From assembly GCA_008501635.1 (NCBI GenBank), contig QQUJ01000013.1, forward strand, positions 1-64,000: a stretch of DNA of 64,000 nucleotides, in the 5' to 3' direction. The translations under genes were made by a program, and so were the position numbers. Within the stretch, counting starts at the first letter, position 1. Every line of letters starts with the position of its first letter. This document shows positions 1 through 64,000 of this stretch, in pieces. The stretch comes from Pseudomonadota bacterium. Its GTDB lineage: Bacteria; Pseudomonadota; Gammaproteobacteria; QQUJ01. Below the pieces are notes generated by a model that was not told the DNA's origin, did no database searches, and saw only the letters and a program-made list of their open reading frames with translations.

Positions 1-271
1 CTTTCATCGACTGGGCATCCTCAACCAACGAACCAAACAAATACTGATGCCAAAACAATGGCATCACATCAGTGACTAAGGTGTAAACCATGTGCCCGGT
101 TCAATTCGTAAACAATGTTCGGGTTGCACAGTGAGGGCGGTGTGGGCGTGCCGCTGCCCCTCACCCCACACTCTTCCGGTGGAAGAGGAATTGAAGAATC
201 TGTTCTCTTTGCGAACTTCGCGCCTTGGCGTCTTTGCGCGGGACAAGAGCTCTATCCAGAAGGCACAAACC
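1..271. other. Intergenic region upstream of ubiE with repeat fragments
   Basis: I see no convincing gene here. It contains a short hairpin at 45-66 (8-bp arms TGATGCCA/TGGCATCA, loop of 6) without a T-run. A C/T-rich stretch near 150-180 resembles the CCCTCACCC-type fragments also seen near 3640 and 4450. A half copy of the 9-bp-period repeat described at 1066-1216 lies at about 205-242. The frame leading into ubiE is open from 92, but that part has no resemblance to UbiE. Confidence 0.5.
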
Positions 272-1030
272 GTGAACAACGACAACGATCAACCCACCGT
301 CGACTTCGGCTATCAGCAGGTGCCGCTCCACGAAAAGCACAGGCGCGTGGCGCAGGTCTTTCACTCGGTGGCGGGCAGGTACGACCTCATGAACGACCTC
401 ATGTCGTTCGGCGTCCACCGCATCTGGAAACGTTTCACCATCGAACGCAGCGGTGTGCGCACCGGTCAGCGCGTTCTCGATATCGCGGGCGGTACCGGCG
501 ATCTCGCCAAAGCCTTCGCAAAACGGGTGGGCGACAGTGGCGAGGTGGTGCTGGCGGATATCAACGGTTCGATGCTCGACGTCGGTCGCACGCGCCTGAT
601 CGATGAGGGCGTGGTTGGCAATGTGCGCTACGTGCAGGCCGATGCCCAGCATCTGCCGTTTCCGGATGGCTACTTCAATTGCATCACCATCGCTTTCGGA
701 CTGCGCAACGTTACGGACAAAGATGCCGCGCTGCGCTCGATGTTTCGGGTACTGCGCCCCGGAGGCAAGGCGATGGTGCTGGAGTTTTCGAAACCTATGG
801 CACCCGGCCTGGGACCGGTCTACGACCTTTATTCCTTTAAGCTGCTGCCGGTGATGGGCAAACTGGTGGCCAACGATGCCGAAAGCTATCGCTATCTCGC
901 CGAGTCGATCCGCATGCACCCGGATCAGGGGATGCTCAAGGTCATGATGGAGGATGCCGGCTTCGAACGCTGCGAGTACCACAACCTGAGCGGCGGGATC
1001 GTCGCGCTGCACATCGGCTACAAGCTGTGA
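272..1030 (+). CDS. ubiE: Ubiquinone/menaquinone C-methyltransferase UbiE
   Basis: SAM-dependent C-methyltransferase of ubiquinone (and, where present, menaquinone) synthesis. The protein is 252 aa, matching the roughly 251 aa of E. coli UbiE, and aligns with it by eye from end to end. Family features are the early [19 protein letters not shown] stretch, the SAM-binding GGTGD at residues 73-77, and the FGLRNV and ESIRMHPDQ motifs near the end. I chose GTG at 272 because homology begins right after it and a GAAGG ribosome-binding site lies 8 bases upstream. The open frame extends to 92 but that extension is not UbiE-like. Followed by ubiJ and ubiB, the usual gene order for the aerobic ubiquinone pathway. 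Confidence 0.95.
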
Positions 1031-1065
1031 GCTGATCGCGCGAAAACAACATGATAAACGTAAGC

Positions 1066-1216
1066 AACCACCAAAGACACTGAAGCCACCGAAAGTGCGA
1101 ATATGAATGTTGGGAAACGACTGTCGCAACGGCGACTGGTGGATTCGATTGCCTCGGGCTGGGCCGCCGACAGAGCACAGAACTGTTTTTCGGTGTGTTC
1201 AGTGTCATCGGTGGTT
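1066..1216. repeat. Intergenic inverted repeat with 9-bp internal period (copy A)
   Basis: The left arm (1066-1095) reads as successive 9-mers CACCAAAGA, CACTGAAGC, CACCGAAAG. The right arm (1186-1216), on the complement, reads CACCGATGA, CACTGAACA, CACCGAAAA. The arms are inverted with a spacer of about 90 bp. The element fills most of the ubiE-ubiJ gap. Related elements lie at 18629-18751 and 51250-51404, and a half copy near 205-242. The family is not one I can name. Confidence 0.7.
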
Positions 1217-1275
1217 CCGCCTTTTTATAAACTGCGTAACTGGTGAGACACGAAGCCTGCTAACGAGCACGAATC

Positions 1276-1884
1276 ATGGACCCCTTATCGCTGCCCCTTG
1301 CTCTCATCGAAGCCGCCTGGAACGCGGTGATCCGCGCCCGTCCCGAACTGCAGGCGGCGGTCACAGCGCTCGATGGCCGCGTGGTGCAGATAACGCTGAA
1401 GGGGTTGGAGCGCAGCTTCTTCGTACTGGTCAGTGAAGGCCAACTGCAGTTGCAGGGTGAGTGGCAAGGTGAACCCGACGCCCACATCAGTGGCACACCG
1501 CTGGCATTCATGGCGCTGCGCGCCGGCGAGGAGGCGACCCTGTTCCGTGGCGAGGTGACCATCGACGGTGATGCGCAACTGGGGCGCGAGTTTCGCAAGC
1601 TGCTCGATCAGATCGCGGAGCATTGGGAAGCTCCCCTGGCCGGCGTGGTGGGCGAAGAGTCGGCTGCCAAATTGAAGGCCGCGTGGGAAGAGTTCTTCGA
1701 CTGGAGCGGGCAGACACTCCTGACCTTCGCCCGCGATTTCGCCGGCTATATGAAAAGCGACGCCGAACTGCTGGCCGAGCGCGAGGCGGTGGCGAATTTT
1801 CTCGACGCCGTCGACACCCTGCGTTCCGATGTCGACCGGTTGGCGGCGCGCGTCAAACGCCTGCAGGATCGGAGCGCCGGGTGA
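1276..1884 (+). CDS. ubiJ: Ubiquinone biosynthesis accessory factor UbiJ (SCP2 domain)
   Basis: Accessory lipid-binding factor of the soluble ubiquinone-biosynthesis complex; the N-terminal SCP2 (sterol carrier protein 2) domain is thought to hold the polyprenyl intermediate. At 202 aa it matches the family length (about 201 aa in E. coli). The SCP2-like part spans about residues 15-115. The C-terminal third (about 140-202) is charged and helical ([20 protein letters not shown]), as expected for a coiled coil. Its stop codon overlaps the GTG start of ubiB (GTGA), so the two are translationally coupled. Identification rests on domain character plus ubiE/ubiB context. Confidence 0.88.
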
Positions 1885-3542
1885 TCCGCCCCGGCGAGGC
1901 ATGGCGGCTCATCCACATAGCCTGGGTGCTGGTGGTGCACGGACTCGACGACATCATCCTTGCGACTCACCTGTTCCGCCCGGTACGTTTTTTACGCTAT
2001 CTGACACCGTGGTTCTTCCTGAAGAGCCGCCGCGGCCCGCGCGGTGCGCGCATACGCGCGGCGCTGGAGGATCTGGGGCCGATCTTCGTCAAGTTCGGGC
2101 AGATGCTCTCCACGCGCCGCGACCTGCTGCCCCTCGACATCGCCATCGAACTGGCCAGGCTGCAGGACAGCGTGCCGCCCTACCCGGGTGCGCAGTCCAA
2201 AGCCATTGTCGCGAAGGCGTTGGGTAAACCGCTGGAAGAGGCGTACGCAAGTTTCGAGGACGAACCGTTCGCCAGCGCCTCTATCGCCCAGGTGCACGGC
2301 GCAATCCTGCCCGATGGCACTGCGGTGGTGGTCAAGGTGTTGCGCCCGGGCATCGAGCGCGTCATCCGTCGTGATGTCGCGTTGCTCTATCGTATCGCCG
2401 AGTTGGCCGAGCGCTATTGGAAAGAGGGGCGGCGACTGCGTCCCGTCGAAGTGGTCGAGGAGTACGAGACCACCATCATCGACGAACTGGACCTGATGCG
2501 TGAGGCCGCCAACGCCTCTCAATTGCGCCGCAACTTCGAAGCGAGCGACCTGCTTTACGTCCCCGAGGTCTACTGGTCGCACACGCGACGCAATGTGCTC
2601 ACCCTCGAGCGCATCAGCGGTACCCAGGTCAGCGATATCGACGCCTTGCGCGCTCAGGGCATCGATATGCGCGACCTCGCGCACCGCGGCGTGGAGATCT
2701 TCTTCACCCAGGTGTTTCGTGACAATTTTTTTCATGCCGACATGCACCCCGGTAACATCTTCGTCACACCGCAGGGCAACTACATCGCGGTCGATTTCGG
2801 TATCGTCGGCAGCCTGACGCCCAGCGATCAGCGCTATCTGGCCGAGAACTTCATCGCCTTCTTCCGTCGTGACTACCGGCGTGTGGCGGAGTTGCACATC
2901 GAGTCGGGTTGGGTTCCCGGTGAAACACGGGTCGATGAGTTCGAGGCGGCGATCCGCACCGTGTGCGAACCGATCTTCGGGCGCCCGCTGAAAGAGATCT
3001 CATTCGGTCTGTTTCTGCTCAATCTGTTCCAGACCGCGCGGCGCTTCGACATGGAGGTGCAGCCGCAGCTGATTCTGCTGCAGAAGACCTTGCTCAACAT
3101 CGAGGGGCTGGGGCGCGAGCTCTACCCCGATCTCGATCTGTGGGCGACCGCCAAACCCTTCCTCGAGCGCTGGATGCAGGAGCAGGTCGGCACCCGCGCC
3201 CTGATTCGCGGCTTGAAAGAGCAGGTGCCGCGCTGGGCGGAGATCCTGCCGCAGCTGCCCGGCGAACTGCACGACTTCGTGCACCGCGCCAATAGCGGCA
3301 AGCTGGAGGTGCAGTGGAAATCCGACGAGTTGAAACGGATTCGCAAGGAGATCCGCGAAGGGCACCAGCGCACCTACATCGCCATCGCCGGTGGCAGCCT
3401 GATCATCTCCGCGGCCGTGTTGTTGGGTCTCGATGGTTATGCATCCAAGATGATCTGGAACGCCCCTGTGCTGACCTGGGTCTCCGGTGTACTGGGTGCG
3501 GCTCTGCTGCTCGCCGCCTGGCCGGGCGGCGGTGAGGATTGA
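1881..3542 (+). CDS. ubiB: UbiB, atypical protein kinase-like ATPase of ubiquinone synthesis
   Basis: ABC1/ADCK/UbiB-family protein needed for ubiquinone synthesis; 553 aa, close to the 546 aa of E. coli UbiB. Visible family features are the [14 protein letters not shown] (KxGQ) motif near residue 70, the Ala-rich nucleotide loop [10 protein letters not shown], the catalytic-loop-like [12 protein letters not shown], and the metal-binding DFGIVG. The last 50 residues hold two hydrophobic segments, the expected C-terminal membrane anchor. The start is GTG at 1881, overlapping the ubiJ stop by 4 bp, because the protein then begins like UbiB (IRPGEAWRL). The frame is open back to 1623, but that part lies inside ubiJ and is not homologous. 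Confidence 0.95.
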
Positions 3543-3920
3543 GACCACTCCGCCGGTCCCCCGCCCTTTGCAGAGGTATATAGCTCGCCAAGGGACCTGG
3601 CGGGATCCGCTCCCAGCCGAACACCACATCACAAAACGCCTTCGCCCTCAGGGAGAAGGCCGGGATGAGGGTGATTTTCAAGGCTGTACTACCGCCGCAT
3701 GTCTGATGCACGGCAACCCATGGGACCGCTGCCTCCCAAACCCCATTTCCGCGTTCCCCACCAATAGCGCTAGAATCGACCCCGGGCTAGAAAGACCCGG
3801 AGGAACATCGAGCGCGACGGAATGCGGCCTTACCCGCGAATCCTCGCAACCAACCTCACGCCGTCAATAACGACAAAGTCAGTACCACCTCACGTGTGGT
3901 GGTCGCAACAGGGGGTAAGC
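3543..3920. other. 378-bp gene-free gap between ubiB and nfeD
   Basis: No supportable gene. The first half contains a diverged CCTTCTCCCTGAGGG / GGGATGAGGG-type fragment (3640-3680), of the common intergenic CCCTCA family. A small GGGTC/CCCGG-type hairpin lies near 3780-3800. The end holds the palindrome listed at 3884-3903 and a strong Shine-Dalgarno (GGGGG) just before the nfeD ATG. Confidence 0.5.
3884..3903. promoter_or_regulatory. Near-perfect 20-bp palindrome just upstream of nfeD
   Basis: The sequence ACCACCTCACGTGTGGTGGT pairs at 9 of 10 positions and ends 17 bp before the nfeD ATG, next to the ribosome-binding site. It could be an operator or an RNA hairpin affecting nfeD translation. 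No T-run follows, so I do not call it a terminator. Confidence 0.4.
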
Positions 3921-4364
3921 ATGAATCCTGTCATCATCTGGTTTCTGATCGGTCTGGCACTGGTGCTGGCGGAGCTCGCCGTGCCCGGCGTCATACTCAT
4001 CTTTTTCGGCATCGGCGCCTGGGTGGCGGCGCTGACCACCTGGCTCGATCTCACCACCTCGCTCGATTCCCAGCTCATGGTCTTTGCCATTACTTCGGTT
4101 GTGCTGTTGGTGCTGATGCGCCGCTGGATCAAGGGCCGCATGTACGGCCACGTCACGGAGGAGCAGGATCTAAATGTCGATCTCGACGAGTTCGTCGGTT
4201 ACCGCGTCACCGTCACCCAGACCATTGAGCCGGGTAAGGGCGATGGACGTGTCGAATTCAAAGGCGCGCCGTGGAATGCGATGGCGGACGAATCGATTGC
4301 CGCCGGCGAGCAGGCCGTGATCGAAAAGGTAGATGGGATTACCTTGAAGGTCCGTAAAGGTTGA
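3921..4364 (+). CDS. NfeD-family membrane protein (short form)
   Basis: Short NfeD-like protein, 147 aa, partner of the SPFH protein encoded next. Hydrophobic segments occupy about residues 3-25, 28-45 and 52-68 (WFLIGLALVLAELAVPG; FFGIGAWVAALTTW). They are followed by a soluble C-terminal OB-fold-like domain (about 85-147) with the typical YRVTVTQTIEPGKGDGRVEFKGAPWNA pattern and a closing VIEKVDGITLKV. NfeD/SPFH pairs are associated with membrane quality control and lipid microdomains. The start at 3921 has a strong GGGGG ribosome-binding site 5 bases upstream; the longer frame from 3822 adds only non-homologous residues. Confidence 0.88.
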   Translation: MNPVIIWFLIGLALVLAELAVPGVILIFFGIGAWVAALTTWLDLTTSLDSQLMVFAITSVVLLVLMRRWIKGRMYGHVTEEQDLNVDLDEFVGYRVTVTQTIEPGKGDGRVEFKGAPWNAMADESIAAGEQAVIEKVDGITLKVRKG

Positions 4365-4486
4365 TGAAGTTGTCGGTATCAAGGCTTGTGCCAAGCGTTT
4401 GCATGCCCCACACCCTGGTCAATCCCTGATAGGAAAAGGGTAAGGGGTGAGGGGAACTACGGTTCAATTGACAAAGGGGAACAACA

Positions 4487-5440
4487 ATGGGTTTTGAGAT
4501 CAGTCTGAGTCTGGTGGTGTCGATCGGTATCGCCATCCTGGTCGTCGTCACCATCATCAACACCGCGCGCATCGTCCCGCAGCGCGAGGCCTTCATCATC
4601 GAGCGGCTCGGAAAATACGCCAAGACGCTGAGCGCCGGTTTCCACATCCTCATTCCCTTTGTCGACCGCGTCGCCTACACGCATTCACTCAAAGAGGTGG
4701 CCATCGACGTTCCCTCACAGACCTGCATCACCCGCGACAATATCGCGGTGGAGGTCGACGGCGTGCTCTACCTGCAGGTGATCGATGCCGCCAAGGCGAG
4801 CTACGGTATCGACAACTTCCGCTTCGCCGCCACACAGCTGGCGCAGACCACCATGCGCTCCGAAATCGGCAAGCTGGAACTGGACCGCACCTTCGAAGAA
4901 CGCGAGGCGATCAACGGCGCCATCATCTCGGCGGTGGACAAAGCCTCCGATCCCTGGGGCGTCAAGATCACCCGCTACGAGATCCGCAACATCACCCCGC
5001 CGCGCAGCGTTCAAGATGCACTGGAAAAGCAGATGCGCGCTGAGCGCGAAAAGCGTGCCGTCATCGCCGAATCGGAAGGCGAACGCCAGTCCAAGATCAA
5101 CATCGCCGAAGGCACCAAGCAGCAGGCTATCAAGATCGCCGAGGGCGAGAAGGAAAAACTCATCAACGAGGCCGAGGGCAAGGCCAAGGAGATCATGTTG
5201 CTCGCCGAAGCGACCGCGCGCGGCATCGAGCGCATCGCGCGTGCCATCAACGAGCCGGGCGGCAAAGACGCCGTCAATCTCCGGGTTGCGGAACAGTATG
5301 TGCGCGAGTTTGGCAATCTTGCCAAGCAGGGCAACACCATCATCGTGCCGTCAACGCTGAGCGACGTGTCGGGAATGGTGGCTTCGGTGATGACATTGAT
5401 CAAGGAGACGGGTCGGGGCGGATCGCAGGTGGGGCAATAG
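4487..5440 (+). CDS. SPFH/stomatin-prohibitin family membrane protein (QmcA/paraslipin-like)
   Basis: Membrane-anchored SPFH (band 7) protein, 317 aa, similar to E. coli QmcA and paraslipins. Residues 5-25 form one transmembrane anchor (LVVSIGIAILVVVTII). The SPFH domain follows (about 30-190: RIVPQREAFIIERLGKYAKTL, CITRDNIAVEVDGVLYLQV). A charged, Ala/Glu/Lys-rich coiled-coil region runs from about 190 to 260. Such proteins form large oligomeric rings at the inner membrane, often with NfeD and FtsH-type proteases. It lies 122 bp after nfeD on the same strand. The ribosome-binding site AAAGGGG precedes the ATG. Confidence 0.9.
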   Translation: MGFEISLSLVVSIGIAILVVVTIINTARIVPQREAFIIERLGKYAKTLSAGFHILIPFVDRVAYTHSLKEVAIDVPSQTCITRDNIAVEVDGVLYLQVIDAAKASYGIDNFRFAATQLAQTTMRSEIGKLELDRTFEEREAINGAIISAVDKASDPWGVKITRYEIRNITPPRSVQDALEKQMRAEREKRAVIAESEGERQSKINIAEGTKQQAIKIAEGEKEKLINEAEGKAKEIMLLAEATARGIERIARAINEPGGKDAVNLRVAEQYVREFGNLAKQGNTIIVPSTLSDVSGMVASVMTLIKETGRGGSQVGQ

Positions 5441-5566
5441 CGCTGGAGATGGGCTGGCGGACCGCATTCAAGCCAATGTTTGGCGACAAGGAAAGCAGGG
5501 TGCCTGGGGCGATTCGAAGCAGGTGAAGGTCCGTTACAAGTAAGCTGGCTGGAAACAGGGCCTGAG

Positions 5567-5761
5567 ATGAAATACGCCATCGTCATCGGGAAGGCCGCAG
5601 GCAATTACTCTGCCTACGCTCCCGACCCGCCGCGGTGTGTTGCCACCGGCCAAACCATCGAAGAGATGGAATCTCAGATTAGGGAGGCTATCGAATTCCA
5701 TAGGGACGGTATGCGGAAGGAGGGGGAGCCCATCCCTCCGGCTACCAGCCAGGTCGAGTAA
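5567..5761 (+). CDS. HicB-like protein, apparently without a HicA partner
   Basis: 64-aa HicB-type partial RNase-H-fold protein. It carries the family pattern KYAIVIGKAAGNYSAYAPD, then CVATGQTIEEMESQIREAIEFH. HicB proteins are usually antitoxins of HicA mRNA interferases, but I find no HicA-like frame in the 126 bp upstream or directly downstream. The usual PDLPGCV is PDPPRCV here, and the chain stops shortly after the domain. I chose ATG at 5567 because the family begins with MKYAI; the longer frame from 5480 adds non-homologous residues. It may be an orphan antitoxin or a relic. Confidence 0.7.
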   Translation: MKYAIVIGKAAGNYSAYAPDPPRCVATGQTIEEMESQIREAIEFHRDGMRKEGEPIPPATSQVE

Positions 5762-5811
5762 GTTGATGTCGCCTGATCGGAGTCGGCTAATGGGTATCCC
5801 CTGTTAAGAGG

Positions 5812-6270
5812 ATGGTCGAGATTCGAGAGAAAGACCAGAACGACGATACTGAAGAGGTTGTTTCTTTGGCAACGGAAGATTTGCGTCGAATATACAGGCC
5901 GTGCGCGCATGCTACAGGTAAACCCCCCAGCGGCCATTCGTTAACTACGTTGGTAGCTGTAAAAGACAAAAACATCGTCGGTGTAATTGAATACTTTGCG
6001 GGTGATGGGGCCATACATTTCCAGGGTTTGGCAGTTCATCCTGTGTATCGCAGGCAGGGTATAGCCTCGGTACTTGTAAAAGAAATTGAATCAATTGCTA
6101 TCAGGCTGGGAGCTCAAAAAGTAGTACTTAATACGATTCTGGAAACCGGCAACCCCGGTATGTTCACCAAGCTGGGTTACGAAATAACCTCTGTGGTTCC
6201 AGCCAGTGATTTTGAAGGCTTGGATGGCAAACAGGTAACAAAGGTCGGTATGCGTCGAATACTTGCCTGA
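5812..6270 (+). CDS. GNAT-family N-acetyltransferase
   Basis: Acetyltransferase of the GNAT fold, 152 aa. The central core shows the strand FQGLAVHPVYRR followed by the acetyl-CoA pyrophosphate loop RRQGIA at residues 80-85, then a helix VLVKEIESIAIRLGA and the strand KVVLNTI. GYEITSV near residue 128 is the late-strand motif. The substrate is unknown. The gene is visibly richer in A and T than its neighbours (many AAA, ATA and TTT codons), suggesting recent acquisition. The only ribosome-binding-site-like sequence (AAGAGG) touches the ATG, so the start is uncertain. Confidence 0.75.
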   Translation: MVEIREKDQNDDTEEVVSLATEDLRRIYRPCAHATGKPPSGHSLTTLVAVKDKNIVGVIEYFAGDGAIHFQGLAVHPVYRRQGIASVLVKEIESIAIRLGAQKVVLNTILETGNPGMFTKLGYEITSVVPASDFEGLDGKQVTKVGMRRILA

Positions 6271-6398
6271 CAAAACAGACAGAACAATCAGGAATAATCA
6301 GCGATAGACCCTGAGGTTTCCCCGCATTTCACGCTGCTGCCACACAGGCCGATGCGGCTTGTTTGCCAAGTGGCTCTATCGCCTGCCAGGAACAATCA

Positions 6399-6450
6399 CG
6401 GGGACAGACCACGGTTAGTAGGTTCGGTTACTAAAAACGATCTGTCCCCG
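6399..6450. repeat. Inverted repeat with CGGGGACAGA/TCTGTCCCCG ends
   Basis: Perfect 10-bp inverted arms at 6399-6408 and 6441-6450 enclose a second small stem (TTAGTA at 6414-6419 with TACTAA). The nested structure resembles the CGGGGACAG-type elements often found near REP-associated tyrosine transposases, but no transposase is present here. It lies between the GNAT gene and the convergent diguanylate cyclase. Confidence 0.65.
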
Positions 6451-6504
6451 GTTACCCTGAAAGGTTATTGCCGCTGCCAACCGCCCTGCCGAGTCAGGCA
6501 GAAC

Positions 6505-7692
6505 CTAAACACCGATGCTGCTTTTCTGGCTGTCGCTGATGCGCCACAGATCGCTATTCTCGTGCTCCGTTTCGGAAAGATTGCGGTAGTAGACGACCCG
6601 ATCGCGGCCTGTGCGTTTGGCGAACAGGAGTGCCGCATCGGCTGCGGCAACCAGGCCCGCGCCATCCGTGGCACAGGCTGGAAAATCGGCGACGCCAAAG
6701 CTGGCACTGATCTGCATCGCGGGCAGATCGGCTGCTTTTGCCACCTCACCCATTTTCCTGCGCAGCCTTTCCGCAATCTCCATGGCCCCGGCGCCATCGG
6801 TCTCGGGCATGATCACCGCAAACTCCTCGCCACCGTAGCGGGCGGCGTAGTCCACGTCCCGGAGTCCTGTCTTCATGATCTTGCCGAAGCTTGAAAGGAC
6901 GGCATCGCCTTTCTGGTGGCCGTAGCGGTCGTTGATCTGCTTGAAATGATCGAGGTCGAGTAGCAGCAACGTCAGCGTGTGGCCGTATCGCTCGGCCCGG
7001 GCGACTTCCTCCTGCAGGCGCTGCTGGAAGTGGCCGTGGTTTCCGAGACCGGTCAGCGCATCGGATTCCGCCATTGCCTTGGTCTTTTCCTGGAGGGCCT
7101 TAAGCTCTGCATATTGGCTGTTGAGCTCGTTGTTCGTTGCGGTGAGCAGGTCTTCTTTCTCGCGCAACGCCCACATCAGGCTGTTGAAGTTCTCGGCGAT
7201 CTCGCTGATCGGTCCGCGGCCGAACGAGGCTTGATAGATATCGCACGCGGCGCAATCGCCGAGTTTGGCGGCGAAACGCCCCTGCACCGCGCCCCGGCAA
7301 TGGGTGCCCGACACCAGCCAGCAGCGGATGTGATGCTCCCCGTATGACGGGCATTCCGTGTGGGTACAACCTTTTACCAGCCAGCAGGTCGGGATGTGTG
7401 TGTCGTAGAAACTGACGTCCCACTTGCGCTCGGTAATGGCGGCGTGGGTCAGGCTGGAGAATCGCTCCCGTGCCTCGTCAAGAGTACGGGCCTGGGCTCG
7501 GATGCGGTCCTCTTCCCGGCCGATGGCAAAGGCGAGAAGACCAAAAAGGATTGGCGCCACCTGGATGAACACGTAGGCGCCCGCGCCACCGTCATACCGC
7601 TCGACGGTGTGGCCCAGCAGTGCGTAGGCCAGCCCGAAGAGCGCGCCGGCGGCGCCGTAGCGAAACGCTCTTTTCTGTAGGAGTTCCTTCAC
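6505..7692 (-). CDS. Membrane-linked diguanylate cyclase with N-terminal Cys-rich region
   Basis: 395-aa GGDEF protein that should make cyclic di-GMP. Two hydrophobic segments (about residues 13-27 and 39-57) precede a short coiled coil. A cysteine-rich stretch follows, with C103, C109, C114, C124, C132, C147 and C150 and two Cys-Trp pairs. A second coiled coil (about 165-205) leads into the GGDEF domain with DALTGLGN at 211-218, LLDLDHF at 244-250 and GGEEF at 287-291. The allosteric I-site R278-x-x-D281 is intact, predicting product inhibition. The Cys-rich part could bind a metal or Fe-S cluster and sense redox state or a ligand; that is inference. It is convergent with the upstream GNAT gene. 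Confidence 0.9.
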   Translation of the reverse strand: MKELLQKRAFRYGAAGALFGLAYALLGHTVERYDGGAGAYVFIQVAPILFGLLAFAIGREEDRIRAQARTLDEARERFSSLTHAAITERKWDVSFYDTHIPTCWLVKGCTHTECPSYGEHHIRCWLVSGTHCRGAVQGRFAAKLGDCAACDIYQASFGRGPISEIAENFNSLMWALREKEDLLTATNNELNSQYAELKALQEKTKAMAESDALTGLGNHGHFQQRLQEEVARAERYGHTLTLLLLDLDHFKQINDRYGHQKGDAVLSSFGKIMKTGLRDVDYAARYGGEEFAVIMPETDGAGAMEIAERLRRKMGEVAKAADLPAMQISASFGVADFPACATDGAGLVAAADAALLFAKRTGRDRVVYYRNLSETEHENSDLWRISDSQKSSIGV

Positions 7693-7855
7693 ATATAGTA
7701 CCGCTGCGAGTATTCAGACCATGATCGGCGGCGGTCCCCGTTTCTTGAGCCCGGTGGGGTGAGGTGGCGGGAGCAACCCGGTTGCCGGCCGCTCTGCGCA
7801 CGAGCGTAAGCCAGCTCGTGTCGTCAAGACGGCGCGTGCACGAATCTGATCGTTT

Positions 7856-8398
7856 TTAAGTGGAAAACTCCGGCCACCGCTTTCTTACCTTTTCCCCGTC
7901 CGCTGCCCAGGTTACGCAGCTGTCGATGACGCGCGGTTTGGGGCGGCTGGGTTTGTTGCGGTTGTGTTCTTCCACTTCGCGATACATGGTCTGATAAGCA
8001 GTAGTGCCGATGGGCCCGAGCATCTCGATCAGGTGGGTGCAACCCAATACGCCGCCCACGCGTTCGCGCACCTGCTTCATCCAGCCCGAGCCGATGCGCA
8101 ATCCAATCAGCTTTCTCATGCCGTCGGTCACCGTGGTGCAGGTTGCGGCGGGGACGAAATCGGACGCGGCCACCAGGTCGTGGATGACGAACTCGATATC
8201 GAGCGTCACCCGCAGGCTCATGCCGTGGACGGGCTCGCCCGCCTCGATACGGCCGCGGTACTCGCTGTCCACGCCATAGGTGCGAACATCCTCCAGCGTG
8301 GCTTCGATGTCCCACAGCCCATCGTGACGACGATACCCGTTGCAGACTATCGTCCGGGTATGGATGTGCTCGCGTGCAACAGGCTCGGGTAGGGGCAT
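7856..8398 (-). CDS. DUF2889 family protein
   Basis: Member of the uncharacterised DUF2889 family, about 180 aa from this start. Family landmarks are HTRTIVCNGYRRHDGLWDIEATL near the N-terminus, PVHGMSLRVTLDIEF in the middle and GCTHLIEMLGPIGTTAYQTM near the end. The conserved Cys/His and Asp suggest an enzymatic or ligand-binding role, but none is established. The frame is open back to 8560. I chose the ATG at 8398 because relatives start with MPLP, with an alternative ATG at 8428. The sequence before 8428 looks like promoter DNA rather than protein. Confidence 0.8.
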   Translation of the reverse strand: MPLPEPVAREHIHTRTIVCNGYRRHDGLWDIEATLEDVRTYGVDSEYRGRIEAGEPVHGMSLRVTLDIEFVIHDLVAASDFVPAATCTTVTDGMRKLIGLRIGSGWMKQVRERVGGVLGCTHLIEMLGPIGTTAYQTMYREVEEHNRNKPSRPKPRVIDSCVTWAADGEKVRKRWPEFST

Positions 8399-8653
8399 TG
8401 GCTTTTTCCGGATCAGTCCTGCGCGCATTTTATCACCGATGGCGTGAACCGTAGCGCGGGTGCGCCCTTCACGGTCGCTCTCAGATGAATAGGTGATTCG
8501 GTAGAGGTACCGGTACCGGTGATCCGGGTGGTAATTTCCACCAACAACCTCGGCAAGCACGCGTTCGACGCACAGGGCGGGTACTTCAGTCCGACAATGA
8601 ACTAGAATGCCCGGGGCACGGGGACGATCAGGGCATCAAGGGCCGGTGACACG

Positions 8654-9136
8654 ATGAACATAGCGAAAAATTCGGTGGTGCAGTTTGGCTATACCCTGAA
8701 GTCGGAGACGGGCGACGTGATCGAATCCGCCAGCCCTGCTGCGCCGGTTGCGTATCTGCACGGGCAGGGCAACATCATCGCCGGTCTCGAACGGGCGTTG
8801 GAAGGCAGGGCCGAGGGTGATCAATTTTCCGTGACCGTGCCTCCGGAAGACGCTTACGGAGCGCGTAAGGATGGGTCGGTGCAGCGCATTGCCGTGAAGC
8901 ATCTGCAGGGAGCGCGCAAGTGGAAGCCGGGCATGATTGCCCATGTCGATACCGAACACGGCAGGCACCAGGTACAGATCGTCAAAGTGGGCAAGTTCAT
9001 GGCCGATGTCGACACCAACCACCCGCTGGCCGGCAAGACGCTGGTATTCGATATTCAGGTGGTCTCAGTGCGCGCTGCCACCGACGAAGAACTGGCCCAT
9101 GGGCATGCGCACGGCGCGGGCGGCCATCATCACTAG
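8654..9136 (+). CDS. SlyD-like FKBP-type peptidyl-prolyl isomerase
   Basis: Cytoplasmic peptidyl-prolyl cis-trans isomerase/chaperone of the SlyD branch, 160 aa. The FKBP core is split by an insert-in-flap domain: residues 5-70 include VVQFGYTLKSETGDVIE and GLERALEGRAEGDQF, followed by the flap with PPEDAYGARKDGSVQ, and the core resumes at HPLAGKTLVFDIQVVSV. The C-terminus is His-rich (GHAHGAGGHHH), a metal-binding tail typical of SlyD and relevant to nickel handling. It could equally be a close paralogue, so no symbol is given. Convergent with the ferritin-like gene 12 bp downstream. Confidence 0.88.
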   Translation: MNIAKNSVVQFGYTLKSETGDVIESASPAAPVAYLHGQGNIIAGLERALEGRAEGDQFSVTVPPEDAYGARKDGSVQRIAVKHLQGARKWKPGMIAHVDTEHGRHQVQIVKVGKFMADVDTNHPLAGKTLVFDIQVVSVRAATDEELAHGHAHGAGGHHH

Positions 9137-9148
9137 CGGGCTCAAGAA

Positions 9149-9664
9149 TCAGATACCCGCCATTGTGCCTGGTTCGTGATTGCCGAAGAAACCTTGCGGG
9201 TCTTCCAGAAACTGAATCGAATCGAGAATCGATTTGAGGTGGGACACCTCTTCCTGCGCAAGTTTTGTGTAGAACGCCTTTTCAAACGGGTCCGTAACCT
9301 CATCGGCGCGCTGCTGATAGAAGTGGCTGCCGCGGCGCTCGAAATCGGCGGCCTGATTGAGTGCGGCGATATCGTCGGTGTCGATGGCCTGCCGTTCTTT
9401 GATCTCTTCCATGGCTTGGGTGAAGATTTCGGCGACGGAATGGTTGCCATCTGATTGGGATTCGGGCCAGCTGCCGCTGGTTTCCAGCGACTGGTAAATC
9501 TCTTTGATGCGGGCGATGTGATCTTCTTCGGACTCCCGCAGGTACTCGAACATCCGCTGCCCGAATTTACTGGTCGCCTTGTCGCGGGCGGCCTTGTAAT
9601 AGGCCATTCCCTCGACTTCCATCTGCAGTGCTTTCTTCAATGCGGTCATGCGGCTGTCGGACAC
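9149..9664 (-). CDS. Ferritin-like/rubrerythrin-type diiron protein
   Basis: 171-aa four-helix-bundle protein of the ferritin-like superfamily. Carboxylate and histidine ligands appear in the expected order: the Glu of LQMEVEGMAYY (helix 1), ESEEDHIARI (helix 2), ADFERRGSHFYQQ (helix 3) and AQEEVSHLKSIL (helix 4). The rubredoxin-like FeS tail of true rubrerythrins is absent. Likely roles are iron handling or peroxide reduction, but the partner is unknown. It is transcribed towards slyD and reads away from the phasin gene's terminator. Confidence 0.85.
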   Translation of the reverse strand: MSDSRMTALKKALQMEVEGMAYYKAARDKATSKFGQRMFEYLRESEEDHIARIKEIYQSLETSGSWPESQSDGNHSVAEIFTQAMEEIKERQAIDTDDIAALNQAADFERRGSHFYQQRADEVTDPFEKAFYTKLAQEEVSHLKSILDSIQFLEDPQGFFGNHEPGTMAGI

Positions 9665-9796
9665 GATCGATGCTCCCTGGTCATGTTGTTCTGGTAGCGC
9701 CGCAATGTTGCAGACGCCAACTTTGCCGACAGGCTAACCCGATTTGGCGGCCACGGCGAGCCTCCCTACGCAGTACCGGGGGTAAGCGTCCAAAGA

Positions 9797-9829
9797 AAAG
9801 GCCGCCACCTCAGGGAGGTGGCGGCCTTT
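9797..9829 (-). terminator. Rho-independent terminator of the phasin gene
   Basis: A perfect 15-bp stem (arms 9797-9811 and 9815-9829, loop AGG) lies 33 bp past the phasin stop. On the minus strand it is followed by TTTTCTTT, the expected uridine tract. Confidence 0.9.
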
Positions 9830-9861
9830 CGACTTCGTGTTACTGCTGAAGGTGAAGCGTC

Positions 9862-10215
9862 TTAGGCAGCTTTCAGACCGACGGAAGCGAAGCTCTCCTT
9901 GGCCACTTTCTGAGCCTCGGCGGTGAACTTCTCACCCATCTCGGCCACACTCTTGGCATCGGCAACCAGCTTCTCGCCAACGGTCTTGGCAACTTCCTGC
10001 TGGTCGGCGATATAGGCTTGTAGACCGGCTACGTCCTGCACCGCCAGGGCGGCCTTCAGCTGGGAGACACCCAGTTTGGAGTAGGCTTCCAGGCTGGAGA
10101 CCTGCAGGGCAGCCAGCTTCTCGAAGTTCTCGACGCCCAGGGCGTTCAGCTTCTGAACCGGGGCCAGGGCAACCTTGAACTGCTCGAAAACATCAGTGTA
10201 AGAATTCAGTTTCAT
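9862..10215 (-). CDS. Phasin family protein (polyhydroxyalkanoate granule-associated)
   Basis: 117-aa, Ala/Lys/Glu-rich, fully helical protein with the phasin_2 pattern (FEQFKVALAPVQKLNALGVENFEKLAALQVSSLEAYSKLGV). Phasins coat polyhydroxyalkanoate granules and control their size, implying the cell stores PHA even though no phaC lies in this window. The gene stands alone with its own AT-rich promoter region and a strong terminator, as expected for a highly expressed protein. Ribosome-binding site GAGAGG precedes the ATG. Two TTGC-N3-GCAA palindromes upstream are candidate PhaR operators. Confidence 0.9.
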   Translation of the reverse strand: MKLNSYTDVFEQFKVALAPVQKLNALGVENFEKLAALQVSSLEAYSKLGVSQLKAALAVQDVAGLQAYIADQQEVAKTVGEKLVADAKSVAEMGEKFTAEAQKVAKESFASVGLKAA

Positions 10216-10255
10216 GTGCGTATCCTCTCAAAGTAAATAGGGGTTGGGTTCTTTG

Positions 10256-10295
10256 TTGCAGTGCAATATACGCCTGTTGATGTTGCGTTGCAACA
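10256..10295 (-). promoter_or_regulatory. Two TTGC-N3-GCAA palindromes upstream of the phasin gene (candidate PhaR sites)
   Basis: TTGCAGTGCAA lies at 10256-10266. TGTTGCGTTGCAACA lies at 10281-10295 with 6-bp arms. Their centres are 27 bp apart, 46-73 bp before the phasin start codon. PhaR repressors of other bacteria bind TGC/GCA palindromes before phasin genes; assignment here is by motif and position only. The DNA further upstream to about 10375 is very AT-rich. Confidence 0.5.
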
Positions 10296-10457
10296 AGATT
10301 TTTCGACGCAATGAAAATATTTTTTAGAGCGTGGCTATTCCCTATATATATCTTTTTATTCAATAAGTTATAAGTCATCGCCAGCGCGGAATCGATTCAA
10401 TGAGCGGTCCGTAAGGGTCGATTTTTCGGCGCTGTGACCCGAAAGGAGAGCCGAGAG

Positions 10458-10731
10458 ATGCGACTCATCAGGGCGCAGGAGTTCGCGGCAGAAAGCCCGT
10501 GGGGGGCGCTTGAGATTGCCAATATGGCCGGTATCACCACCCGATTGCATTGGACCGATCGACCATACCGATGGCACGTGAGCGACGGGGATGAGGTTTT
10601 CGCCGTCCTCGATGGGCGCGTGGTACTGGAGCTGGGCGACTTTTTAATGCGGCTTCGGGAGAACCGGGCATGTCGTCCATCCCATCGGCGAAGCACGGGT
10701 TCTGGTGGTGGAGAGAGAGTGCAGCGATTGA
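10458..10731 (+). pseudogene. Broken cupin-domain gene (internal deletion plus frameshift)
   Basis: The first frame reads MRLIRAQEFAAESPWGALEIANM, RLHWTDRPYRWHVSDGDEVFAVLDGRV, then jumps to LELGDF. From about 10640 the cupin reading continues one frame over (GHVVHPIGEARVLVVEREC) and ends at TGA 10731. Intact relatives are single-domain cupins of about 105-115 aa in which roughly 14 residues lie between DGRV and the GD turn; those are missing here. So the copy has both a deletion and a frameshift. The remaining first-frame product (to 10769) is not a sensible cupin. The metal-binding His/Glu set is incomplete in any one frame. Confidence 0.72.
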
Positions 10732-10842
10732 ACACGGCGCGGTTGGAGGACACGCGCAGAAAGGCCTGATCGTCAACTGGAGCGCGGGATAGGTTAGGGT
10801 ACACTCGGGACCGATCTTTACCGACCCAGTGAAAGCCCGTCA

Positions 10843-11730
10843 TTGTCCACCACACTCGCTCAAGAACTTTTCGCCATCATCGCCCCCGTTTTTCTGGTCG
10901 CGGGGATCGGCTTCGCGTGGGGGCGTTTTCGGCTTCCGTTCGATACCAAGGGTATGACGACGTTGGTGACCTGGGTCGGCACGCCGGCCCTGGTGGTCTC
11001 CACGCTGTTGAAAACCGCGCCGGCGCTGGGCACCTTGAGCAAGTTGCTGCTGGTGGCCGTCGTTGTCCATGTTGCGATGGGGTTGCTGGGCTACCTGGTT
11101 CTGAAACGCGCCAGGCTTTCCTGCAAGGCGTTTCTGCCCAGCCTGATCTTCGGTAATTGCGGCAACATGGGTTTACCGTTATCCCTGTTTGCCTTCGGCG
11201 AGTCGGGCCTGGCGTTGGCTATCGCCTTTTTCACCGTATCTGCGATTGGCATGTTTACCGCCGGGCAGGCGATTGCGGCGGGGCGCACTTCGCTCGGCAT
11301 ACTATTACGCACCCCGATACTCTGGGCGGTGGCGCTGGCCATGGTCTTGCTGGCGACCGGGACTCGTTTGCCGGGTTGGGCAGGCAGCACGGTCGATCTG
11401 CTCGGCCAGTTCACCATCCCCATCATGATCCTGGCGCTGGGGGTCTCCCTGGCCAAGTTGCAAGTGCACTCCCTGGGGCGCAGCGCCCTCCTCAGTCTGG
11501 TGCGCATCGGCGGTGGTATGGCGCTGGGATTTGGAATTGGCGCCCTGTTCGGATTGGAAGGTATTGAGCTGGGTGTGGTCGTGCTTCAGGCGTCGATGCC
11601 GGTGGCGGTGTTCAACTACCTCTTTGCGCAGTACTACAGCAACGAGCCGGAAGAGGTAGCGGGTTTGGTGGTGGTCTCCACGGCGATGAGTTTTATGATG
11701 CTGCCGTTTCTGCTGCCGGTGATTCTCTGA
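10843..11730 (+). CDS. AEC-family (auxin efflux carrier-type) permease
   Basis: 295-aa integral membrane protein of the AEC/BART superfamily, with about ten hydrophobic segments in two five-helix repeats. Landmarks are the Asn/Gly-rich FGNCGNMGLPLSLFAFG in the first half and LGVSLAKL plus QASMPVAVFNYLFAQYY in the second. Characterised bacterial members export or import malate, malonate and other dicarboxylates; the substrate here is unknown. The start is TTG at 10843, with no in-frame ATG before the first membrane helix, so the start is less certain than the gene. A second, distantly related AEC permease lies at 62421-63344. Confidence 0.88.
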   Translation: MSTTLAQELFAIIAPVFLVAGIGFAWGRFRLPFDTKGMTTLVTWVGTPALVVSTLLKTAPALGTLSKLLLVAVVVHVAMGLLGYLVLKRARLSCKAFLPSLIFGNCGNMGLPLSLFAFGESGLALAIAFFTVSAIGMFTAGQAIAAGRTSLGILLRTPILWAVALAMVLLATGTRLPGWAGSTVDLLGQFTIPIMILALGVSLAKLQVHSLGRSALLSLVRIGGGMALGFGIGALFGLEGIELGVVVLQASMPVAVFNYLFAQYYSNEPEEVAGLVVVSTAMSFMMLPFLLPVIL

Positions 11731-11982
11731 GCCTTTAAGGCCTGTTTCGGGAGCATTCAGGTATCGTGTCGAGCAGCGGCATGGCGAGGGGGCAATTCCT
11801 TAACGGTATGACCTGACCCGCTGTGCGGTCAGACCTTTCGTTACGAATTCTCCACGAACGGACGATTTGGAATCCGCGTGGGTTTTCGATGATGGAAGTG
11901 GGTTGCTTGCGTCAGGCGGAGAGTCGACAATGTCATACCTGCGCTGTCGCATCACCCCTCACTATCGACCAAGGAGTTGCCC

Positions 11983-12474
11983 GTGACCCAGGAGATCAAG
12001 ACCATCCTCTACGCAACGGATCTGGGCGAGCATACCCGCCCGGTATTTCGCTATGCCATCGTGCTGGCCAAATGTGTAGGGGCAAAGATCGTGGTGGCGC
12101 ATGCGATGGAACCGCTGGGCACCACGGCAAAAGCGGTCATCGAAAGCTACCTTCCCGAAGGCAACTACCAGAAGCTGCACGATGAGGGTTTTGCCAAAAC
12201 GCGGGCGTTGATGACCTCGCGTATCGAGAAGGCCTGCGAGGAAGAACTCGGTGTCAGCGCTGCCGACAGCCAATTGATTGAGGATATCGTGGTGCTCGAA
12301 GGCGTACCCGCGCGGGTGCTCTACAAAGAGGCACAAAAGCGCAAAGCACAACTCATCGTGCTCGGCTCGCACGGCCATTCGCGGCTCGGGGAACTGCTCC
12401 TCGGTTCTACCGCACGGCGGCTGACGCAGATCAGCAAGATACCGGTGTTGTTGGTGCCGACCGAAGGCGATTGA
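11983..12474 (+). CDS. Universal stress protein (UspA family)
   Basis: Single-domain UspA-like protein, 163 aa. The N-terminal strand KTILYATDLGEH and the C-terminal ATP-binding signature G-x2-G-x9-G(S/T) (LGSHGHSRLGELLLGSTARRL) place it in the nucleotide-binding class. Function is probably stress tolerance; no specific partner is known. I chose GTG at 11983, six bases after a full AAGGAG ribosome-binding site; TTG at 11977 would touch that site. It precedes the Kef-type antiporter, separated by a terminator. Confidence 0.88.
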   Translation: MTQEIKTILYATDLGEHTRPVFRYAIVLAKCVGAKIVVAHAMEPLGTTAKAVIESYLPEGNYQKLHDEGFAKTRALMTSRIEKACEEELGVSAADSQLIEDIVVLEGVPARVLYKEAQKRKAQLIVLGSHGHSRLGELLLGSTARRLTQISKIPVLLVPTEGD

Positions 12475-12498
12475 GATACGCTTCAAATAGTGCAGCCG

Positions 12499-12529
12499 AG
12501 GCCGGGTCTTTCCCGGCCTTGCTTTTCTC
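12499..12529 (+). terminator. Rho-independent terminator after the UspA gene
   Basis: AGGCCGGG (12499-12506) pairs with CCCGGCCT (12512-12519), followed by a T-rich run (TTGCTTTTCT). It lies 25 bp past the stop codon. Confidence 0.8.
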
Positions 12530-12580
12530 GCAGTGTCATCTGCTACATTGCGTTGGTTGCTGAGGGGGGAACCGCGCGGC

Positions 12581-14311
12581 ATGTCTGACCACACCACACT
12601 GATCGATGTCCTGATTCTGCTGGCCACTGCCGTCGTGGCGGTGCCGTTGTCGCAGCGCCTCGGCCTCGGTACCGTGCTCGGCTATCTGGTCGGTGGTGTT
12701 GTCATTGGGCCGTGGGGACTGGGGCTGATCGACGGCGTGGAGGAGATACGCCACATCGGCGAATTTGGCGTGGTATTTCTGCTCTTTGCCATCGGTATCG
12801 AGCTGCGACCTTCGCGACTCTGGGGTATCCGTCACAGCGTATTGGGCCTGGGCTCGGCGCAGGTGATCGTGACGGGTTTGGTGCTGGCCGGAGCGGTGTA
12901 TGCGCTGGGTTTGCCGCTCAGCATCGCGCTGCTCGTGGGTTTCGGCCTGGCGCTGTCGTCTACGGCCTTCGGGCTACAGTTGCTCACCGAGCGTGGCGAG
13001 CTCAATACCACTTACGGGCGTACGTCGCTCGGCATACTGCTCTTTCAGGATCTCGCCGTCGTGCCACTTCTGGCCCTGGTGCCGCTGCTCAGCGAAAAGC
13101 CGCTGGAGCTGACCGAGAGCGTTGGTTTCGCGCTGCTCGAAGGGGTGCTGATCATCGTCGGCGTGGTGGTGATCGGTCGCTATGTGTTGAACCATGTGTT
13201 CAACCTGGTGGCGCGCAGTCGCAGCAGCGAGGCGTTCGCCGCGGTTGCGTTGCTGGTGGTACTGGGGACCGCGGCCCTGATGCAGAAGGCCGGCCTGTCG
13301 ATGGCGATGGGCGCCTTCATCGCCGGCGTGATGCTGGCCGAGTCCAAATACCGCCACCAGGTGATCGCCGATATCGAACCCTTTCGCGGGTTTCTGCTGG
13401 GGCTGTTCTTCATGACAGTGGGCATGTCCATAGATTTCGGTCTGCTGTTTGAGCGTGCCGGCTCAGTGGTCGCGTCGGTGGCGGGGGTGATGACCGTCAA
13501 GGCGCTGCTGATACTGGTGATCTGCCGCGTCTCCGGCCTGCACCTCGCCAACGCCAGTGCCGTGGCGTTGCTGCTGGCGCAGAGCGGCGAGTTCGGTTTC
13601 GTGCTGTTCGGGGTGGCCGCGGTGGCCGGGGTTATGACCACCGACCTGTTTCATTTCCTCACTCTCATCGTGGCGCTGAGCATGGCGGCGACACCACTGC
13701 TGGCGCGCGTCCTGACCTGGACTCTGCAGACCTGGGGGCAGCGGCAAGCCGGACACGAGATGCGTGAAAGCCCGGTGATCGGTCTTTCGGGTCACGTCAT
13801 CATCGCCGGCTTCGGGCGGGTCGGCGAGCGCGTAGCACGGGTGCTGGGGCGGGCGGAGATCCCCTACGTGGCGATCGACATGGATGCGGATCGTGTTACC
13901 GCGGCGCGCGCACGTGGCTATTCCGTATTCTATGGCGACGCCAGCCGCAAAGACGTGCTGGATGCGGCGGATGCCGAAGCGGCGGGGTTGCTGCTGGTAA
14001 GCCTGGATAGTCCCAGTAGCGCCGAGCGCTGTGTCGAAGCGATGCACAGGCACTATCCGCAGCTCCCTATCCACACCCGGGCCCGCGATCGCGAGGGGGC
14101 GATCAAGTTGCGCGAGCTGGGGGCTTCGGTCGCCGTCTCCGAGACCTTTGAGGCGAGCCTGCAGTTGGGAGGCGGCGTACTGCAGGCGCTGGGTCGCGAA
14201 CCGGAACGGATCAGTGAACTGCTCGACGAGTTTCGCCGCAGTGTCTACGGCGTAGCGGGCGAATCCCAGAATTACGGCGCGGCGAAGGGCGAGAACGATC
14301 ACCTGCCCTGA
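12581..14311 (+). CDS. Kef-type (CPA2) cation:proton antiporter with TrkA-N domain
   Basis: 576-aa inner-membrane protein: a Na+/H+-exchanger-type domain of about 12 helices (residues 5-385) followed by a RCK/TrkA-N regulatory domain. GHVIIAGFGRVGERV near residue 405 is the Rossmann nucleotide-binding loop. It resembles KefB/KefC potassium efflux and the YbaL group. The tail after the RCK domain is short and ends in a polar stretch. The open frame begins at 12533, but I chose ATG 12581 (MSDHTTLIDVL), immediately before the first membrane helix and preceded by a G-rich ribosome-binding site. Ion specificity cannot be read from sequence. Confidence 0.87.
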   Translation: MSDHTTLIDVLILLATAVVAVPLSQRLGLGTVLGYLVGGVVIGPWGLGLIDGVEEIRHIGEFGVVFLLFAIGIELRPSRLWGIRHSVLGLGSAQVIVTGLVLAGAVYALGLPLSIALLVGFGLALSSTAFGLQLLTERGELNTTYGRTSLGILLFQDLAVVPLLALVPLLSEKPLELTESVGFALLEGVLIIVGVVVIGRYVLNHVFNLVARSRSSEAFAAVALLVVLGTAALMQKAGLSMAMGAFIAGVMLAESKYRHQVIADIEPFRGFLLGLFFMTVGMSIDFGLLFERAGSVVASVAGVMTVKALLILVICRVSGLHLANASAVALLLAQSGEFGFVLFGVAAVAGVMTTDLFHFLTLIVALSMAATPLLARVLTWTLQTWGQRQAGHEMRESPVIGLSGHVIIAGFGRVGERVARVLGRAEIPYVAIDMDADRVTAARARGYSVFYGDASRKDVLDAADAEAAGLLLVSLDSPSSAERCVEAMHRHYPQLPIHTRARDREGAIKLRELGASVAVSETFEASLQLGGGVLQALGREPERISELLDEFRRSVYGVAGESQNYGAAKGENDHLP

Positions 14312-14357
14312 CGGCCGCGTGCCCGCATTGGGTGCTGGTTTAGGGCCCGCCGATTTC

Positions 14358-14774
14358 TCACCCGTCGTGATAGTGCGCCATGCATTCGCGTATTTCGGCC
14401 GGGATCCGCACCGGCCGCATGCCGTCCATCTGGCAGCAGACCAGCCTCTGGGTGATGCGCAGTCGTTGCTGACTTTCGCAGCTGACCGCATGGTGCAGGG
14501 TAAACGACGAGTTGCCCAGTTGCGGTACGGTCAGCGCAAAGCTGAGCTGGTCCCCAAGCCGTGACGGGGCATCGAAATGGACGTCGAAATGGGTGGTGGG
14601 GATAGCCAGTTTCAGGTCGGCGTGCAAGCGCCGGAAATCGCAATCCAGCGCCTCGGCAAACCAGTTCTCCACCGCCTGATTGACCATCTCGAAATAGCGG
14701 GGATAGAAGACGATCCCCGCCATATCGACGTGTTCGAAGCGCACCGGGACGGTGGTGACGAAGGCGTTGCTCAT
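14358..14774 (-). CDS. Acyl-CoA thioesterase, 4-hydroxybenzoyl-CoA thioesterase-like hotdog fold
   Basis: 138-aa hotdog-fold thioesterase. The catalytic segment VRFEHVDMAGIVFYPRYFEM carries the Asp of the 4-hydroxybenzoyl-CoA thioesterase family in the HVDMAGIVFYP motif (residue 17). The second half has the IPTTHFDVHFDAPSRLGD strand. It overlaps the Rid gene by 4 bp and shares its promoter, divergent from the degradation operon. The likely job is to release CoA from dead-end or excess aryl-CoA thioesters in the anthranilate pathway; that is inferred from location. Confidence 0.85.
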   Translation of the reverse strand: MSNAFVTTVPVRFEHVDMAGIVFYPRYFEMVNQAVENWFAEALDCDFRRLHADLKLAIPTTHFDVHFDAPSRLGDQLSFALTVPQLGNSSFTLHHAVSCESQQRLRITQRLVCCQMDGMRPVRIPAEIRECMAHYHDG

Positions 14775-15160
14775 GGGACTACGGCGGTCGCCTCGATCTC
14801 CAGTTTGGCGCCGTCTTCGATGAAGCCTTTGACCTCGATGACCGACATCACCGGGAAGTTGCGGCCGATCACCTCGCGGTAGGCTTCGCCAAGCTTGGCG
14901 AGTGAACCCAGGTACTCGCGTTTGTCGCCGATGAACCAGGTCATGCGCACGATGTGCTCGGGCCTGGCGTTACCGGCGGCGAGGATCGCCACGATGTTGC
15001 TCAGTGCCTGGCGCGCCTGCCCGGCAAAGTCGTCGGTCTCGAACTCCTCGTTGGCGTTCCAGCCCACCTGGCCGCCGAGAAAGATCATTTTGCCGCTCGC
15101 GGCGATGCCGTTGCTATAGCCCTTGGGGCGTTTCCAGCCCTCTGGTTGCAGTATTTCCAC
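14771..15160 (-). CDS. Rid (YjgF/YER057c/UK114) family protein lacking the canonical Arg105
   Basis: 129-aa Rid-superfamily protein. It aligns with E. coli RidA throughout (GQARQALSNIVAIL, then FPVMSVIEV and KLEIEATAV near the end). The Arg that binds the substrate carboxylate in active RidA imine deaminases (P-A-R-S) is Met105 here (P-V-M-S). That places it among Rid groups for which RidA-type deaminase activity is not expected. It is the first gene of a two-gene unit with the thioesterase, divergent from the SDR gene. The pathway intermediate formed by the monooxygenase/reductase is an enamine, so a role in binding or hydrolysing it is tempting but unproven. Confidence 0.88.
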   Translation of the reverse strand: MEILQPEGWKRPKGYSNGIAASGKMIFLGGQVGWNANEEFETDDFAGQARQALSNIVAILAAGNARPEHIVRMTWFIGDKREYLGSLAKLGEAYREVIGRNFPVMSVIEVKGFIEDGAKLEIEATAVVP

Positions 15161-15246
15161 GTGCCTTTCCTCCCAAATTAACTTGCATTTGCCAAAAAAT
15201 AGTTTAGATATAAAATAATGAAATGTAAAACGTCTATTTTGTACTC
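15161..15246. promoter_or_regulatory. AT-rich divergent promoter region of the anthranilate-type cluster
   Basis: This 86-bp region is far more AT-rich than its surroundings. On the plus strand TTGCCA (15189-15194), a 16-bp spacer and TAAAAT (15211-15216) form a plausible sigma-70 promoter for the SDR operon. On the minus strand TTTACA is a possible -35 for the Rid gene. The inverted pair AAAATAG and CTATTTT lies on either side of the plus-strand -10. The MarR protein encoded at 16048 is the obvious candidate regulator. Confidence 0.5.
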
Positions 15247-16041
15247 ATGAGTCACGACCACTCGTCGCGCCCCTTGTCCGGCCGTACCGCACTCATCACC
15301 GGCGGCAGCCGCGGCATTGGTGCCGCCTGCGCCGCGGCACTGGCGTCGGAAGGCTGCGATCTGATCCTGCTGGGGCGCAATGCCGAGACCCTGGACACTC
15401 ACACCGCGCTGTTGCGTAATGAACACAGGGTTGAGGTTCACGCCCTGGTCGCCGACGCATCCCATGAAGACGCGCTGCGCACGGCCATGACCCAGGCCCG
15501 CGATGGGCATGGCCCGATCGATATTCTGGTCAACAACGTGGGTGGGGCGGTGAGCGGGCTGCTGGAACGGACCACTTCCGAGCAGTGGCACCAGACTCTG
15601 GCAATGAACCTTACCAGCACCTTCGTCTGCACACAGTTGCTGTTGCCGGCGATGAAAAAAGCGGGCTGGGGCCGCATCGTCAATATTGCCTCTACGGCGG
15701 GGCTCAAAGGGTACGCGTATGTGGTGCCCTATTGCGCGGCCAAGCATGGCGTGGTGGGCATGACACGCGCGCTGGCGGTGGAGCTGGCCGGCAGCGGGGT
15801 GACGGTCAACACCGTCTGCCCCGGTTACACCGACACCGATATGACGCGCTCCACGGTCGACACCATCGAAAAGGTGACCGGGCGCAGCCGCGAGCAGGCC
15901 TACGCGGAACTGGCCGCCGGCAATCCGCAGCGGCGGTTGATCCAACCCGGGGAGGTGGCGCACGCGGTGTCCTGGCTGTGCCTGCCGCAGAGCGGCGCGG
16001 TCACCGGGCAGGCGCTGGCGGTCGCTGGCGGCGAGATCTGA
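15247..16041 (+). CDS. Short-chain dehydrogenase/reductase (3-hydroxyacyl-CoA dehydrogenase-like)
   Basis: 264-aa classical SDR with the NAD(P)-binding TGGSRGIG near residue 18, NNVGG, the catalytic Ser of NIASTAGLKG, and YCAAK (Y-x3-K). It is the first gene of the plus-strand operon. In the A. evansii-type anthranilate pathway an SDR oxidises a hydroxyacyl-CoA formed after ring reduction and opening, and that is the likely role here. The MarR gene starts 6 bp downstream. Confidence 0.88.
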   Translation: MSHDHSSRPLSGRTALITGGSRGIGAACAAALASEGCDLILLGRNAETLDTHTALLRNEHRVEVHALVADASHEDALRTAMTQARDGHGPIDILVNNVGGAVSGLLERTTSEQWHQTLAMNLTSTFVCTQLLLPAMKKAGWGRIVNIASTAGLKGYAYVVPYCAAKHGVVGMTRALAVELAGSGVTVNTVCPGYTDTDMTRSTVDTIEKVTGRSREQAYAELAAGNPQRRLIQPGEVAHAVSWLCLPQSGAVTGQALAVAGGEI

Positions 16042-16047
16042 GGAGCG

Positions 16048-16545
16048 ATGTGCATGGAGCCGGCCGCAGGTTACGAAGATCGTGAAACGGCGACCAGCGC
16101 CGCCGATCGCAAAGAGATCCGCATGTGGTTGCGTCTGCTGACCTGCACCAACCTGATCGAGCGCGAGTTGCGCGCGCGCCTCAACCGCGAGTTTCAGACC
16201 ACGCTGCCGCGCTTTGACGTGCTCGCGCAGCTGGAGCGCGAACCCGAGGGGCTCACCATGGGACAGCTCTCGACGCGCATGATGGTGACCGGGGGCAATG
16301 TCACCGGCGTTATCGACCGCCTTGCCGCCGATGGCTTGGTCGAACGCCTGCTCGCGCCGGGGGACCGGCGCAGCAACATCGTGCGCCTTACCGCGGCCGG
16401 ACGGAATCTGTTCGCAAAGATGGCGGCGGTGCACCATGAAACGTTGCACGGGCTGCTTGACGGATTCACGCGCAGCGATGTGGACGGGCTTTTCGCCGCG
16501 CTGGGAAACCTGAAGGCGACACTGCGCAGTAACATCATCGAATAG
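16048..16545 (+). CDS. MarR-family transcriptional regulator
   Basis: 165-aa winged-helix regulator. The recognition region is LTMGQLSTRMMVTGGNVTGVIDRLAADGLVERLLAPGDRRSNIVRLT, with the wing DRRSN characteristic of MarR proteins. It is embedded in the aryl-CoA operon between the SDR and enoyl-CoA hydratase genes. By analogy with other aryl-CoA pathways it probably represses the operon and is released by an aryl-CoA thioester; the effector is inference. Confidence 0.9.
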   Translation: MCMEPAAGYEDRETATSAADRKEIRMWLRLLTCTNLIERELRARLNREFQTTLPRFDVLAQLEREPEGLTMGQLSTRMMVTGGNVTGVIDRLAADGLVERLLAPGDRRSNIVRLTAAGRNLFAKMAAVHHETLHGLLDGFTRSDVDGLFAALGNLKATLRSNIIE

Positions 16546-16554
16546 GAGCGTTGC

Positions 16555-17373
16555 ATGTACACTCTCAAAGCCGCGGAATGGCAACCGCAACACTTCGACT
16601 GGTCGGTCACCGACCGGGTCGCCACCGTCACCCTCAACCGGCCGGAGCGCAAAAACCCACTCACTTTTGAAAGCTATGCCGAACTGCGCGACACGTTCCG
16701 CAATTTGGCTTACGCCGAGGATGTGAAGGCGGTGGTGATCACCGGTGCGGGGGAGAATTTCTGCTCCGGCGGTGACGTGCACGAGATTATCGGCCCGCTG
16801 ACGCAGATGGGCATGGATGGGCTGCTGAACTTCACGCGCATGACCGGCGATGTGGTCAAAGCGATGCGCGCGTGTCCGCAACCGATAGTTGCCGCCATCG
16901 ACGGTGTATGCGTCGGTGCCGGTGCCATTCTCGCCATGGCCAGCGATCTGCGTTACGGCACGGCACGCAGCCAGGTGGGTTTCCTGTTCGTCAAGGTCGG
17001 CCTCGCCGGGGCGGACATGGGCGCCTGCGCCATTCTGCCGCGCATCATCGGGCACGGACGCGCTTCCGAGCTGCTCTATACCGGACGCATGATGAGCGCC
17101 GCCGAAGCGTTGGCCTGGGGTTTCTACAACGCCCAGCCCGAACCCGACGAATTGCTGGCGACCGCCCAGGCGACGGCGCAGCGCATCGCCCGTGGCCCCA
17201 CCTTCGCGCACGCCATGACCAAACGCTGCCTGCATCAGGAGTGGGACATGGGTATCGACGAGGCAATCGAGGCCGAGGCGCAGGCGCAGGCCATCTGCAT
17301 GCAGACCAAGGATTTCGAACGCGCCTACCACGCCTTCGTCAAAAAACAGCGCCCCGAGTTCAAGGGCGACTGA
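16555..17373 (+). CDS. Enoyl-CoA hydratase/isomerase family protein
   Basis: 272-aa crotonase-fold protein. The oxyanion-hole strand [19 protein letters not shown] and the second motif [26 protein letters not shown] are clear. The active-site region reads [24 protein letters not shown]. In the aerobic anthranilate pathway such enzymes hydrate or hydrolytically open the cyclohexenyl-CoA ring intermediates; which reaction this one performs cannot be read from sequence. It is separated from marR by 9 bp and from the dehydrogenase by 10 bp, with a GGAGCG ribosome-binding site. Confidence 0.88.
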
Positions 17374-17383
17374 GAGCTACACC

Positions 17384-18589
17384 ATGCCGGATACGAGCTT
17401 TCTCAACTGGCCCTTCTTCGATCAGGCGCACCGTGCCCTCGCGGCCGACCTTGAGGCGTGGTGCGGTCGGTATCTTGAACCGTTGATCGAGCGCGAACAT
17501 GCCGCCGGGAACGACAACAGCGCATTGGATGCAACGTCGCAGGCGCTGGTCAGCGCCCTGGGCGCTGGCGGTTGGCTGCGCTACTGCGTACCGCAGGAGC
17601 ACGGCGGCGCGTACCCCGAACGGCTCGATGTACGCAGCCTGTGCCTGCTGCGCGAGACGTTGGCCCGCCACTCGGGTCTGGCCGATTTCGCCTTCGCCAT
17701 GCAGGGTCTGGGGACGGGTTCGATCAGCCTGTTCGGCGGCCTGGATCAGCAGCAACGCTATCTGCCGCCGGTGGCGCAAGGTGACAGGATCGCCGCTTTC
17801 GCGATCTCGGAACCGGAGGCCGGTTCCGACCCGGCGGCGATGACGACCCGGGCCGAGCGCGACGGCGACGGCTACCGGCTGAATGGCACCAAGACCTGGA
17901 TCTCCAACGCCGGGCTCGCCGATCACTATGTGCTTTTTGCGCGCACCGGCGAAGCCGGCGCCAAAGGACTGTCGGCGTTCATTGTCGACGTCGATTCGCC
18001 TGGACTGTCTGTCAGCGAACGCATTGCGGTCATCGCGCCGCATCCGTTGGGGACGCTGCAGCTCGATGACTGCCGCGTACCGGCCGAAGCCTTGCTGGGT
18101 GCCGAGGGTGAGGGGTTCAAGATCGCCATGGCCACGCTGGACATCTTTCGCGCAACCGTTGGCGCTGCGGCACTCGGGTTCGCGCGCCGTGCGCTCGATG
18201 CGGCACTGGCACGCAGCGCGCAACGGATCATCGGCGGCCGTCCACTCGCCGATTACCAGCTTGCCCAGAGCAAGATCGCGCAGATGGCGGTGGAGATCGA
18301 TGCGGCTGCGTTACTCATCTATCGCGCCGCTTGGACCAAAGATGCTCAGGGTGGTCGCATCAGCCGCGAGGCGGCCATGGCCAAGTACTACGCCACGGAG
18401 GCCGCCCAGCGGGTTGTCGATCAGGCGCTGCAGCTGCACGGAGGTTTGGGTGTGGTGGCGGGCGAGACCGTCGAGCGGCTCTATCGCGAGGTGCGCGCAC
18501 TGCGCATCTACGAAGGCACCAGCGAGGTTCAGCAACTGATCATCGCCGGCCAGGTGCGCGCGGTGCATGCCGCGGAGCGCGATGTGTAA
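17384..18589 (+). CDS. Acyl-CoA dehydrogenase
   Basis: 401-aa FAD-dependent acyl-CoA dehydrogenase. It carries [26 protein letters not shown] (FAD/substrate motif), [25 protein letters not shown], and a C-terminal [15 protein letters not shown] in which the Glu of YEGT is the usual catalytic base. It probably oxidises a cyclic or ring-opened acyl-CoA in the pathway. It is the fourth gene of the plus-strand operon; the next gene follows after 259 bp that contain a repeat, so the ligase may be transcribed separately. Confidence 0.9.
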
Positions 18590-18628
18590 CCATCGGGTGC
18601 GCGAAGTGAATGAATGGTTTTGGTGTTC

Positions 18629-18751
18629 AACTTCGTGAACTTTGTGTACTTCGTGGTGAATAAGGAAGTTTTTGAGTCTATTGGTTTGCGCGAACGGCGA
18701 AAGGGCAACCGCCGTGAACCACAAAGTACACGAAGTGCACAAAGTAAGAAC
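18629..18751. repeat. Intergenic inverted repeat with 9-bp internal period (copy B)
   Basis: The right arm (18714-18751) reads CACAAAGTA, CACGAAGTG, CACAAAGTA. The left arm (18629-18661), on the complement, reads CACGAAGTA, CACAAAGTT, CACGAAGTT. About 50 bp separate them. A further single unit appears near 18780. Same family as 1066-1216 and 51250-51404. Confidence 0.75.
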
Positions 18752-18848
18752 AAGAAGACTTCTGTTTGTCGGTAGCGTGAACTTCGTGGTCGGTAGGGCG
18801 GACCGTGTGTCGCCCGATCGGTTCGAGTGACCGGGAGGAGGAAGAGTG

Positions 18849-20471
18849 ATGGATACTTTTGTACGTGATCATCTGCCACCCGAGGAGTTGTGGCCAGTGC
18901 GGGATTTCAGCGGTGTGCCGGAGCTGGCCGCCTATCCGGAGCAATTCAACTGCGCCGCCGAACTCCTCGATCACTGGGTCATCGACGGCAGGGGCGAGCA
19001 ACCGGTGCTGCACTTCGGTGACGCGGTGTGGAACTATGGCGAATTGCAGGACAAGGCCAACCGCATTGCGCGGGTGCTGGTCGAGGATCTCGGGGTCGAA
19101 CCGGGCAACCGGGTGCTGCTGCGCGCGCCCAACAATCCGATGCTGGTCGCCTGCTGGATGGCGGTGGCCAAGGCTGGCGCGGTGGTGGTCGCCACCATGC
19201 CGCTGCTGCGCAGCCATGAGTTGGCCTACATCATCGACAAGGCACGCGTGCGTCACGCCTTGTGCGATGTCGCGCTGATCGATGAACTGGCGCAGGCGCA
19301 CGGCGAAACGCAACGGCTCAGGCATCTGCTCACTTTTTCCAGTGACGGTTGCGGCTTTCAACCGCTGGAGCGCGCGATGGCCGTCAAGCCGGACGGGTTC
19401 GACAACGTCGACACCGCGGCGGAAGACCCGGTACTGATCGCCTTCACCTCCGGCACTACCGGGCAGCCCAAGGGAACGGTGCATTTTCATCGCGATATCC
19501 TCGCCATGTGCGACACTTTCGCCCGTCACGTCGCGCACATTCAATCCCATGACATCTTCACCGGCTCGCCGCCGGTCGCCTTTACCTTCGGGCTCGGTGC
19601 GCTGGTGGCCTTTCCCATGCGTTTCGGCGCCTCCACGGTGATGGTGGAGCAGTTCGGTCCCACCACCATGCTCGAGACCATCCAGCGTCACAAGGTGACC
19701 GGCATGTACACCGCGCCCACGGCGTATCGGGCGATGCTCGGGCAGGTGGGCGATTACGATCTCGGCAGCCTGACGATGTGCATCTCTGCCGGCGAGCATC
19801 TGCCCAAGCCCACCTGGGAGGCGTGGCACGAAGCGACCGGGCTGAAGATCATCGACGGCATCGGTTCGACCGAGATGCTGCACATCTTCATCTCCGCCGC
19901 CGGCGACGATATCCGCCCCGGTGCGACGGGCAAGGCGGTGCCCGGTTACCGCGCCTGCATCGTCGATCGCCAGGGGGATCCGCTGCCGATCGGCGAAGAG
20001 GGGTGGCTCGCGGTGCAGGGGCCGACGGGGTGCCGTTATCTTGCCGCCATCGACAAGCAGCGCGCCTACGTGAAAAAGGGCTGGAACATCACCGGCGACA
20101 TCTACCGCCAGGACGAGGAAGGTTATTTCTGGTACGTGGCGCGCGGCGACGACATGATCGTCTCGGCCGGCTACAACATCTCCGGTCCCGAAGTGGAGAA
20201 CTGTCTGCTGGCCCATCCCCAGGTCGCCGAATGCGGCGTGGTGGCGGCGCCCGATGAGGAGCGCGGCCATATCGTCAAGGCCTACGTGGTGTTGCGCGAA
20301 GGGGCGGTGGGCGACGCCGCGATGGTCAAGACGCTGCAGAACTACGTCAAGCAGGAGATCGCCCCCTACAAGTATCCACGCGCCATCGAGTTCCGCGGCA
20401 GTCTGCCGCGTACCCAGACAGGCAAGCTGCAACGTTTTCGACTGCGCGAAGAGGCGCAGCAATCCAGCTAG
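18849..20471 (+). CDS. Aryl-CoA ligase, probable 2-aminobenzoate--CoA ligase
   Basis: 540-aa adenylate-forming CoA ligase of the benzoate/2-aminobenzoate group. ATP-binding [18 protein letters not shown] lies near residue 200, [13 protein letters not shown] near 340, [22 protein letters not shown] near 420 and the catalytic-Lys motif [14 protein letters not shown] at the C-terminus. Its immediate downstream partner is the fused monooxygenase/reductase specific to 2-aminobenzoyl-CoA, so anthranilate is the most likely substrate. Other aromatic acids (benzoate, salicylate) cannot be excluded. ATG at 18849 has an ideal GGAGGAGG ribosome-binding site; an in-frame GTG lies one codon upstream. Confidence 0.88.
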
Positions 20472-20482
20472 AAGGAAACTGC

Positions 20483-22747
20483 ATGAATATCGTCTGTATC
20501 GGTGGCGGGCCGGGCTCGCTCTACTTTTCGCTGCTGGCAAAAAAGCGGTTTCCTGATTGGCGGGTGCGAATCTTCGAGCGCAACCCCCCCGATGTCACCT
20601 GGGGTTTCGGCGTGGTCTTCTCCGACGACACCATGGAGGGTTTTCGCGAGAACGATGAGTTCACCTACCAGGCGATCACCCAGAGTTTTGTGCATTGGGA
20701 CGCTATCGACATTCACTATCGGGGTGAGGTGCTGCGCTCCGGCGGCCACGGCTTTGCCGGCATGCAGCGGCTCAAGCTGCTGCAGATTCTCGAGGCGCGC
20801 GCGCGCGAGTTGGGCGTGGAGATTGCACACAATGTGCAGATCACGGGGCTCGAATCGTTTGCCGATGCCGATCTCATCGTTGCCGGTGACGGCATCAACT
20901 CGGTTGTCCGCGATCGCTATGCGCGCGAGTTTCAAACCCAGGTGGTGATGCGTCCCAACAAGTTCGTCTGGCTGGGCACCACCAAACCGTTTGACGCCTT
21001 CACCTTCTACTTCAATGAGAACGAACACGGCCTGTGGCGCGGGCACTGCTATCAGTACATGCCGGGCATCTCCACGTTCATCGTCGAGTGCACCGAAGAG
21101 ACCTGGCGCCGTGCCGGGCTGGAGGAGGCGAGCGAAGAGGAGACCATCGCCTATTGCGAGGCGCTGTTCGCCAAAGAACTCGAGGGTGAGCGGCTGGTTT
21201 CCAACCGTTCGCTGTGGCGCAGTTTTCCACGCGTCAGCAACGGGCGCTACCACCACGACAACATCGTGCTGATCGGCGATGCGCTGCACACCGCGCATTT
21301 TTCCATCGGTTCGGGCACCAAGCTGGCGATGGAGGATGGCGTCGCGCTGATCGATGCCCTGGGCGCGCACGCCGAGTTACCCACAGCGCTGGCCGCGTAT
21401 CAACAAGAGCGCGAACCGGTGGTCAACAGCCTGCAACGCGCAGCGCAGGTGAGCATGGGGTGGTTCGAGGAGACCGAGCGTTACTTCGGGCGACTCGAGC
21501 CGCTGCAGTTCGCCTACAGCCTGCTCACCCGCTCGCTGCGCATCAACCACGACAACCTGCGCCTGCGCGATGCCGGTTTTGTCGCCGAGATGGAGCGCTG
21601 GTTCGCCGACCAGGCCTATCGGCAGAGCGGCGAGCCGCGCCACCCGTCGGGGCGCACACCGCCGCCCATTTTCACTCCCTTCAAACTGCGCGACCTGGTG
21701 TTGGAGAACCGCATCGTCGTCTCGCCCATGTGCATGTATTCGGCCGCGGAAGGCACGGTCAACGACTGGCACCTGGTGCACCTTGGCAGTCGCGCCATCG
21801 GTGGCGCCGGCCTGATCTACACCGAAGCGACGGCGATTTCGGCGGAGGGGCGCATCTCGCTCGGCTGCGCGGGGATCTACTCCGATGCCAACGAGACGGC
21901 ATGGCGTCGTATCGTCGATTTCATTCACGGCAACTCCACCGCCAGGACCTGTCTGCAGCTCAGCCACTCGGGGCGCAAGGGCTCGACCCGCAGTCCCTGG
22001 GAAGGTGCGGATCGGCCATTGTTGGAAGGCAACTGGGAGGTGGTGGCGCCCTCGCCGTTGCCCTATGCCGAGTACTGCCACGTGCCGCGGGCCATGACCC
22101 GCGCGGATATGGATCATATCGTCGACGATTATGTGCGGGCGGTGGGTCGCGCCGAACGCGCCGGTTTCGACATGCTGGAAGTGCACATGGCGCATGGTTA
22201 CCTGCTCTCAACGTTTCTCTCGCCTTTGACCAACGAGCGCGATGACGAGTACGGCGGCTCGATCGAAAACCGTATGCGCTATCCGCTCGAAGTGTTTCGC
22301 GCGGTGCGCGCTGCCTGGCCGCAGGGCAAACCAATCTCGGTGCGCATCTCGGCGACGGACTGGCGGGCGGGTGGCTTTTCCCACGAGGATGGATTGGTGC
22401 TGATCGAGGCGTTGCGCGCAGCGGGTTGCGACATTGTCGATGTCTCGGCGGGGCAGGTGGTCTCCGATCAGAAGCCGGTCTACGGGCGTCTTTTCCAGAC
22501 ACCGTTCTCCACCCGTCTGCGCCTCGACAGCGGCATGCCGACCATGACCGTGGGCAATATCCAGTCCTTCGGCGATGCCAACGCAATCATTGCCAGCGGT
22601 CGCGCCGACCTTTGTGTCATTGCGCGCATGCATCTGGCCGATCCCTACTGGACGCGTCACGCCGCCTACGAATATGACTGGCCGCTTGAGTGGCCGCCGC
22701 AGTACGCCGCCATTGCGGTAGGGCGCTATACGCCGCGTTGGAGTTGA
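20483..22747 (+). CDS. 2-aminobenzoyl-CoA monooxygenase/reductase-like fused flavoprotein
   Basis: 754-aa two-domain flavoprotein. The N-terminal half (about 1-390) is a flavin monooxygenase of the salicylyl-CoA hydroxylase type: FAD-binding GGGPGS at residues 7-12, and [21 protein letters not shown] near 265. The C-terminal half (about 396-754) is an old-yellow-enzyme-like FMN domain ([54 protein letters not shown]). This fusion is the hallmark of the A. evansii enzyme, which hydroxylates and then reduces 2-aminobenzoyl-CoA to a 2-amino-5-oxocyclohexene-carboxyl-CoA. A single-domain salicylyl-CoA 5-hydroxylase would lack the second half. It follows the ligase by 11 bp with a GAAGGA ribosome-binding site. 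Confidence 0.9.
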
Positions 22748-22773
22748 TAGCCAAGAAACAGAGTCATTGCGGG

Positions 22774-22925
22774 TGTAGGAGCGACTTCGGCCGTGATGGG
22801 GTGCTCCAACGACTGATCGCGAATGAATTCGCTCCTACGTGGCGGTGAATTTTTGTAGGAGCGGTTTTAACCGCGAACGGCGAGGCCGGAGCCAGTCGCT
22901 GATCGCGACTGAAGTCGCCCCTACA
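22774..22925. repeat. Cluster of four REP-like palindromic units (two inverted pairs)
   Basis: Units related to TGTAGGAGCGACTTCGGYCG lie at 22774-22796 and 22854-22876 in one orientation and at 22817-22838 and 22902-22925 in the other. The GTAGGAGCG head and a small internal stem are typical of REP sequences of pseudomonads and related gammaproteobacteria. The last unit contains the nfo stop codon. Confidence 0.85.
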
Positions 22926-23766
22926 GTTGCATTGAATAGAGCAGCGCGATCTCCTTCGGCCACAGCGACTCGTCAATGGTCTCCAGCACCATGGGGATTC
23001 CATCGAAACGCGGATCGTTCATGATGTAGCGGAATACCTCGGTACCGAGTTTGCCTTTACCGATGCTCTCATGACGATCGACGCGTGCGCCGAGGTCGGG
23101 TTTGGAATCGTTCAGGTGCATGCCGCGCAGATAACGGAAGCCGACGATGCGTTCAAACTCGGCGAAGGTGGCGTCGCACACCTCGGCCGTGCGCAGGTCG
23201 TAACCGGCGGTGAAGCTGTGGCAGGTGTCGAGGCAGACACCGATGCGGGTTTTGTCCTCGATGCCATTGATGATGGCGGCCAGGTGCTCGAAGCGGTAGC
23301 CGACATTGGTACCCTGCCCGGCGGTGTTTTCGATGACGGCGGTGACACCCTCGGTTTTCTCCAGCGTCCAGTTGATCGAATCGGCGACGATGCGCAGACA
23401 TTCGTCTTCCGTGATCTTTTTGAGATGGCTGCCGGGGTGGAAGTTGAGCAGCTTCAACCCCAGCTGCTCGCAGCGTTGCATCTCGTCGAGAAAGGCGGCG
23501 CGCGATTTCTCCAGACCTTCGGTTTCGGGATGACCGAGGTTGATGAGGTAGCTGTCGTGGGGCAGCACCTGTTCCGGGGCGATGGCGACCGTTTGCAGAT
23601 TTTCACGAAAGGCGTCGATGGTCGCGGCGTCGAACGGCTTGGCCGTCCACTGCCGCTGATTCTTGGTGAACAGCGCAAACGCCTTGGCGCCGATGGCCTG
23701 GGCGTTGAGGGGAGCGTTCTGGACACCGCCGCTGGCGGAGACGTGGGCACCGACGTATTTCATCAT
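22921..23766 (-). CDS. nfo: Endonuclease IV (AP endonuclease)
   Basis: 281-aa TIM-barrel AP endonuclease for base-excision repair. Family motifs are [16 protein letters not shown] at the N-terminus, [44 protein letters not shown] (metal ligands), [23 protein letters not shown] and [14 protein letters not shown] at the end. Length matches E. coli Nfo (285 aa). It overlaps the DUF2157 gene by 4 bp. Its stop codon lies inside a REP-like repeat, so the 3' end may have been shaped by repeat insertion. An alternative start one codon in (23763) is equally plausible. Confidence 0.95.
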
Positions 23767-24803
23767 TCCATCCGGCTGGCGAGCAGCTCTTGCAGGGGTT
23801 GCGGGAGATGGCCGCGCAGGCGGCCCGACAGACGCTTTTCATTGCGCTGCCAGAGTATGCCGAGGTAGATGATCCCCAGGCCGATGGCACTCAGCACGAT
23901 GGGGAAGAGCCAGCTGTCGGCAAAGACGCGGTTGGCGAGATGCCCGAGGTAAGCCGCGCAACCCAACGCACCGAAGACCACGAAGACGCGGCGGATCAAC
24001 ACGGCGCCGATGCCAATCAGTGCCAGATTGATGCAGAAGTAGAGAAACTTGTTGAGTTCGCTGTCGGAATGCTGCGCGCTCAAACCGCCCCAGAAGGTGA
24101 GCACACCGAAGAGATAGAGCCAGAAGGCGTAGTCGCCGCGGGTGGCGTGGCGTGAGCGCAGATCGATCCAGAAGGCGAAGAGCGTCATCGCCAGCCCGAA
24201 CCAGAGCGAGACGAAGGCGCGAAACTGCCAGTCGTAACCCGCCTCGACCATCAGCATTGCCGCGACATCCATGCTCATGTACCAGAGCGTGACGGCCACC
24301 GGCATCAGCAGGAAGGGATGGCGGAAGCGCCAGGCGATGACGGCGGCTGCGGCCAGTGTGCCCAGTTCGAGAAAGATCCAGTGCCACTTGATGTAGCGGT
24401 GGTAGTCGCGGTAGGCGGTGTCGTCGGGCCACCAGCCCATCGCCACCTGCAGGCCGTAGATGGCCAGCGGCACCATGGCGACGGCGAACGCCGCGCAGAT
24501 GCCGGTGGGTACCGGATAGCCCTTGTCTTCAAAACGCAGCGCAAGCTTGAGGCCGACACCCAGGTAGGCGAGCGCGATGAAGAAGATGCCCCAGCCGCCG
24601 AAGGTTTCCCAGCCCAGCGTCATGAACAGGCTCATGGCACCGATGGCGATCAGTCCGCCCAGGTAGTAGAGCACATGGGTGAAGTCGAAACGCGCTCCGG
24701 CGTGGGGTTGATTGCGCAGGAACGACCATAGCGCGTCGGCCTGCTCGGTGCTGATGATCGCTTGCCGGACGGCGGCGTCGAGGTGTTCGCGGGTGAGTTT
24801 CAC
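23763..24803 (-). CDS. DUF2157-like multi-pass membrane protein
   Basis: 346-aa membrane protein. A short soluble N-terminus ([27 protein letters not shown]) resembles the helical start of DUF2157 proteins. About nine hydrophobic segments follow from residue 43 ([18 protein letters not shown]) to residue 325 ([16 protein letters not shown]). No catalytic motif is visible and function is unknown. The stop overlaps the nfo start by 4 bp, so the two are probably co-transcribed. Confidence 0.75.
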
Positions 24804-24837
24804 TGGAACGTCCTTGTGTTGAACCGAGGGTGTTGAT

Positions 24838-25389
24838 TCACGGGCGTTGCAAGCCGATCTCGACGCCGTCGCGTTGCGCCTTGCCGACCAGTGTTTCGAT
24901 CAGCTGCAAGGCAAAATCCATGGCGGTTCCCGGTCCGCGCGAGGTGATCACCTTGCCGTCGCAGACTACGGGGTCGTCGCTCAGATGTGCGCCACCCCCA
25001 CCCACCGACGCCAGTGCGCCGGGGTAGCTGGTCGCCGTCTTGCCCTGCAGCAGACCCGCCTTGGCCAAAACCTTGGGCGCAGCGCAGATGGCGGCGGTGA
25101 ACTGGCCGTCGGCGGCCATGCGCTGCAGCAGATCGAGGATGCGTCCGTCCTGACCGAGGCGCTCGGCACCCGGCCCACCGCCGGGTAGCACGACCATATC
25201 GAAGGTTTCATTCATCACGGCATCGAGCGTGGTGTCGGGCACCAGCACAACGCCGCGACTGGCGGTTACCGCGCCGTCGTCAAGGCCGGCGCATACAACT
25301 TCGATCCCTGCGCGGCGCAGCAGATCGATGACGGTAACGGCTTCGAGCTCTTCGCAACCTTCGGCGAGGGGGATGAGGACGCGTGCCAT
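24838..25389 (-). CDS. DJ-1/PfpI family protein (YajL/DJ-1-like)
   Basis: 183-aa DJ-1 superfamily protein. The start PLAEGCEELEAVTVIDLLRRAGIEV has the conserved Glu of the active site, and AAICAAPKVLAKAGLL carries the reactive nucleophile-elbow Cys (near residue 104). HLSDDPVVCDGKVITSRGPGTAMDFAL is the C-terminal His-containing signature. Known relatives act as chaperones or in protection against oxidative and glyoxal damage; the biochemical role is debated. The N-terminal 124 bp are overlapped in another frame by the upstream deacetylase-like gene, which is unusual. Confidence 0.9.
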   Translation of the reverse strand: MARVLIPLAEGCEELEAVTVIDLLRRAGIEVVCAGLDDGAVTASRGVVLVPDTTLDAVMNETFDMVVLPGGGPGAERLGQDGRILDLLQRMAADGQFTAAICAAPKVLAKAGLLQGKTATSYPGALASVGGGGAHLSDDPVVCDGKVITSRGPGTAMDFALQLIETLVGKAQRDGVEIGLQRP

Positions 25390-26177
25390 AGTCGACCTTC
25401 GTTCTGTTGGAGGGTGATGATGTCAGAGAGGGATACCAGTTTCACGCCGTGGCGCTGCACGAGATCGGGCAGGTGTTCTTCGAGCAGTTCCAGCGTCGCA
25501 GGATAGGGATGACCGATTCCAACGGCCGTACCAGTGCGTTTGGCGACGGCGATCAGGCGTTCGAACTGTGCGATGACCGCTTCGGGGTTGGGGTCGTCAT
25601 CGAGGAAGATGTCGCGTTTGGAATTGGGGATGCTGTGCTCGTGCGCCACCTGCTGCGCCACGCTGCGTTCCGTGGTGCGGCTATCGATAAAGAACAACTG
25701 CGGATGGGACTGGATCAGTTCCATCAGCCACTGCATGTGACCGGGATGCTGCGTGAGCAGACTGCCCATGTGGTTGTTGATGCCGACCACATACGGCACA
25801 GCAGCGAGGTTTTTCTCAACGGTGTTCAGGAACTCGGTGTGTGTCATGTGCAGGGTAATGCCGCCGGGACCGAGCGGATTGCCCTGCGTCGACTCCATGG
25901 GTAAATGGAGCAGGACCTCCTTGCCGTGCTTGTGCGCCTCTTCCGCGAGCCGTTTCGAAAACGGCGTGCCCGGGAGTATGGCGTTGGCGACGGGCCCCGA
26001 CAGGCGCGTGGCCCGCAATCCCGCCTCGAGGCGGTCGCCCATGTCGTCGATGACGATGGCGATGACCGGCGTGCGATGATCGGCTAGCGCGAGGTGTTGC
26101 AGCGTTTGATACGCCTGCGCCGCGACTAATAGCGCGGCGCAGGCCAAAGATGTGATTGAAGGGCGTGTCCCCGGCAA
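25266..26177 (-). CDS. Divergent polysaccharide deacetylase (YibQ family), with extended C-terminus
   Basis: 303-aa protein with an N-terminal signal/anchor (about residues 8-25) and the family motif AIVIDDMGDRLEAGLRATRL, then LPMESTQGNPLGPGGIT, GINNHMGSLLT, FFIDSRTTERSVAQQVA and AVGIGHPYPATLELLEEHL. Homology appears to stop around SLSDIITLQ. The last roughly 40 residues read into yajL in another frame and look random (KVAKSSKPLPSSICC), suggesting loss of the original stop. It sits between ctpA and yajL; in E. coli yibQ follows envC. It probably acts in the periplasm; substrate unknown. Confidence 0.85.
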   Translation of the reverse strand: MPGTRPSITSLACAALLVAAQAYQTLQHLALADHRTPVIAIVIDDMGDRLEAGLRATRLSGPVANAILPGTPFSKRLAEEAHKHGKEVLLHLPMESTQGNPLGPGGITLHMTHTEFLNTVEKNLAAVPYVVGINNHMGSLLTQHPGHMQWLMELIQSHPQLFFIDSRTTERSVAQQVAHEHSIPNSKRDIFLDDDPNPEAVIAQFERLIAVAKRTGTAVGIGHPYPATLELLEEHLPDLVQRHGVKLVSLSDIITLQQNEGRLWHASSSPSPKVAKSSKPLPSSICCAAQGSKLYAPALTTAR

Positions 26178-26181
26178 ACCG

Positions 26182-27519
26182 TCAACTCCCTCGCGCCTGC
26201 AGGATGCTCATGCCTTTGAGGAGATTGAGCGCTTCGAATAACGGGTAGTCCGACTGGGCCAGTTTGGCCGCTTTTTTCTTGGCGTCGGGCTTCTCTTCCT
26301 TTTTGGCGCTTTGCTCTTCGCTCTCCTTGCCGTTGCCGTTCTCCAGGTGTTTGGCAAGGTCTGCCTCCTTGACCCGCGTGACGCTGTCATCCTCGGCAGC
26401 GCTGATCTGGATATTGCCCAGTTCGATATCCGGCACGATCCCTTCGGCCTGGATCGAGCGTCCGGCGGGCGTGTAGTAACGCGCCGTGGTGAATTTGACC
26501 GCGGTCTGGTTGGTCATGGGTACGATGGTCTGTACTGAACCCTTGCCGAAGGTTTTCTCGCCCATGATCACGGCGCGCTTGTGGTCCTGCAGCGCACCGG
26601 CGACGATCTCGGACGCGGAGGCCGAGCCGCCGTTGACCAGCACCACCATGGGCGCGCCCTTCAGCACATCGTCCGGGTTGGCATTGAATCGCAGCTTGGA
26701 GTCGGCCACGCGGCCCTCGGTGTAGACGATCAGCCCCTTGGTCAGGAAGGCGTCACTGATCTCCACCGCCGCATTGAGCACACCGCCCGGGTTGTTGCGC
26801 AGATCGAGCACCAGCCCTTTGAGATTGCCCGCGCTCTCCTTGCGCAGTTTCGAGACCGCTTCACGCACGTATTCGTTGGTGCCGGACTGGAAGTGCGAGA
26901 TGCGCAGATAGCCGAAACCGTCTTCCAGCACGCGGCTCTTAACGCTGCGGACCTTGATGACATCGCGGGTCAGCGTCAAGTTGAAGGGTTTCTGAACGCC
27001 TTCGCGCACTATCGTCAACGTGATATCGGTGCCGGGCTTGCCCCGCATCACCTTGACCGCTTCGTTCAGGGTCATGCCCTTTACCGGCGTCTCGTCGAGC
27101 TTGATGATCAGGTCGCCCGGCTTGACGCCGGCGCGCTGCGCGGGGGTGTCGTCGATCGGCGAGACGACCTTGACGAAGCCATCCTCCATGCCGACCTCGA
27201 TGCCCAGGCCACCGAACTCACCCGAGGTGCCGATGCGCAACTCCTTGTAGGCCTCGACATCGAGATACGCCGAATGGGGGTCAAGACCGGAGAGCATGCC
27301 GCGGATGGCGCTCTCCAGCAGCGCCTTATCCTCGACGGGTTCCACGTAGTCCTTTTTGAGGCGGGAGAAGACCTCGGTGAAGACGCGCAGATCATCCAGG
27401 GGAATGCCGGTGGCGGTGTGCTCGTCGCGCTCGGCAAAAACCACGCGCCCCTGGATGAGCGTGACGCCCAGCACCACACCGATGAGCAGGACTAGCAGAT
27501 TGCGGGTCACCAACTTCAT
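26182..27519 (-). CDS. Carboxy-terminal processing peptidase CtpA (S41 family)
   Basis: 445-aa periplasmic serine protease. A signal/anchor segment (NLLVLLIGVVLGVTLIQG) is followed by a PDZ domain (about 90-175; GLGIEVGMEDGFVKVVSPIDDTPAQRAG) and the S41 core. The nucleophile Ser lies in GGSASASEIVAGAL and the catalytic Lys in GEKTFGKGSVQT. The C-terminus is Lys/Glu-rich. Relatives cleave peptidoglycan hydrolases or other envelope proteins, and neighbouring envC regulates amidases, so a shared cell-wall context is plausible. I chose ATG 27519, directly before the signal peptide with GGAG upstream; the frame from 27651 adds low-complexity, non-homologous residues. Confidence 0.9.
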   Translation of the reverse strand: MKLVTRNLLVLLIGVVLGVTLIQGRVVFAERDEHTATGIPLDDLRVFTEVFSRLKKDYVEPVEDKALLESAIRGMLSGLDPHSAYLDVEAYKELRIGTSGEFGGLGIEVGMEDGFVKVVSPIDDTPAQRAGVKPGDLIIKLDETPVKGMTLNEAVKVMRGKPGTDITLTIVREGVQKPFNLTLTRDVIKVRSVKSRVLEDGFGYLRISHFQSGTNEYVREAVSKLRKESAGNLKGLVLDLRNNPGGVLNAAVEISDAFLTKGLIVYTEGRVADSKLRFNANPDDVLKGAPMVVLVNGGSASASEIVAGALQDHKRAVIMGEKTFGKGSVQTIVPMTNQTAVKFTTARYYTPAGRSIQAEGIVPDIELGNIQISAAEDDSVTRVKEADLAKHLENGNGKESEEQSAKKEEKPDAKKKAAKLAQSDYPLFEALNLLKGMSILQARGS

Positions 27520-27664
27520 GATCAACTCCGAGGCCAAAGGCCTATTCAGCAAGCACGAATTCTTAGATGTCTGGCTTCCGGTGCCGGTTCCGGGGGAGGG
27601 CTGGTCCTTTGTATCGCCCGATAAATCAGGGATATGGCGCCGTAGTTGCATTGAGTATGCACCA

Positions 27665-28858
27665 TCATGCGGGCCAATTCATCCCAACATTCAAGCCCTT
27701 GGTGCTTTCGCACCAGCGCTGAGGATTGACCGGCCGACCCCCCTGACGGATCTCGAAATAGAGTCCAGCCTCGCTCTGGCCACCGCTTGCCCCGACACTG
27801 GCTACCACATCACCTGGTTCGACCCAGTCGCCGGTCTCTTTGAAAAGGCTCTGGTTGTGCCCGTAGAGACTCATGAAACCGTCACCGTGATCGATGATCA
27901 GCAGCAAACCAAAGCCGCGCAGCCAGTCGGCGAAGGCCACCCGGCCATGGGAGACGGCACGTACCTCCCGACCCTCGGGGGCATCGATGAGCATTCCCTG
28001 CCAACGCAGTTTGCCGATCGAACGGGGCTCGCCATAGCGGACGGCGATCTTGCCGCGCGTCGGCCAGCGCAGTTTGCCACGCAGCTTGGCGAATGCGGTG
28101 CGTTCGGCGTTTTCCGCCGCCGGGCGGCGCGCCAGATCCTGCAACAGGCGGACCAGGCGCTGTTCGTCCTCCTGAAGATTGGTGAGCTGTCTGCCGGTGG
28201 ATTTGATCCCCTGGTTGATCCTTGCGAGCAACTCCCTGCGCGCGCTGCGCCCCGCCTCCAGTGTCCGCTGTTCGCCGAGTTGGCGATCGCGTAATGCCGC
28301 GAGTTCGACATTCTTTTCGGTTATCTGAAGTTCTACCTGGTCGAGTTCCTGCAGTGTGGTGCGAACCTGGCTGATCTGTTGGGCGCGGGCGCGATTGAAG
28401 TAGTCGTAGTAGACCAGCGCGCGACCGACACGCGCCGGGTCCTGCTGATTGAGAAGCATTTTTAGCTGCTCCTGGCGCCCCATGGCGTAGGCGGCGCGCA
28501 CCTGCCTGGCGAGGAGGTCGCGTTGTTCGGCGAGGCTGCCATGCAGTTTGCCGCGCCGCTCATGGAGCGCCTTGAGTTCGCGCGACCCCTTCTCGAGGTC
28601 ATTGTCGATAGTGCGCAGACTGCGTGCGACGCCGCCCAGTTGAGTCTCGATGTTTTGCAGAATGCCCTGGAGTTCACCACGTTCGGTCTGGGAGCGTTTC
28701 AACGCCTCCTGCAGGTCGCGGATCTGACCGCGTACCGCCTCCAGACGTTTCTGATGGGTCGGTTCTTCCTTGGCGGCGAGGGGCAGGGACAACAGGGTGC
28801 CTAAGGCAAGGAGGGTTGCGCTGGCGAGGAGACCGAAGGTGTAAGGGCCTGGTTTCAC
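27665..28858 (-). CDS. envC: Murein hydrolase activator EnvC
   Basis: 397-aa periplasmic protein: signal peptide (about 1-29), long coiled coil (about 32-240, RLEAVRGQIRDLQEALKRSQTERGELQ), and a C-terminal LytM/M23-like domain (about 285-395). In the LytM domain the HxH zinc ligands are partly lost (LYFEIR instead of LHFEIR) while YGHN remains. This degenerate form is as expected for EnvC, which activates AmiA/AmiB amidases at the divisome rather than cutting murein itself. It is separated from ctpA by 145 bp. Confidence 0.88.
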   Translation of the reverse strand: MKPGPYTFGLLASATLLALGTLLSLPLAAKEEPTHQKRLEAVRGQIRDLQEALKRSQTERGELQGILQNIETQLGGVARSLRTIDNDLEKGSRELKALHERRGKLHGSLAEQRDLLARQVRAAYAMGRQEQLKMLLNQQDPARVGRALVYYDYFNRARAQQISQVRTTLQELDQVELQITEKNVELAALRDRQLGEQRTLEAGRSARRELLARINQGIKSTGRQLTNLQEDEQRLVRLLQDLARRPAAENAERTAFAKLRGKLRWPTRGKIAVRYGEPRSIGKLRWQGMLIDAPEGREVRAVSHGRVAFADWLRGFGLLLIIDHGDGFMSLYGHNQSLFKETGDWVEPGDVVASVGASGGQSEAGLYFEIRQGGRPVNPQRWCESTKGLNVGMNWPA

Positions 28859-28987
28859 AGTATATTAGTGTATACTTGAATTCAGTGGTATTAATATAAG
28901 GTCAGCCAATCCGACGCGGGCACCGTCAGAGCGGCTACTTTACAGGAAATGCGGGGTCCCCGGTGTGTCGACCGGTTGGCATTGACG

Positions 28988-29329
28988 ATGTCCAAGGTGA
29001 ACAATTTTATGGTGATCGAGATCAGCAGTTTTCTGGCAGCCAAGGAAGAGGACATTGAGCGTACATCGCGTTCGCTGAAGGCGATGTCTCATCCCTTACG
29101 GTTGAAAATCCTTTGCACCCTCGGTGACGAGGAGGTCAGCGTGCAGGATATCGCCGAACATGTGGGTACTTCGCAGAGCAATATCTCCCAGCATCTGGCG
29201 ATCCTGCGGGACAAGGGTATACTTGCGTCGCGCAAGGATGCCAATCGGGTCTATTACCGGGTAGGGGATGCCCGGACGCTGCGCTTGCTGGACATGATGC
29301 GCGAGGTGTTCTGCTCCAGTCCGGGTTGA
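28988..29329 (+). CDS. ArsR-family regulator with SqrR/BigR-like cysteine pair
   Basis: 113-aa winged-helix repressor from this start; alternative ATG at 29009 (upstream AAGGTG) or the longer frame from 28949. The core SHPLRLKILCTLGDEEVSVQDIAEHVGTSQSNISQHLAILRDKGILASRK is typical ArsR/SmtB. The only cysteines are C43 and C109, 66 residues apart. SqrR (C41/C107) and BigR (C42/C108), which sense reactive sulfur by forming a polysulfide bridge, have the same spacing. The canonical metal site of ArsR (CxC in helix 3) is absent. A rhodanese gene lies 131 bp downstream on the same strand, supporting a sulfur-sensing role by inference. Confidence 0.82.
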   Translation: MSKVNNFMVIEISSFLAAKEEDIERTSRSLKAMSHPLRLKILCTLGDEEVSVQDIAEHVGTSQSNISQHLAILRDKGILASRKDANRVYYRVGDARTLRLLDMMREVFCSSPG

Positions 29330-29396
29330 ACTCCCGCTTGGGCTTCCAGGCGGGGCCCGGGCAGCGAGCGAGCCCGGCGTAGTGCACCCACTGGTT

Positions 29397-29416
29397 GCCC
29401 GCACGGGCTTTTGTTT
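29397..29416 (+). terminator. Possible weak terminator between ArsR and rhodanese genes
   Basis: GCCC-GCAC-GGGC is followed by TTTTGTTT. The stem is only 4-5 bp, so termination would be partial at best. Confidence 0.4.
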
Positions 29417-29460
29417 GATTGTGAGCCTGCCCTAGAGCCGGCGTTGAATGTCTGGGATCT

Positions 29461-29925
29461 ATGGAACGCCTGATCGAGTTTTCAACCAATCATTGGTACT
29501 ACACGCTGGCGCTTGCAGCGACTTTGGGGATGCTGACCTACTCGTTTGTGGCGCCACGTTTTCGCAAGTTCAAGGCGGTCTCGCCGATCGAGGCTACCGG
29601 ATTGATCAACCGTCAGGACGCCGTGGTGCTCGATATCCGGGAAAGCCACGAGTACAACAGCGGCCACATCGTGGACTCGATCCATATCCCGCTCGCCAAG
29701 CTTCCGACACGGCTGAAAGAGCTGGAGTCGCACAAGTCCAAGCCCATCATCGTCATGTGCCGGACCGGCACGCGTACCACCCCCGCCTGCAACAGTCTGG
29801 TCAACAACGGTTTCGAACAGGTCTATACCCTACACGGTGGCTTGGTTGAATGGGAAGCGGCCAATTTGCCCGTGTCACGATCCAGTAAGCCCAAGAAAAA
29901 GCGCAAGGGTGACAAGAAGGAGTAG
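29461..29925 (+). CDS. Membrane-anchored rhodanese-domain protein (YibN-like)
   Basis: 154-aa protein. One N-terminal transmembrane helix (about 13-30) is followed by a single rhodanese domain (about 40-135) with DAVVLDIRESHEYNSGHIVDSIHIPL and the active-site loop CRTGTR starting at C100. The C-terminus is Lys-rich. Rhodaneses carry sulfane sulfur on the loop Cys. The yibN-grxC-secB-gpsA order is conserved with E. coli. It starts 2 bp before grxC. Confidence 0.9.
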   Translation: MERLIEFSTNHWYYTLALAATLGMLTYSFVAPRFRKFKAVSPIEATGLINRQDAVVLDIRESHEYNSGHIVDSIHIPLAKLPTRLKELESHKSKPIIVMCRTGTRTTPACNSLVNNGFEQVYTLHGGLVEWEAANLPVSRSSKPKKKRKGDKKE

Positions 29926-29927
29926 CC

Positions 29928-30191
29928 GTGGCCGAGGTTGTGATCTACACCACTGCCACTTGCCCCTACTGTATGCGGGCGCGGCGGCTGTTGGAGCGTA
30001 AAGGGGTCTCCTTTCAGGAAATCAGGGTCGATCTCGAACCCTCGCGCTGGCAGGAAATGGAAGAGCGCAGCCGGCGCAATACAGTCCCGCAGATCTTTAT
30101 CGGACATCGCTCGATCGGCGGGTTTGACGATCTGGCTGAGTTGGATTTCGACGGTGAACTCGACGGACTGCTGGGAAGTTCGAGCCAATAA
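29928..30191 (+). CDS. grxC: Glutaredoxin 3
   Basis: 87-aa dithiol glutaredoxin with active-site C12-P-Y-C15. TVPQIFIGHRSIGGFDDL contains the cis-Pro and the GG glutathione-binding turn. It reduces disulfides and mixed glutathione disulfides in the cytoplasm. GTG start at 29928, two bases after the rhodanese stop, with GGAG upstream. secB follows after 21 bp. Confidence 0.93.
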   Translation: MAEVVIYTTATCPYCMRARRLLERKGVSFQEIRVDLEPSRWQEMEERSRRNTVPQIFIGHRSIGGFDDLAELDFDGELDGLLGSSSQ

Positions 30192-30212
30192 CCGCAAACA
30201 GAAGAGAGCACG

Positions 30213-30686
30213 ATGGCTGAAGAGAATCAGGAGCAACCGGCACCGGAGTCTAAAGGTGTCAACGTCCAGAAAATCTATCTCAAGGACGTTTCGTTGGAGG
30301 TACCCGGCGCGCCGCTGGTTTTCCAGAATGAGTGGAATCCCGATGCCGATGTGCAGCTGGGGACTGCCAGCAAGAAACTCGGCGACGGTGTCTTTGAGGT
30401 TGTGTTGACCGTGACCGTCACCACCAAACTCAAGGATCAGACCGCGTTCCTGGTGGAAGTCAAACAGGCCGGCGTCTTTAGCATGCAGGGTTTCGGCGAA
30501 CAGGAGTACGGCCCGCTGCTCGGCAGTTTCTGCCCCGGCGTGCTGTTTCCCTACGCTCGTGAAGCGATCTCCGACCTCGTGGGTAAGGCAGGATTTCCCC
30601 AGCTGCTTCTTCAGCCGGTCAATTTCGATGCCCTGTATGCGCAGCACGTGCAGCAGCAGGCGCAGGCGGCCGAAAAGGCCCATTGA
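30213..30686 (+). CDS. secB: Protein-export chaperone SecB
   Basis: 157-aa tetrameric cytosolic chaperone that keeps precursors export-competent and hands them to SecA. The family pattern is clear: VQKIYLKDVSLEVPGAPLVF, then WNPDADVQLG, VEVKQAGVFSMQGFGE and CPGVLFPYAREAISDLVGKAGFPQLLLQPVNFDALYAQ. An acidic N-terminal extension (AEENQEQPAPE) is common. It is in the conserved grxC-secB-gpsA cluster. Confidence 0.95.
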   Translation: MAEENQEQPAPESKGVNVQKIYLKDVSLEVPGAPLVFQNEWNPDADVQLGTASKKLGDGVFEVVLTVTVTTKLKDQTAFLVEVKQAGVFSMQGFGEQEYGPLLGSFCPGVLFPYAREAISDLVGKAGFPQLLLQPVNFDALYAQHVQQQAQAAEKAH

Positions 30687-30703
30687 GCGGGATTGCGGTG
30701 GGG

Positions 30704-31717
30704 ATGATGAAGCCGACCGCACCGCCCATCGCTGTACTCGGTGCCGGATCGTGGGGTACCGCCCTGGCGCTGCTGCTGGTGCGCAATGGCCATCGGGTGC
30801 GACTTTGGGACCACTTTTCCGAGCACATCGCCGCCCTGGTACGCGATCGGGTCAACAGCCGCTATCTGCCCGATTTTCCCTTGCCCAAAAAACTGGAACC
30901 CAGCGCTGATCTGGCGGCGACCATCGAGGGTGTGACCGATATCCTGGTCGTGGTTCCCAGCCATGTCTTTCAGGCGCTGCTCGAGGAGTTGCGCCCACTG
31001 ATCGCCGCTGAGCAAAGATTGATCTGGGCGACCAAGGGGCTGGTGAACGGGCGACTGCTCCACGAGGTGGCAGCGGAAATTATCGGGGTCGATCGTCCGC
31101 TGGCGGCGGTGTCGGGGCCGAGCTTTGCGGGGGAAGTGGCCGCCTTATTGCCCACTGCCGTCACGGTGGCCTCCCCTTCGCAGGCTTATGCGCAAGTCGT
31201 GGCCGGGTACCTGCACAGTTCGCGATTCCGCGCCTACACCAGCCAGGATATGGTGGGCGTCGGTTTGGGTGGTGCGGTGAAGAACGTCCTGGCCGTGGCG
31301 GCCGGGATCGCGGATGGTTTGGGTTTTGGCGCCAACGGGCGGTCGGCCTTAATTACCCGTGGGCTGGCTGAGATGATGCGCCTGGGCGAAACCCTGGGAG
31401 CCGATCGCGAGACCTTTATGGGCTTGGCCGGTGTTGGCGATCTGGTGCTCACCTGCACCGACAACCAATCGCGCAACCGGCGCATGGGATTGGCGCTGGC
31501 ACAGGGTTTGGGACAGCAACGCGCGATGGAGGAGATCGGGCAGGTGGTCGAGGGCGTCAGGACCACCAGGGAAGTGTGGGCCATGGCGCGTACTCATGGC
31601 GTCGACATGCCGATCACCGAACAGACCTATCGCGTGCTTTACGAAGATCGCTCGCCGCGTGAGGCGGTGCGGGATCTGCTGATCCGCGACCAGAAGCCGG
31701 AGTTTGACCTGGATTAG
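30704..31717 (+). CDS. gpsA: Glycerol-3-phosphate dehydrogenase [NAD(P)+]
   Basis: 337-aa enzyme making sn-glycerol 3-phosphate from dihydroxyacetone phosphate for phospholipid synthesis. N-terminal Rossmann loop IAVLGAGSWGTALA; ATKGL; SGPSFAGEVA; catalytic-Lys region GLGGAVKNVLAVAAGIADGLGFG; AGVGDLVLTCT. I chose ATG 30704 (followed by ATG 30707), with G-rich sequence upstream. The frame is open from a TTG overlapping the secB stop (30683). The 3' end overlaps the convergent trmL by 4 bp. Confidence 0.95.
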   Translation: MMKPTAPPIAVLGAGSWGTALALLLVRNGHRVRLWDHFSEHIAALVRDRVNSRYLPDFPLPKKLEPSADLAATIEGVTDILVVVPSHVFQALLEELRPLIAAEQRLIWATKGLVNGRLLHEVAAEIIGVDRPLAAVSGPSFAGEVAALLPTAVTVASPSQAYAQVVAGYLHSSRFRAYTSQDMVGVGLGGAVKNVLAVAAGIADGLGFGANGRSALITRGLAEMMRLGETLGADRETFMGLAGVGDLVLTCTDNQSRNRRMGLALAQGLGQQRAMEEIGQVVEGVRTTREVWAMARTHGVDMPITEQTYRVLYEDRSPREAVRDLLIRDQKPEFDLD

Positions 31718-32178
31718 CCGGCGCCGGCAAAACCGTGCTGACGCCAGGCTTCGAACAGCACCACCGCTACGGCGTTGGACAGATTGAGGCTGCGGTTCCC
31801 GCCTACCATCGGAATGCATATCAGGTGCGCCGCGGGTAGCTCGTCCAACAATGGTTGGGGCAGACCACGGGTCTCGGGACCGAACAACAACGCATCTCCC
31901 GGCTGGTAGCGCACATCGGTGTGATGCTGGCGGCCACGCGTGGAGCAGGCAAGCACCCGGGTCGGCTGTGCCGCCGCAATAAAGTGCTCCAGGGAATCGT
32001 GCTCGCGCAACTCGGCGCGTTCGCGGTAGTCGAGACCGGCGCGACGCAGTTGCTTGTCATCAACGGAAAAACCCAACGGACGGATCAGGTGCAGGCGCGC
32101 ACCCGTGTTGACGCACAGGCGTATGATGTTGCCGGTATTCGGGGGGATTTCGGGCTGGTAGAGTACGACGTGAAACAC
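31714..32178 (-). CDS. trmL: tRNA (cytidine(34)-2'-O)-methyltransferase TrmL
   Basis: 154-aa SPOUT methyltransferase modifying the wobble position of leucine tRNAs. It aligns with E. coli TrmL from start to end: VVLYQPEIPPNTGNIIRLCVNTG, DDKQLRRAGLDY, LFGPETRGLP and IPMVGGNRSLNLSNAVAVVLFEAWRQ, the knotted SAM site. The start is GTG at 32178 with GGAG five bases upstream; the longer frame from 32265 is not homologous. Convergent with gpsA, divergent from the pyrD-like gene. Confidence 0.93.
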   Translation of the reverse strand: MFHVVLYQPEIPPNTGNIIRLCVNTGARLHLIRPLGFSVDDKQLRRAGLDYRERAELREHDSLEHFIAAAQPTRVLACSTRGRQHHTDVRYQPGDALLFGPETRGLPQPLLDELPAAHLICIPMVGGNRSLNLSNAVAVVLFEAWRQHGFAGAG

Positions 32179-32204
32179 TGCGACTCCAAAGAGACGGGTA
32201 GAGC

Positions 32205-33152
32205 ATGAGTGCCGAAGATCTGCCGACGCTGGCCATTGATTTCTGCGGTCTTGACTTCGCGACACCGCTGGTGCTGTTGTCGGGCTGCGTCGGGTTCGGC
32301 GAAGAGTACACGCGGGTGGAGGGATTTTCCAACCGCGACGCCGGCGCGGTGTGCCTCAAGGGCACCACCCTGGAGCCGCGGCTCGGCAATCCCGCCCATC
32401 GTGTCTATGAAACACCGGAAGGTATGCTCAACTCCATCGGGCTACAGAACCCAGGTGTTGATGCGGTCGTGCGCAAGATACTGCCGCAACTCGATTTTAC
32501 CGAGACGCGCTTTATCGCCAATGTCTCCGGCTGCACCCTGGAGGAGTATGTGGAAGTGACGCGGCGATTCGACGCTTCGCCCATCGACGCCATCGAGATC
32601 AATATCTCCTGCCCCAACGTCGAGGCGGGGGGCGTCATCTTCGGCAACGATCCCGACATGTCGGCCCGCGTGGTGGCGGCCTGCCGCGCGGTGACCGAAA
32701 AACCGCTCATCACCAAGCTCTCGCCCAATCAGACCGATATTGCCGAGAATGCCCGGCGCTGTATCGAGGCCGGCAGTGATGCCTTTGCAGTCATCAACAC
32801 TTTGATGGGTATGGCGGTCGATGTGGAAAGCCGGACACCGGTCATGGGCAACAATCAGGGCGGGCTCTCGGGCCCGGCCATCAAGCCGGTGGCGCTGTTG
32901 AAGGTCCATCAGGTCTACCAGGTGTGCCGCAATCACGGCATTCCCATCATTGGACAGGGGGGTATCACAACGGCGGAGGATGCCCTGGAGTTTCTGATCG
33001 CCGGTGCCTCTGCAGTGGGTATCGGAACGGCGCTTTTCTATGACCCCTTGGTGTGCAAAGAAATTAACAGCGGAATCAGCGACTACCTCCAACGTCATGA
33101 TCTGCACGGGGTGGCGCAGTTGACCGGGTCGTTGCGGCTCAATCCGCGTTGA
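32205..33152 (+). CDS. Dihydroorotate dehydrogenase, class 1B-like catalytic subunit
   Basis: 315-aa FMN TIM-barrel enzyme of the class 1 DHODH family. INISCPNVEAGGVIFGNDP contains the catalytic Cys of class 1 enzymes (class 2 has Ser). VCLKGTTLEPRLGNPAHRVYE, KLSPNQTDIAENA and IIGQGGITTAEDALEFLIAGASAVGIGTALF are FMN/substrate motifs. The pattern is closest to PyrDB of class 1B, which normally works with an FAD/2Fe-2S subunit PyrK. No pyrK is near. Most gammaproteobacteria use the quinone-linked class 2 enzyme, so this could be an additional or alternative DHODH. I leave the symbol empty. Confidence 0.87.
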   Translation: MSAEDLPTLAIDFCGLDFATPLVLLSGCVGFGEEYTRVEGFSNRDAGAVCLKGTTLEPRLGNPAHRVYETPEGMLNSIGLQNPGVDAVVRKILPQLDFTETRFIANVSGCTLEEYVEVTRRFDASPIDAIEINISCPNVEAGGVIFGNDPDMSARVVAACRAVTEKPLITKLSPNQTDIAENARRCIEAGSDAFAVINTLMGMAVDVESRTPVMGNNQGGLSGPAIKPVALLKVHQVYQVCRNHGIPIIGQGGITTAEDALEFLIAGASAVGIGTALFYDPLVCKEINSGISDYLQRHDLHGVAQLTGSLRLNPR

Positions 33153-33346
33153 CGGTCTGTGATGGATTTCAGGGGCCGCAGCGGGTTTGTAAAGAGTGAT
33201 TAAATAAGTAGAAAAACCAAAGACAACATCGAGTTAGCTTATATACCTAATAACAAACTTGATGTAATATCAGGAATGTTGTGTTTCTATGGGCCAATTT
33301 TAATTGATTCCGGCGGCCCAATCCCGGAATCGCATAACCGTAGAAT
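33153..33346. promoter_or_regulatory. AT-rich region upstream of the msh operon
   Basis: The stretch from about 33190 to 33310 is strongly AT-rich compared with its surroundings and contains several possible -10-like hexamers. It presumably carries the promoter of the msh biogenesis operon. I cannot assign a single promoter with confidence. Confidence 0.4.
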
Positions 33347-34324
33347 GTGATCGGGGAGGATCAGGCGCTGCTTTCATTTCTGAGAAAATCAGCTTCGCGC
33401 TCCGGTATCACCGGCATCGCACTGAGCGATGAGGGCCTGTCCCTTGTGCATGCAAAGCCCTCTTCACAGGGTGTACCGCAGATCGACAGTTGCGAGTTTC
33501 TCCCGGTCAATGGATCCACTGATGTAGCTGCGCAACTCGCGGACTGGGTCGCGCAGCACGACGCCAAGGGTCGTGTATGTGTTGGCGTGATGGAGCCCGG
33601 TGGATACCAACTGTTGCAGGTGGAGCCCCCCAACGTCGAACCGGGAGAGATGCGTGAGGCGGTGCGTTGGCGTATCAAGGATCTGGTGAGTTTTTCGGTC
33701 GAAAATGCGGCCATAGATCTGTTGCATCTTCCCGAGGGAGGTACACAGGGGCGCACGGCCTATGTCGTCGCTGCGGAAGGGGAGCTCATTGAGCAGCGCG
33801 CCGACCTGATCCTGGGTGCAGGCCTGGAGTTGCGGGCGATCGACATCACCGAGATGGCGCTGCGCAATATTGCGCAACGCATGCCGGAGAACGAAACCGG
33901 TGTCGCACTGCTCTGGGTGGGGCGTACCACGAGTCGAATCGGGCTATACAGACAATCCAATCTTTATCTGGCCCGCAGTATCAATACCGGATGGTCTCAG
34001 CTGGCAGGACGCGGCGACGAGAGTGGCCTGTCGCTGGCACCGGATGCGCAGTTGCTCGATGGTATGGTGCTCGAGATGCAGCGTTCGCTGGATTACTACG
34101 AAAGCCATTTCGGTCAGAACCCGGTTAACACATTGGTAGTGTTGCCGACGGTGGAACCCGTGCCCTCGCTGATAGAGCATCTGGAGCAGAACATGGCCCT
34201 CACGGTTCGGCTGTTTGAGCCCGAATCGATTGCTGATTGGGCAGAGATTCCCGACCCCGTTGTACTGGCGCGCTGCATTACCGCCTTGGGTGGTGCGCTG
34301 CGTGATGAGCATGGTGCGAAATGA
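33347..34324 (+). CDS. mshI: MSHA biogenesis protein MshI (PilM-like actin-fold)
   Basis: 325-aa cytoplasmic PilM-like protein, first gene of the pilus operon. The segments SGITGIALSDEGLSLVHA, VGVMEPGGYQLLQVEPPNVEPGEMREAVRWRIKDLVSFSVENAAIDLL and LLWVGRTTSRIGLYRQSNLYLARSIN correspond to the actin-like ATP fold of type IV pilus assembly platforms. The GTG start at 33347 gives homology to the family but lacks a clear ribosome-binding site; a GGGGAGG sequence lies just inside the reading frame, so a start nearer LLSFLRK cannot be excluded. It overlaps the next gene by 4 bp. Confidence 0.82.
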   Translation: MIGEDQALLSFLRKSASRSGITGIALSDEGLSLVHAKPSSQGVPQIDSCEFLPVNGSTDVAAQLADWVAQHDAKGRVCVGVMEPGGYQLLQVEPPNVEPGEMREAVRWRIKDLVSFSVENAAIDLLHLPEGGTQGRTAYVVAAEGELIEQRADLILGAGLELRAIDITEMALRNIAQRMPENETGVALLWVGRTTSRIGLYRQSNLYLARSINTGWSQLAGRGDESGLSLAPDAQLLDGMVLEMQRSLDYYESHFGQNPVNTLVVLPTVEPVPSLIEHLEQNMALTVRLFEPESIADWAEIPDPVVLARCITALGGALRDEHGAK

Positions 34325-34932
34325 TGCAGCAGATCAACCTCTATCAGCCAGGACGGCACGCCGGACCAAGTCTTGCGGCGGCGAATGGTTACCTTGCCAT
34401 GCTGATCATCGCTGTACTGCTGATGGGCGTTTACTACGCCATAGGCTTGTGGCAATTCAATCAGGCACGGCAGGAAGTTGCGCGATTGGAAATCAAGAAT
34501 GGTGAACTATCCAATCAGCGCGATACCCTGAGTGAGCAGGTGCAGCAGATGCAACCCAGCGTAGCGCTGGAGACCGAGGTGAGCCGATTGGAGGGTGATC
34601 TGGAGGCAAAGCGAAAAGTACAGAAACTCCTCAACGGTGATACGGCGGGAAATCGCGCAGGCTTTTCCCAGCATTTGGAGGGACTGGCGCGCCACCCACT
34701 GAAAGGGTTGTGGTTGACGGGGGTCTCGATTGAAAACGGCGGCCGGCAATTGGGTCTGCGTGGCAATGCGTTGAGCGCCGAATTGCTGCCGCGCTACCTG
34801 GAGACGCTGCGCGATGAAGCGGCTTTTGCCGGGCGCGAGTTTCGCTCGTTGAACATGAATCGTCCCGTGCAGGATTCCACAAGTATCGAGTTTCAACTTC
34901 GCACGCTCGCTGACGAGGGGGAAAGCCGGTGA
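34321..34932 (+). CDS. PilN-like MSHA biogenesis protein
   Basis: 203-aa inner-membrane protein with the PilN start QQINLYQPG, one transmembrane helix (about 25-45), a coiled coil (about 48-100) and a C-terminal periplasmic alpha/beta fold containing GLWLTGVSIENGGRQLGLRGNAL. In other msh clusters the equivalent gene is labelled MshI2. It links the cytoplasmic MshI and periplasmic MshJ in the alignment complex. Overlaps on both sides (4 bp each) show tight translational coupling. Confidence 0.8.
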   Translation: MMQQINLYQPGRHAGPSLAAANGYLAMLIIAVLLMGVYYAIGLWQFNQARQEVARLEIKNGELSNQRDTLSEQVQQMQPSVALETEVSRLEGDLEAKRKVQKLLNGDTAGNRAGFSQHLEGLARHPLKGLWLTGVSIENGGRQLGLRGNALSAELLPRYLETLRDEAAFAGREFRSLNMNRPVQDSTSIEFQLRTLADEGESR

Positions 34933-35612
34933 GTGATTGGAAGGAGCGGCTCGACGCCTGGCTCGCGGCGCGCACCAAGCGTGAACGGTGGCTGGTCTAC
35001 ATCGTAAGTTTTTTTCTGATTATCGCCATAGGCGATCAGCTCCTTACAGCGCCCCTGCAGAGTCGGTTACGATCAGTACAAACACAGATTGAATCGGAGC
35101 AGGAGACAGTTGCTGAACTGCAGGCGGAGGTCGCCAGGCTTTCGGTGCAACTGAGCCAAGATCCCAATCGCGCGCTGCGTGAACGCATCGCCCGGCTCCA
35201 AGCAGACCACGCTGTGCTCGATGAAGCGCTGCGCGAGCTCACGGTGGGTCTTATTCAACCCGCCGAGATGACTAAAGTGCTGCGCGAGATGCTCGTTGAT
35301 GAGAAAGGGTTGAGTCTGGTGCGATTGGCCAACGGCCAGGGCGAACCGGTGATGTTGACGGCCGCGGCAGGTGATGCCGCTGGAGGCGCCGAGGCCAAAG
35401 CGGAGGAAGAGCCGCGCCTCTTTCGCCACACGCTGATTGTGGAGGTCGAAGGCGGTTATTTGGATGCTTTACGCTACCTCAAACGTTTGGAGGCGCTACA
35501 GTGGACCTTCTACTGGGACGGTATCGAATTGAACGTGGACAAGTATCCTAGATCGCGCATAGTGATTCGGCTCTCTACGCTTGGTTTGCGCGAGGGGTGG
35601 ATCGGTGTCTAG
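34929..35612 (+). CDS. mshJ: MSHA biogenesis protein MshJ (PilO-like)
   Basis: 227-aa PilO-like protein: one transmembrane helix (about 20-37, WLVYIVSFFLIIAIGDQLL), a long coiled coil (about 45-110) and a C-terminal domain with EGGYLDALRYLKRLEALQWTFYWDGIELNVDKYPRSRIVIRLSTL. This Trp/Tyr-containing pattern is typical of MshJ. It forms part of the inner-membrane alignment complex. It overlaps mshK by 8 bp. Confidence 0.85.
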   Translation: MSDWKERLDAWLAARTKRERWLVYIVSFFLIIAIGDQLLTAPLQSRLRSVQTQIESEQETVAELQAEVARLSVQLSQDPNRALRERIARLQADHAVLDEALRELTVGLIQPAEMTKVLREMLVDEKGLSLVRLANGQGEPVMLTAAAGDAAGGAEAKAEEEPRLFRHTLIVEVEGGYLDALRYLKRLEALQWTFYWDGIELNVDKYPRSRIVIRLSTLGLREGWIGV

Positions 35613-35958
35613 TGCGCGTCACGCATTCGTGGTCGTAGTGCTGCTGGGCTGGCTGACACCGGTTGCCGCCGAGAGTCTGAGCGATCCAACCAAACCATGG
35701 GATTTCAAACCCCAGGCTGCGATCGATGCGGCTGCGGCTGCCGTACCAGCCCCAGCGCTGAGCTCGACCATGATCTCGCCAGAGCGTCGCATTGCGGTAA
35801 TTGACGGACAGATAGTTCAGGAGGGTGATCGCTTGGGCGCAATGAGGGTGATCGCCATTCAGCCAGGTAGTGTGCGGCTGCGCGGACCACAGGGGTATTC
35901 GACTCTCAAACTGCTACCGACGCCGATAAAAAAAGTGGCGGGGAAGGCAACCGAATGA
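35605..35958 (+). CDS. mshK: MSHA biogenesis protein MshK
   Basis: 117-aa exported protein: signal peptide to about residue 22 (FVVVVLLGWLTPVAAE), the DPTKPWD motif, then a PilP/GspC-like C-terminal domain (ISPERRIAVIDGQIVQEGDRLGAMRVIAIQPGSVRL). It probably connects the inner-membrane complex with the MshL secretin. The start is GTG at 35605 with GAGGGG seven bases upstream, overlapping mshJ; TTG at 35581 would spoil the signal peptide. It overlaps mshL by 4 bp. Confidence 0.83.
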   Translation: MSSARHAFVVVVLLGWLTPVAAESLSDPTKPWDFKPQAAIDAAAAAVPAPALSSTMISPERRIAVIDGQIVQEGDRLGAMRVIAIQPGSVRLRGPQGYSTLKLLPTPIKKVAGKATE

Positions 35959-37661
35959 AACCGTTCCATCGGCAGGTGTTAATCGTGGCCCTGGGTGTGG
36001 GGTCTCTGTTGGCTGGATGTACGGCGCCGCCTCCGCGCGGTGGCAGTACCCTCGAAGAGATCCAGCAGACCGTGGATTCGGCCGCCCAGGAGCAACAGGT
36101 GGCGACTCCGGTAGCGGAGATTCCCCGCGCGGTCAGTGATGCCCTGCTGCCGCCGATTGCGGTGGGCTTGCCGGGTGCAGGCCCCAGAGAGGTGGAGCAG
36201 CGATTCGATGTCCGGGTTCATCAGGTGGATGCGCGCGCCTTCTTTATGGGGTTGGTTGAGGGCACCCGCCATAACGCCGTTGTTCACCCGGATGTATCGG
36301 GCACGATTTCCCTGGATTTGAAGAACGTCACAATCGATGAGGTGATGGATACGGTTCGCGATGTCTATGGTTACGAGTATCAGAAGACGCGCACCGGGTA
36401 TCAGATAATGCCGATTCGCATGCGCTCGCAGATCTTTGAAGTCAACTACATCAACGTCAAGCGCAGTGGCAAGTCGTCCACCCAGGTCAGTTCAGGGCAG
36501 GTATCTGATCGAGTCAGCAGCACGGAAGATTCCAACGGCGAGAGCAGCACGACTACCGAAGCGACGGCGGGCAGTCGCATCGAGACGCAATCGGACTCCG
36601 ATTTCTGGGCGGAACTGAAGAATGCTCTGCAGACCTTGATCGGAACGGAGGGCGGGCGCAACGTCGTAGTTACGCCACAGTCGGGACTGGTGGTGGTGCG
36701 CGCGTTGCCGGCGGAGCTTAGAGAGATCGCGGAATTCCTCAGCACCTCACAGGTGGTGTTGCAGCGTCAGGTGATTCTTGAGGCCAAGATCGTCGAGGTT
36801 TCGCTCAGTGACGGTTTTCAATCGGGAATCAACTGGGCACAACTGGGCACGCACAACGGCGAGAGCCTGGTCATCGGCCAAACCGGGGGCGGAACGCTGT
36901 TTGGCGATGGGGTCTCAAGTATCGCCGGCAATACCGGCAGTCTCGATCCCAATGCCTATAGCGGAGTCAGCGGTAACGATGTCAGCGCGTTCGGGGGTGC
37001 GTTCACAATTGCCGCGAACACCAGCAATTTCAACGCCTTTATCGAATTGTTGAAAGCTCAGGGCGATGTGCAGGTGCTCTCCAGTCCGCGCGTCTCGACC
37101 GTTAATAATCAGAAAGCCGTCATCAAGGTCGGATCGGATGAGTTCTTCGTCACCTCCATCTCCAGTACCACAACCACCGGTACGACGACGACCACAACAC
37201 CCGAGATCGAGCTCACGCCGTTTTTCTCCGGCATTGCCCTGGATGTCACGCCGCAGATAGCCGATGGCGGGGAAATTATTCTGCATATCCATCCTACCGT
37301 CAGCGAGGTGGTGGATCAGACCAAAAGCATAACTGTCTTCGGAACCACACAAACGCTGCCGTTGGCGTTTAGCAGCGTGCGGGAGTCCGATAGCATCGTT
37401 CGTGCTGCCAGCGGCCAGGTGGTGGTGATTGGCGGCCTGATGAAAGACCAGACAAAATTCAACAAGGCGGGAACTCCGGGGCTCAGCGATGCGCCGGTAG
37501 TGGGTGGGTTGTTCCAGCATAAAAAACAGAGCGTTGCCAAAACGGAGTTGGTGATTTTGTTGAGACCCATTGTGGTCGACGCTAGCGGGCGGCAGTTCAG
37601 CGATGACTTGCGCGATACCGCAAAACGCATCCGCCGCTTGGGTGGCGATGCGTTGGAGTAA
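35955..37661 (+). CDS. mshL: MSHA secretin MshL
   Basis: 568-aa outer-membrane secretin lipoprotein. A signal peptide ends in LLAGC (lipidated C22). N-domains follow (about 75-260; FDVRVHQVDARAFFMGLVEGTRHNAVVHPDVSGTISLDLKNVTIDEVMD), then the secretin barrel (about 275-550) with VQVLSSPRVSTVNNQKAVIKVG and VVVIGGLMKDQ. A Ser/Thr-rich linker sits near 175-205, and a Thr-rich run (STTTTGTTTTTTPEIEL) lies within the barrel domain. It forms the outer-membrane channel for the pilus. Confidence 0.93.
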   Translation: MKPFHRQVLIVALGVGSLLAGCTAPPPRGGSTLEEIQQTVDSAAQEQQVATPVAEIPRAVSDALLPPIAVGLPGAGPREVEQRFDVRVHQVDARAFFMGLVEGTRHNAVVHPDVSGTISLDLKNVTIDEVMDTVRDVYGYEYQKTRTGYQIMPIRMRSQIFEVNYINVKRSGKSSTQVSSGQVSDRVSSTEDSNGESSTTTEATAGSRIETQSDSDFWAELKNALQTLIGTEGGRNVVVTPQSGLVVVRALPAELREIAEFLSTSQVVLQRQVILEAKIVEVSLSDGFQSGINWAQLGTHNGESLVIGQTGGGTLFGDGVSSIAGNTGSLDPNAYSGVSGNDVSAFGGAFTIAANTSNFNAFIELLKAQGDVQVLSSPRVSTVNNQKAVIKVGSDEFFVTSISSTTTTGTTTTTTPEIELTPFFSGIALDVTPQIADGGEIILHIHPTVSEVVDQTKSITVFGTTQTLPLAFSSVRESDSIVRAASGQVVVIGGLMKDQTKFNKAGTPGLSDAPVVGGLFQHKKQSVAKTELVILLRPIVVDASGRQFSDDLRDTAKRIRRLGGDALE

Positions 37662-37704
37662 CCGCAAGTGCGTCCTGTGACGCGCACCGCGCGAAGGTGG
37701 TGCC

Positions 37705-38622
37705 ATGTATCTTGACCACTTTGGATTGCGCGATCTGCCCTTCCGGTTGACACCGGACACCAGCTACTTTTTCAATGCCGGCGGACATCAGGAAGCGCTC
37801 AATGTCCTGTTGCTGGCATTACGCAGTGGCGAAGGGTTTATCAAAGTCACCGGTGAGGTAGGTACTGGAAAGACCTTGCTTTGCCGCATGCTGCTCAATT
37901 CCCTTGGCGACGATCAGTATTGCACTGGCTATATTCCCAATCCACTGTTGACACCTGCAGCACTCGTGATGGCGTTGGCCGACGAACTGGATCTCAAGGT
38001 TGCGCGCAACCAGGGTTGGTATCGTCTTCTCAGGCTCATCAACGAGAGGCTGGTGGAGATCGTGCGCGAGGGTCGGCGCGTGGTATTGATTCTCGATGAG
38101 GCGCAAGCCATGCCGCAGGAGAGCATGGAGGCGCTGCGGCTGCTGTCGAATCTGGAAACCGAGAAGAACAAACTTTTGCAGGTTGTGATGTTCGGCCAAC
38201 CCGAACTCGATGAAGCTCTGCAACGAAAATCGCTGCGCCAGTTGCGTCAACGTATTGCCTTTTCGTATCGATTGCCCGAGATGGATCGCAAGTCGATGGA
38301 AGCGTATGTGACACATCGTTTCTATGTCGCGGGGTACCGCGGGCCGTTGCCATTGACGGGTAACGCTTTGGATACGCTTTTCAAGGCCAGTCGGGGTATA
38401 CCGCGTCTTATCAATATTTTGAGCCACAAATCGCTGATGGCGGCTTATGGCCGGGGGGACCGGGAAGTGACACCGCGGCATGTGCGTGCCGCGATAGAGG
38501 ATACCGAAGATACGGCTGCGGCGTTTCAGGGTGGTTGGCTGCGTAAGCGCTGGGCCTGGTTGGGATTGGTCGCCATGGTAACACTTGGCGCAGGCGCTGC
38601 ATTCTGGGGAAGCGTGGCATGA
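37705..38622 (+). CDS. mshM: MSHA biogenesis protein MshM (ExeA-like AAA ATPase)
   Basis: 305-aa ATPase of the ExeA/MshM group. N-terminal YLDHFGLRDLPFRLTPDTSYFF; Walker A TGEVGTGKTLLCR near residue 52; Walker B VVLILDEAQAMP near 128; arginine motif RLPEMDRKSMEAYVTHRF. A C-terminal transmembrane helix (about 280-300) anchors it, differing from ExeA only in lacking the periplasmic peptidoglycan-binding part. Its stop overlaps the mshN start (ATGA). Confidence 0.92.
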   Translation: MYLDHFGLRDLPFRLTPDTSYFFNAGGHQEALNVLLLALRSGEGFIKVTGEVGTGKTLLCRMLLNSLGDDQYCTGYIPNPLLTPAALVMALADELDLKVARNQGWYRLLRLINERLVEIVREGRRVVLILDEAQAMPQESMEALRLLSNLETEKNKLLQVVMFGQPELDEALQRKSLRQLRQRIAFSYRLPEMDRKSMEAYVTHRFYVAGYRGPLPLTGNALDTLFKASRGIPRLINILSHKSLMAAYGRGDREVTPRHVRAAIEDTEDTAAAFQGGWLRKRWAWLGLVAMVTLGAGAAFWGSVA

Positions 38623-39773
38623 GCCTGGTCAATCAGATGCTCAAAGACCTGGAGACGCGGCGCGCCCCGGAGATGGGGGGGGAAGCCGTGCTGCGTGATC
38701 TTTCCACCGGCAGGCCTCACACCGCTGGTGCCCGTTCGCGTATGCCTGCCCTTGTCGCCGGCGGCCTGGTAGCGACGCTGTCTCTCGCTGCGGCGGGGTA
38801 TTGGTTTGCGCAAAAATCGATTACCCCCGTTCAGATTACTCAGCCGCCGTCCCTGCACTCTGCCCTGCCCGCGGCTGTCATCGCCGGTGAGCGTGAAGCG
38901 AGGCCGGAGGCAGTGGATGCCGTAACGCCCAACCCGTTGGTTGAGACGGCGATTTTTCCCCTGAAGCAAGCGACGACCGGTTCAGAGGCGGTAGAGAAGA
39001 CTGAGGCGGAATCGGTCACGCCAGCGCAAACCACTGCCCCTCCGGCCCCCATGGCCGCAACGATGCCGGCAGTCGAGGAAGCGCCGCCAGCGCCAATGCC
39101 AACCAAACCGGCTCGCGAGGTTATCGCGACGGCCAAGGCACCACCAGCGCCTCGGTCGGCCCCGCTGATGGAGCGCGTGACGCGACCGCAATCATCGCGC
39201 GAGAAAGCACAGAGCGCCTACCTGAAGGGCGCTGATCTGGTCAGGCTTAACCGTTTGGGCGAAGCGGAGACTTCGCTCCGCTCGGCGCTGGCATTGGATC
39301 CCGATTTGATCGAGGCGCGCGAAATACTGGCCGCTGTTTTGCTTCGCTCACAGCGAAGTGACGAGGCCGAGCGTGTCCTGTGGTTGGGGTTGGAGCGGAA
39401 CAAGGGCGCTTACTCTCTGGCGCGCATCTACGCCCGGATCTTGGTGGAGAGAAACGAGGTCGATGCGGCAATCCAGGTCCTGGAAGCCTCCTTGCCGGCT
39501 CCAGCGCTCGATCCAGAGTTTTATGGTTTGTTGGCAGCGCTCTATCAGCGCGTGGCTGAACACGCAAAAGCAGCCGAGGCCTATCGCAGAGTACTGGCTA
39601 TCACACCCGAGCGAGGTATCTGGTGGACGGGACTGGGGATTTCGCTGGAGCAGTTGAGCCGATCCTCCGAAGCGTTTCAAGCCTATCGTCGCGCTCGTGG
39701 GTCTTCAGGCATGGCGCCGCAACTGCTGTCATTCGTCGACGGCCGTCTGGAAGTGCTGAGGGTGAAACAATGA
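38619..39773 (+). CDS. mshN: MSHA biogenesis protein MshN (TPR protein)
   Basis: 384-aa protein: the MshN start MSLVNQMLKDLETRRAP, one transmembrane helix (about 44-64), a long Ala/Pro/Thr-rich periplasmic linker (about 80-195), and a C-terminal TPR region (about 200-370; AYLKGADLVRLNRLGEAETSLRSALALDPDLIEAREILA). It probably bridges MshM and other envelope components. It is transcribed with mshM by a 4-bp overlap; mshE follows after 15 bp. Confidence 0.9.
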   Translation: MSLVNQMLKDLETRRAPEMGGEAVLRDLSTGRPHTAGARSRMPALVAGGLVATLSLAAAGYWFAQKSITPVQITQPPSLHSALPAAVIAGEREARPEAVDAVTPNPLVETAIFPLKQATTGSEAVEKTEAESVTPAQTTAPPAPMAATMPAVEEAPPAPMPTKPAREVIATAKAPPAPRSAPLMERVTRPQSSREKAQSAYLKGADLVRLNRLGEAETSLRSALALDPDLIEAREILAAVLLRSQRSDEAERVLWLGLERNKGAYSLARIYARILVERNEVDAAIQVLEASLPAPALDPEFYGLLAALYQRVAEHAKAAEAYRRVLAITPERGIWWTGLGISLEQLSRSSEAFQAYRRARGSSGMAPQLLSFVDGRLEVLRVKQ

Positions 39774-39788
39774 TGAGGGAATTTTAGC

Positions 39789-41531
39789 GTGGCGCGGCAG
39801 AGAATCCGCCTGGGCGACCTGCTGGTTGAGCATTCGGTCATTACCACCGCGCAATTGCAGGAAGCGCTGGGGGCGCAGAAGAAACTAGGACTCAAGCTCG
39901 GCCGGACGCTGATCCGGCTGAATGCCATCACCGAGGACAAGTTGCTGGATTTCCTCGCTCAGCAACTCCAGGTTCCGTTCATAGATTTGAAGCGCTATCA
40001 GTACAACGCCGAGGCGGTGCGTCTGCTGCCCGAAACCTATGCTCGTCGTTTCCGGGCAATAGTCCTGAACGAGGAGCCGGACGGACATCTCCTGGTCGGC
40101 ATGTCCGATCCCACCGATATCTTCAGCTACGACGAGATTTGTCGACTGTTGGGGCGCTCCGTGCGACAGGCGATTGTGCGCGAATCCGACGCGTTGACGC
40201 TTATCGATCAGGTCTATCGTCACAGTGATGAGATCGTCACCCTTGCCTCGCAGCTGGATGAGGAGATGGGCGAGACCGGTATCGATCTCGACCAGTTGAT
40301 GCAGAACGAGGACACCGCCGATGCGCCGGTGGTCAAGTTACTGCAAACCTTGTTCGAAGATGCCGTGCGGGGCAACGCCTCGGATATTCATATCGAGCCC
40401 GACGAACAGGTATTGCGCATTCGCATGCGTGTTGATGGGGTTCTGCAGGAACAGGTGATGAAGGAGCGACGGATAGCGTCCGCGCTGGTGTCTCGCCTCA
40501 AGCTGATGTGCGGGCTCGACATTTCCGAGAAACGTCTGCCCCAGGATGGACGGTTCAACATTCGGGTTTCCGGTCGTGCTATCGATGTACGCCTCTCGAC
40601 CATGCCGGTGCAGTATGGCGAATCGGTGGTAATGCGTTTGCTGGATCATTCGGCGGGACTGCTGGACCTCGATCATATGGGAATGCCGGCGGAGATGCTG
40701 AACCGGTTCCGCCGACTCATACACCGCCCCTACGGCATGATCCTGGTGACCGGTCCGACTGGAAGCGGCAAAACCACGACGCTTTACGCAGCGCTCAACG
40801 AACTCAACGTCCCGGCGAAGAAAATCATCACTGTTGAAGATCCGGTAGAGTACAAGTTGCCGCGCATCAATCAGGTCCAGGTGAATTTCAAGATCAACCT
40901 CACATTTGCGGGCGTGCTGCGCTCGGCATTGCGCCAGGACCCGGACATCATAATGGTTGGCGAAATGCGTGATGAAGAAACGATGCGTATCGGTTTGCGT
41001 TCGGCGCTGACCGGTCACCTGGTCCTCTCGACCTTGCATACCAACGATGCCGTGGGGGCGGGAAGTCGCCTGATCGATATGGGGGGCGAGGGCTATCTTG
41101 TGGCCTCGGGCCTGCGTGCGGTCCTGGCGCAACGTTTGATACGCAAGATATGCGAGCATTGCAAGCAGTCCTACACTCCGGATGCAGCGCAAAGCACCAC
41201 CCTGGAAACGCTGCTGGGCACACCCGCCAGCGGCGGGCAGTTTATGCAGGGGGCGGGGTGCAATCGTTGCAACAATACGGGTTATCGCGGCCGGCTCGGT
41301 GTCTTCGAACTCCTGGAGCTGGATTCGTCGATGATGAACGCACTGCGTCGCGAGGATACGGCGGCATTTACCACTGCCGCCAACGATAACCCGGGCTATA
41401 GATCTCTGACGTTGGCGGCCTACGATTACGCGCGCGAGGGTGTGACCTCTCTCGATGAAGTATTGCGCGTGGCGGGGCAGGTGGAAGAGAGTGGAATTGG
41501 CGGCGCCGGTGTGGCTGGCGCTGTGGCTTGA
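39789..41531 (+). CDS. mshE: MSHA extension ATPase MshE
   Basis: 580-aa GspE/PilB-type assembly ATPase. The N-terminal MshEN domain (IRLGDLLVEHSVITTAQLQEALGAQK, about 4-100) is the module that binds cyclic di-GMP in MshE of Vibrio. It is followed by a GspE N2 region and the ATPase core with Walker A GPTGSGKTTT near residue 324, the Asp/His boxes (VGEMRDEETM) and a tetracysteine zinc site (CEHC and CNRC). The start is GTG with GAGGG upstream. A diguanylate cyclase at 6505-7692 could in principle supply the ligand. Confidence 0.94.
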   Translation: MARQRIRLGDLLVEHSVITTAQLQEALGAQKKLGLKLGRTLIRLNAITEDKLLDFLAQQLQVPFIDLKRYQYNAEAVRLLPETYARRFRAIVLNEEPDGHLLVGMSDPTDIFSYDEICRLLGRSVRQAIVRESDALTLIDQVYRHSDEIVTLASQLDEEMGETGIDLDQLMQNEDTADAPVVKLLQTLFEDAVRGNASDIHIEPDEQVLRIRMRVDGVLQEQVMKERRIASALVSRLKLMCGLDISEKRLPQDGRFNIRVSGRAIDVRLSTMPVQYGESVVMRLLDHSAGLLDLDHMGMPAEMLNRFRRLIHRPYGMILVTGPTGSGKTTTLYAALNELNVPAKKIITVEDPVEYKLPRINQVQVNFKINLTFAGVLRSALRQDPDIIMVGEMRDEETMRIGLRSALTGHLVLSTLHTNDAVGAGSRLIDMGGEGYLVASGLRAVLAQRLIRKICEHCKQSYTPDAAQSTTLETLLGTPASGGQFMQGAGCNRCNNTGYRGRLGVFELLELDSSMMNALRREDTAAFTTAANDNPGYRSLTLAAYDYAREGVTSLDEVLRVAGQVEESGIGGAGVAGAVA

Positions 41532-41575
41532 GCGTCAGGCGATGAGATACCTCTCAGCAGATGATAGGTGGCACC

Positions 41576-42802
41576 GTGCAGTTTGAATACAAAGCCAGGG
41601 GGCGCGGCGGTGAAGCGTTGACGGGCGTTATCGAGGCGCCCTCGAAAGAGGCCGTAGCGACACAGTTGACGACTCAGGGCGTTACGCCCATTCAGATACT
41701 GGCCAAGTCTGGTGTACCCACCGAGAAATCCAGCGTACTGGAACGCTTCAGGAAACGGCCGCCGAACATCGATGATCTGATATTCCTCAGCCGGCAGATG
41801 TATGCGCTGATGAAGGCCGGTGTTCCCATGCTGCGTTCAATCGGCGGACTTGCCGAGTCGGCGCGCAACGAGCGGCTGCGGGAAGTGTTGCAAAAAATAC
41901 GCGATGACCTGGAATCGGGTCGCACGCTCTCGGCGAGCCTCGCGCGGCATCCTCGGGTTTTCTCATCACTCTACGTCAGCATCATGCAGGTGGGTGAGAC
42001 CACCGGCCAGATGGATGATGCCTTTCTGCAGATGGCACGCTATCTCGAACAGGAAAAACACACCCGGGCGCGGATCCGGCAGGCAATGCGGTATCCGGTA
42101 ATCGTGCTCGGAGCGATTTCCATAGCCATTGTGATTATCAATTTGATGGTTATTCCAGCGTTTGCGCAGATGTTTGCCAATGCGCGTCTGGAACTGCCTT
42201 GGGCGACCAAGCTGTTGCTCGCGGTGTCGGCCTTTTTTGTCAATTACTGGCCACACATGCTGGTGGGATTGTTCGGGGGAATATGGTTGTTGAGACGTTA
42301 CCTCAGAACGGCGCGTGGCGCGTATCGCTGGGATCGTCTCAAATTGCGATTGCCTATTATCGGCCCCATCGTTCTGCGCTCCATCCTGGCCCGTTTTTCA
42401 CGCGCTTTCGCCATTTCGTTTAAAGCGGGGGTGCCTCTGGTCGCAGCGCTGACCACCGTGTCAAACGCGGTAGACAATCATTTTGTCGGCGACAAAGTGC
42501 GCTCGATGCGTAACGGCATTGAACGCGGCGACTCGCTGACGCGAACCGCGGCTGCGACAGGCCTGTTTACCACCGTGATACTGCAAATGCTCTCGGTGGG
42601 AGAAGAGACGGGCTCGGTCGATGCAATGTTGTTGGAGGCAGCGGATTTCTATGAGCGCGAAGTCGATTACGATCTCAAGTATCTCAGCGACGCGTTGGAG
42701 CCGATCTTGATTGCCGGCGTGGGTGTGATGGTATTGATCCTGGCGCTCGGCGTTTTCCTGCCGATGTGGGACATGGCCCAGATTGCACGAAGCGGGCGTT
42801 AG
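41576..42802 (+). CDS. mshG: MSHA platform protein MshG (GspF/PilC-like)
   Basis: 408-aa inner-membrane platform protein with two GspF cytoplasmic domains (about 65-190 and 270-390) and three transmembrane helices (about 165-190, 215-240, 375-400). Landmarks are RQMYALMKAGVPMLRSIGGLAE and LSVGEETGSVDAMLLEAADFYEREVD. GTG at 41576 (VQFEYKARGRGGEALTG) follows an AGGTGG ribosome-binding site and matches the usual N-terminus; ATG at 41561 would add five residues. Confidence 0.92.
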   Translation: MQFEYKARGRGGEALTGVIEAPSKEAVATQLTTQGVTPIQILAKSGVPTEKSSVLERFRKRPPNIDDLIFLSRQMYALMKAGVPMLRSIGGLAESARNERLREVLQKIRDDLESGRTLSASLARHPRVFSSLYVSIMQVGETTGQMDDAFLQMARYLEQEKHTRARIRQAMRYPVIVLGAISIAIVIINLMVIPAFAQMFANARLELPWATKLLLAVSAFFVNYWPHMLVGLFGGIWLLRRYLRTARGAYRWDRLKLRLPIIGPIVLRSILARFSRAFAISFKAGVPLVAALTTVSNAVDNHFVGDKVRSMRNGIERGDSLTRTAAATGLFTTVILQMLSVGEETGSVDAMLLEAADFYEREVDYDLKYLSDALEPILIAGVGVMVLILALGVFLPMWDMAQIARSGR

Positions 42803-42841
42803 AACTGGCGGGTGCGCAAGTCAATGCACAATCGCGCAGGC

Positions 42842-43369
42842 ATGAAGCGACAGAGGGGTTTTACGCTACTGGAACTGGCGCTCGTCGTCAGCTTCATCGC
42901 GATACTGATCGTGATCGCGATCGACCGGATGTGGTCGCTTCGAGCGGAGGCAGAGAAGGCTTCGGTGATGCAGGTCATAGGTGGCCTGCGCAGCGCCCTA
43001 GGGCTGCAGATCGCCAAGCGAGTGGTCGATGGCGGAATTCGCTCGATTGTGGCGCTCGAGAGCACCAATCCGATGTCGATGCTCAGCGTGAAACCGGCGC
43101 GCTATGTTGGGGAGGTGGTTCAGGAGGCGCAGTCTTTGGCTCAACCCGGTGACTGGTACTTCGTAACAGCGGCAGGCTATCTCGTCTACCGTATTCAGTT
43201 CCCTGAGGAGTTTCATAGCGATAGTGGAGGGCCGCCGCGCTTGCGGTTTAAGTTGCAACTCCAATTTGACGATAACAACGCGAATGGGGTGCACGATGCC
43301 AGTGAAGCCATTTACGGCCTGGACCTAGTTGCAGTGGATCCCTATACCTGGCCTGGATTTGCCCACTAA
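42842..43369 (+). CDS. mshF: MshF-like minor pilin protein
   Basis: 175-aa prepilin-like protein. The leader MKRQRG is cut before FTLLELALVVSFIAILIVIAID, with the Glu at +5. The C-terminal part contains GDWYFVTAAGYLVYRI and a Ca-binding-like DDNNANGVHD. Position after mshG fits MshF, although MshB occupies a similar place in other clusters. I chose ATG 42842; ATG 42824 or GTG 42812 would only lengthen the leader. It ends the first part of the operon. Confidence 0.75.
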   Translation: MKRQRGFTLLELALVVSFIAILIVIAIDRMWSLRAEAEKASVMQVIGGLRSALGLQIAKRVVDGGIRSIVALESTNPMSMLSVKPARYVGEVVQEAQSLAQPGDWYFVTAAGYLVYRIQFPEEFHSDSGGPPRLRFKLQLQFDDNNANGVHDASEAIYGLDLVAVDPYTWPGFAH

Positions 43370-43394
43370 CTGAGCAGGGAGAATATCGAAAAAA

Positions 43395-43426
43395 TTGATA
43401 AATTATCAGGTATGCTGATTTATCAA
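43395..43426. promoter_or_regulatory. AT-rich imperfect palindrome upstream of mshA
   Basis: TTGATAAATTATCAG (43395-43409) pairs imperfectly with CTGATTTATCAA (43415-43426) around GTATG. A T-rich run follows (to about 43446), so it may end transcripts from mshF or bind a regulator. The whole 43370-43574 gap is markedly AT-rich and must contain the mshA promoter. Confidence 0.45.
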
Positions 43427-43574
43427 AACAGTTTGTTTGTTTTTTAAAAACAATTGCGATATCTTTGTCCCGTAAGTTATAAAGATTACACGATAAGTCT
43501 ATGAATACATAAAAATATTGTTACCTTTATGCGTATTATGAGGAGCGTGAGCTGACAACTTCGGAGTCCGTGTT

Positions 43575-44048
43575 ATGAAAAGACAGGCAGGTTTTACGCT
43601 GATCGAGTTGGTTATTGTTATTGTTATCCTGGGTATTCTGGCTGCGACAGCGGTACCCAAATTCGTCAATCTGGAGAAGGATGCGCGCATTGCGGTGCTG
43701 CATGCCATGGAATCCAGTCTGCGCTCCGGAGCAATGATGGTGCATGCAAAGGCGGTGATTCAAGGGGTTAACGTCGGGGCCGCCAACCAATTGGTTGACA
43801 TGAATGACGATGGTGATACCACGGACGCCGGTGTGGATATCCGTATTGATTTCGGGTACCCGGAAGATGCCAACAATGCATTCAATATCGACAATGTTAT
43901 GGACGATATGGGGAATTTCACGGCTGTCACCGCCGGTGGTGTGAGAGAGTTCAGACTCAACGGCACCAACGGTTGCGAGGTCCAGTATGATGCTCCCGCA
44001 GCAGCGGGTGCTGTACCCACATACACCATCGATAGCTCGGCTTGTTAG
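43575..44048 (+). CDS. mshA: Major MSHA pilin MshA
   Basis: 157-aa type IV prepilin. Leader MKRQAG is followed by FTLIELVIVIVILGILAATAVPKFVNLEKDARIAVLHAMESSL, the hydrophobic N-helix that packs the pilus core, with the conserved Glu5. Two cysteines near the C-terminus (NGCEVQY and the final SSAC) form the expected D-loop disulfide. Own AT-rich upstream region and a strong hairpin after the gene suggest separate, higher expression than its neighbours. Confidence 0.92.
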   Translation: MKRQAGFTLIELVIVIVILGILAATAVPKFVNLEKDARIAVLHAMESSLRSGAMMVHAKAVIQGVNVGAANQLVDMNDDGDTTDAGVDIRIDFGYPEDANNAFNIDNVMDDMGNFTAVTAGGVREFRLNGTNGCEVQYDAPAAAGAVPTYTIDSSAC

Positions 44049-44053
44049 TGAGG

Positions 44054-44086
44054 GTGCGCGACGAACGGTCAACGTTCGTCGCGCAC
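44054..44086 (+). terminator. Strong hairpin after mshA (partial terminator or mRNA stabiliser)
   Basis: A perfect 14-bp stem (44054-44067 with 44073-44086, loop GTCAA) begins 6 bp after the mshA stop. The following sequence is only weakly T-rich (GTCTTCTATT). It may attenuate transcription into mshC or protect mshA mRNA. Confidence 0.7.
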
Positions 44087-44125
44087 GTCTTCTATTGAGC
44101 TCCGATTCGCAAGATATGCCTCGGA

Positions 44126-44644
44126 TTGAATTGCAGTAGAGCATTGGCTGCAAGCCGCCATCAACCGACACTCGTTAGAATCCACCAAGGATTCACCTTG
44201 TTGGAGCTCATATTTGTAATCGTCTTGGCAGGTGTTTTGGCGGCAGTCGCTGGACCGCGACTCTTCTCCAGCGCTGATCTCTCCGCCCGCGGCTTCTTCG
44301 ATGCGGCTATCAATTCCGCCCGTTACGCACAAAAACTGGCCGTTGCCAGTGGCTGCAATACCCGGGTTCAATTCACTGCAACCGGGTATGCGTTGCACCA
44401 GGCCACGACCTGCGGCGGTCTCACCTTTACGCGCATTGTGCCGGACCCCGCCGATGGCGCACCCTTTGCCGACACGGCACCTGCGGGCGTGATAGTAACC
44501 GCGTCTGAGGTCTACTTCGACGCTGCCGGGCGTCCGCGCAATCCCGCCACCGGTGCGTTGCTGGGTGTCTCCACCGACGTGGTCATCGGCGGCAGCCGTA
44601 CGTTGCGGATCGAGCCGGAGAGCGGCTACGCGCACCAGCTATGA
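44126..44644 (+). CDS. mshC: MshC-like minor pilin (GspH/FimT type)
   Basis: Minor pilin of about 172 aa. The leader ends in HQG before FTLLELIFVIVLAGVLAAVAGPRLF (Glu at +5), followed by a GspH-like domain with a disulfide-capable pair (SGCNTRV and TTCGGL). No ATG precedes the prepilin site: candidate starts are TTG at 44126 and TTG at 44144, so the exact start is unsure. It overlaps mshD by 4 bp. Confidence 0.82.
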   Translation: MNCSRALAASRHQPTLVRIHQGFTLLELIFVIVLAGVLAAVAGPRLFSSADLSARGFFDAAINSARYAQKLAVASGCNTRVQFTATGYALHQATTCGGLTFTRIVPDPADGAPFADTAPAGVIVTASEVYFDAAGRPRNPATGALLGVSTDVVIGGSRTLRIEPESGYAHQL

Positions 44645-45117
44645 ACGTACCCCTTTCAGCGCAGCGGGGACTTTCACTGATCGAACTGGTGATTGCGATC
44701 GTAGTCATCGGTATTGCCGTCACGGGTATAGTTGCCGCGTTCTCCAAGGTCTCTTCGTCCAGCGTCGATCCGATGCTGCAGGAGCAGGCTATCGCGATTG
44801 CCGAGGCCTACCTGGAAGAGATTTCTCTGCGACCATTTGTCGATCCCGATACCGCCACGGTGTGCCCCGCGCCCGAGGCCGCCCGGTCTCTCTACGACAA
44901 CATATGCGATTACAACGGACTGTCTGATGTTGGCGCGCGCGACCAGACGGGTACAGCGATCGCGTCTTTATCGCAGTTCACAGTCACCGTTGCGGTGGTG
45001 AACGCAGCACTGAACGGTGTGCCGGCCGCCGACTCGCTGCGGATCGATGTGCGTGTCAATCACAGTTCGGGTCATGGGGTGTCGACCTATCTGAGCGGTT
45101 ACAGGACGAGGGAGTAA
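44641..45117 (+). CDS. mshD: MshD-like minor pilin
   Basis: 158-aa prepilin-like protein (GspI/PilV class). Leader MNVPLSAQRG then LSLIELVIAIVVIGIAVTGIVAAFSKVSS; the first residue after the Gly is Leu rather than Phe, which occurs in this class. EQAIAIAEAYLEEI is the typical GspI helix. Co-transcribed with mshC (4-bp overlap) and mshO (4 bp apart). Confidence 0.83.
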   Translation: MNVPLSAQRGLSLIELVIAIVVIGIAVTGIVAAFSKVSSSSVDPMLQEQAIAIAEAYLEEISLRPFVDPDTATVCPAPEAARSLYDNICDYNGLSDVGARDQTGTAIASLSQFTVTVAVVNAALNGVPAADSLRIDVRVNHSSGHGVSTYLSGYRTRE

Positions 45118-45121
45118 GGGA

Positions 45122-45991
45122 GTGTTGCGTAGCTCAGTGCACCGCTCGGTTCAGCGTTGTGTTACAGCCAGGCAGCGCGGCTTCACGATTCTTGAAGCAG
45201 TGATCGTCATCGTACTAACCGGAATCATCGCTTCGATCACCACAGCCTTCATCATCGGTCCGGTTCAGGACTACACGGATATCTCCCGCCGTGCGCAGCT
45301 GGTGGATGCTGCGGAACTTGCACTGCGCCGTATGGCGCGTGACATCCGCCAGGCGTTGCCCAACAGCCTCCGCATCGCCGGGGGCGGGACCGTGCTGGAG
45401 ATGTTGAATACGGTCGACGCCGCGCGCTATCGGGATGAGCCTCCTCCGAGTACGACGACCGCGATTCTGGATTTCGCGGCACCGGACACCGATTTTGACG
45501 TTATCGGTGCACTGCAGAACTTCGCAGCGATCAACACGGCGAGCGATCAGGTGGTCATCTACAATCTCTCAGCGACGGGCGCGACTAACAATGCCTATGT
45601 GGGGGATAATCGCGCGACACTGACGGGGGGAACAACCGCAACCCATATTCAGCTCGCCGCCGCCACGCTTTTTCCACTTGCCTCCCCCGGCCAGCGATTC
45701 TATGTCATCGATGAACCGGTGACCTATCTCTGCGATACCGGTGCCAACACACTGCGCCGTTACGCTGGCTACAACATCGTTGCCAGTCAGCTTGCCGTGG
45801 ATACCAACGCTGAATTGCTGGCACAGGGCGCGTCATCGGCCTTGATGACTGACTTTGTGAATTCCTGCCAGTTCAGTTATCAGCCGGGTACTCCGCAACG
45901 GGCTGGATTGGTGACGCTACGGCTCACGCTGCGCGACGGAGGCGAGTCGATCACCCTGTTGCATCAGGTTCACGTGCACAATTCGCCATGA
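45122..45991 (+). CDS. mshO: MshO-like minor pilin
   Basis: 289-aa prepilin-like protein (GspJ/PilW class). A basic leader ending RQRG precedes FTILEAVIVIVLTGIIASITTAFIIGP. The long soluble part has AELALRRMARDIRQALPNSLRI, typical of MshO, and two cysteines (YLCDTG, NSCQFSY). GTG start at 45122. It overlaps mshP by 4 bp. Confidence 0.83.
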   Translation: MLRSSVHRSVQRCVTARQRGFTILEAVIVIVLTGIIASITTAFIIGPVQDYTDISRRAQLVDAAELALRRMARDIRQALPNSLRIAGGGTVLEMLNTVDAARYRDEPPPSTTTAILDFAAPDTDFDVIGALQNFAAINTASDQVVIYNLSATGATNNAYVGDNRATLTGGTTATHIQLAAATLFPLASPGQRFYVIDEPVTYLCDTGANTLRRYAGYNIVASQLAVDTNAELLAQGASSALMTDFVNSCQFSYQPGTPQRAGLVTLRLTLRDGGESITLLHQVHVHNSP

Positions 45992-46425
45992 ACACCGCCG
46001 CGAAAAAGCAACAGGGTTTTGCGCTGGTCATGGCCATCTTCATTCTGGTGATCATGGGCACTTTGGGTCTGTTTTTGGCGCGCATCAGTGGCGTGCAGCA
46101 GACCACGGTGATCTACAGCATGCTCGGTGCTCGTGCGTACCATGCGGCTCAAACCGGCATCGAGTGGGGCAGCTACCAGGCGCTCAACACACCGCCGGGC
46201 ACCATGTGCGGAGCGGGCGTTCCGATAACCACCAACTTTACGCTGACCAACGGTGCCTTGGCTGGGTTCAGCGTCAGTGTCGTCTGCTCGTACACTACAC
46301 ATACGGAGGGAGGGAATCCGCCGTACAACGTTTTCGTATTGACCAGTACGGCGTTGACAGGCGTGTTCGGAAGCCCCGACTACGCCTCACGCACGGTCCG
46401 TTCTACGGTAACCGATGCACCTTGA
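45988..46425 (+). CDS. mshP: MshP-like pilus protein (PilX class)
   Basis: 145-aa protein. Leader MNTAAKKQQG then FALVMAIFILVIMGTLGLFLARISGVQQ, which lacks the Glu5 as usual in the PilX/GspK-like class. HAAQTGIEWGSYQAL is the conserved segment after the N-helix, and two Cys (TMCGAG, SVVCSY) follow. Its stop TGA overlaps the mshQ ATG at 46425. Confidence 0.83.
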   Translation: MNTAAKKQQGFALVMAIFILVIMGTLGLFLARISGVQQTTVIYSMLGARAYHAAQTGIEWGSYQALNTPPGTMCGAGVPITTNFTLTNGALAGFSVSVVCSYTTHTEGGNPPYNVFVLTSTALTGVFGSPDYASRTVRSTVTDAP

Positions 46426-49400
46426 TGGAATCGATCGGCGATATCCAGATGAAGCGACGGGCGGTACGCGGTTGGATTTGGTTGCTCGTGCCATGCTTTT
46501 TAATGGTGGCCGAACCGTCGTTCGCCTGGCGCATGGAGGCGGGTACAGTCGCGTTACCGGCAACCGGTGTCGGTAGCGGTTTCCAGACGGTAACACTGCG
46601 CCAGAGTTACCCTGCGGCGCCGGTGGTGGTGCTCCTGCCCACCAACGAAAACCCCGGTGGTCAACCCGCCGCGCTGCGGGTTCGAAATGTCACCACAACG
46701 AGCTTTGAAGTGGTCCAGGTCGAACCGACCGGCGCTGATGGCCCGCATCCCGCAATGACTGTGCCCTACATCGCCGTGCAGCCTGGAATCCATCAGCTGC
46801 CGGATGGTAACTGGATCCAGGCCGGTATTCACTCGACTGTATCCGTGCAGCACGGATCCGGCGTCAGTGGCGGTGAAGGCTGGGACAGTGTCGGCTTCGC
46901 TGCCCCATTTGGTGGTACGCCTGCGACGCTGGTTCAGATACAGACCATGGCCAATGAAGTGGGTTCGCCACCTTCCGGCGTATCCGTCCCCTGGTTGACG
47001 GCCACCCACCGTTCGGTAACCGCGACGGGCATGGAGGTTGCCCTGGAACGCAGCGAGGTCAACAGCGGCTCCGTCAGTGTCGCCGAATCCGTGGGATGGA
47101 TCGCGATCGCCGGAGCTTTGAACAGCAGTTTCACCGACAGTGTGGGCGCAACGATCAACTACGAAACACGCGTCGTTGGCAATTCCATTGGCGGGTGGAG
47201 CAACGGCTGCTACACAACGAGTTTCGTTGGCAGCTACGCAGCGGCACCGATCGTCATTGCGAGCAAGAACACGCACAATGGCGGCGATGGCGGCTGGTTG
47301 CGGCGCTGCAGCCTGAATGCGGCGGCGGCGGGGTTTACGGTCGATGAAGACCAGGCGCGCGACAGCGAACGCAGTCACACCACCGAAGGCGCGGGCATCG
47401 CGGTTTTTTCCACTGCATTCGATGCCGATTTCCCCGATCCTCCCCCGGCCTCTACAGACGCGGCGTGGCAGCTCGAAGCGGGCGTGGTCAATCTGCCCAG
47501 CACCGCTGCGAGCCCCAATTTCACCAGCGCGAATTTCACGCAACCCTTCAGCAGCATTCCGCTGGTCTTTGTCGTGGCGACAAACCAAGGCAGCGATCCC
47601 AGTTCCGTGCGGGTGCGCAACATCACAACGACCGGTTTTGAGCTGGCGCAAGTGGAGCCGACGGGCAACGACGGGCCACACATCGGTATGGAGGTGCATT
47701 ACGTCGCCGTTACCCCGGGTACGCATCGTCTGCCGGATGGCACCGTGCTGGAAGCAGGGCGTGTCACTACCCAGGCGGTACAACACGGTAACGGTGTGAG
47801 TGGTGCCGAGAGTTGGCAGAGCGTCGCCTTCGGCACACCATTTGCCGGTACACCGACCGCCCTGGCCCAGATTCAAACCATGAACAATGAAGCGGCCACC
47901 CCCCCGGGCAGCCCCTCGGTACCCTGGCTCACGGCCGCCCAACAGTCAGTCTCCCCCATTGGTTTGCAGGTCGCGTTGGAACGCAGTGAAGTGGCGGCCG
48001 GATCCGTGACGCTTGCCGAGGCGATCGGCTGGTTGGCGATTCAATCGGGAATACAGGGCAGCTTCGAGGATGTGACGGGGTCGACCATAGATTACGAAAC
48101 GATCACCTCCAATCAGAACATTCGCGGTTGGAACAACGGCTGCTACAGCGTTCCCTTTGTTGGTACCTATACCGTCAGTCCGTTGGTGGTAGCGCATGCG
48201 ATAACCCACAACGGAGGGGATGGCGGGTGGCTGCGGCGCTGTAGTCTGAGTACCACCGCAGTGGGTTTGACCGTTGACGAGGATATCTACCGCGACAGCG
48301 AGCGCAATCACACCACCGAACGGGCGGGTATTCTGGTTTTTTCCGGACCATTTCATGCCTCGATAGGGTTGCTGGGCGAGTGGCGCTTCGACGAAGCGGG
48401 ATGGCTCGGTGCAGCGGGAGAGGTTCGTGACAGCACCGGGCGTGGGAGTCACGGCCAATCCTATGGCGGGGCGGCGACCGCCAGTTTCTCTCCGGTTGCT
48501 GCGGGTAGTCCGGGTACCTGTCGTTATGGCGTGTTCGATGGTGTCGATGACTACGTCGAGATACCTCATAGCGCAGTGCTCAATGGCTCTGACACCCTCT
48601 CTTACGCTGCCTGGGTCAATCCGGACAGTTGGAGCGGTGTGCGGCAAGTCATGGCCAAATCGGTACACGGTGGCGGTAGTGGTCGTGCGCAAATGGGCAT
48701 TTTCTCTGAAGGCGGAGTGTTGAAAGGGCGAGCCGAGACGGTGGCAGGGCGCTATGAGGTTTCTGCCTCGTTGATCTACGCCCCATTGGGCAGTTGGAGT
48801 CACGTTGTCCTGACTTTCTCCGGTGATAGTCTCAGGCTCTACGTCAATGGCGTGGAGCGCGCCGCAACGACGTTTGCGGCAACCACATTGGTGCAGACCA
48901 CCGATCCATTGGCTATCAGCAAGCGGGTGGGAAGCAGTCAATATTTCTTCGATGGCCTGATCGATGAGGTCCGTGTCTACGCCAACGCGCTGACCCCCAC
49001 CCAGGTACTCGAGGCAATGAATGCGCGCCACCTCTGCCCGGTTTCCAATGTCGATCACTTCGATATCAATATCGGCTCCGGGAGTGCCAGTACTTGTGTG
49101 CCGCAGGTGATTACCATCACCGCCGAGGATGCGGGAGGAAGTCCGGTGACCAGCTATCCGGGTGTGGTGACGCTTTCGACTTCCAGCAGCCATGGCGATT
49201 GGAGCGTCACTAGTGCTGCAGGTGTGCTCAACAATGGCGTGGCCGATGACGGGGCGGCAACCTACGGTTTTGCGGCGGGTGATAACGGCTCTATCGTGCT
49301 CGATCTTGCCAATGTGCATGCTGACGATCTGCGGATCACCGTCACTGACAGTGGAACGGGAGTCACCTCGACCTCGGCCTTATTGAGTTTCCGCGACAAC

Positions 49401-51233
49401 GCGTTTGTTATCACCCCCACTACCTGCACAGGGGCAAGTTGCCCGGGCACCGGCAGCACCGAGGTGGTGGCCGGGCGCGATCACGATTTCCATGTCGAGT
49501 TCTGGCGTCGCGATGCGGCGGTGTCACCGAGTTGCGGAATCGAAACGGGCTACGCCGGGAACACTGATCTCAAGGTGTGGCGCACGGACGATGCCGATCA
49601 TCCGGTGGTGGCTGTGGCTCCAACCATAGGTGTGGCAACGCTACCGAATGCATTGCCTGGCGCCAATAACCTCACGCTGAGTTTCACGGCAGGTGAAGCT
49701 GATTTCACCTTGACTACCACCGATGTCGGTAAGTACGCAGTGAGTCTGCGTGACGATACCAGCGGTTTCGCCGTGGATGACCTCGGCAATCCACGACCTA
49801 TCGATGGCAGTACGGCGACGCTTACCGTGCGCCCCTTCGCAGCGACGGTGGTCAATGCGCAGGCGGGTGCGACCGTCAATCCCGGGGTGGATATTCCGGG
49901 AGGCGCCATCTTTACAGCGGCAGGAACCAGCTTCCAGGCGACAGTGCGCGGTGTGAGATGGCAGGGCGTCGATGATGCGGGCAACGACGGCGTGCCCGAT
50001 CCCGGTGCGGATCTCGGCAATAACTCGACGACCGCAGCCTACGCATGGAATACCACGCTGGATGCCGGAGCGGCGCTCTCGCTGCCCTATGAGCCCGCTG
50101 CCGGTGTCATGGGTACGCTCACCCGCGCCGGTGCCGGTCCGGTGTCAGTGGGTGCCGGGGAATTTGCCGGCGGTGCTGCAGCACCGATCGATTTGCAGTA
50201 CGGCGAGGTGGGCAGTTTCACGATGGGTGTGGCGGCAAGCGATTTTCTCAATACCGTCGGTGTGAATCTCACTGGTTGGAGCGGCGTGATCGGCCGCTTC
50301 ACGCCCTTCGATTTTTCCGTCAGCAGCAATGCGCCGGAGTTTGCAACGCAATGCGCCGCCGGCTCCTTCACCTATGTCGGGCAGGTTTTCAACTATACGA
50401 CGCAACCCGTGTTGAATGTCACCGCGCGTAATGCACTTGGTGCGACAACGCAGAACTACACCGGCACGTGGTTCCGCATGACCGATGCCAGTCTCACCAA
50501 CAAGCTCTACAGCGCGCTGACCGGAACGCTGGATGTTGCCGGTCTACCGGTGCCGGATCCTGTTATCGTCGACCTGGGTTCGGGCAATGCCACACTGACC
50601 TTCGCAGCCGGTGCCGGGCTCGCGTTTCAACGCGGTGCACCCCTGGCGCCCTTCGATGCCGAGATTGCGCTGTCGATCGACGTGCGCGATGCCGACGCCG
50701 TGATCTACGATCCCGCGGCAGCCAACAACGGCAACTATTCCGTCGGCAGCGCCACCGCTGGTGGTGGTATCGCTTTCGACAATGGCAAGGCAATGCGCTG
50801 GGGGCGCGTCGTGTTGCGCAATGCCTTCGGTTCGGAGTTGGTAGCCCTGCCGGTACCACTGGCGATCGAGTACTGGGAGGATATCGATCCGACACCGGCC
50901 ACGGTCTACAGCTTCGTCACGCATACCGCCGACACCTGTACGAGTCTGGTGGCGGGGGATTTCAGTCTGCCGCCGTTGAGTTTCACCGGCAATCTGGGTG
51001 TCGGTGATACGACGGTCACTGGCGTGACGCTGGCAGCGGGTTCCGGTTTTGTCACCCTGGCAGCGCCAGGCAGCGGTAACGATGGTGGCGTGGATGTGGT
51101 GGGCAACACACCGGGCCATCTCGACTACGATTGGGACGGCGACGGTAATCACGACAACGATCCCGTGGGACGTGCCACCTTCGGTATCTATTCGGGCCCG
51201 CCGCGGCGCATCTATCTGCGCGAGGTGTATTGA
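46425..51233 (+). CDS. mshQ: MshQ-like very large surface/pilus-tip protein with duplicated N-terminal domain
   Basis: 1602-aa exported protein ending the pilus operon. Signal peptide to about residue 34 (WIWLLVPCFLMVAEPSFA). A module of about 310 residues occurs twice (about 35-345 and 348-655) with matching marks: RNVTTTSFEVVQVEPTG / RNITTTGFELAQVEPTG, then HNGGDGGWLRRCSL and DSERxHTTExAGI. The fold resembles H-type lectin-like sheets, by inference. A LamG/concanavalin-like domain (about 650-865) and a MshQ C-terminal DUF6701-like region (about 870-1602) follow. A tip adhesin role is likely. ATG 46425 overlaps the mshP stop; ATG 46449 (MKRRAVRGW) is the alternative. Confidence 0.87.
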   Translation: MESIGDIQMKRRAVRGWIWLLVPCFLMVAEPSFAWRMEAGTVALPATGVGSGFQTVTLRQSYPAAPVVVLLPTNENPGGQPAALRVRNVTTTSFEVVQVEPTGADGPHPAMTVPYIAVQPGIHQLPDGNWIQAGIHSTVSVQHGSGVSGGEGWDSVGFAAPFGGTPATLVQIQTMANEVGSPPSGVSVPWLTATHRSVTATGMEVALERSEVNSGSVSVAESVGWIAIAGALNSSFTDSVGATINYETRVVGNSIGGWSNGCYTTSFVGSYAAAPIVIASKNTHNGGDGGWLRRCSLNAAAAGFTVDEDQARDSERSHTTEGAGIAVFSTAFDADFPDPPPASTDAAWQLEAGVVNLPSTAASPNFTSANFTQPFSSIPLVFVVATNQGSDPSSVRVRNITTTGFELAQVEPTGNDGPHIGMEVHYVAVTPGTHRLPDGTVLEAGRVTTQAVQHGNGVSGAESWQSVAFGTPFAGTPTALAQIQTMNNEAATPPGSPSVPWLTAAQQSVSPIGLQVALERSEVAAGSVTLAEAIGWLAIQSGIQGSFEDVTGSTIDYETITSNQNIRGWNNGCYSVPFVGTYTVSPLVVAHAITHNGGDGGWLRRCSLSTTAVGLTVDEDIYRDSERNHTTERAGILVFSGPFHASIGLLGEWRFDEAGWLGAAGEVRDSTGRGSHGQSYGGAATASFSPVAAGSPGTCRYGVFDGVDDYVEIPHSAVLNGSDTLSYAAWVNPDSWSGVRQVMAKSVHGGGSGRAQMGIFSEGGVLKGRAETVAGRYEVSASLIYAPLGSWSHVVLTFSGDSLRLYVNGVERAATTFAATTLVQTTDPLAISKRVGSSQYFFDGLIDEVRVYANALTPTQVLEAMNARHLCPVSNVDHFDINIGSGSASTCVPQVITITAEDAGGSPVTSYPGVVTLSTSSSHGDWSVTSAAGVLNNGVADDGAATYGFAAGDNGSIVLDLANVHADDLRITVTDSGTGVTSTSALLSFRDNAFVITPTTCTGASCPGTGSTEVVAGRDHDFHVEFWRRDAAVSPSCGIETGYAGNTDLKVWRTDDADHPVVAVAPTIGVATLPNALPGANNLTLSFTAGEADFTLTTTDVGKYAVSLRDDTSGFAVDDLGNPRPIDGSTATLTVRPFAATVVNAQAGATVNPGVDIPGGAIFTAAGTSFQATVRGVRWQGVDDAGNDGVPDPGADLGNNSTTAAYAWNTTLDAGAALSLPYEPAAGVMGTLTRAGAGPVSVGAGEFAGGAAAPIDLQYGEVGSFTMGVAASDFLNTVGVNLTGWSGVIGRFTPFDFSVSSNAPEFATQCAAGSFTYVGQVFNYTTQPVLNVTARNALGATTQNYTGTWFRMTDASLTNKLYSALTGTLDVAGLPVPDPVIVDLGSGNATLTFAAGAGLAFQRGAPLAPFDAEIALSIDVRDADAVIYDPAAANNGNYSVGSATAGGGIAFDNGKAMRWGRVVLRNAFGSELVALPVPLAIEYWEDIDPTPATVYSFVTHTADTCTSLVAGDFSLPPLSFTGNLGVGDTTVTGVTLAAGSGFVTLAAPGSGNDGGVDVVGNTPGHLDYDWDGDGNHDNDPVGRATFGIYSGPPRRIYLREVY

Positions 51234-51249
51234 GCTGGCGCAAGGCCCT

Positions 51250-51404
51250 AACCACGAAGCACACAAAGTAATTCACTCTGCAGGTTTCCGATACTGCGGT
51301 AAGTTGCGTTACTCATCCCTCCCTCCATGCGTGTTGCGTCAGCCTATCGCGGGCTGTGTAACCGCCTTTGGAAGCTTTGTGAACTTCGCGTATTTTGTGG
51401 TTGA
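51250..51404. repeat. Intergenic inverted repeat with 9-bp internal period (copy C)
   Basis: The left arm (51250-51275) reads CACGAAGCA, CACAAAGTA. The right arm (51371-51404), on the complement, reads CACAAAATA, CGCGAAGTT, CACAAAGCT. It fills the gap between the convergent mshQ and ntrC genes. Same family as 1066-1216 and 18629-18751. Confidence 0.75.
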
Positions 51405-51444
51405 TAGGTTCTTAAAACTTTTGGCGCGTAGTTCCAACGCTCTC

Positions 51445-52866
51445 TCAAACCTGCTCCTCGACTCCTGCTATGCCCAACTCCTTGATCTTGCGCGTCAGCG
51501 TATTGCGCCCCCAACCGAGCAGCTTCGCAGCATCCTGGCGACGACCACCGGTGTAACGCAACGCCGTTGAAATCAGGACGCGCTCAAAGCGCGGGCCGGC
51601 CTCGTCCAACAGGTTATCTCTGCCGCGCAACAGCTGCTGCTCCACCCATTTTTCGAGCGCCGGCCCCCAATCGTCGCAAGCCATCGTGGCGGTCTCCCCG
51701 GTACGCAGCTCCGGAGGCAGATCGTCGAGGTGAATCTCGCGACCGGAGGCCATTACGGTCAGCCAGCGACAGGTGTTTTCGAGTTGACGCACATTGCCCG
51801 GCCAGTCGAGCCGGCAGAGATAAGCCTCGGTCATGGGCCGCAGGATCTTGGTCTCTGTTCCCAATTCACGGGCTGCCTGGTCGAGAAAGTGACGCAACAG
51901 CAGCGGGATATCCTCGCGCCGCTCGCGCAGTGCCGGGATATGCACGCGGATCACGTTGAGGCGGTGGAAGAGATCCTCGCGGAATTTGCCCGCCTGGACC
52001 ATCGATTCCAGGTTCTGATGCGTGGCCGCAATGATGCGTACGTCGACGTTCACGGGAGAGTGGCCGCCGACTCGAAAGAATTCGCCGTCGGCGAGAACGC
52101 GCAGTAACCGCGTCTGTAGCTCGGCGGGCATATCTCCGATCTCATCCAAAAACAGCGTACCGCCGTCTGCCTGTTCGAAGCGGCCGCGGCGCATGTTGGC
52201 CGCACCGGTAAACGCGCCTTTTTCGTGACCGAAGAGCTCCGATTCCAGCAGGTCGTGCGGAATGGCGGCCATGTTGAGCGCAATAAAGGGCTTGTCCGCC
52301 CGCGGGCTGTGGCGATGCAGGGCGCGGGCGACCAGTTCCTTGCCCGTACCCGATTCGCCGTTGATCAACACCGTGATATTGGAGCGGCTGAGTCTGCCGA
52401 TGGCGCGAAATACCTCTTGCATGGCAGGGGCTTCGCCGATGATTTCCGGTGTCGGCGGGGGTTGCGCATCACCGTTGACAGGGGCATGGATTTCACGCCG
52501 GTGATTCACCGCGCGGCGTACCAGTTCCACCGCCTCATCGACGTCAAAGGGTTTGGGCAGGTATTCGAAGGCCCCGCCGCGGTAGGCCGACACAGCACTG
52601 TCCAGGTCGGAGTGCGCCGTGATGATGATAACCGGCAGGTCAGGGTATTCCTGGCGCAGCTGCTCGAGCAGTTCCAGTCCGCTGATGCCCGGCATACGCA
52701 CGTCGGTGATGATGGCGTCGGGTTGACCCTTGCGCAGAGTATCGAGCACGCCATCAGCGTTCTCGAAGCAGGTGACCTGCATGTCTGCCTGCTGCAGGGC
52801 CTTTTCCAGTACCCAACGGATCGAGCGATCGTCGTCGATGACCCAGATTCTCTCGGGCTTACTCAT
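51445..52866 (-). CDS. ntrC: Nitrogen regulation response regulator NtrC
   Basis: 473-aa sigma-54-dependent activator. Receiver domain (1-120) with phosphorylatable D55; AAA+ domain (about 145-380) with Walker A GESGTGKE and the sigma-54 contact loop GAFTGA (EKGAFTGAANMRRGRFEQ); C-terminal Fis-type helix-turn-helix (GGRRQDAAKLLGWGRNTLTRKIKELG). It activates nitrogen-assimilation promoters such as glnA, whose sigma-54 promoter and NtrC sites are visible in this window. Its start overlaps ntrB by 8 bp. Confidence 0.96.
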   Translation of the reverse strand: MSKPERIWVIDDDRSIRWVLEKALQQADMQVTCFENADGVLDTLRKGQPDAIITDVRMPGISGLELLEQLRQEYPDLPVIIITAHSDLDSAVSAYRGGAFEYLPKPFDVDEAVELVRRAVNHRREIHAPVNGDAQPPPTPEIIGEAPAMQEVFRAIGRLSRSNITVLINGESGTGKELVARALHRHSPRADKPFIALNMAAIPHDLLESELFGHEKGAFTGAANMRRGRFEQADGGTLFLDEIGDMPAELQTRLLRVLADGEFFRVGGHSPVNVDVRIIAATHQNLESMVQAGKFREDLFHRLNVIRVHIPALRERREDIPLLLRHFLDQAARELGTETKILRPMTEAYLCRLDWPGNVRQLENTCRWLTVMASGREIHLDDLPPELRTGETATMACDDWGPALEKWVEQQLLRGRDNLLDEAGPRFERVLISTALRYTGGRRQDAAKLLGWGRNTLTRKIKELGIAGVEEQV

Positions 52867-53932
52867 GCGCGCTCTCCAACGGCAGGCGTACGGTGAATTC
52901 GGTATGTCCCGGCTCGCTGGCGCACTCCACCAGTCCGCCGTGCTGGTTGATCAGCGATTGGGCGATCGACAGACCCAAACCGCTGCCGTCCGGGCGACCG
53001 GTGACCATGGGATAAAAGATCTGTTCGATCATCGCCGCCGGAATGCCGGGGCCGTTGTCGATGACATCTACCCGTACCACCAGACGATGGCGGTGGTTGC
53101 CGATGGTGAACTGGCGTTCGATGCGAGTCTGCAGGGTGATCCTGCCGCTCTCACCCAAGGCCTGGGCGGCGTTGCGCACGATATTGAGCAGCGCCTGAAT
53201 CAACTGATCGGGATCTGCCTGAAGATCAGGGATGCTGGGATCGTAGTTGGTGAGGATGCGAACCCGGGGGTCGACTTCCGCTTGAACAAGTACCCGTACC
53301 CGCTCCAGCACCTGGTGGATGTTGGTAGGGCTCTTGCTGCGACCTCCGCGTGGGCCGAGCATGCGGTTGAGCAATCCCTCCAGGCGGTCAGCTTCGCTGA
53401 TAATGATTTGTGTGTACTCGCGCAGATCGGCATTCTGCAACTCGCGTTCCAGCAGTTGCGCGGCGCCACGCAAACCGCCCAGCGGATTGCGGATCTCATG
53501 AGCTAGGCCTCGCAGCAACGCCGAGGTGGCCTGCTGTTGCGAAAGCAGGTGTTCTTCCCGCGCTATGCGCAGATGGCGATCTAGTTGCTGCATCTCCAAC
53601 AGCAGACCACGCCCCTGGTCGGCGAGCGGTGTGGCGGTGCAGTCGACGGTAACGCGTCGTCCGTCGATCAGTGACAGTGAAAGTTCGCGCTCGGTGATGG
53701 TTTGCGTCGATGCGAGGCAGTTGAGCAGTGTGTGGAGAAAGGCGTGGGATTCGGGCATCAGCTCGGCTAGCGGGCGGCCGCTGACCATGCGCGAACTGGT
53801 GCCGAGCAGCATCTCTGCGGCTGGATTGAGGTACATCATACACAGCGCTTCATCCAGCAGGACGACCGCCGTCGAGAGGTTTTCGACCGCGCCGATACTC
53901 AGTTCACGCTTGTGGTGCAGGACTTCATTCAT
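52859..53932 (-). CDS. ntrB: Nitrogen regulation sensor histidine kinase NtrB (GlnL)
   Basis: 357-aa cytoplasmic kinase/phosphatase controlling NtrC. PAS domain (about 12-120; VENLSTAVVLLDEALCMMYLNPAAEMLLG); H-box [23 protein letters not shown] with the phospho-His near residue 143; N-box LLNIVRNAAQAL; G-boxes DNGPGIP and GSGLGLSIAQSL. PII protein (not encoded here) normally controls it. I chose ATG 53932 with AGGTAA upstream; the frame from 53965 adds 11 unsupported residues. Confidence 0.95.
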   Translation of the reverse strand: MNEVLHHKRELSIGAVENLSTAVVLLDEALCMMYLNPAAEMLLGTSSRMVSGRPLAELMPESHAFLHTLLNCLASTQTITERELSLSLIDGRRVTVDCTATPLADQGRGLLLEMQQLDRHLRIAREEHLLSQQQATSALLRGLAHEIRNPLGGLRGAAQLLERELQNADLREYTQIIISEADRLEGLLNRMLGPRGGRSKSPTNIHQVLERVRVLVQAEVDPRVRILTNYDPSIPDLQADPDQLIQALLNIVRNAAQALGESGRITLQTRIERQFTIGNHRHRLVVRVDVIDNGPGIPAAMIEQIFYPMVTGRPDGSGLGLSIAQSLINQHGGLVECASEPGHTEFTVRLPLESAHE

Positions 53933-54111
53933 AGCCGTGTTACCTGTGCAAGAAGCGAACCACAAGTGCGTGAAGCCGGAGCCAGCACGAATCCCGGCTC
54001 AAAAAGGTCGTAACTACAATGCGTTAGTACAACGTCCGTAGGCTGTTTTTAGGGATGCCAGGACGGCGTACAGGCATAGAGCCGGGACTCAGGCAGCAAG
54101 CCTGCTTGCGT

Positions 54112-54128
54112 GCACCATTATAGTGCAT
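54112..54128 (-). promoter_or_regulatory. NtrC-type palindrome overlapping a -10 box upstream of ntrB
   Basis: TGCACCATTATAGTGCA matches the NtrC consensus TGCACCA-N3-TGGTGCA at 13 of 14 defined positions. On the minus strand it contains a perfect TATAAT (complement of 54118-54123) about 180 bp before the ntrB start. This arrangement suggests NtrC autorepression of ntrBC, as at the enteric glnL promoter. Confidence 0.7.
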
Positions 54129-54156
54129 TTGGTGGGAGTACCGAGCGGAAGAGCGG

Positions 54157-54762
54157 TTAGAACTTGCTCTTCGCCGGGTCAGGCCTGAACCGAGGGGCCT
54201 GCGGCGCTTGCTGAACCGGGCCTTCGTTGGGCTGATTGGCGTCTTGGGGTCTTAGCAGCACCGATTGGCGGACCATGTGCAGCGTCAACGCTTCCGTACT
54301 CTTCAGCTCGTTGCCCTGATCGTCGATGACGGTGGCCAGCAAGGTGTGAGTGCCGCGCGCCATGTTGGACAGCGTGAACGTGGTGGCGGACACGGTCTTT
54401 TCCTGACGCACGCCATCGATACTCAGGGCGATTGCGTGACCGGCTGCCAGGGGCGGTTCGATGCCCAACTGAATGGCAACGTTGCCTTCGTTGTCCCGGA
54501 TGGTGGTATCGTTGGCCGGGGATACGAAAGTGAGGGTTGCGTACCTCCCAGTCGTGGCAGTCTCCTTGGTTTCAGTGTTCTCGCGGGCGGGCGCCGTGGA
54601 CGGTTTATAGGTCTGGATGGGTACCTTGGTGACCTCTTCCGCTCCCGGGTGTCGTTGATCGCTGTAGTGAATCACCCCGGCGCTATCTTTCCATTTGTAA
54701 ACAACACCGTGGGCAGCGTTGGCCAGCAACAGCGTGATAACGAAGGCGAGCATCCTGTTCAT
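54157..54762 (-). CDS. DUF4124 domain-containing exported protein
   Basis: 201-aa exported protein: signal peptide to about residue 19, DUF4124 motif YKWKDSAGVIHYSDQRHPGAEEV (about 22-45), a Thr/Glu linker, and a beta-sandwich-like domain (about 72-162; VAIQLGIEPPLAAGHAIALSIDGV, GTHTLLATVIDDQGNELKSTEALTLHM). The C-terminus is Pro/Gln-rich. Function is unknown. DUF4124 proteins are commonly found between glnA and ntrB in gammaproteobacteria, which suggests a nitrogen-linked role but proves none. Confidence 0.85.
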   Translation of the reverse strand: MNRMLAFVITLLLANAAHGVVYKWKDSAGVIHYSDQRHPGAEEVTKVPIQTYKPSTAPARENTETKETATTGRYATLTFVSPANDTTIRDNEGNVAIQLGIEPPLAAGHAIALSIDGVRQEKTVSATTFTLSNMARGTHTLLATVIDDQGNELKSTEALTLHMVRQSVLLRPQDANQPNEGPVQQAPQAPRFRPDPAKSKF

Positions 54763-54831
54763 ATCACCGGATCCGATTCAAAGGGCGTATCGCAAGCATA
54801 CGAAATCAGCCTCGGAGCGACAATGCACAGA

Positions 54832-54863
54832 CAAAAAAGAAACCCCCGCTGAGCGGGGGTTTC
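54832..54863 (-). terminator. Rho-independent terminator of glnA
   Basis: AAACCCCCGC and GCGGGGGTTT pair around TGA. Reading the minus strand, TTTCTTTTTT follows. It is 26 bp past the glnA stop. Confidence 0.92.
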
Positions 54864-54888
54864 CGGGCAGTGCGGGTACCGCGTCTGA

Positions 54889-56298
54889 CTACAGGCTGTA
54901 GTACATATCGAACTCGATGGGATGAGTGGTCATGCGCAGACGGGTTACCTCGTCCATTTTGAGCGCGATGTAACCATCGATCATATCGTTGGTAAACACG
55001 CCTCCCTGAGTCAGGAACTCGCGATCCTTGTCCAGATAATCCAGCGCCTGATCCAATGAATGGCAAACGGTCGGGATCTCCCTCAACTCCTCGGCGGGCA
55101 GGTCGTAGAGATCCTTGTCCATGGCGTCGCCCGGGTGCATCTTGTTCTGAATGCCGTCGAGACCGGCCATCATCATGGCCGCGAACGCCAGGTAGGGATT
55201 GGCCATCGGATCGGGGAAGCGCACTTCGACGCGGCGGCCCTTGGGGCTCGACACCCAGGGAATACGCACCGAAGCCGAGCGGTTGCGTGCCGAGTAGGCC
55301 AGCAGTACCGGTGCTTCGAAGCCGGGGACCAGCCGCTTGTAGCTGTTGGTGGACGGGTTGGTGATGGCGTTCAGTGCACGGGCGTGCTTGAAAATACCAC
55401 CGATGTAGTAGAGGGCGGTTTCCGACAAACCACCGTAGAGATCGCCTGAGAACAGGTTCTTGCCATCCTTGAACAAGGACTGGTGGACGTGCATACCGGA
55501 TCCGTTGTCACCGACCAGAGGCTTGGGCATGAAGGTGGCGGTCTTGCCGTAGGCATGGGCCACGTTCAGGGTGACATACTTCTGGATCATCACCCAGTCG
55601 GCGCGCTGCGTCAGAGGGCCGAATTTGGTGCCGATCTCGCACTGACCGGCGGTGGCGACTTCGTGGTGGTGCACCTCGACCGGCACACCCATCTCTTCCA
55701 TGGTCAGACACATGGCGTGACGGATGTCGTGCAGCGAATCGACCGGCGGTACCGGGAAGTAGCCGCCCTTCACGGAGGGGCGATGGCCGATATTACCGCC
55801 TGCGTAAACGCGCTCGGAGTTCCAGTCGGCCTCGTCGGAGTCGATCTTGACGAAGCAGCCGCTCATGTCGGTGCCCCAGCGGATATCGTCGAGGATGAAG
55901 AACTCGGGCTCGGGTCCGAAGTAAGCGACGTCGGCGATGCCGGTGGATTGCAGATAGGCCTCGGCGCGCTTGGCGACAGAGCGTGGATCGCGCTCGTAGC
56001 CCTGCATGGTATTGGGTTCGAGAATATCGCAGCGGATGTTGATCTGCGCCTCTTCGGAGAAGGGATCCAGTACGGCGCTGGCGGGATCCGGCATCAATAC
56101 CATGTCGGATTCGTTGATCCCTTTCCAACCGGCGATGGACGAGCCGTCGAACATCTTGCCGTCGGTGAAGAGTTCATCGTCGACCATGGTGACCGGCATG
56201 GTCACATGCTGCTCCTTGCCGCGGGTGTCGGTAAAACGCAGGTCGACAAACTTGACCTCGTTATCCTTGATCATCTTGAGCACATCGGATCCGGACAT
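54889..56298 (-). CDS. glnA: Glutamine synthetase type I
   Basis: 469-aa dodecameric glutamine synthetase (ATP + glutamate + ammonia to glutamine), same length as E. coli GlnA. N-terminal [21 protein letters not shown]; metal-site [55 protein letters not shown]. The adenylylation loop [11 protein letters not shown] with Tyr near residue 397 marks the GSI-beta, GlnE-regulated class. Its own sigma-54 promoter with NtrC sites lies upstream and a strong terminator downstream. Confidence 0.97.
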
Positions 56299-56367
56299 TG
56301 AATTTCCTCCGCAGAGTTATGAGATGCCGCTTCCGGGGCGGCTCTGAATTTCGTGTCCCCATCAGAA

Positions 56368-56383
56368 AGCATGAACCGTGCCA
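56368..56383 (-). promoter_or_regulatory. Sigma-54 promoter of glnA
   Basis: On the minus strand TGGCACGGTTCATGCT has the invariant GG (-24) and GC (-12) with exactly 10 bases between them. The start of transcription would be near 56358, about 60 bases before the glnA ATG. Confidence 0.85.
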
Positions 56384-56553
56384 TGGATTTTCCCATCGAG
56401 CGGGGCCAGCGGTTTAATCGGGGATTGGACAATCTGTCCTGAACGGGCGGATAAAATACGCGAAATTGCAGGAATAAGCAGCTGTTTTTTCCGGATCAGG
56501 GAGTCACCACAGAGAGCGTGATGGTTATGTATTCATCGATTGCCCACCCCATG

Positions 56554-56598
56554 CGCTCTATTATGGTGCGGTAAAAAAAGAGTGCACCATTTTGGTGC
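56554..56598 (-). promoter_or_regulatory. Two NtrC binding sites upstream of glnA
   Basis: Strong site at 56583-56598: TGCACCATTTTGGTGC, matching the NtrC consensus except for the last base beyond it. Weaker site at 56554-56570: CGCTCTATTATGGTGCG, with one good half-site. Centres are about 29 bp apart, close to three helical turns, at roughly -205 and -233 from the predicted glnA start. The strong site begins right after the CDF gene's stop codon. Confidence 0.8.
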
Positions 56599-57768
56599 CT
56601 AATGGTAGTAGATACGGACTTCACCCACGTATTGCAGCCGTTTGGCACCCTCGTGCAGGGCACTGCTGAGTTGCTTCTGCGCCTCCCGCGATTCCGCCAC
56701 TGCCACGGGCAATACCACCTCGAGATGCACCTTGCCATCCAGGTAATGCAGGATGATGCGTTCTGCCTTGGCTGCGTGCTCGATGCCGCTCCATTCGTCA
56801 TTCAGAGCAGCCAGCAGCTTTGACCGCATCGGCAGCCCGACCGAAGGGATGACCTCCTCGTCGTCCTCGGGATCGATATGAACGGTGACATCGGAGACGT
56901 CCTTGAGTTCGCGCACCAGCCGCGCCCGCACCTTCTCGCTGATCAGATGACCCTCCGAGACGCTGAGCATGGAATCGACCATGATGTGCACATCGACAAA
57001 CGCATCGGCTCCCAGGCGTCGGCTGCGCAGCATGTGCATGGCCTCGACGCCCTCCACCGACATGATCACCTGGCGTATGCGCTCGACGGTCTCGGCATCG
57101 AGGCCGGTGTCGATCAGATCGCGAACCCCCTCCCAGCTGAGATCCCAGGCGATCTTGGCGATCATCAGCGCGACGAAGATGGCGGCGACGGCGTCGAGGT
57201 AGGGCAGTCCGGCCATGGAGCCACCAACGCCAATGATCACCACCACTGAGGAGATGGCGTCGCTGCGATGATGCCAGGCGTTGGCGCGCAACAGCGATGA
57301 GCGGATGCGTTTGGCGGCGGCCAGCGTGTATCGGGTGAGGATCTCCTTGGCGATCACCGAAACCACGGCCGCCGCCAAAGCCAACCAGCCGGGCGTCAGC
57401 AGTTTCTCGGGCTCAAGCAACCGCAACGAGGCATCGTAGAGGATTCCGGCGGTAACCATAAACAGCAAGACACCGACGATTACCGTGGCGAGCGTCTCGA
57501 TCCGCCCGTGGCCGTAGGGATGCTCGGGATCGGGATCGCGGCTACCGTGCTTGGAGGCCACCAGCACCACACCATCGCTGATGAGATCCGACAGCGAGTG
57601 AATCCCGTCGGCGATCAGGGCCTGGGAGTGACCGATCCAGCCCAGCACGATCTTGATGATGGCGAGCAACAGATTGACGATCGCGCCAATGACCGTTACG
57701 CGGCGCGCAACGCGGTAGCGTGACTCCTCGGCGGTTTGCAGGTCGTCGATGACGGCGTCGTCGCTCAT
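56599..57768 (-). CDS. Cation diffusion facilitator (CDF) metal efflux protein
   Basis: 389-aa CDF transporter with six membrane helices (about residues 25-215) and a cytoplasmic C-terminal domain. Transport-site motifs are the HSLSD segment (IADGIHSLSDLISDG) in helix 2 and HHRSD (AWHHRSDAISS) in helix 5; HPYGHGRIETLA lies between helices 2 and 3. The HxxxD pairs are as in zinc/iron/manganese exporters; the metal cannot be read off. An unusually long tail holds a second regulatory segment (LLAALNDEWSGIEHAAKAERIILHYLDGKVHLEV). It overlaps tusA by 4 bp and is translationally coupled to it. Confidence 0.9.
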   Translation of the reverse strand: MSDDAVIDDLQTAEESRYRVARRVTVIGAIVNLLLAIIKIVLGWIGHSQALIADGIHSLSDLISDGVVLVASKHGSRDPDPEHPYGHGRIETLATVIVGVLLFMVTAGILYDASLRLLEPEKLLTPGWLALAAAVVSVIAKEILTRYTLAAAKRIRSSLLRANAWHHRSDAISSVVVIIGVGGSMAGLPYLDAVAAIFVALMIAKIAWDLSWEGVRDLIDTGLDAETVERIRQVIMSVEGVEAMHMLRSRRLGADAFVDVHIMVDSMLSVSEGHLISEKVRARLVRELKDVSDVTVHIDPEDDEEVIPSVGLPMRSKLLAALNDEWSGIEHAAKAERIILHYLDGKVHLEVVLPVAVAESREAQKQLSSALHEGAKRLQYVGEVRIYYH

Positions 57769-57995
57769 GTCGCACACACCTCGATTCTTACCCGGACATC
57801 GTCTTCATCGCGGTGAGTGCTCACTAACTTGTGACCATGAATCCGGCACCAGGCGGGAATATCGTTGAGCGCGCCGGGATCGCTGGCGATTACCTCCAGG
57901 GTGTCGCCGGGGGCGAGCCTGAGGATCTCGTTCTGGGTCTTGATCACCGGCATCGGGCAGAGCAACCCGCGGGCATCCAGCACATGGTGGCTCAT
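57765..57995 (-). CDS. TusA-family sulfur carrier protein
   Basis: 76-aa TusA-fold protein. The start HHVLDARGLLCPMPVIKTQNEI contains the sulfur-carrying Cys13 in the CPxP signature. GDTLEVIASDPGALNDIPAWCRIHGHKL is the conserved middle with a second Cys. Such carriers pass persulfide sulfur to tRNA thiolation or to sulfur oxidation. ATG 57995 overlaps the stop of the PP-loop gene (ATGA), and its own stop overlaps the CDF start (ATGA), so three genes are tightly coupled. It could be TusA proper or a paralogue dedicated to its neighbour; no tusBCD are present here. Confidence 0.9.
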   Translation of the reverse strand: MSHHVLDARGLLCPMPVIKTQNEILRLAPGDTLEVIASDPGALNDIPAWCRIHGHKLVSTHRDEDDVRVRIEVCAT

Positions 57996-59035
57996 ACATA
58001 CCATTCCGGAGGGATCTCCTCCTGCAGCAGCGGCTTGACGCTGATGGTGCGACGTTCGCCACCCAGAGGGGTCACCGCGACGCTGACACTCTCGGCCTCA
58101 CGACCCTGGCTGAAGCGCGCGGTGAGCTGTGCGGCGAGGAGCAGATCGTCATCGCTCGGCTCGCCATCGATCAACACCATGGGGCCGTTGTGACTGACGG
58201 TGAAGAGATGGGTATACCGCTTGCGGTAGCCTTCCAGAAACTTGGTCTCCCCGGCTTCGCGCGCCACGATCATTTTGAAGTGCGGGCGCGGGCGCAGGTG
58301 GCGGCCGATCTTGAGCAGCAGGATGTCATCCAGGTCGTAGTCGCGCACACCGCGACCCTGCCACAGATCGCCGAGCCGCTTGGCGTAGCTCTCGTCGGTA
58401 AGAAAGCAGCAACCGCCAGCCGGTTGCGCGTAATCGTTGATCCCGAATTCAGCGGCCATCGCCATCTGCGGCTTGCGGTTGCGACCATTCAGGGCGTAGA
58501 GCTTCTCGCGATCGATCCAGCCCTCACGCTCGGGCAGCGTCGGGGGGAGGAGCTTGGCGCACAGCGGTCGTAGCAGGCGATCCTCAGCGCCTGATTCCCG
58601 GGCCACCACCGGCATGGTGTCGCGACGCTGGGACATGGGCCGCTGCCCGACTACCTCACCGGTAATGACGAAATCGAAGCCGTTCTCCTCGGTCCACTCC
58701 AGGGCCTTGCGGACCATGAAGATCTTGCAATCGAGACAGGGGTTGAGATTCGCGCCGTAGCCGTGCTTGGGGTAGAGCAACACGTCCTTGTACTCCTCGG
58801 CGATATCGACGATGTGGAGCTTGATGCCCAGCTGCTCGGCAACCCACAACGCATTGTTGCGCTTGGGCTTCTCCTGGTTGCGTTTGCGGATGGCGTGGGT
58901 GTGGCCCTCCACACAGAAGCCGGTGTAAAAATTGATCCCTTCTACGTGAACGCCCTGTTCCATCACCACCTTGGCCGCCAACATGGAGTCCAGGCCGCCG
59001 GAGATTAGCGCCACCGCCTCGGGTTGTTTCTTCAT
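57992..59035 (-). CDS. PP-loop ATPase/thiolase-family protein with C-terminal NFACT-R-like domain (probable RNA sulfur transferase)
   Basis: 347-aa protein related to MnmA-type tRNA thiolases. The N-terminal PP-loop is S12-GGLD-S17 for ATP pyrophosphatase chemistry. Candidate catalytic or metal-binding cysteines are C41, the NPC100-LD-C103 pair and GGC209-C210. MITGEVV-like and GQRPMSQR segments follow the PP-loop fold. The C-terminal part (about 235-347; DDILLLKIGRHLRPRPHFKMIVAREAGE) looks like the RNA-binding NFACT-R-type domain. Exact product unknown. Coupling to TusA suggests sulfur delivery to this enzyme. The frame is open to 59098, but MKKQPEAVALISGG at 59035 starts the conserved region. 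Confidence 0.8.
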   Translation of the reverse strand: MKKQPEAVALISGGLDSMLAAKVVMEQGVHVEGINFYTGFCVEGHTHAIRKRNQEKPKRNNALWVAEQLGIKLHIVDIAEEYKDVLLYPKHGYGANLNPCLDCKIFMVRKALEWTEENGFDFVITGEVVGQRPMSQRRDTMPVVARESGAEDRLLRPLCAKLLPPTLPEREGWIDREKLYALNGRNRKPQMAMAAEFGINDYAQPAGGCCFLTDESYAKRLGDLWQGRGVRDYDLDDILLLKIGRHLRPRPHFKMIVAREAGETKFLEGYRKRYTHLFTVSHNGPMVLIDGEPSDDDLLLAAQLTARFSQGREAESVSVAVTPLGGERRTISVKPLLQEEIPPEWYV

Positions 59036-59119
59036 CAGGGGAGAGTTTGGATGTGCTGCGAGAGACCACCGAAGGATAGCAAAGCCTGCCGGTGCCATGC
59101 CAGTTTGATGAGGCGGGAT

Positions 59120-61234
59120 CTAGGTGGTCAATTTGGCCAGCAGTTCAAGTTGTGCACAGCGCACCTTCTGGCCGCGGGGCTGGGTTGGCTTGTAGCGCCC
59201 GTCGGATTCCAGTAGCCAGGCCTGGGTATTGTCCTTCAGGTAGAGGGTAATCTCGCGCAGGATGCGCTGGATGATTTTCTTGTCCTCGATGGGGGTGGCC
59301 GCCTCGACGCGCTGAAAGAAGTTGCGGTTCATCCAATCGGCGCTGGAGATATAGAGCCGTGGCTCGCCGCCATTCTCGAAATAGAAGACACGGTGGTGCT
59401 CGAGGAATCGCCCGACGATGGACCGCACCTTGATGTTTTCAGAAACCCCGGGCACGCTGGGGCGCAGACAGCAGATACCGCGGACGATCAGCTCGATCTT
59501 CACCCCCGCTTGCGACGCTTCGTAAAGAGCGCGGATGATCTGCGGTTCAACCAGGGAATTCATTTTGGCGATTATCCGGCTGGGCTTGCCCGCGCGTGCA
59601 TTATCGGCTTCCTGGCGAATGAGATCGATCATCCCCTTGTGGAGCGTGAACGGGGACTGCAGAAGTTTTTTCAGCTTGATCGCTTTGCCCAGGCCGGTGA
59701 GCTGGTGGAAGAGTTTATGCACATCCTCGCCGATGTCCCGATCGCAGGTCATGAAGCCGTAATCGGTGTACTGGCGTGCAGTGCCGGCGTGGTAGTTGCC
59801 GGTGCCGAGGTGGCAATAGCGGCGAATATTGCGCCCTTCGCGCCGTACCACCATCAGCAGCTTGGCGTGGGTCTTGTAACCCACCACGCCGTAGACCACG
59901 TGGGCGCCGGCCTCCTGCAACCGGGTCGCTAGCGCGATGTTGGCCTCTTCGTCAAAACGGGCGCGCAACTCGATGACCACCGTCACCTCCTTGCCGGCCC
60001 GGGCGGCACGCACCAGCGCATCAACGAGACGCGACTGGGGGTCCGTGCGGTAGAGCGTCTGTTTGATGGCCAGGACATCGGGATCGGTGGCGGCCTGGTT
60101 GACCAGATCGATCACCGGTATGAACGCCTGAAAGGGGTGGTGCAACAGAAGATCGCCGCGTTTCAGGACGTCGAACAGGTTCTCGTTGCGCGAGATTCTC
60201 TGCGGCAGGCTGGGAACGAAGGGCGGGTATTTGAGATCCGGCCGGTCCACCAGATCGATGATGGCCGCCAACCGATTGAGGTTCACCGGCCCCTGTACAC
60301 GGTAGAGGTTATCGGGCCCGAGCTCGAACTGGCGCAACAGGTAATCCACCATGTGCGCGGGGCAATTCTCCGCCACCTCGAGGCGCACGGCATCACTGAA
60401 ACGACGGGCGTGGAGCTCACCGGCCAATGCCTTGAGCAGGTCGTCTACCTCCTCCTCGTCGACGAACAGATCGCTATTGCGGGTGACCCGGAACTGGTAG
60501 CAACCCGTCACCGTCATGCCCGGGAACAGTTCACCGACATGCGCATGGATGATCGATGAGAGGAAGACGAAGTCGTGTTCGCCTTTGGCGTACTCCTTGG
60601 GGATGTGAATCAGGCGCGGCAGCGAGCGCGGTGCCTGGACGATGGCAATGGTGTTTTCGCGCCCGAAGGCGTCCTTGCCCTCCAGTGAGACAATGAAGTT
60701 CAGCGATTTGTTGAGGATGCGCGGGAAAGGGTGCGCGGGATCGAGCCCCATGGGGGTGAGCACCGGCAGTACTTCGCGGTTGAAGTGGCGCCGTGTCCAG
60801 TCACGCAGCCGTTCGTTCCAGTGGGCGCGTTTGGCGAAGCGGATACCAGCCTTGTCGAGCGCCGGAATCAGCTCCTCGTTGAGCACCCGGTACTGCTCGG
60901 CGACGATTTCGTGGGCGCGTTTGCCAATCAGCGCGAGCTGTTCCTGCGGTGTCAGCCCATCCTGTCCCACCTGGATAGCCCCGTACTCGACCTGTTGGAT
61001 GAGACCCGCCACACGTATCTCAAAAAATTCGTCCATGTTGCGGCTGGAGATGCAGAGAAAGCGCAGACGCTCCAGCAGCGGCGTATCGGGGTTGCGGGCT
61101 TGTTCCAGAACGCGATGGTTGAACTCCAGCAGACTCAGTTCGCGGTTGAGATAGAGTTCCGGGGCGTCGAGATTGATCGGCGCCGCGACAACCGGGGCGG
61201 TGGTGGTTTCCACAGTTTCGTTCATCAGATTCAT
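59120..61234 (-). CDS. ppk1: Polyphosphate kinase 1
   Basis: 704-aa polyphosphate kinase (polyP synthesis from ATP), membrane-associated. Landmarks are LYLNRELSLLEFNHRVLEQA, SRNMDEFFEIRVAGL, DLLLHHPFQAFIPVIDLVNQAATDPDVLAIKQTLYRT, VVIELRARFDEEANI, the catalytic-His region GYKTHAKLLMVVRREG, and YISSADWMNRNFFQRVE. Three in-frame ATGs exist (61261, 61234, 61225). I chose 61234 because AGGG precedes it and because the Pho box immediately before 61261 would put the mRNA start downstream of that first ATG. Confidence 0.93.
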   Translation of the reverse strand: MNLMNETVETTTAPVVAAPINLDAPELYLNRELSLLEFNHRVLEQARNPDTPLLERLRFLCISSRNMDEFFEIRVAGLIQQVEYGAIQVGQDGLTPQEQLALIGKRAHEIVAEQYRVLNEELIPALDKAGIRFAKRAHWNERLRDWTRRHFNREVLPVLTPMGLDPAHPFPRILNKSLNFIVSLEGKDAFGRENTIAIVQAPRSLPRLIHIPKEYAKGEHDFVFLSSIIHAHVGELFPGMTVTGCYQFRVTRNSDLFVDEEEVDDLLKALAGELHARRFSDAVRLEVAENCPAHMVDYLLRQFELGPDNLYRVQGPVNLNRLAAIIDLVDRPDLKYPPFVPSLPQRISRNENLFDVLKRGDLLLHHPFQAFIPVIDLVNQAATDPDVLAIKQTLYRTDPQSRLVDALVRAARAGKEVTVVIELRARFDEEANIALATRLQEAGAHVVYGVVGYKTHAKLLMVVRREGRNIRRYCHLGTGNYHAGTARQYTDYGFMTCDRDIGEDVHKLFHQLTGLGKAIKLKKLLQSPFTLHKGMIDLIRQEADNARAGKPSRIIAKMNSLVEPQIIRALYEASQAGVKIELIVRGICCLRPSVPGVSENIKVRSIVGRFLEHHRVFYFENGGEPRLYISSADWMNRNFFQRVEAATPIEDKKIIQRILREITLYLKDNTQAWLLESDGRYKPTQPRGQKVRCAQLELLAKLTT

Positions 61235-61261
61235 ATTCGGTTGCACCCTATCAGGATGCAT

Positions 61262-61279
61262 GTGACAGTTTCATGACAC
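61262..61279 (-). promoter_or_regulatory. Pho-box-like direct repeat upstream of ppk1
   Basis: On the minus strand GTGTCATGAAACTGTCAC contains two 7-bp CTGTCAT-like repeats separated by four bases, matching the PHO-box consensus at about 16 of 18 positions. A -10-like TAGGGT lies about 11 bases further on, ahead of the second in-frame ATG of ppk1. PhoB control of ppk1 is known in other bacteria. Confidence 0.65.
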
Positions 61280-61286
61280 AGGGGTT

Positions 61287-62405
<1,119 letters not shown>

Positions 62406-62420
62406 TTATACGCCGACGGC

Positions 62421-63344
62421 CTAAAGGGAGGTAAGAAGGGTGAGGGTGAAGGGAAGCGTGATCACAGCCAGCCCGGTCTGCAGCGTCACCATGCCCGCGA
62501 TCAGCTCATGATCGCCCCCCAGTTGCCGTGCCAGGATGTAGGCGCTGGTCGCACCGGGCAGTGCCGCGAACAATATTGCGATGGCCGTTGCCGTGGGCGG
62601 CAGATCCAGCAGGGTGGTGGTTAGCCACATCAGTCCCGGCATGATCATCAGTTTGGTGAGGCAGCTCAGCGCCATCGCGCCCCCCGCCTGGCGCAGGCTG
62701 CTCAGATTGAGTCCCGCACCTACAGCCAGCAGGCCCATGGGCAGCGCAGCGCGGCCCAGGATATCGAGCACGCCATCGACAGGCACGGGGACGCCGATGC
62801 CTGTGAGATTAAGGGCGATGCCGGTGGCACAGGCCAGCACCAGAGGGTTGCGCACGATACCCAGCAGCACCGCCAACGCACCGGCTGAGCGGCCGTGGCT
62901 CCCCCAACGGGTCAACACGGCCACGCACAGTACGTTGATCAGTGGGATCATGGTGGCCATTGCGATAGCCGCGAGCGTGAGGCCGGTTGCCCCATAGAGC
63001 GCAGCGGCGGCCGCAATGCCAATATAGGTGTTGAAGCGAATGCTTCCCTGAAACAGCGAGGTGAATGCCGGTCCGCTCATGCGCAGGGGGCCGCGCAGCG
63101 CGAGCAACAGCAGGCTGAGTGCAACTACTGCGATAACCATCGAGGCGGCCAGATCGGTGACCGGTTGCCCTGCGAGCGGCGCCCGGCCGAGGTTGTAGAC
63201 CAGCAGCGCGGGGAAAAAGACGTAGTAGGTGAGTCGCTCCGCCGGCACCCAGAAACCCTCTCCCGGTAGCCCGAAGCGACGCAGCGCATAGCCGACAGCG
63301 ATCAGGAGAAATACCGGGAGCAGGGCGGCGATGACGGAGTTCAC
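62421..63344 (-). CDS. AEC-family permease (second copy type)
   Basis: 307-aa integral membrane protein of the AEC family, with about ten hydrophobic segments. LLPVFLLIAVGYALRRFGL at the start, and SIRFNTYIGIAAAAALYGATG plus GLLAVGAGLNLSSL in the middle. The helix-breaking AALPGATSAYILARQLGGD near the end is the conserved second-repeat motif. Substrate unknown. It is only distantly similar to the permease at 10843-11730, so not a recent duplication. Confidence 0.87.
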   Translation of the reverse strand: MNSVIAALLPVFLLIAVGYALRRFGLPGEGFWVPAERLTYYVFFPALLVYNLGRAPLAGQPVTDLAASMVIAVVALSLLLLALRGPLRMSGPAFTSLFQGSIRFNTYIGIAAAAALYGATGLTLAAIAMATMIPLINVLCVAVLTRWGSHGRSAGALAVLLGIVRNPLVLACATGIALNLTGIGVPVPVDGVLDILGRAALPMGLLAVGAGLNLSSLRQAGGAMALSCLTKLMIMPGLMWLTTTLLDLPPTATAIAILFAALPGATSAYILARQLGGDHELIAGMVTLQTGLAVITLPFTLTLLTSL

Positions 63345-63356
63345 AGTCCCGGTCCC

Positions 63357-63914
63357 TCAGGAGCCGCGCACGATGTGTTCGCCGCGCAGTTCGCGGATCT
63401 GGCTCGGCCGGCGCAGCCCTGCCGTGGCGCCGGGCAGGATGTAGTCGAGCCGGTTGGCGAAATACTGCCGCACGCGCAGAGCCGTACGCGCCGGTGGAGC
63501 GCCGGCAGGGTTGGCGCTGGTGGAAACCAGTGGCATTCCTGCGGCGCGACACAAAGCGGCGGCGACGGGGTGATGGGTGATGCGTACCGCCAGGGTGGCA
63601 TGCTCCCCGCTCAGCCACGCCGGCGCGTGGGACGAGGTCGGCACCAACCAGGTCGTGGGCACAGGTCCGCGGTCGGTGATGCGCCGTACTTCATCAGCTG
63701 TCAGGGGGGCGAGCCACGGGCGACATTGCGCGAGATCGGCGGCGATGACGATAAACCCTTTGGCGGTCGGACGGCCCTTGAGCTCGCAGATGCGCAGTAC
63801 CGATGCGAAATTGGCGGGATCGCAGCCCAGGCCCCATACCGCTTCGGTGGGATAAGCCACCACGCCGCCCGCGAAGATGATGCGAGCGGCGTGGCGCAAC
63901 TGCCAGGGCGTCAT
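63357..63914 (-). CDS. tsaC: Threonylcarbamoyl-AMP synthase TsaC (YrdC/RimN)
   Basis: 185-aa YrdC-domain enzyme making threonylcarbamoyl-AMP for the t6A modification at position 37 of tRNAs. GGVVAYPTEAVWGLGCDP and LKGRPTAKGFIVIAADL are the substrate/ATP motifs; TWLVPTS and PLVSTSANPAGAPPART complete the signature. The length fits the short TsaC form (about 190 aa) rather than the longer Sua5. It lies 12 bp upstream of the AEC gene and probably shares a transcript with the partial gene at the window edge. Confidence 0.93.
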   Translation of the reverse strand: MTPWQLRHAARIIFAGGVVAYPTEAVWGLGCDPANFASVLRICELKGRPTAKGFIVIAADLAQCRPWLAPLTADEVRRITDRGPVPTTWLVPTSSHAPAWLSGEHATLAVRITHHPVAAALCRAAGMPLVSTSANPAGAPPARTALRVRQYFANRLDYILPGATAGLRRPSQIRELRGEHIVRGS

Positions 63915-63920
63915 GTGACC

Positions 63921-64000
63921 TCAGTCGCTGGCGTTGAGGCGTTGCTGCAGGGCTTCGTCTTTGGCCAGCACAGCGGCGGCGTTGCGGGCGCGCTCCTCAC
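63921..64000 (-). CDS. C-terminal end of an unidentified protein (cut by the window edge)
   Basis: An open frame runs from the window edge to a stop at 63921-63923, encoding EERARNAAAVLAKDEALQQRLNASD. The helical, Ala-rich tail is too short to assign. It ends 6 bp before the tsaC start on the same strand, which supports it being a real upstream gene. Confidence 0.5.
   Translation of the reverse strand, partial: EERARNAAAVLAKDEALQQRLNASD

Follow-up and report, generated by a model that had tools for sequence, protein, structure and literature searches.

The tRNA nucleoside 4-thiouridine (s4U) ranks among the most abundant thiolations of bacterial tRNA and serves as a near-UV sensor, and many bacteria are without ThiI. 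The TusA of E. coli works in the formation of s2U34 and not in that of s4U. A tRNA 4-thiouridylation pathway of the NFACT-R/PP-loop/TusA type was reportedly predicted by Burroughs and Aravind in 2014 (RNA Biology). A citing paper confirms that this 2014 paper exists and links it to NFACT domains, and a 2022 study treated PF02568-PF18297 proteins as markers of s4U (PMC9239080). RudS is a proven tRNA s4U desulfidase that removes s4U from tRNA (PMC11417400), and TudS recycles 4-thio-UMP (PMC10611767). The authors of the RudS study left open why whole RudS-bearing groups have no ThiI, and guessed that these groups carry differently built ThiI homologues (PMC11417400). Among other thiolases, NcsA and TtuA use a CxxC motif plus a third cysteine to bind a [4Fe-4S] cluster (PMC10067955), and one archaeal ThiI that contains a CxxC motif depends on Fe-S (PMC8584467).

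The window, the whole analysed stretch of 64,000 nucleotides from a gammaproteobacterial genome, contained an operon of three minus-strand genes. The PP-loop gene (57992-59035) started with ATG at 59035, ended in ...EWYV-TGA and encoded a 347-aa protein with a ThiI-like HUP domain and an NFACT-R_2 domain. It was followed by tusA (57765-57995), encoding a persulfide sulfur carrier with a CPxP motif, and by cdf (56599-57768), encoding a CDF-family metal exporter. The TGA of the PP-loop gene overlapped the ATG of tusA as ATGA, and the tusA stop overlapped the start of cdf in the same way. Both overlaps, already described in a sequence-only reading of this DNA, were confirmed from the reading frames and the sequence. 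The span given in that reading (57765-59035) covered only the first two genes, and cdf, which reaches 56599, belongs to the same transcription unit. Directly 3′ of cdf, a terminator-like hairpin with a T tail (56584-56598, minus strand; consensus match only) likely marks the operon end. The operon was flanked upstream by ppk1 (59120-61261) and downstream by glnA (54889-56298), both on the minus strand. The Rfam scan of the window gave no RNA element, and no sigma-70-like promoter was found upstream of the operon.

The PP-loop protein had the architecture of an N-terminal HUP/PP-loop domain followed by a C-terminal NFACT-R_2 domain. PF18297 (NFACT-R_2) matched residues 244-346 with 121.6 bits (Pfam cut-off 26.9), and the HUP domain matched PF02568 and PF03054, both over the Pfam cut-offs (44.1 vs. 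20.5 bits for PF02568). PF02568 also matched 75 of 75 relatives, and the combination of PF18297 with the ThiI HUP domain was present in all 75 family members, which came from many phyla. These matches agreed with the former description of an RNA-thiolase-like PP-loop enzyme carrying NFACT-R. Only HUP and NFACT-R parts were matched, and Pfam found no other NFACT domains in the protein. The residues named earlier (SGGLDS, C100/C103, C209/C210) and the NFACT-R region were all present. The PP-loop began at residue 12 (SGGLDS, residues 12-17) and was invariant in the family alignment. C100, C103 and C210 were invariant in 133 of 133 homologues, Fusobacteria included, as well as in the 75-row alignment; C209 varied among the 133. 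This triad matched the cysteine pattern of Fe-S thiolases (CxxC plus a distant third cysteine, TtuA/TtcA/NcsA type) and was shared with the Fe-S ThiI of Methanococcus maripaludis. The PP-loop protein differed from these enzymes in having NFACT-R where they have THUMP or zinc fingers, and its cluster is putative. In a Campylobacterota subgroup with ~60% identity (e.g., genomes G332, G377, G394, and G449), an insertion near residue 130 split the alignment in two.

Among the closest described enzymes are ThiI and MnmA (tRNA 2-thiouridine(34) synthase). With ThiI, the protein shared the PP-loop HUP catalytic domain, the SGGxDS motif and the TGExxxQ..SQ motif of the catalytic domain, which read TGEVVGQRPMSQ in the window protein. 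The segment G126-Q136 was largely invariant (family form TGEVxGQRPMSQ), and the family had one extra residue between Q and SQ compared with ThiI. The form TG[ED]xxxQVxSQ was found in 14 of 14 ThiI sequences checked, with E or a neighbour varying in two; the TGExxxQ..SQ motif was not present in the MnmA of the same genome. Unlike ThiI, the PP-loop protein had neither NFLD/THUMP nor a rhodanese domain, and carried instead the C-terminal NFACT-R and the CxxC...C triad. The ThiI equivalog TIGR00342 scored 42.9 bits, far below its cut-off of 264.5, and covered model positions 172-313 only, with no full-length match. Because NFLD/THUMP was missing and the TIGR00342 match was partial and below the cut-off, the protein was not filed as ThiI proper. 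The earlier statement that it is not ThiI thus held for the full-length enzyme, but its catalytic domain has the ThiI motif and its gene replaces ThiI across genomes.

With MnmA, the family shared the PP-loop domain and an NPCxxC region that was more like MnmA than ThiI, and MnmA is fed by TusA in E. coli. However, the MnmA equivalog models scored only 48.3 and 40.3 bits on the PP-loop protein (cut-offs 284 and 236.95), and the true MnmA was encoded separately. By overall HMM score, the family was about equally near MnmA and ThiI. A PDB ranking with the 75-member profile placed ThiI 2c5s first (across TGExxxQ..SQ), then MnmA, and then the NFACT-R part of RqcH. The AlphaFold model built with the 75-row alignment reached pLDDT 92 and pTM 0.88, and the best fold matches of the predicted structure were MnmA and ThiI. 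The source genome encoded a full MnmA and TtcA elsewhere, in line with the earlier view that the PP-loop protein is neither. Full-length ThiI was not found in this genome, and a DUF1722 (RudS-type) gene lay outside the window at C10:47134-47484. A RudS-type gene without ThiI supports the idea that s4U is made here by the PP-loop protein.

The distributions of ThiI and the PP-loop protein were compared in 274 genomes of the class, where the PP-loop protein was called at E < 1e-40 and ThiI as a full-length match. The PP-loop protein was present in 136 genomes and ThiI in 21, and one genome had both (Fisher p=1e-5). When each family was represented by a single genome, which was the sole way kinship was handled, 79 carried the PP-loop protein, 11 carried ThiI and none had both (p=7e-4); ThiI presence rests on one model, RudS presence on the DUF1722 domain, and some of the sampled genomes are incomplete. 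In the 150 genomes of Campylobacterota (the phylum of a Sulfurimonas MAG), 135 had the PP-loop protein, 11 had ThiI, none had both and four had neither (p=9e-14). No complementarity with TtcA was seen in the class, where PP-loop carriers had more TtcA, not less. In other phyla, full-length ThiI was also found in five of 40 carriers (three Clostridium, Oceanirhabdus, and one Syntrophomonas MAG; loci L148, L149, L152, L153, and L159), all Firmicutes. Universal exclusion of ThiI was rejected on these five genomes outside the two groups. Since they and one genome of the class (G220) carry both, replacement of ThiI is not universal, and where the two coexist their targets or conditions may differ.

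DUF1722, taken as the mark of RudS, was found in 73 genomes of the class, including 62 with the PP-loop protein and 11 with ThiI, one of them having both. Thus 72 of the 73 had ThiI or the PP-loop protein; the single exception was an incomplete MAG, and another member of its genus has the PP-loop protein. Among ThiI-less genomes of the class, the PP-loop protein was present in 61 of 62 with RudS vs. 74 of 191 without it. Counted by one genome per family, the ratio was 40/40 vs. 39/107 (p=3e-14), and TtcA, taken as the control partner, gave p=0.07. The PP-loop family therefore fits the gap left by the RudS authors, being present in every ThiI-less, RudS-bearing family of the class that was sampled. 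In Desulfobacterota (the phylum of a Desulfobacteraceae MAG), the corresponding counts were 119/127 vs. 117/140 (p=0.012); the association there was weak and had little power because the PP-loop protein is near universal in that phylum. TudS (PF04463, DUF523) adjoined or overlapped the upstream end of the PP-loop gene in eight clostridial, Syntrophomonas-type loci (L147, L151, L153, L154, L160, L163, L172, and L180), and six of these eight neighbours were checked with Pfam.

The second gene of the operon encoded a TusA-family carrier, with a PF01206 match of 86.8 bits and its catalytic cysteine in CPxP. It did not reach the NCBIfam TusA equivalog cut-off (57.6 vs. 78 bits), and by this model it is not the E. 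coli orthologue. Of the 123 informative loci of the class, 105 had TusA as the next gene 3′ of the PP-loop gene, and all 105 linked copies had a CPxP-type motif. The gene order, whose loss outside this genome had been named as a point against the earlier proposal, was therefore kept, and TusA was borne out as a tightly conserved partner. The operon TusA had 56% median identity to linked TusA elsewhere vs. 36% to its nearest paralogue in the same genome, which suggests a dedicated, co-inherited carrier. The cdf product exceeded the CDF models PF01545 and PF16916/TIGR01297, and CDF was also found downstream in 68 of 115 informative loci of the class. With TusA next in so many loci and CDF following in many of them, the gene arrangement is far beyond chance. 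CDF was absent from ~40% of these loci, and neither TusA nor CDF lay near the PP-loop gene in any of 80 loci of other phyla (profile search, with profile and coverage checked). The coupling is thus a trait of this lineage, and dependence on TusA may be lineage-specific; TusA linkage as a general feature of the family was rejected on the same 80 loci. The distribution of CDF indicated a frequent passenger, and neither a role in thiolation nor the previously suggested tie of the metal exporter to the module was supported. The source genome is rich in sulfur carriers: it had six TusA-domain matches, five of them outside the operon (C18:364395-364838, C27:42970-45188, and C30:200854-201060). Two of the five lay in one 187-residue frame, and two were close together on one contig.

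On these grounds, we consider the PP-loop protein to be probably (about 80%) an alternative tRNA s4U synthase that acts at position 8 and replaces ThiI. The choice of s4U as the target is strongly backed by three comparative tests: the near-exclusion with ThiI, the co-occurrence with RudS and the adjacency of TudS. The RNA target, described as unknown in the sequence-only reading, can thus be given a best-supported candidate. By analogy with the ThiI family, the PP-loop would bind ATP and adenylate O4 of the target uridine U8, while NFACT-R would hold the tRNA in place of NFLD/THUMP. Among the ThiI proteins retrieved for the class and for Campylobacterota, most had a rhodanese-like cysteine loop at the C terminus (judged by eye, with no model score), and this part was absent from the PP-loop family. 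The gene coupling suggests that the adjacent TusA could supply persulfide sulfur in place of the fused rhodanese domain. The C100/C103/C210 triad probably binds a [4Fe-4S] cluster that would carry the sulfur to the activated base; alternatively, the three residues might supply persulfide cysteines. We would put at roughly even odds the broader proposal that ThiI-less bacteria of several phyla (many Gammaproteobacteria, Campylobacterota, and Desulfobacterota) make their s4U mainly with a [4Fe-4S]-dependent, TusA-fed synthase that binds tRNA through NFACT-R, which would explain the RudS genomes without ThiI.

Three other explanations were weighed against the s4U synthase. The PP-loop protein might thiolate a different tRNA position: it could be an additional enzyme for s2U34 or s2C32, or could make a new thionucleoside, and would receive its sulfur from TusA as MnmA does in E. 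coli. The MnmA-like NPCxxC motif, the comparable HMM similarity to MnmA, the established feeding of MnmA by TusA in E. coli and the presence of ThiI as well in some Clostridia all speak for it. However, a full MnmA and a TtcA are already encoded in this genome, the PP-loop protein does not track the absence of TtcA, and the ThiI exclusion together with the RudS association is specific to s4U, so that this explanation appears improbable.

Mutual exclusion with ThiI would equally be expected if the protein took over the role of ThiI in making the thiazole of thiamine instead of its role in thiolating tRNA, and ThiI does have a thiamine role in some bacteria. In Salmonella, however, thiazole synthesis needs only the rhodanese domain, according to a title cited in PMC11417400, and the PP-loop protein has no such domain; moreover, RudS and TudS tie the protein to s4U and 4-thio-UMP. 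A thiamine role was accordingly judged very unlikely. Still less credit was given to an enzyme of ribosome rescue or rRNA modification acting through NFACT-R, with tusA and cdf as incidental neighbours. It draws on the NFACT-R domain shared with RqcH, but the Pfam matches were confined to HUP and NFACT-R, the PP-loop and the cysteine triad were invariant, and the comparative signals pointed to s4U genes.

The s4U synthase favoured here agrees with the pathway said to have been predicted in 2014 in its domain combination, its TusA association and its predicted product. The operon represents a previously predicted kind of module and the concept is not new, so the label of an uncharacterised module was too strong. 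The 2014 pathway is a prediction, and literature searches found no published s4U measurement, enzyme assay or other bench test of any family member. What the present analysis adds seems to be the counts of ThiI exclusion in two lineages and the associations with RudS and TudS. If the proposed role is true, this suggests that genes labelled "MnmA/TRMU family" or "7-cyano-7-deazaguanine synthase" are misnamed. Two family members, L032:4010-4990 and L033:3989-4990, were annotated as "7-cyano-7-deazaguanine synthase" and "MnmA/TRMU family protein," and both annotations are probably wrong for members of this family.
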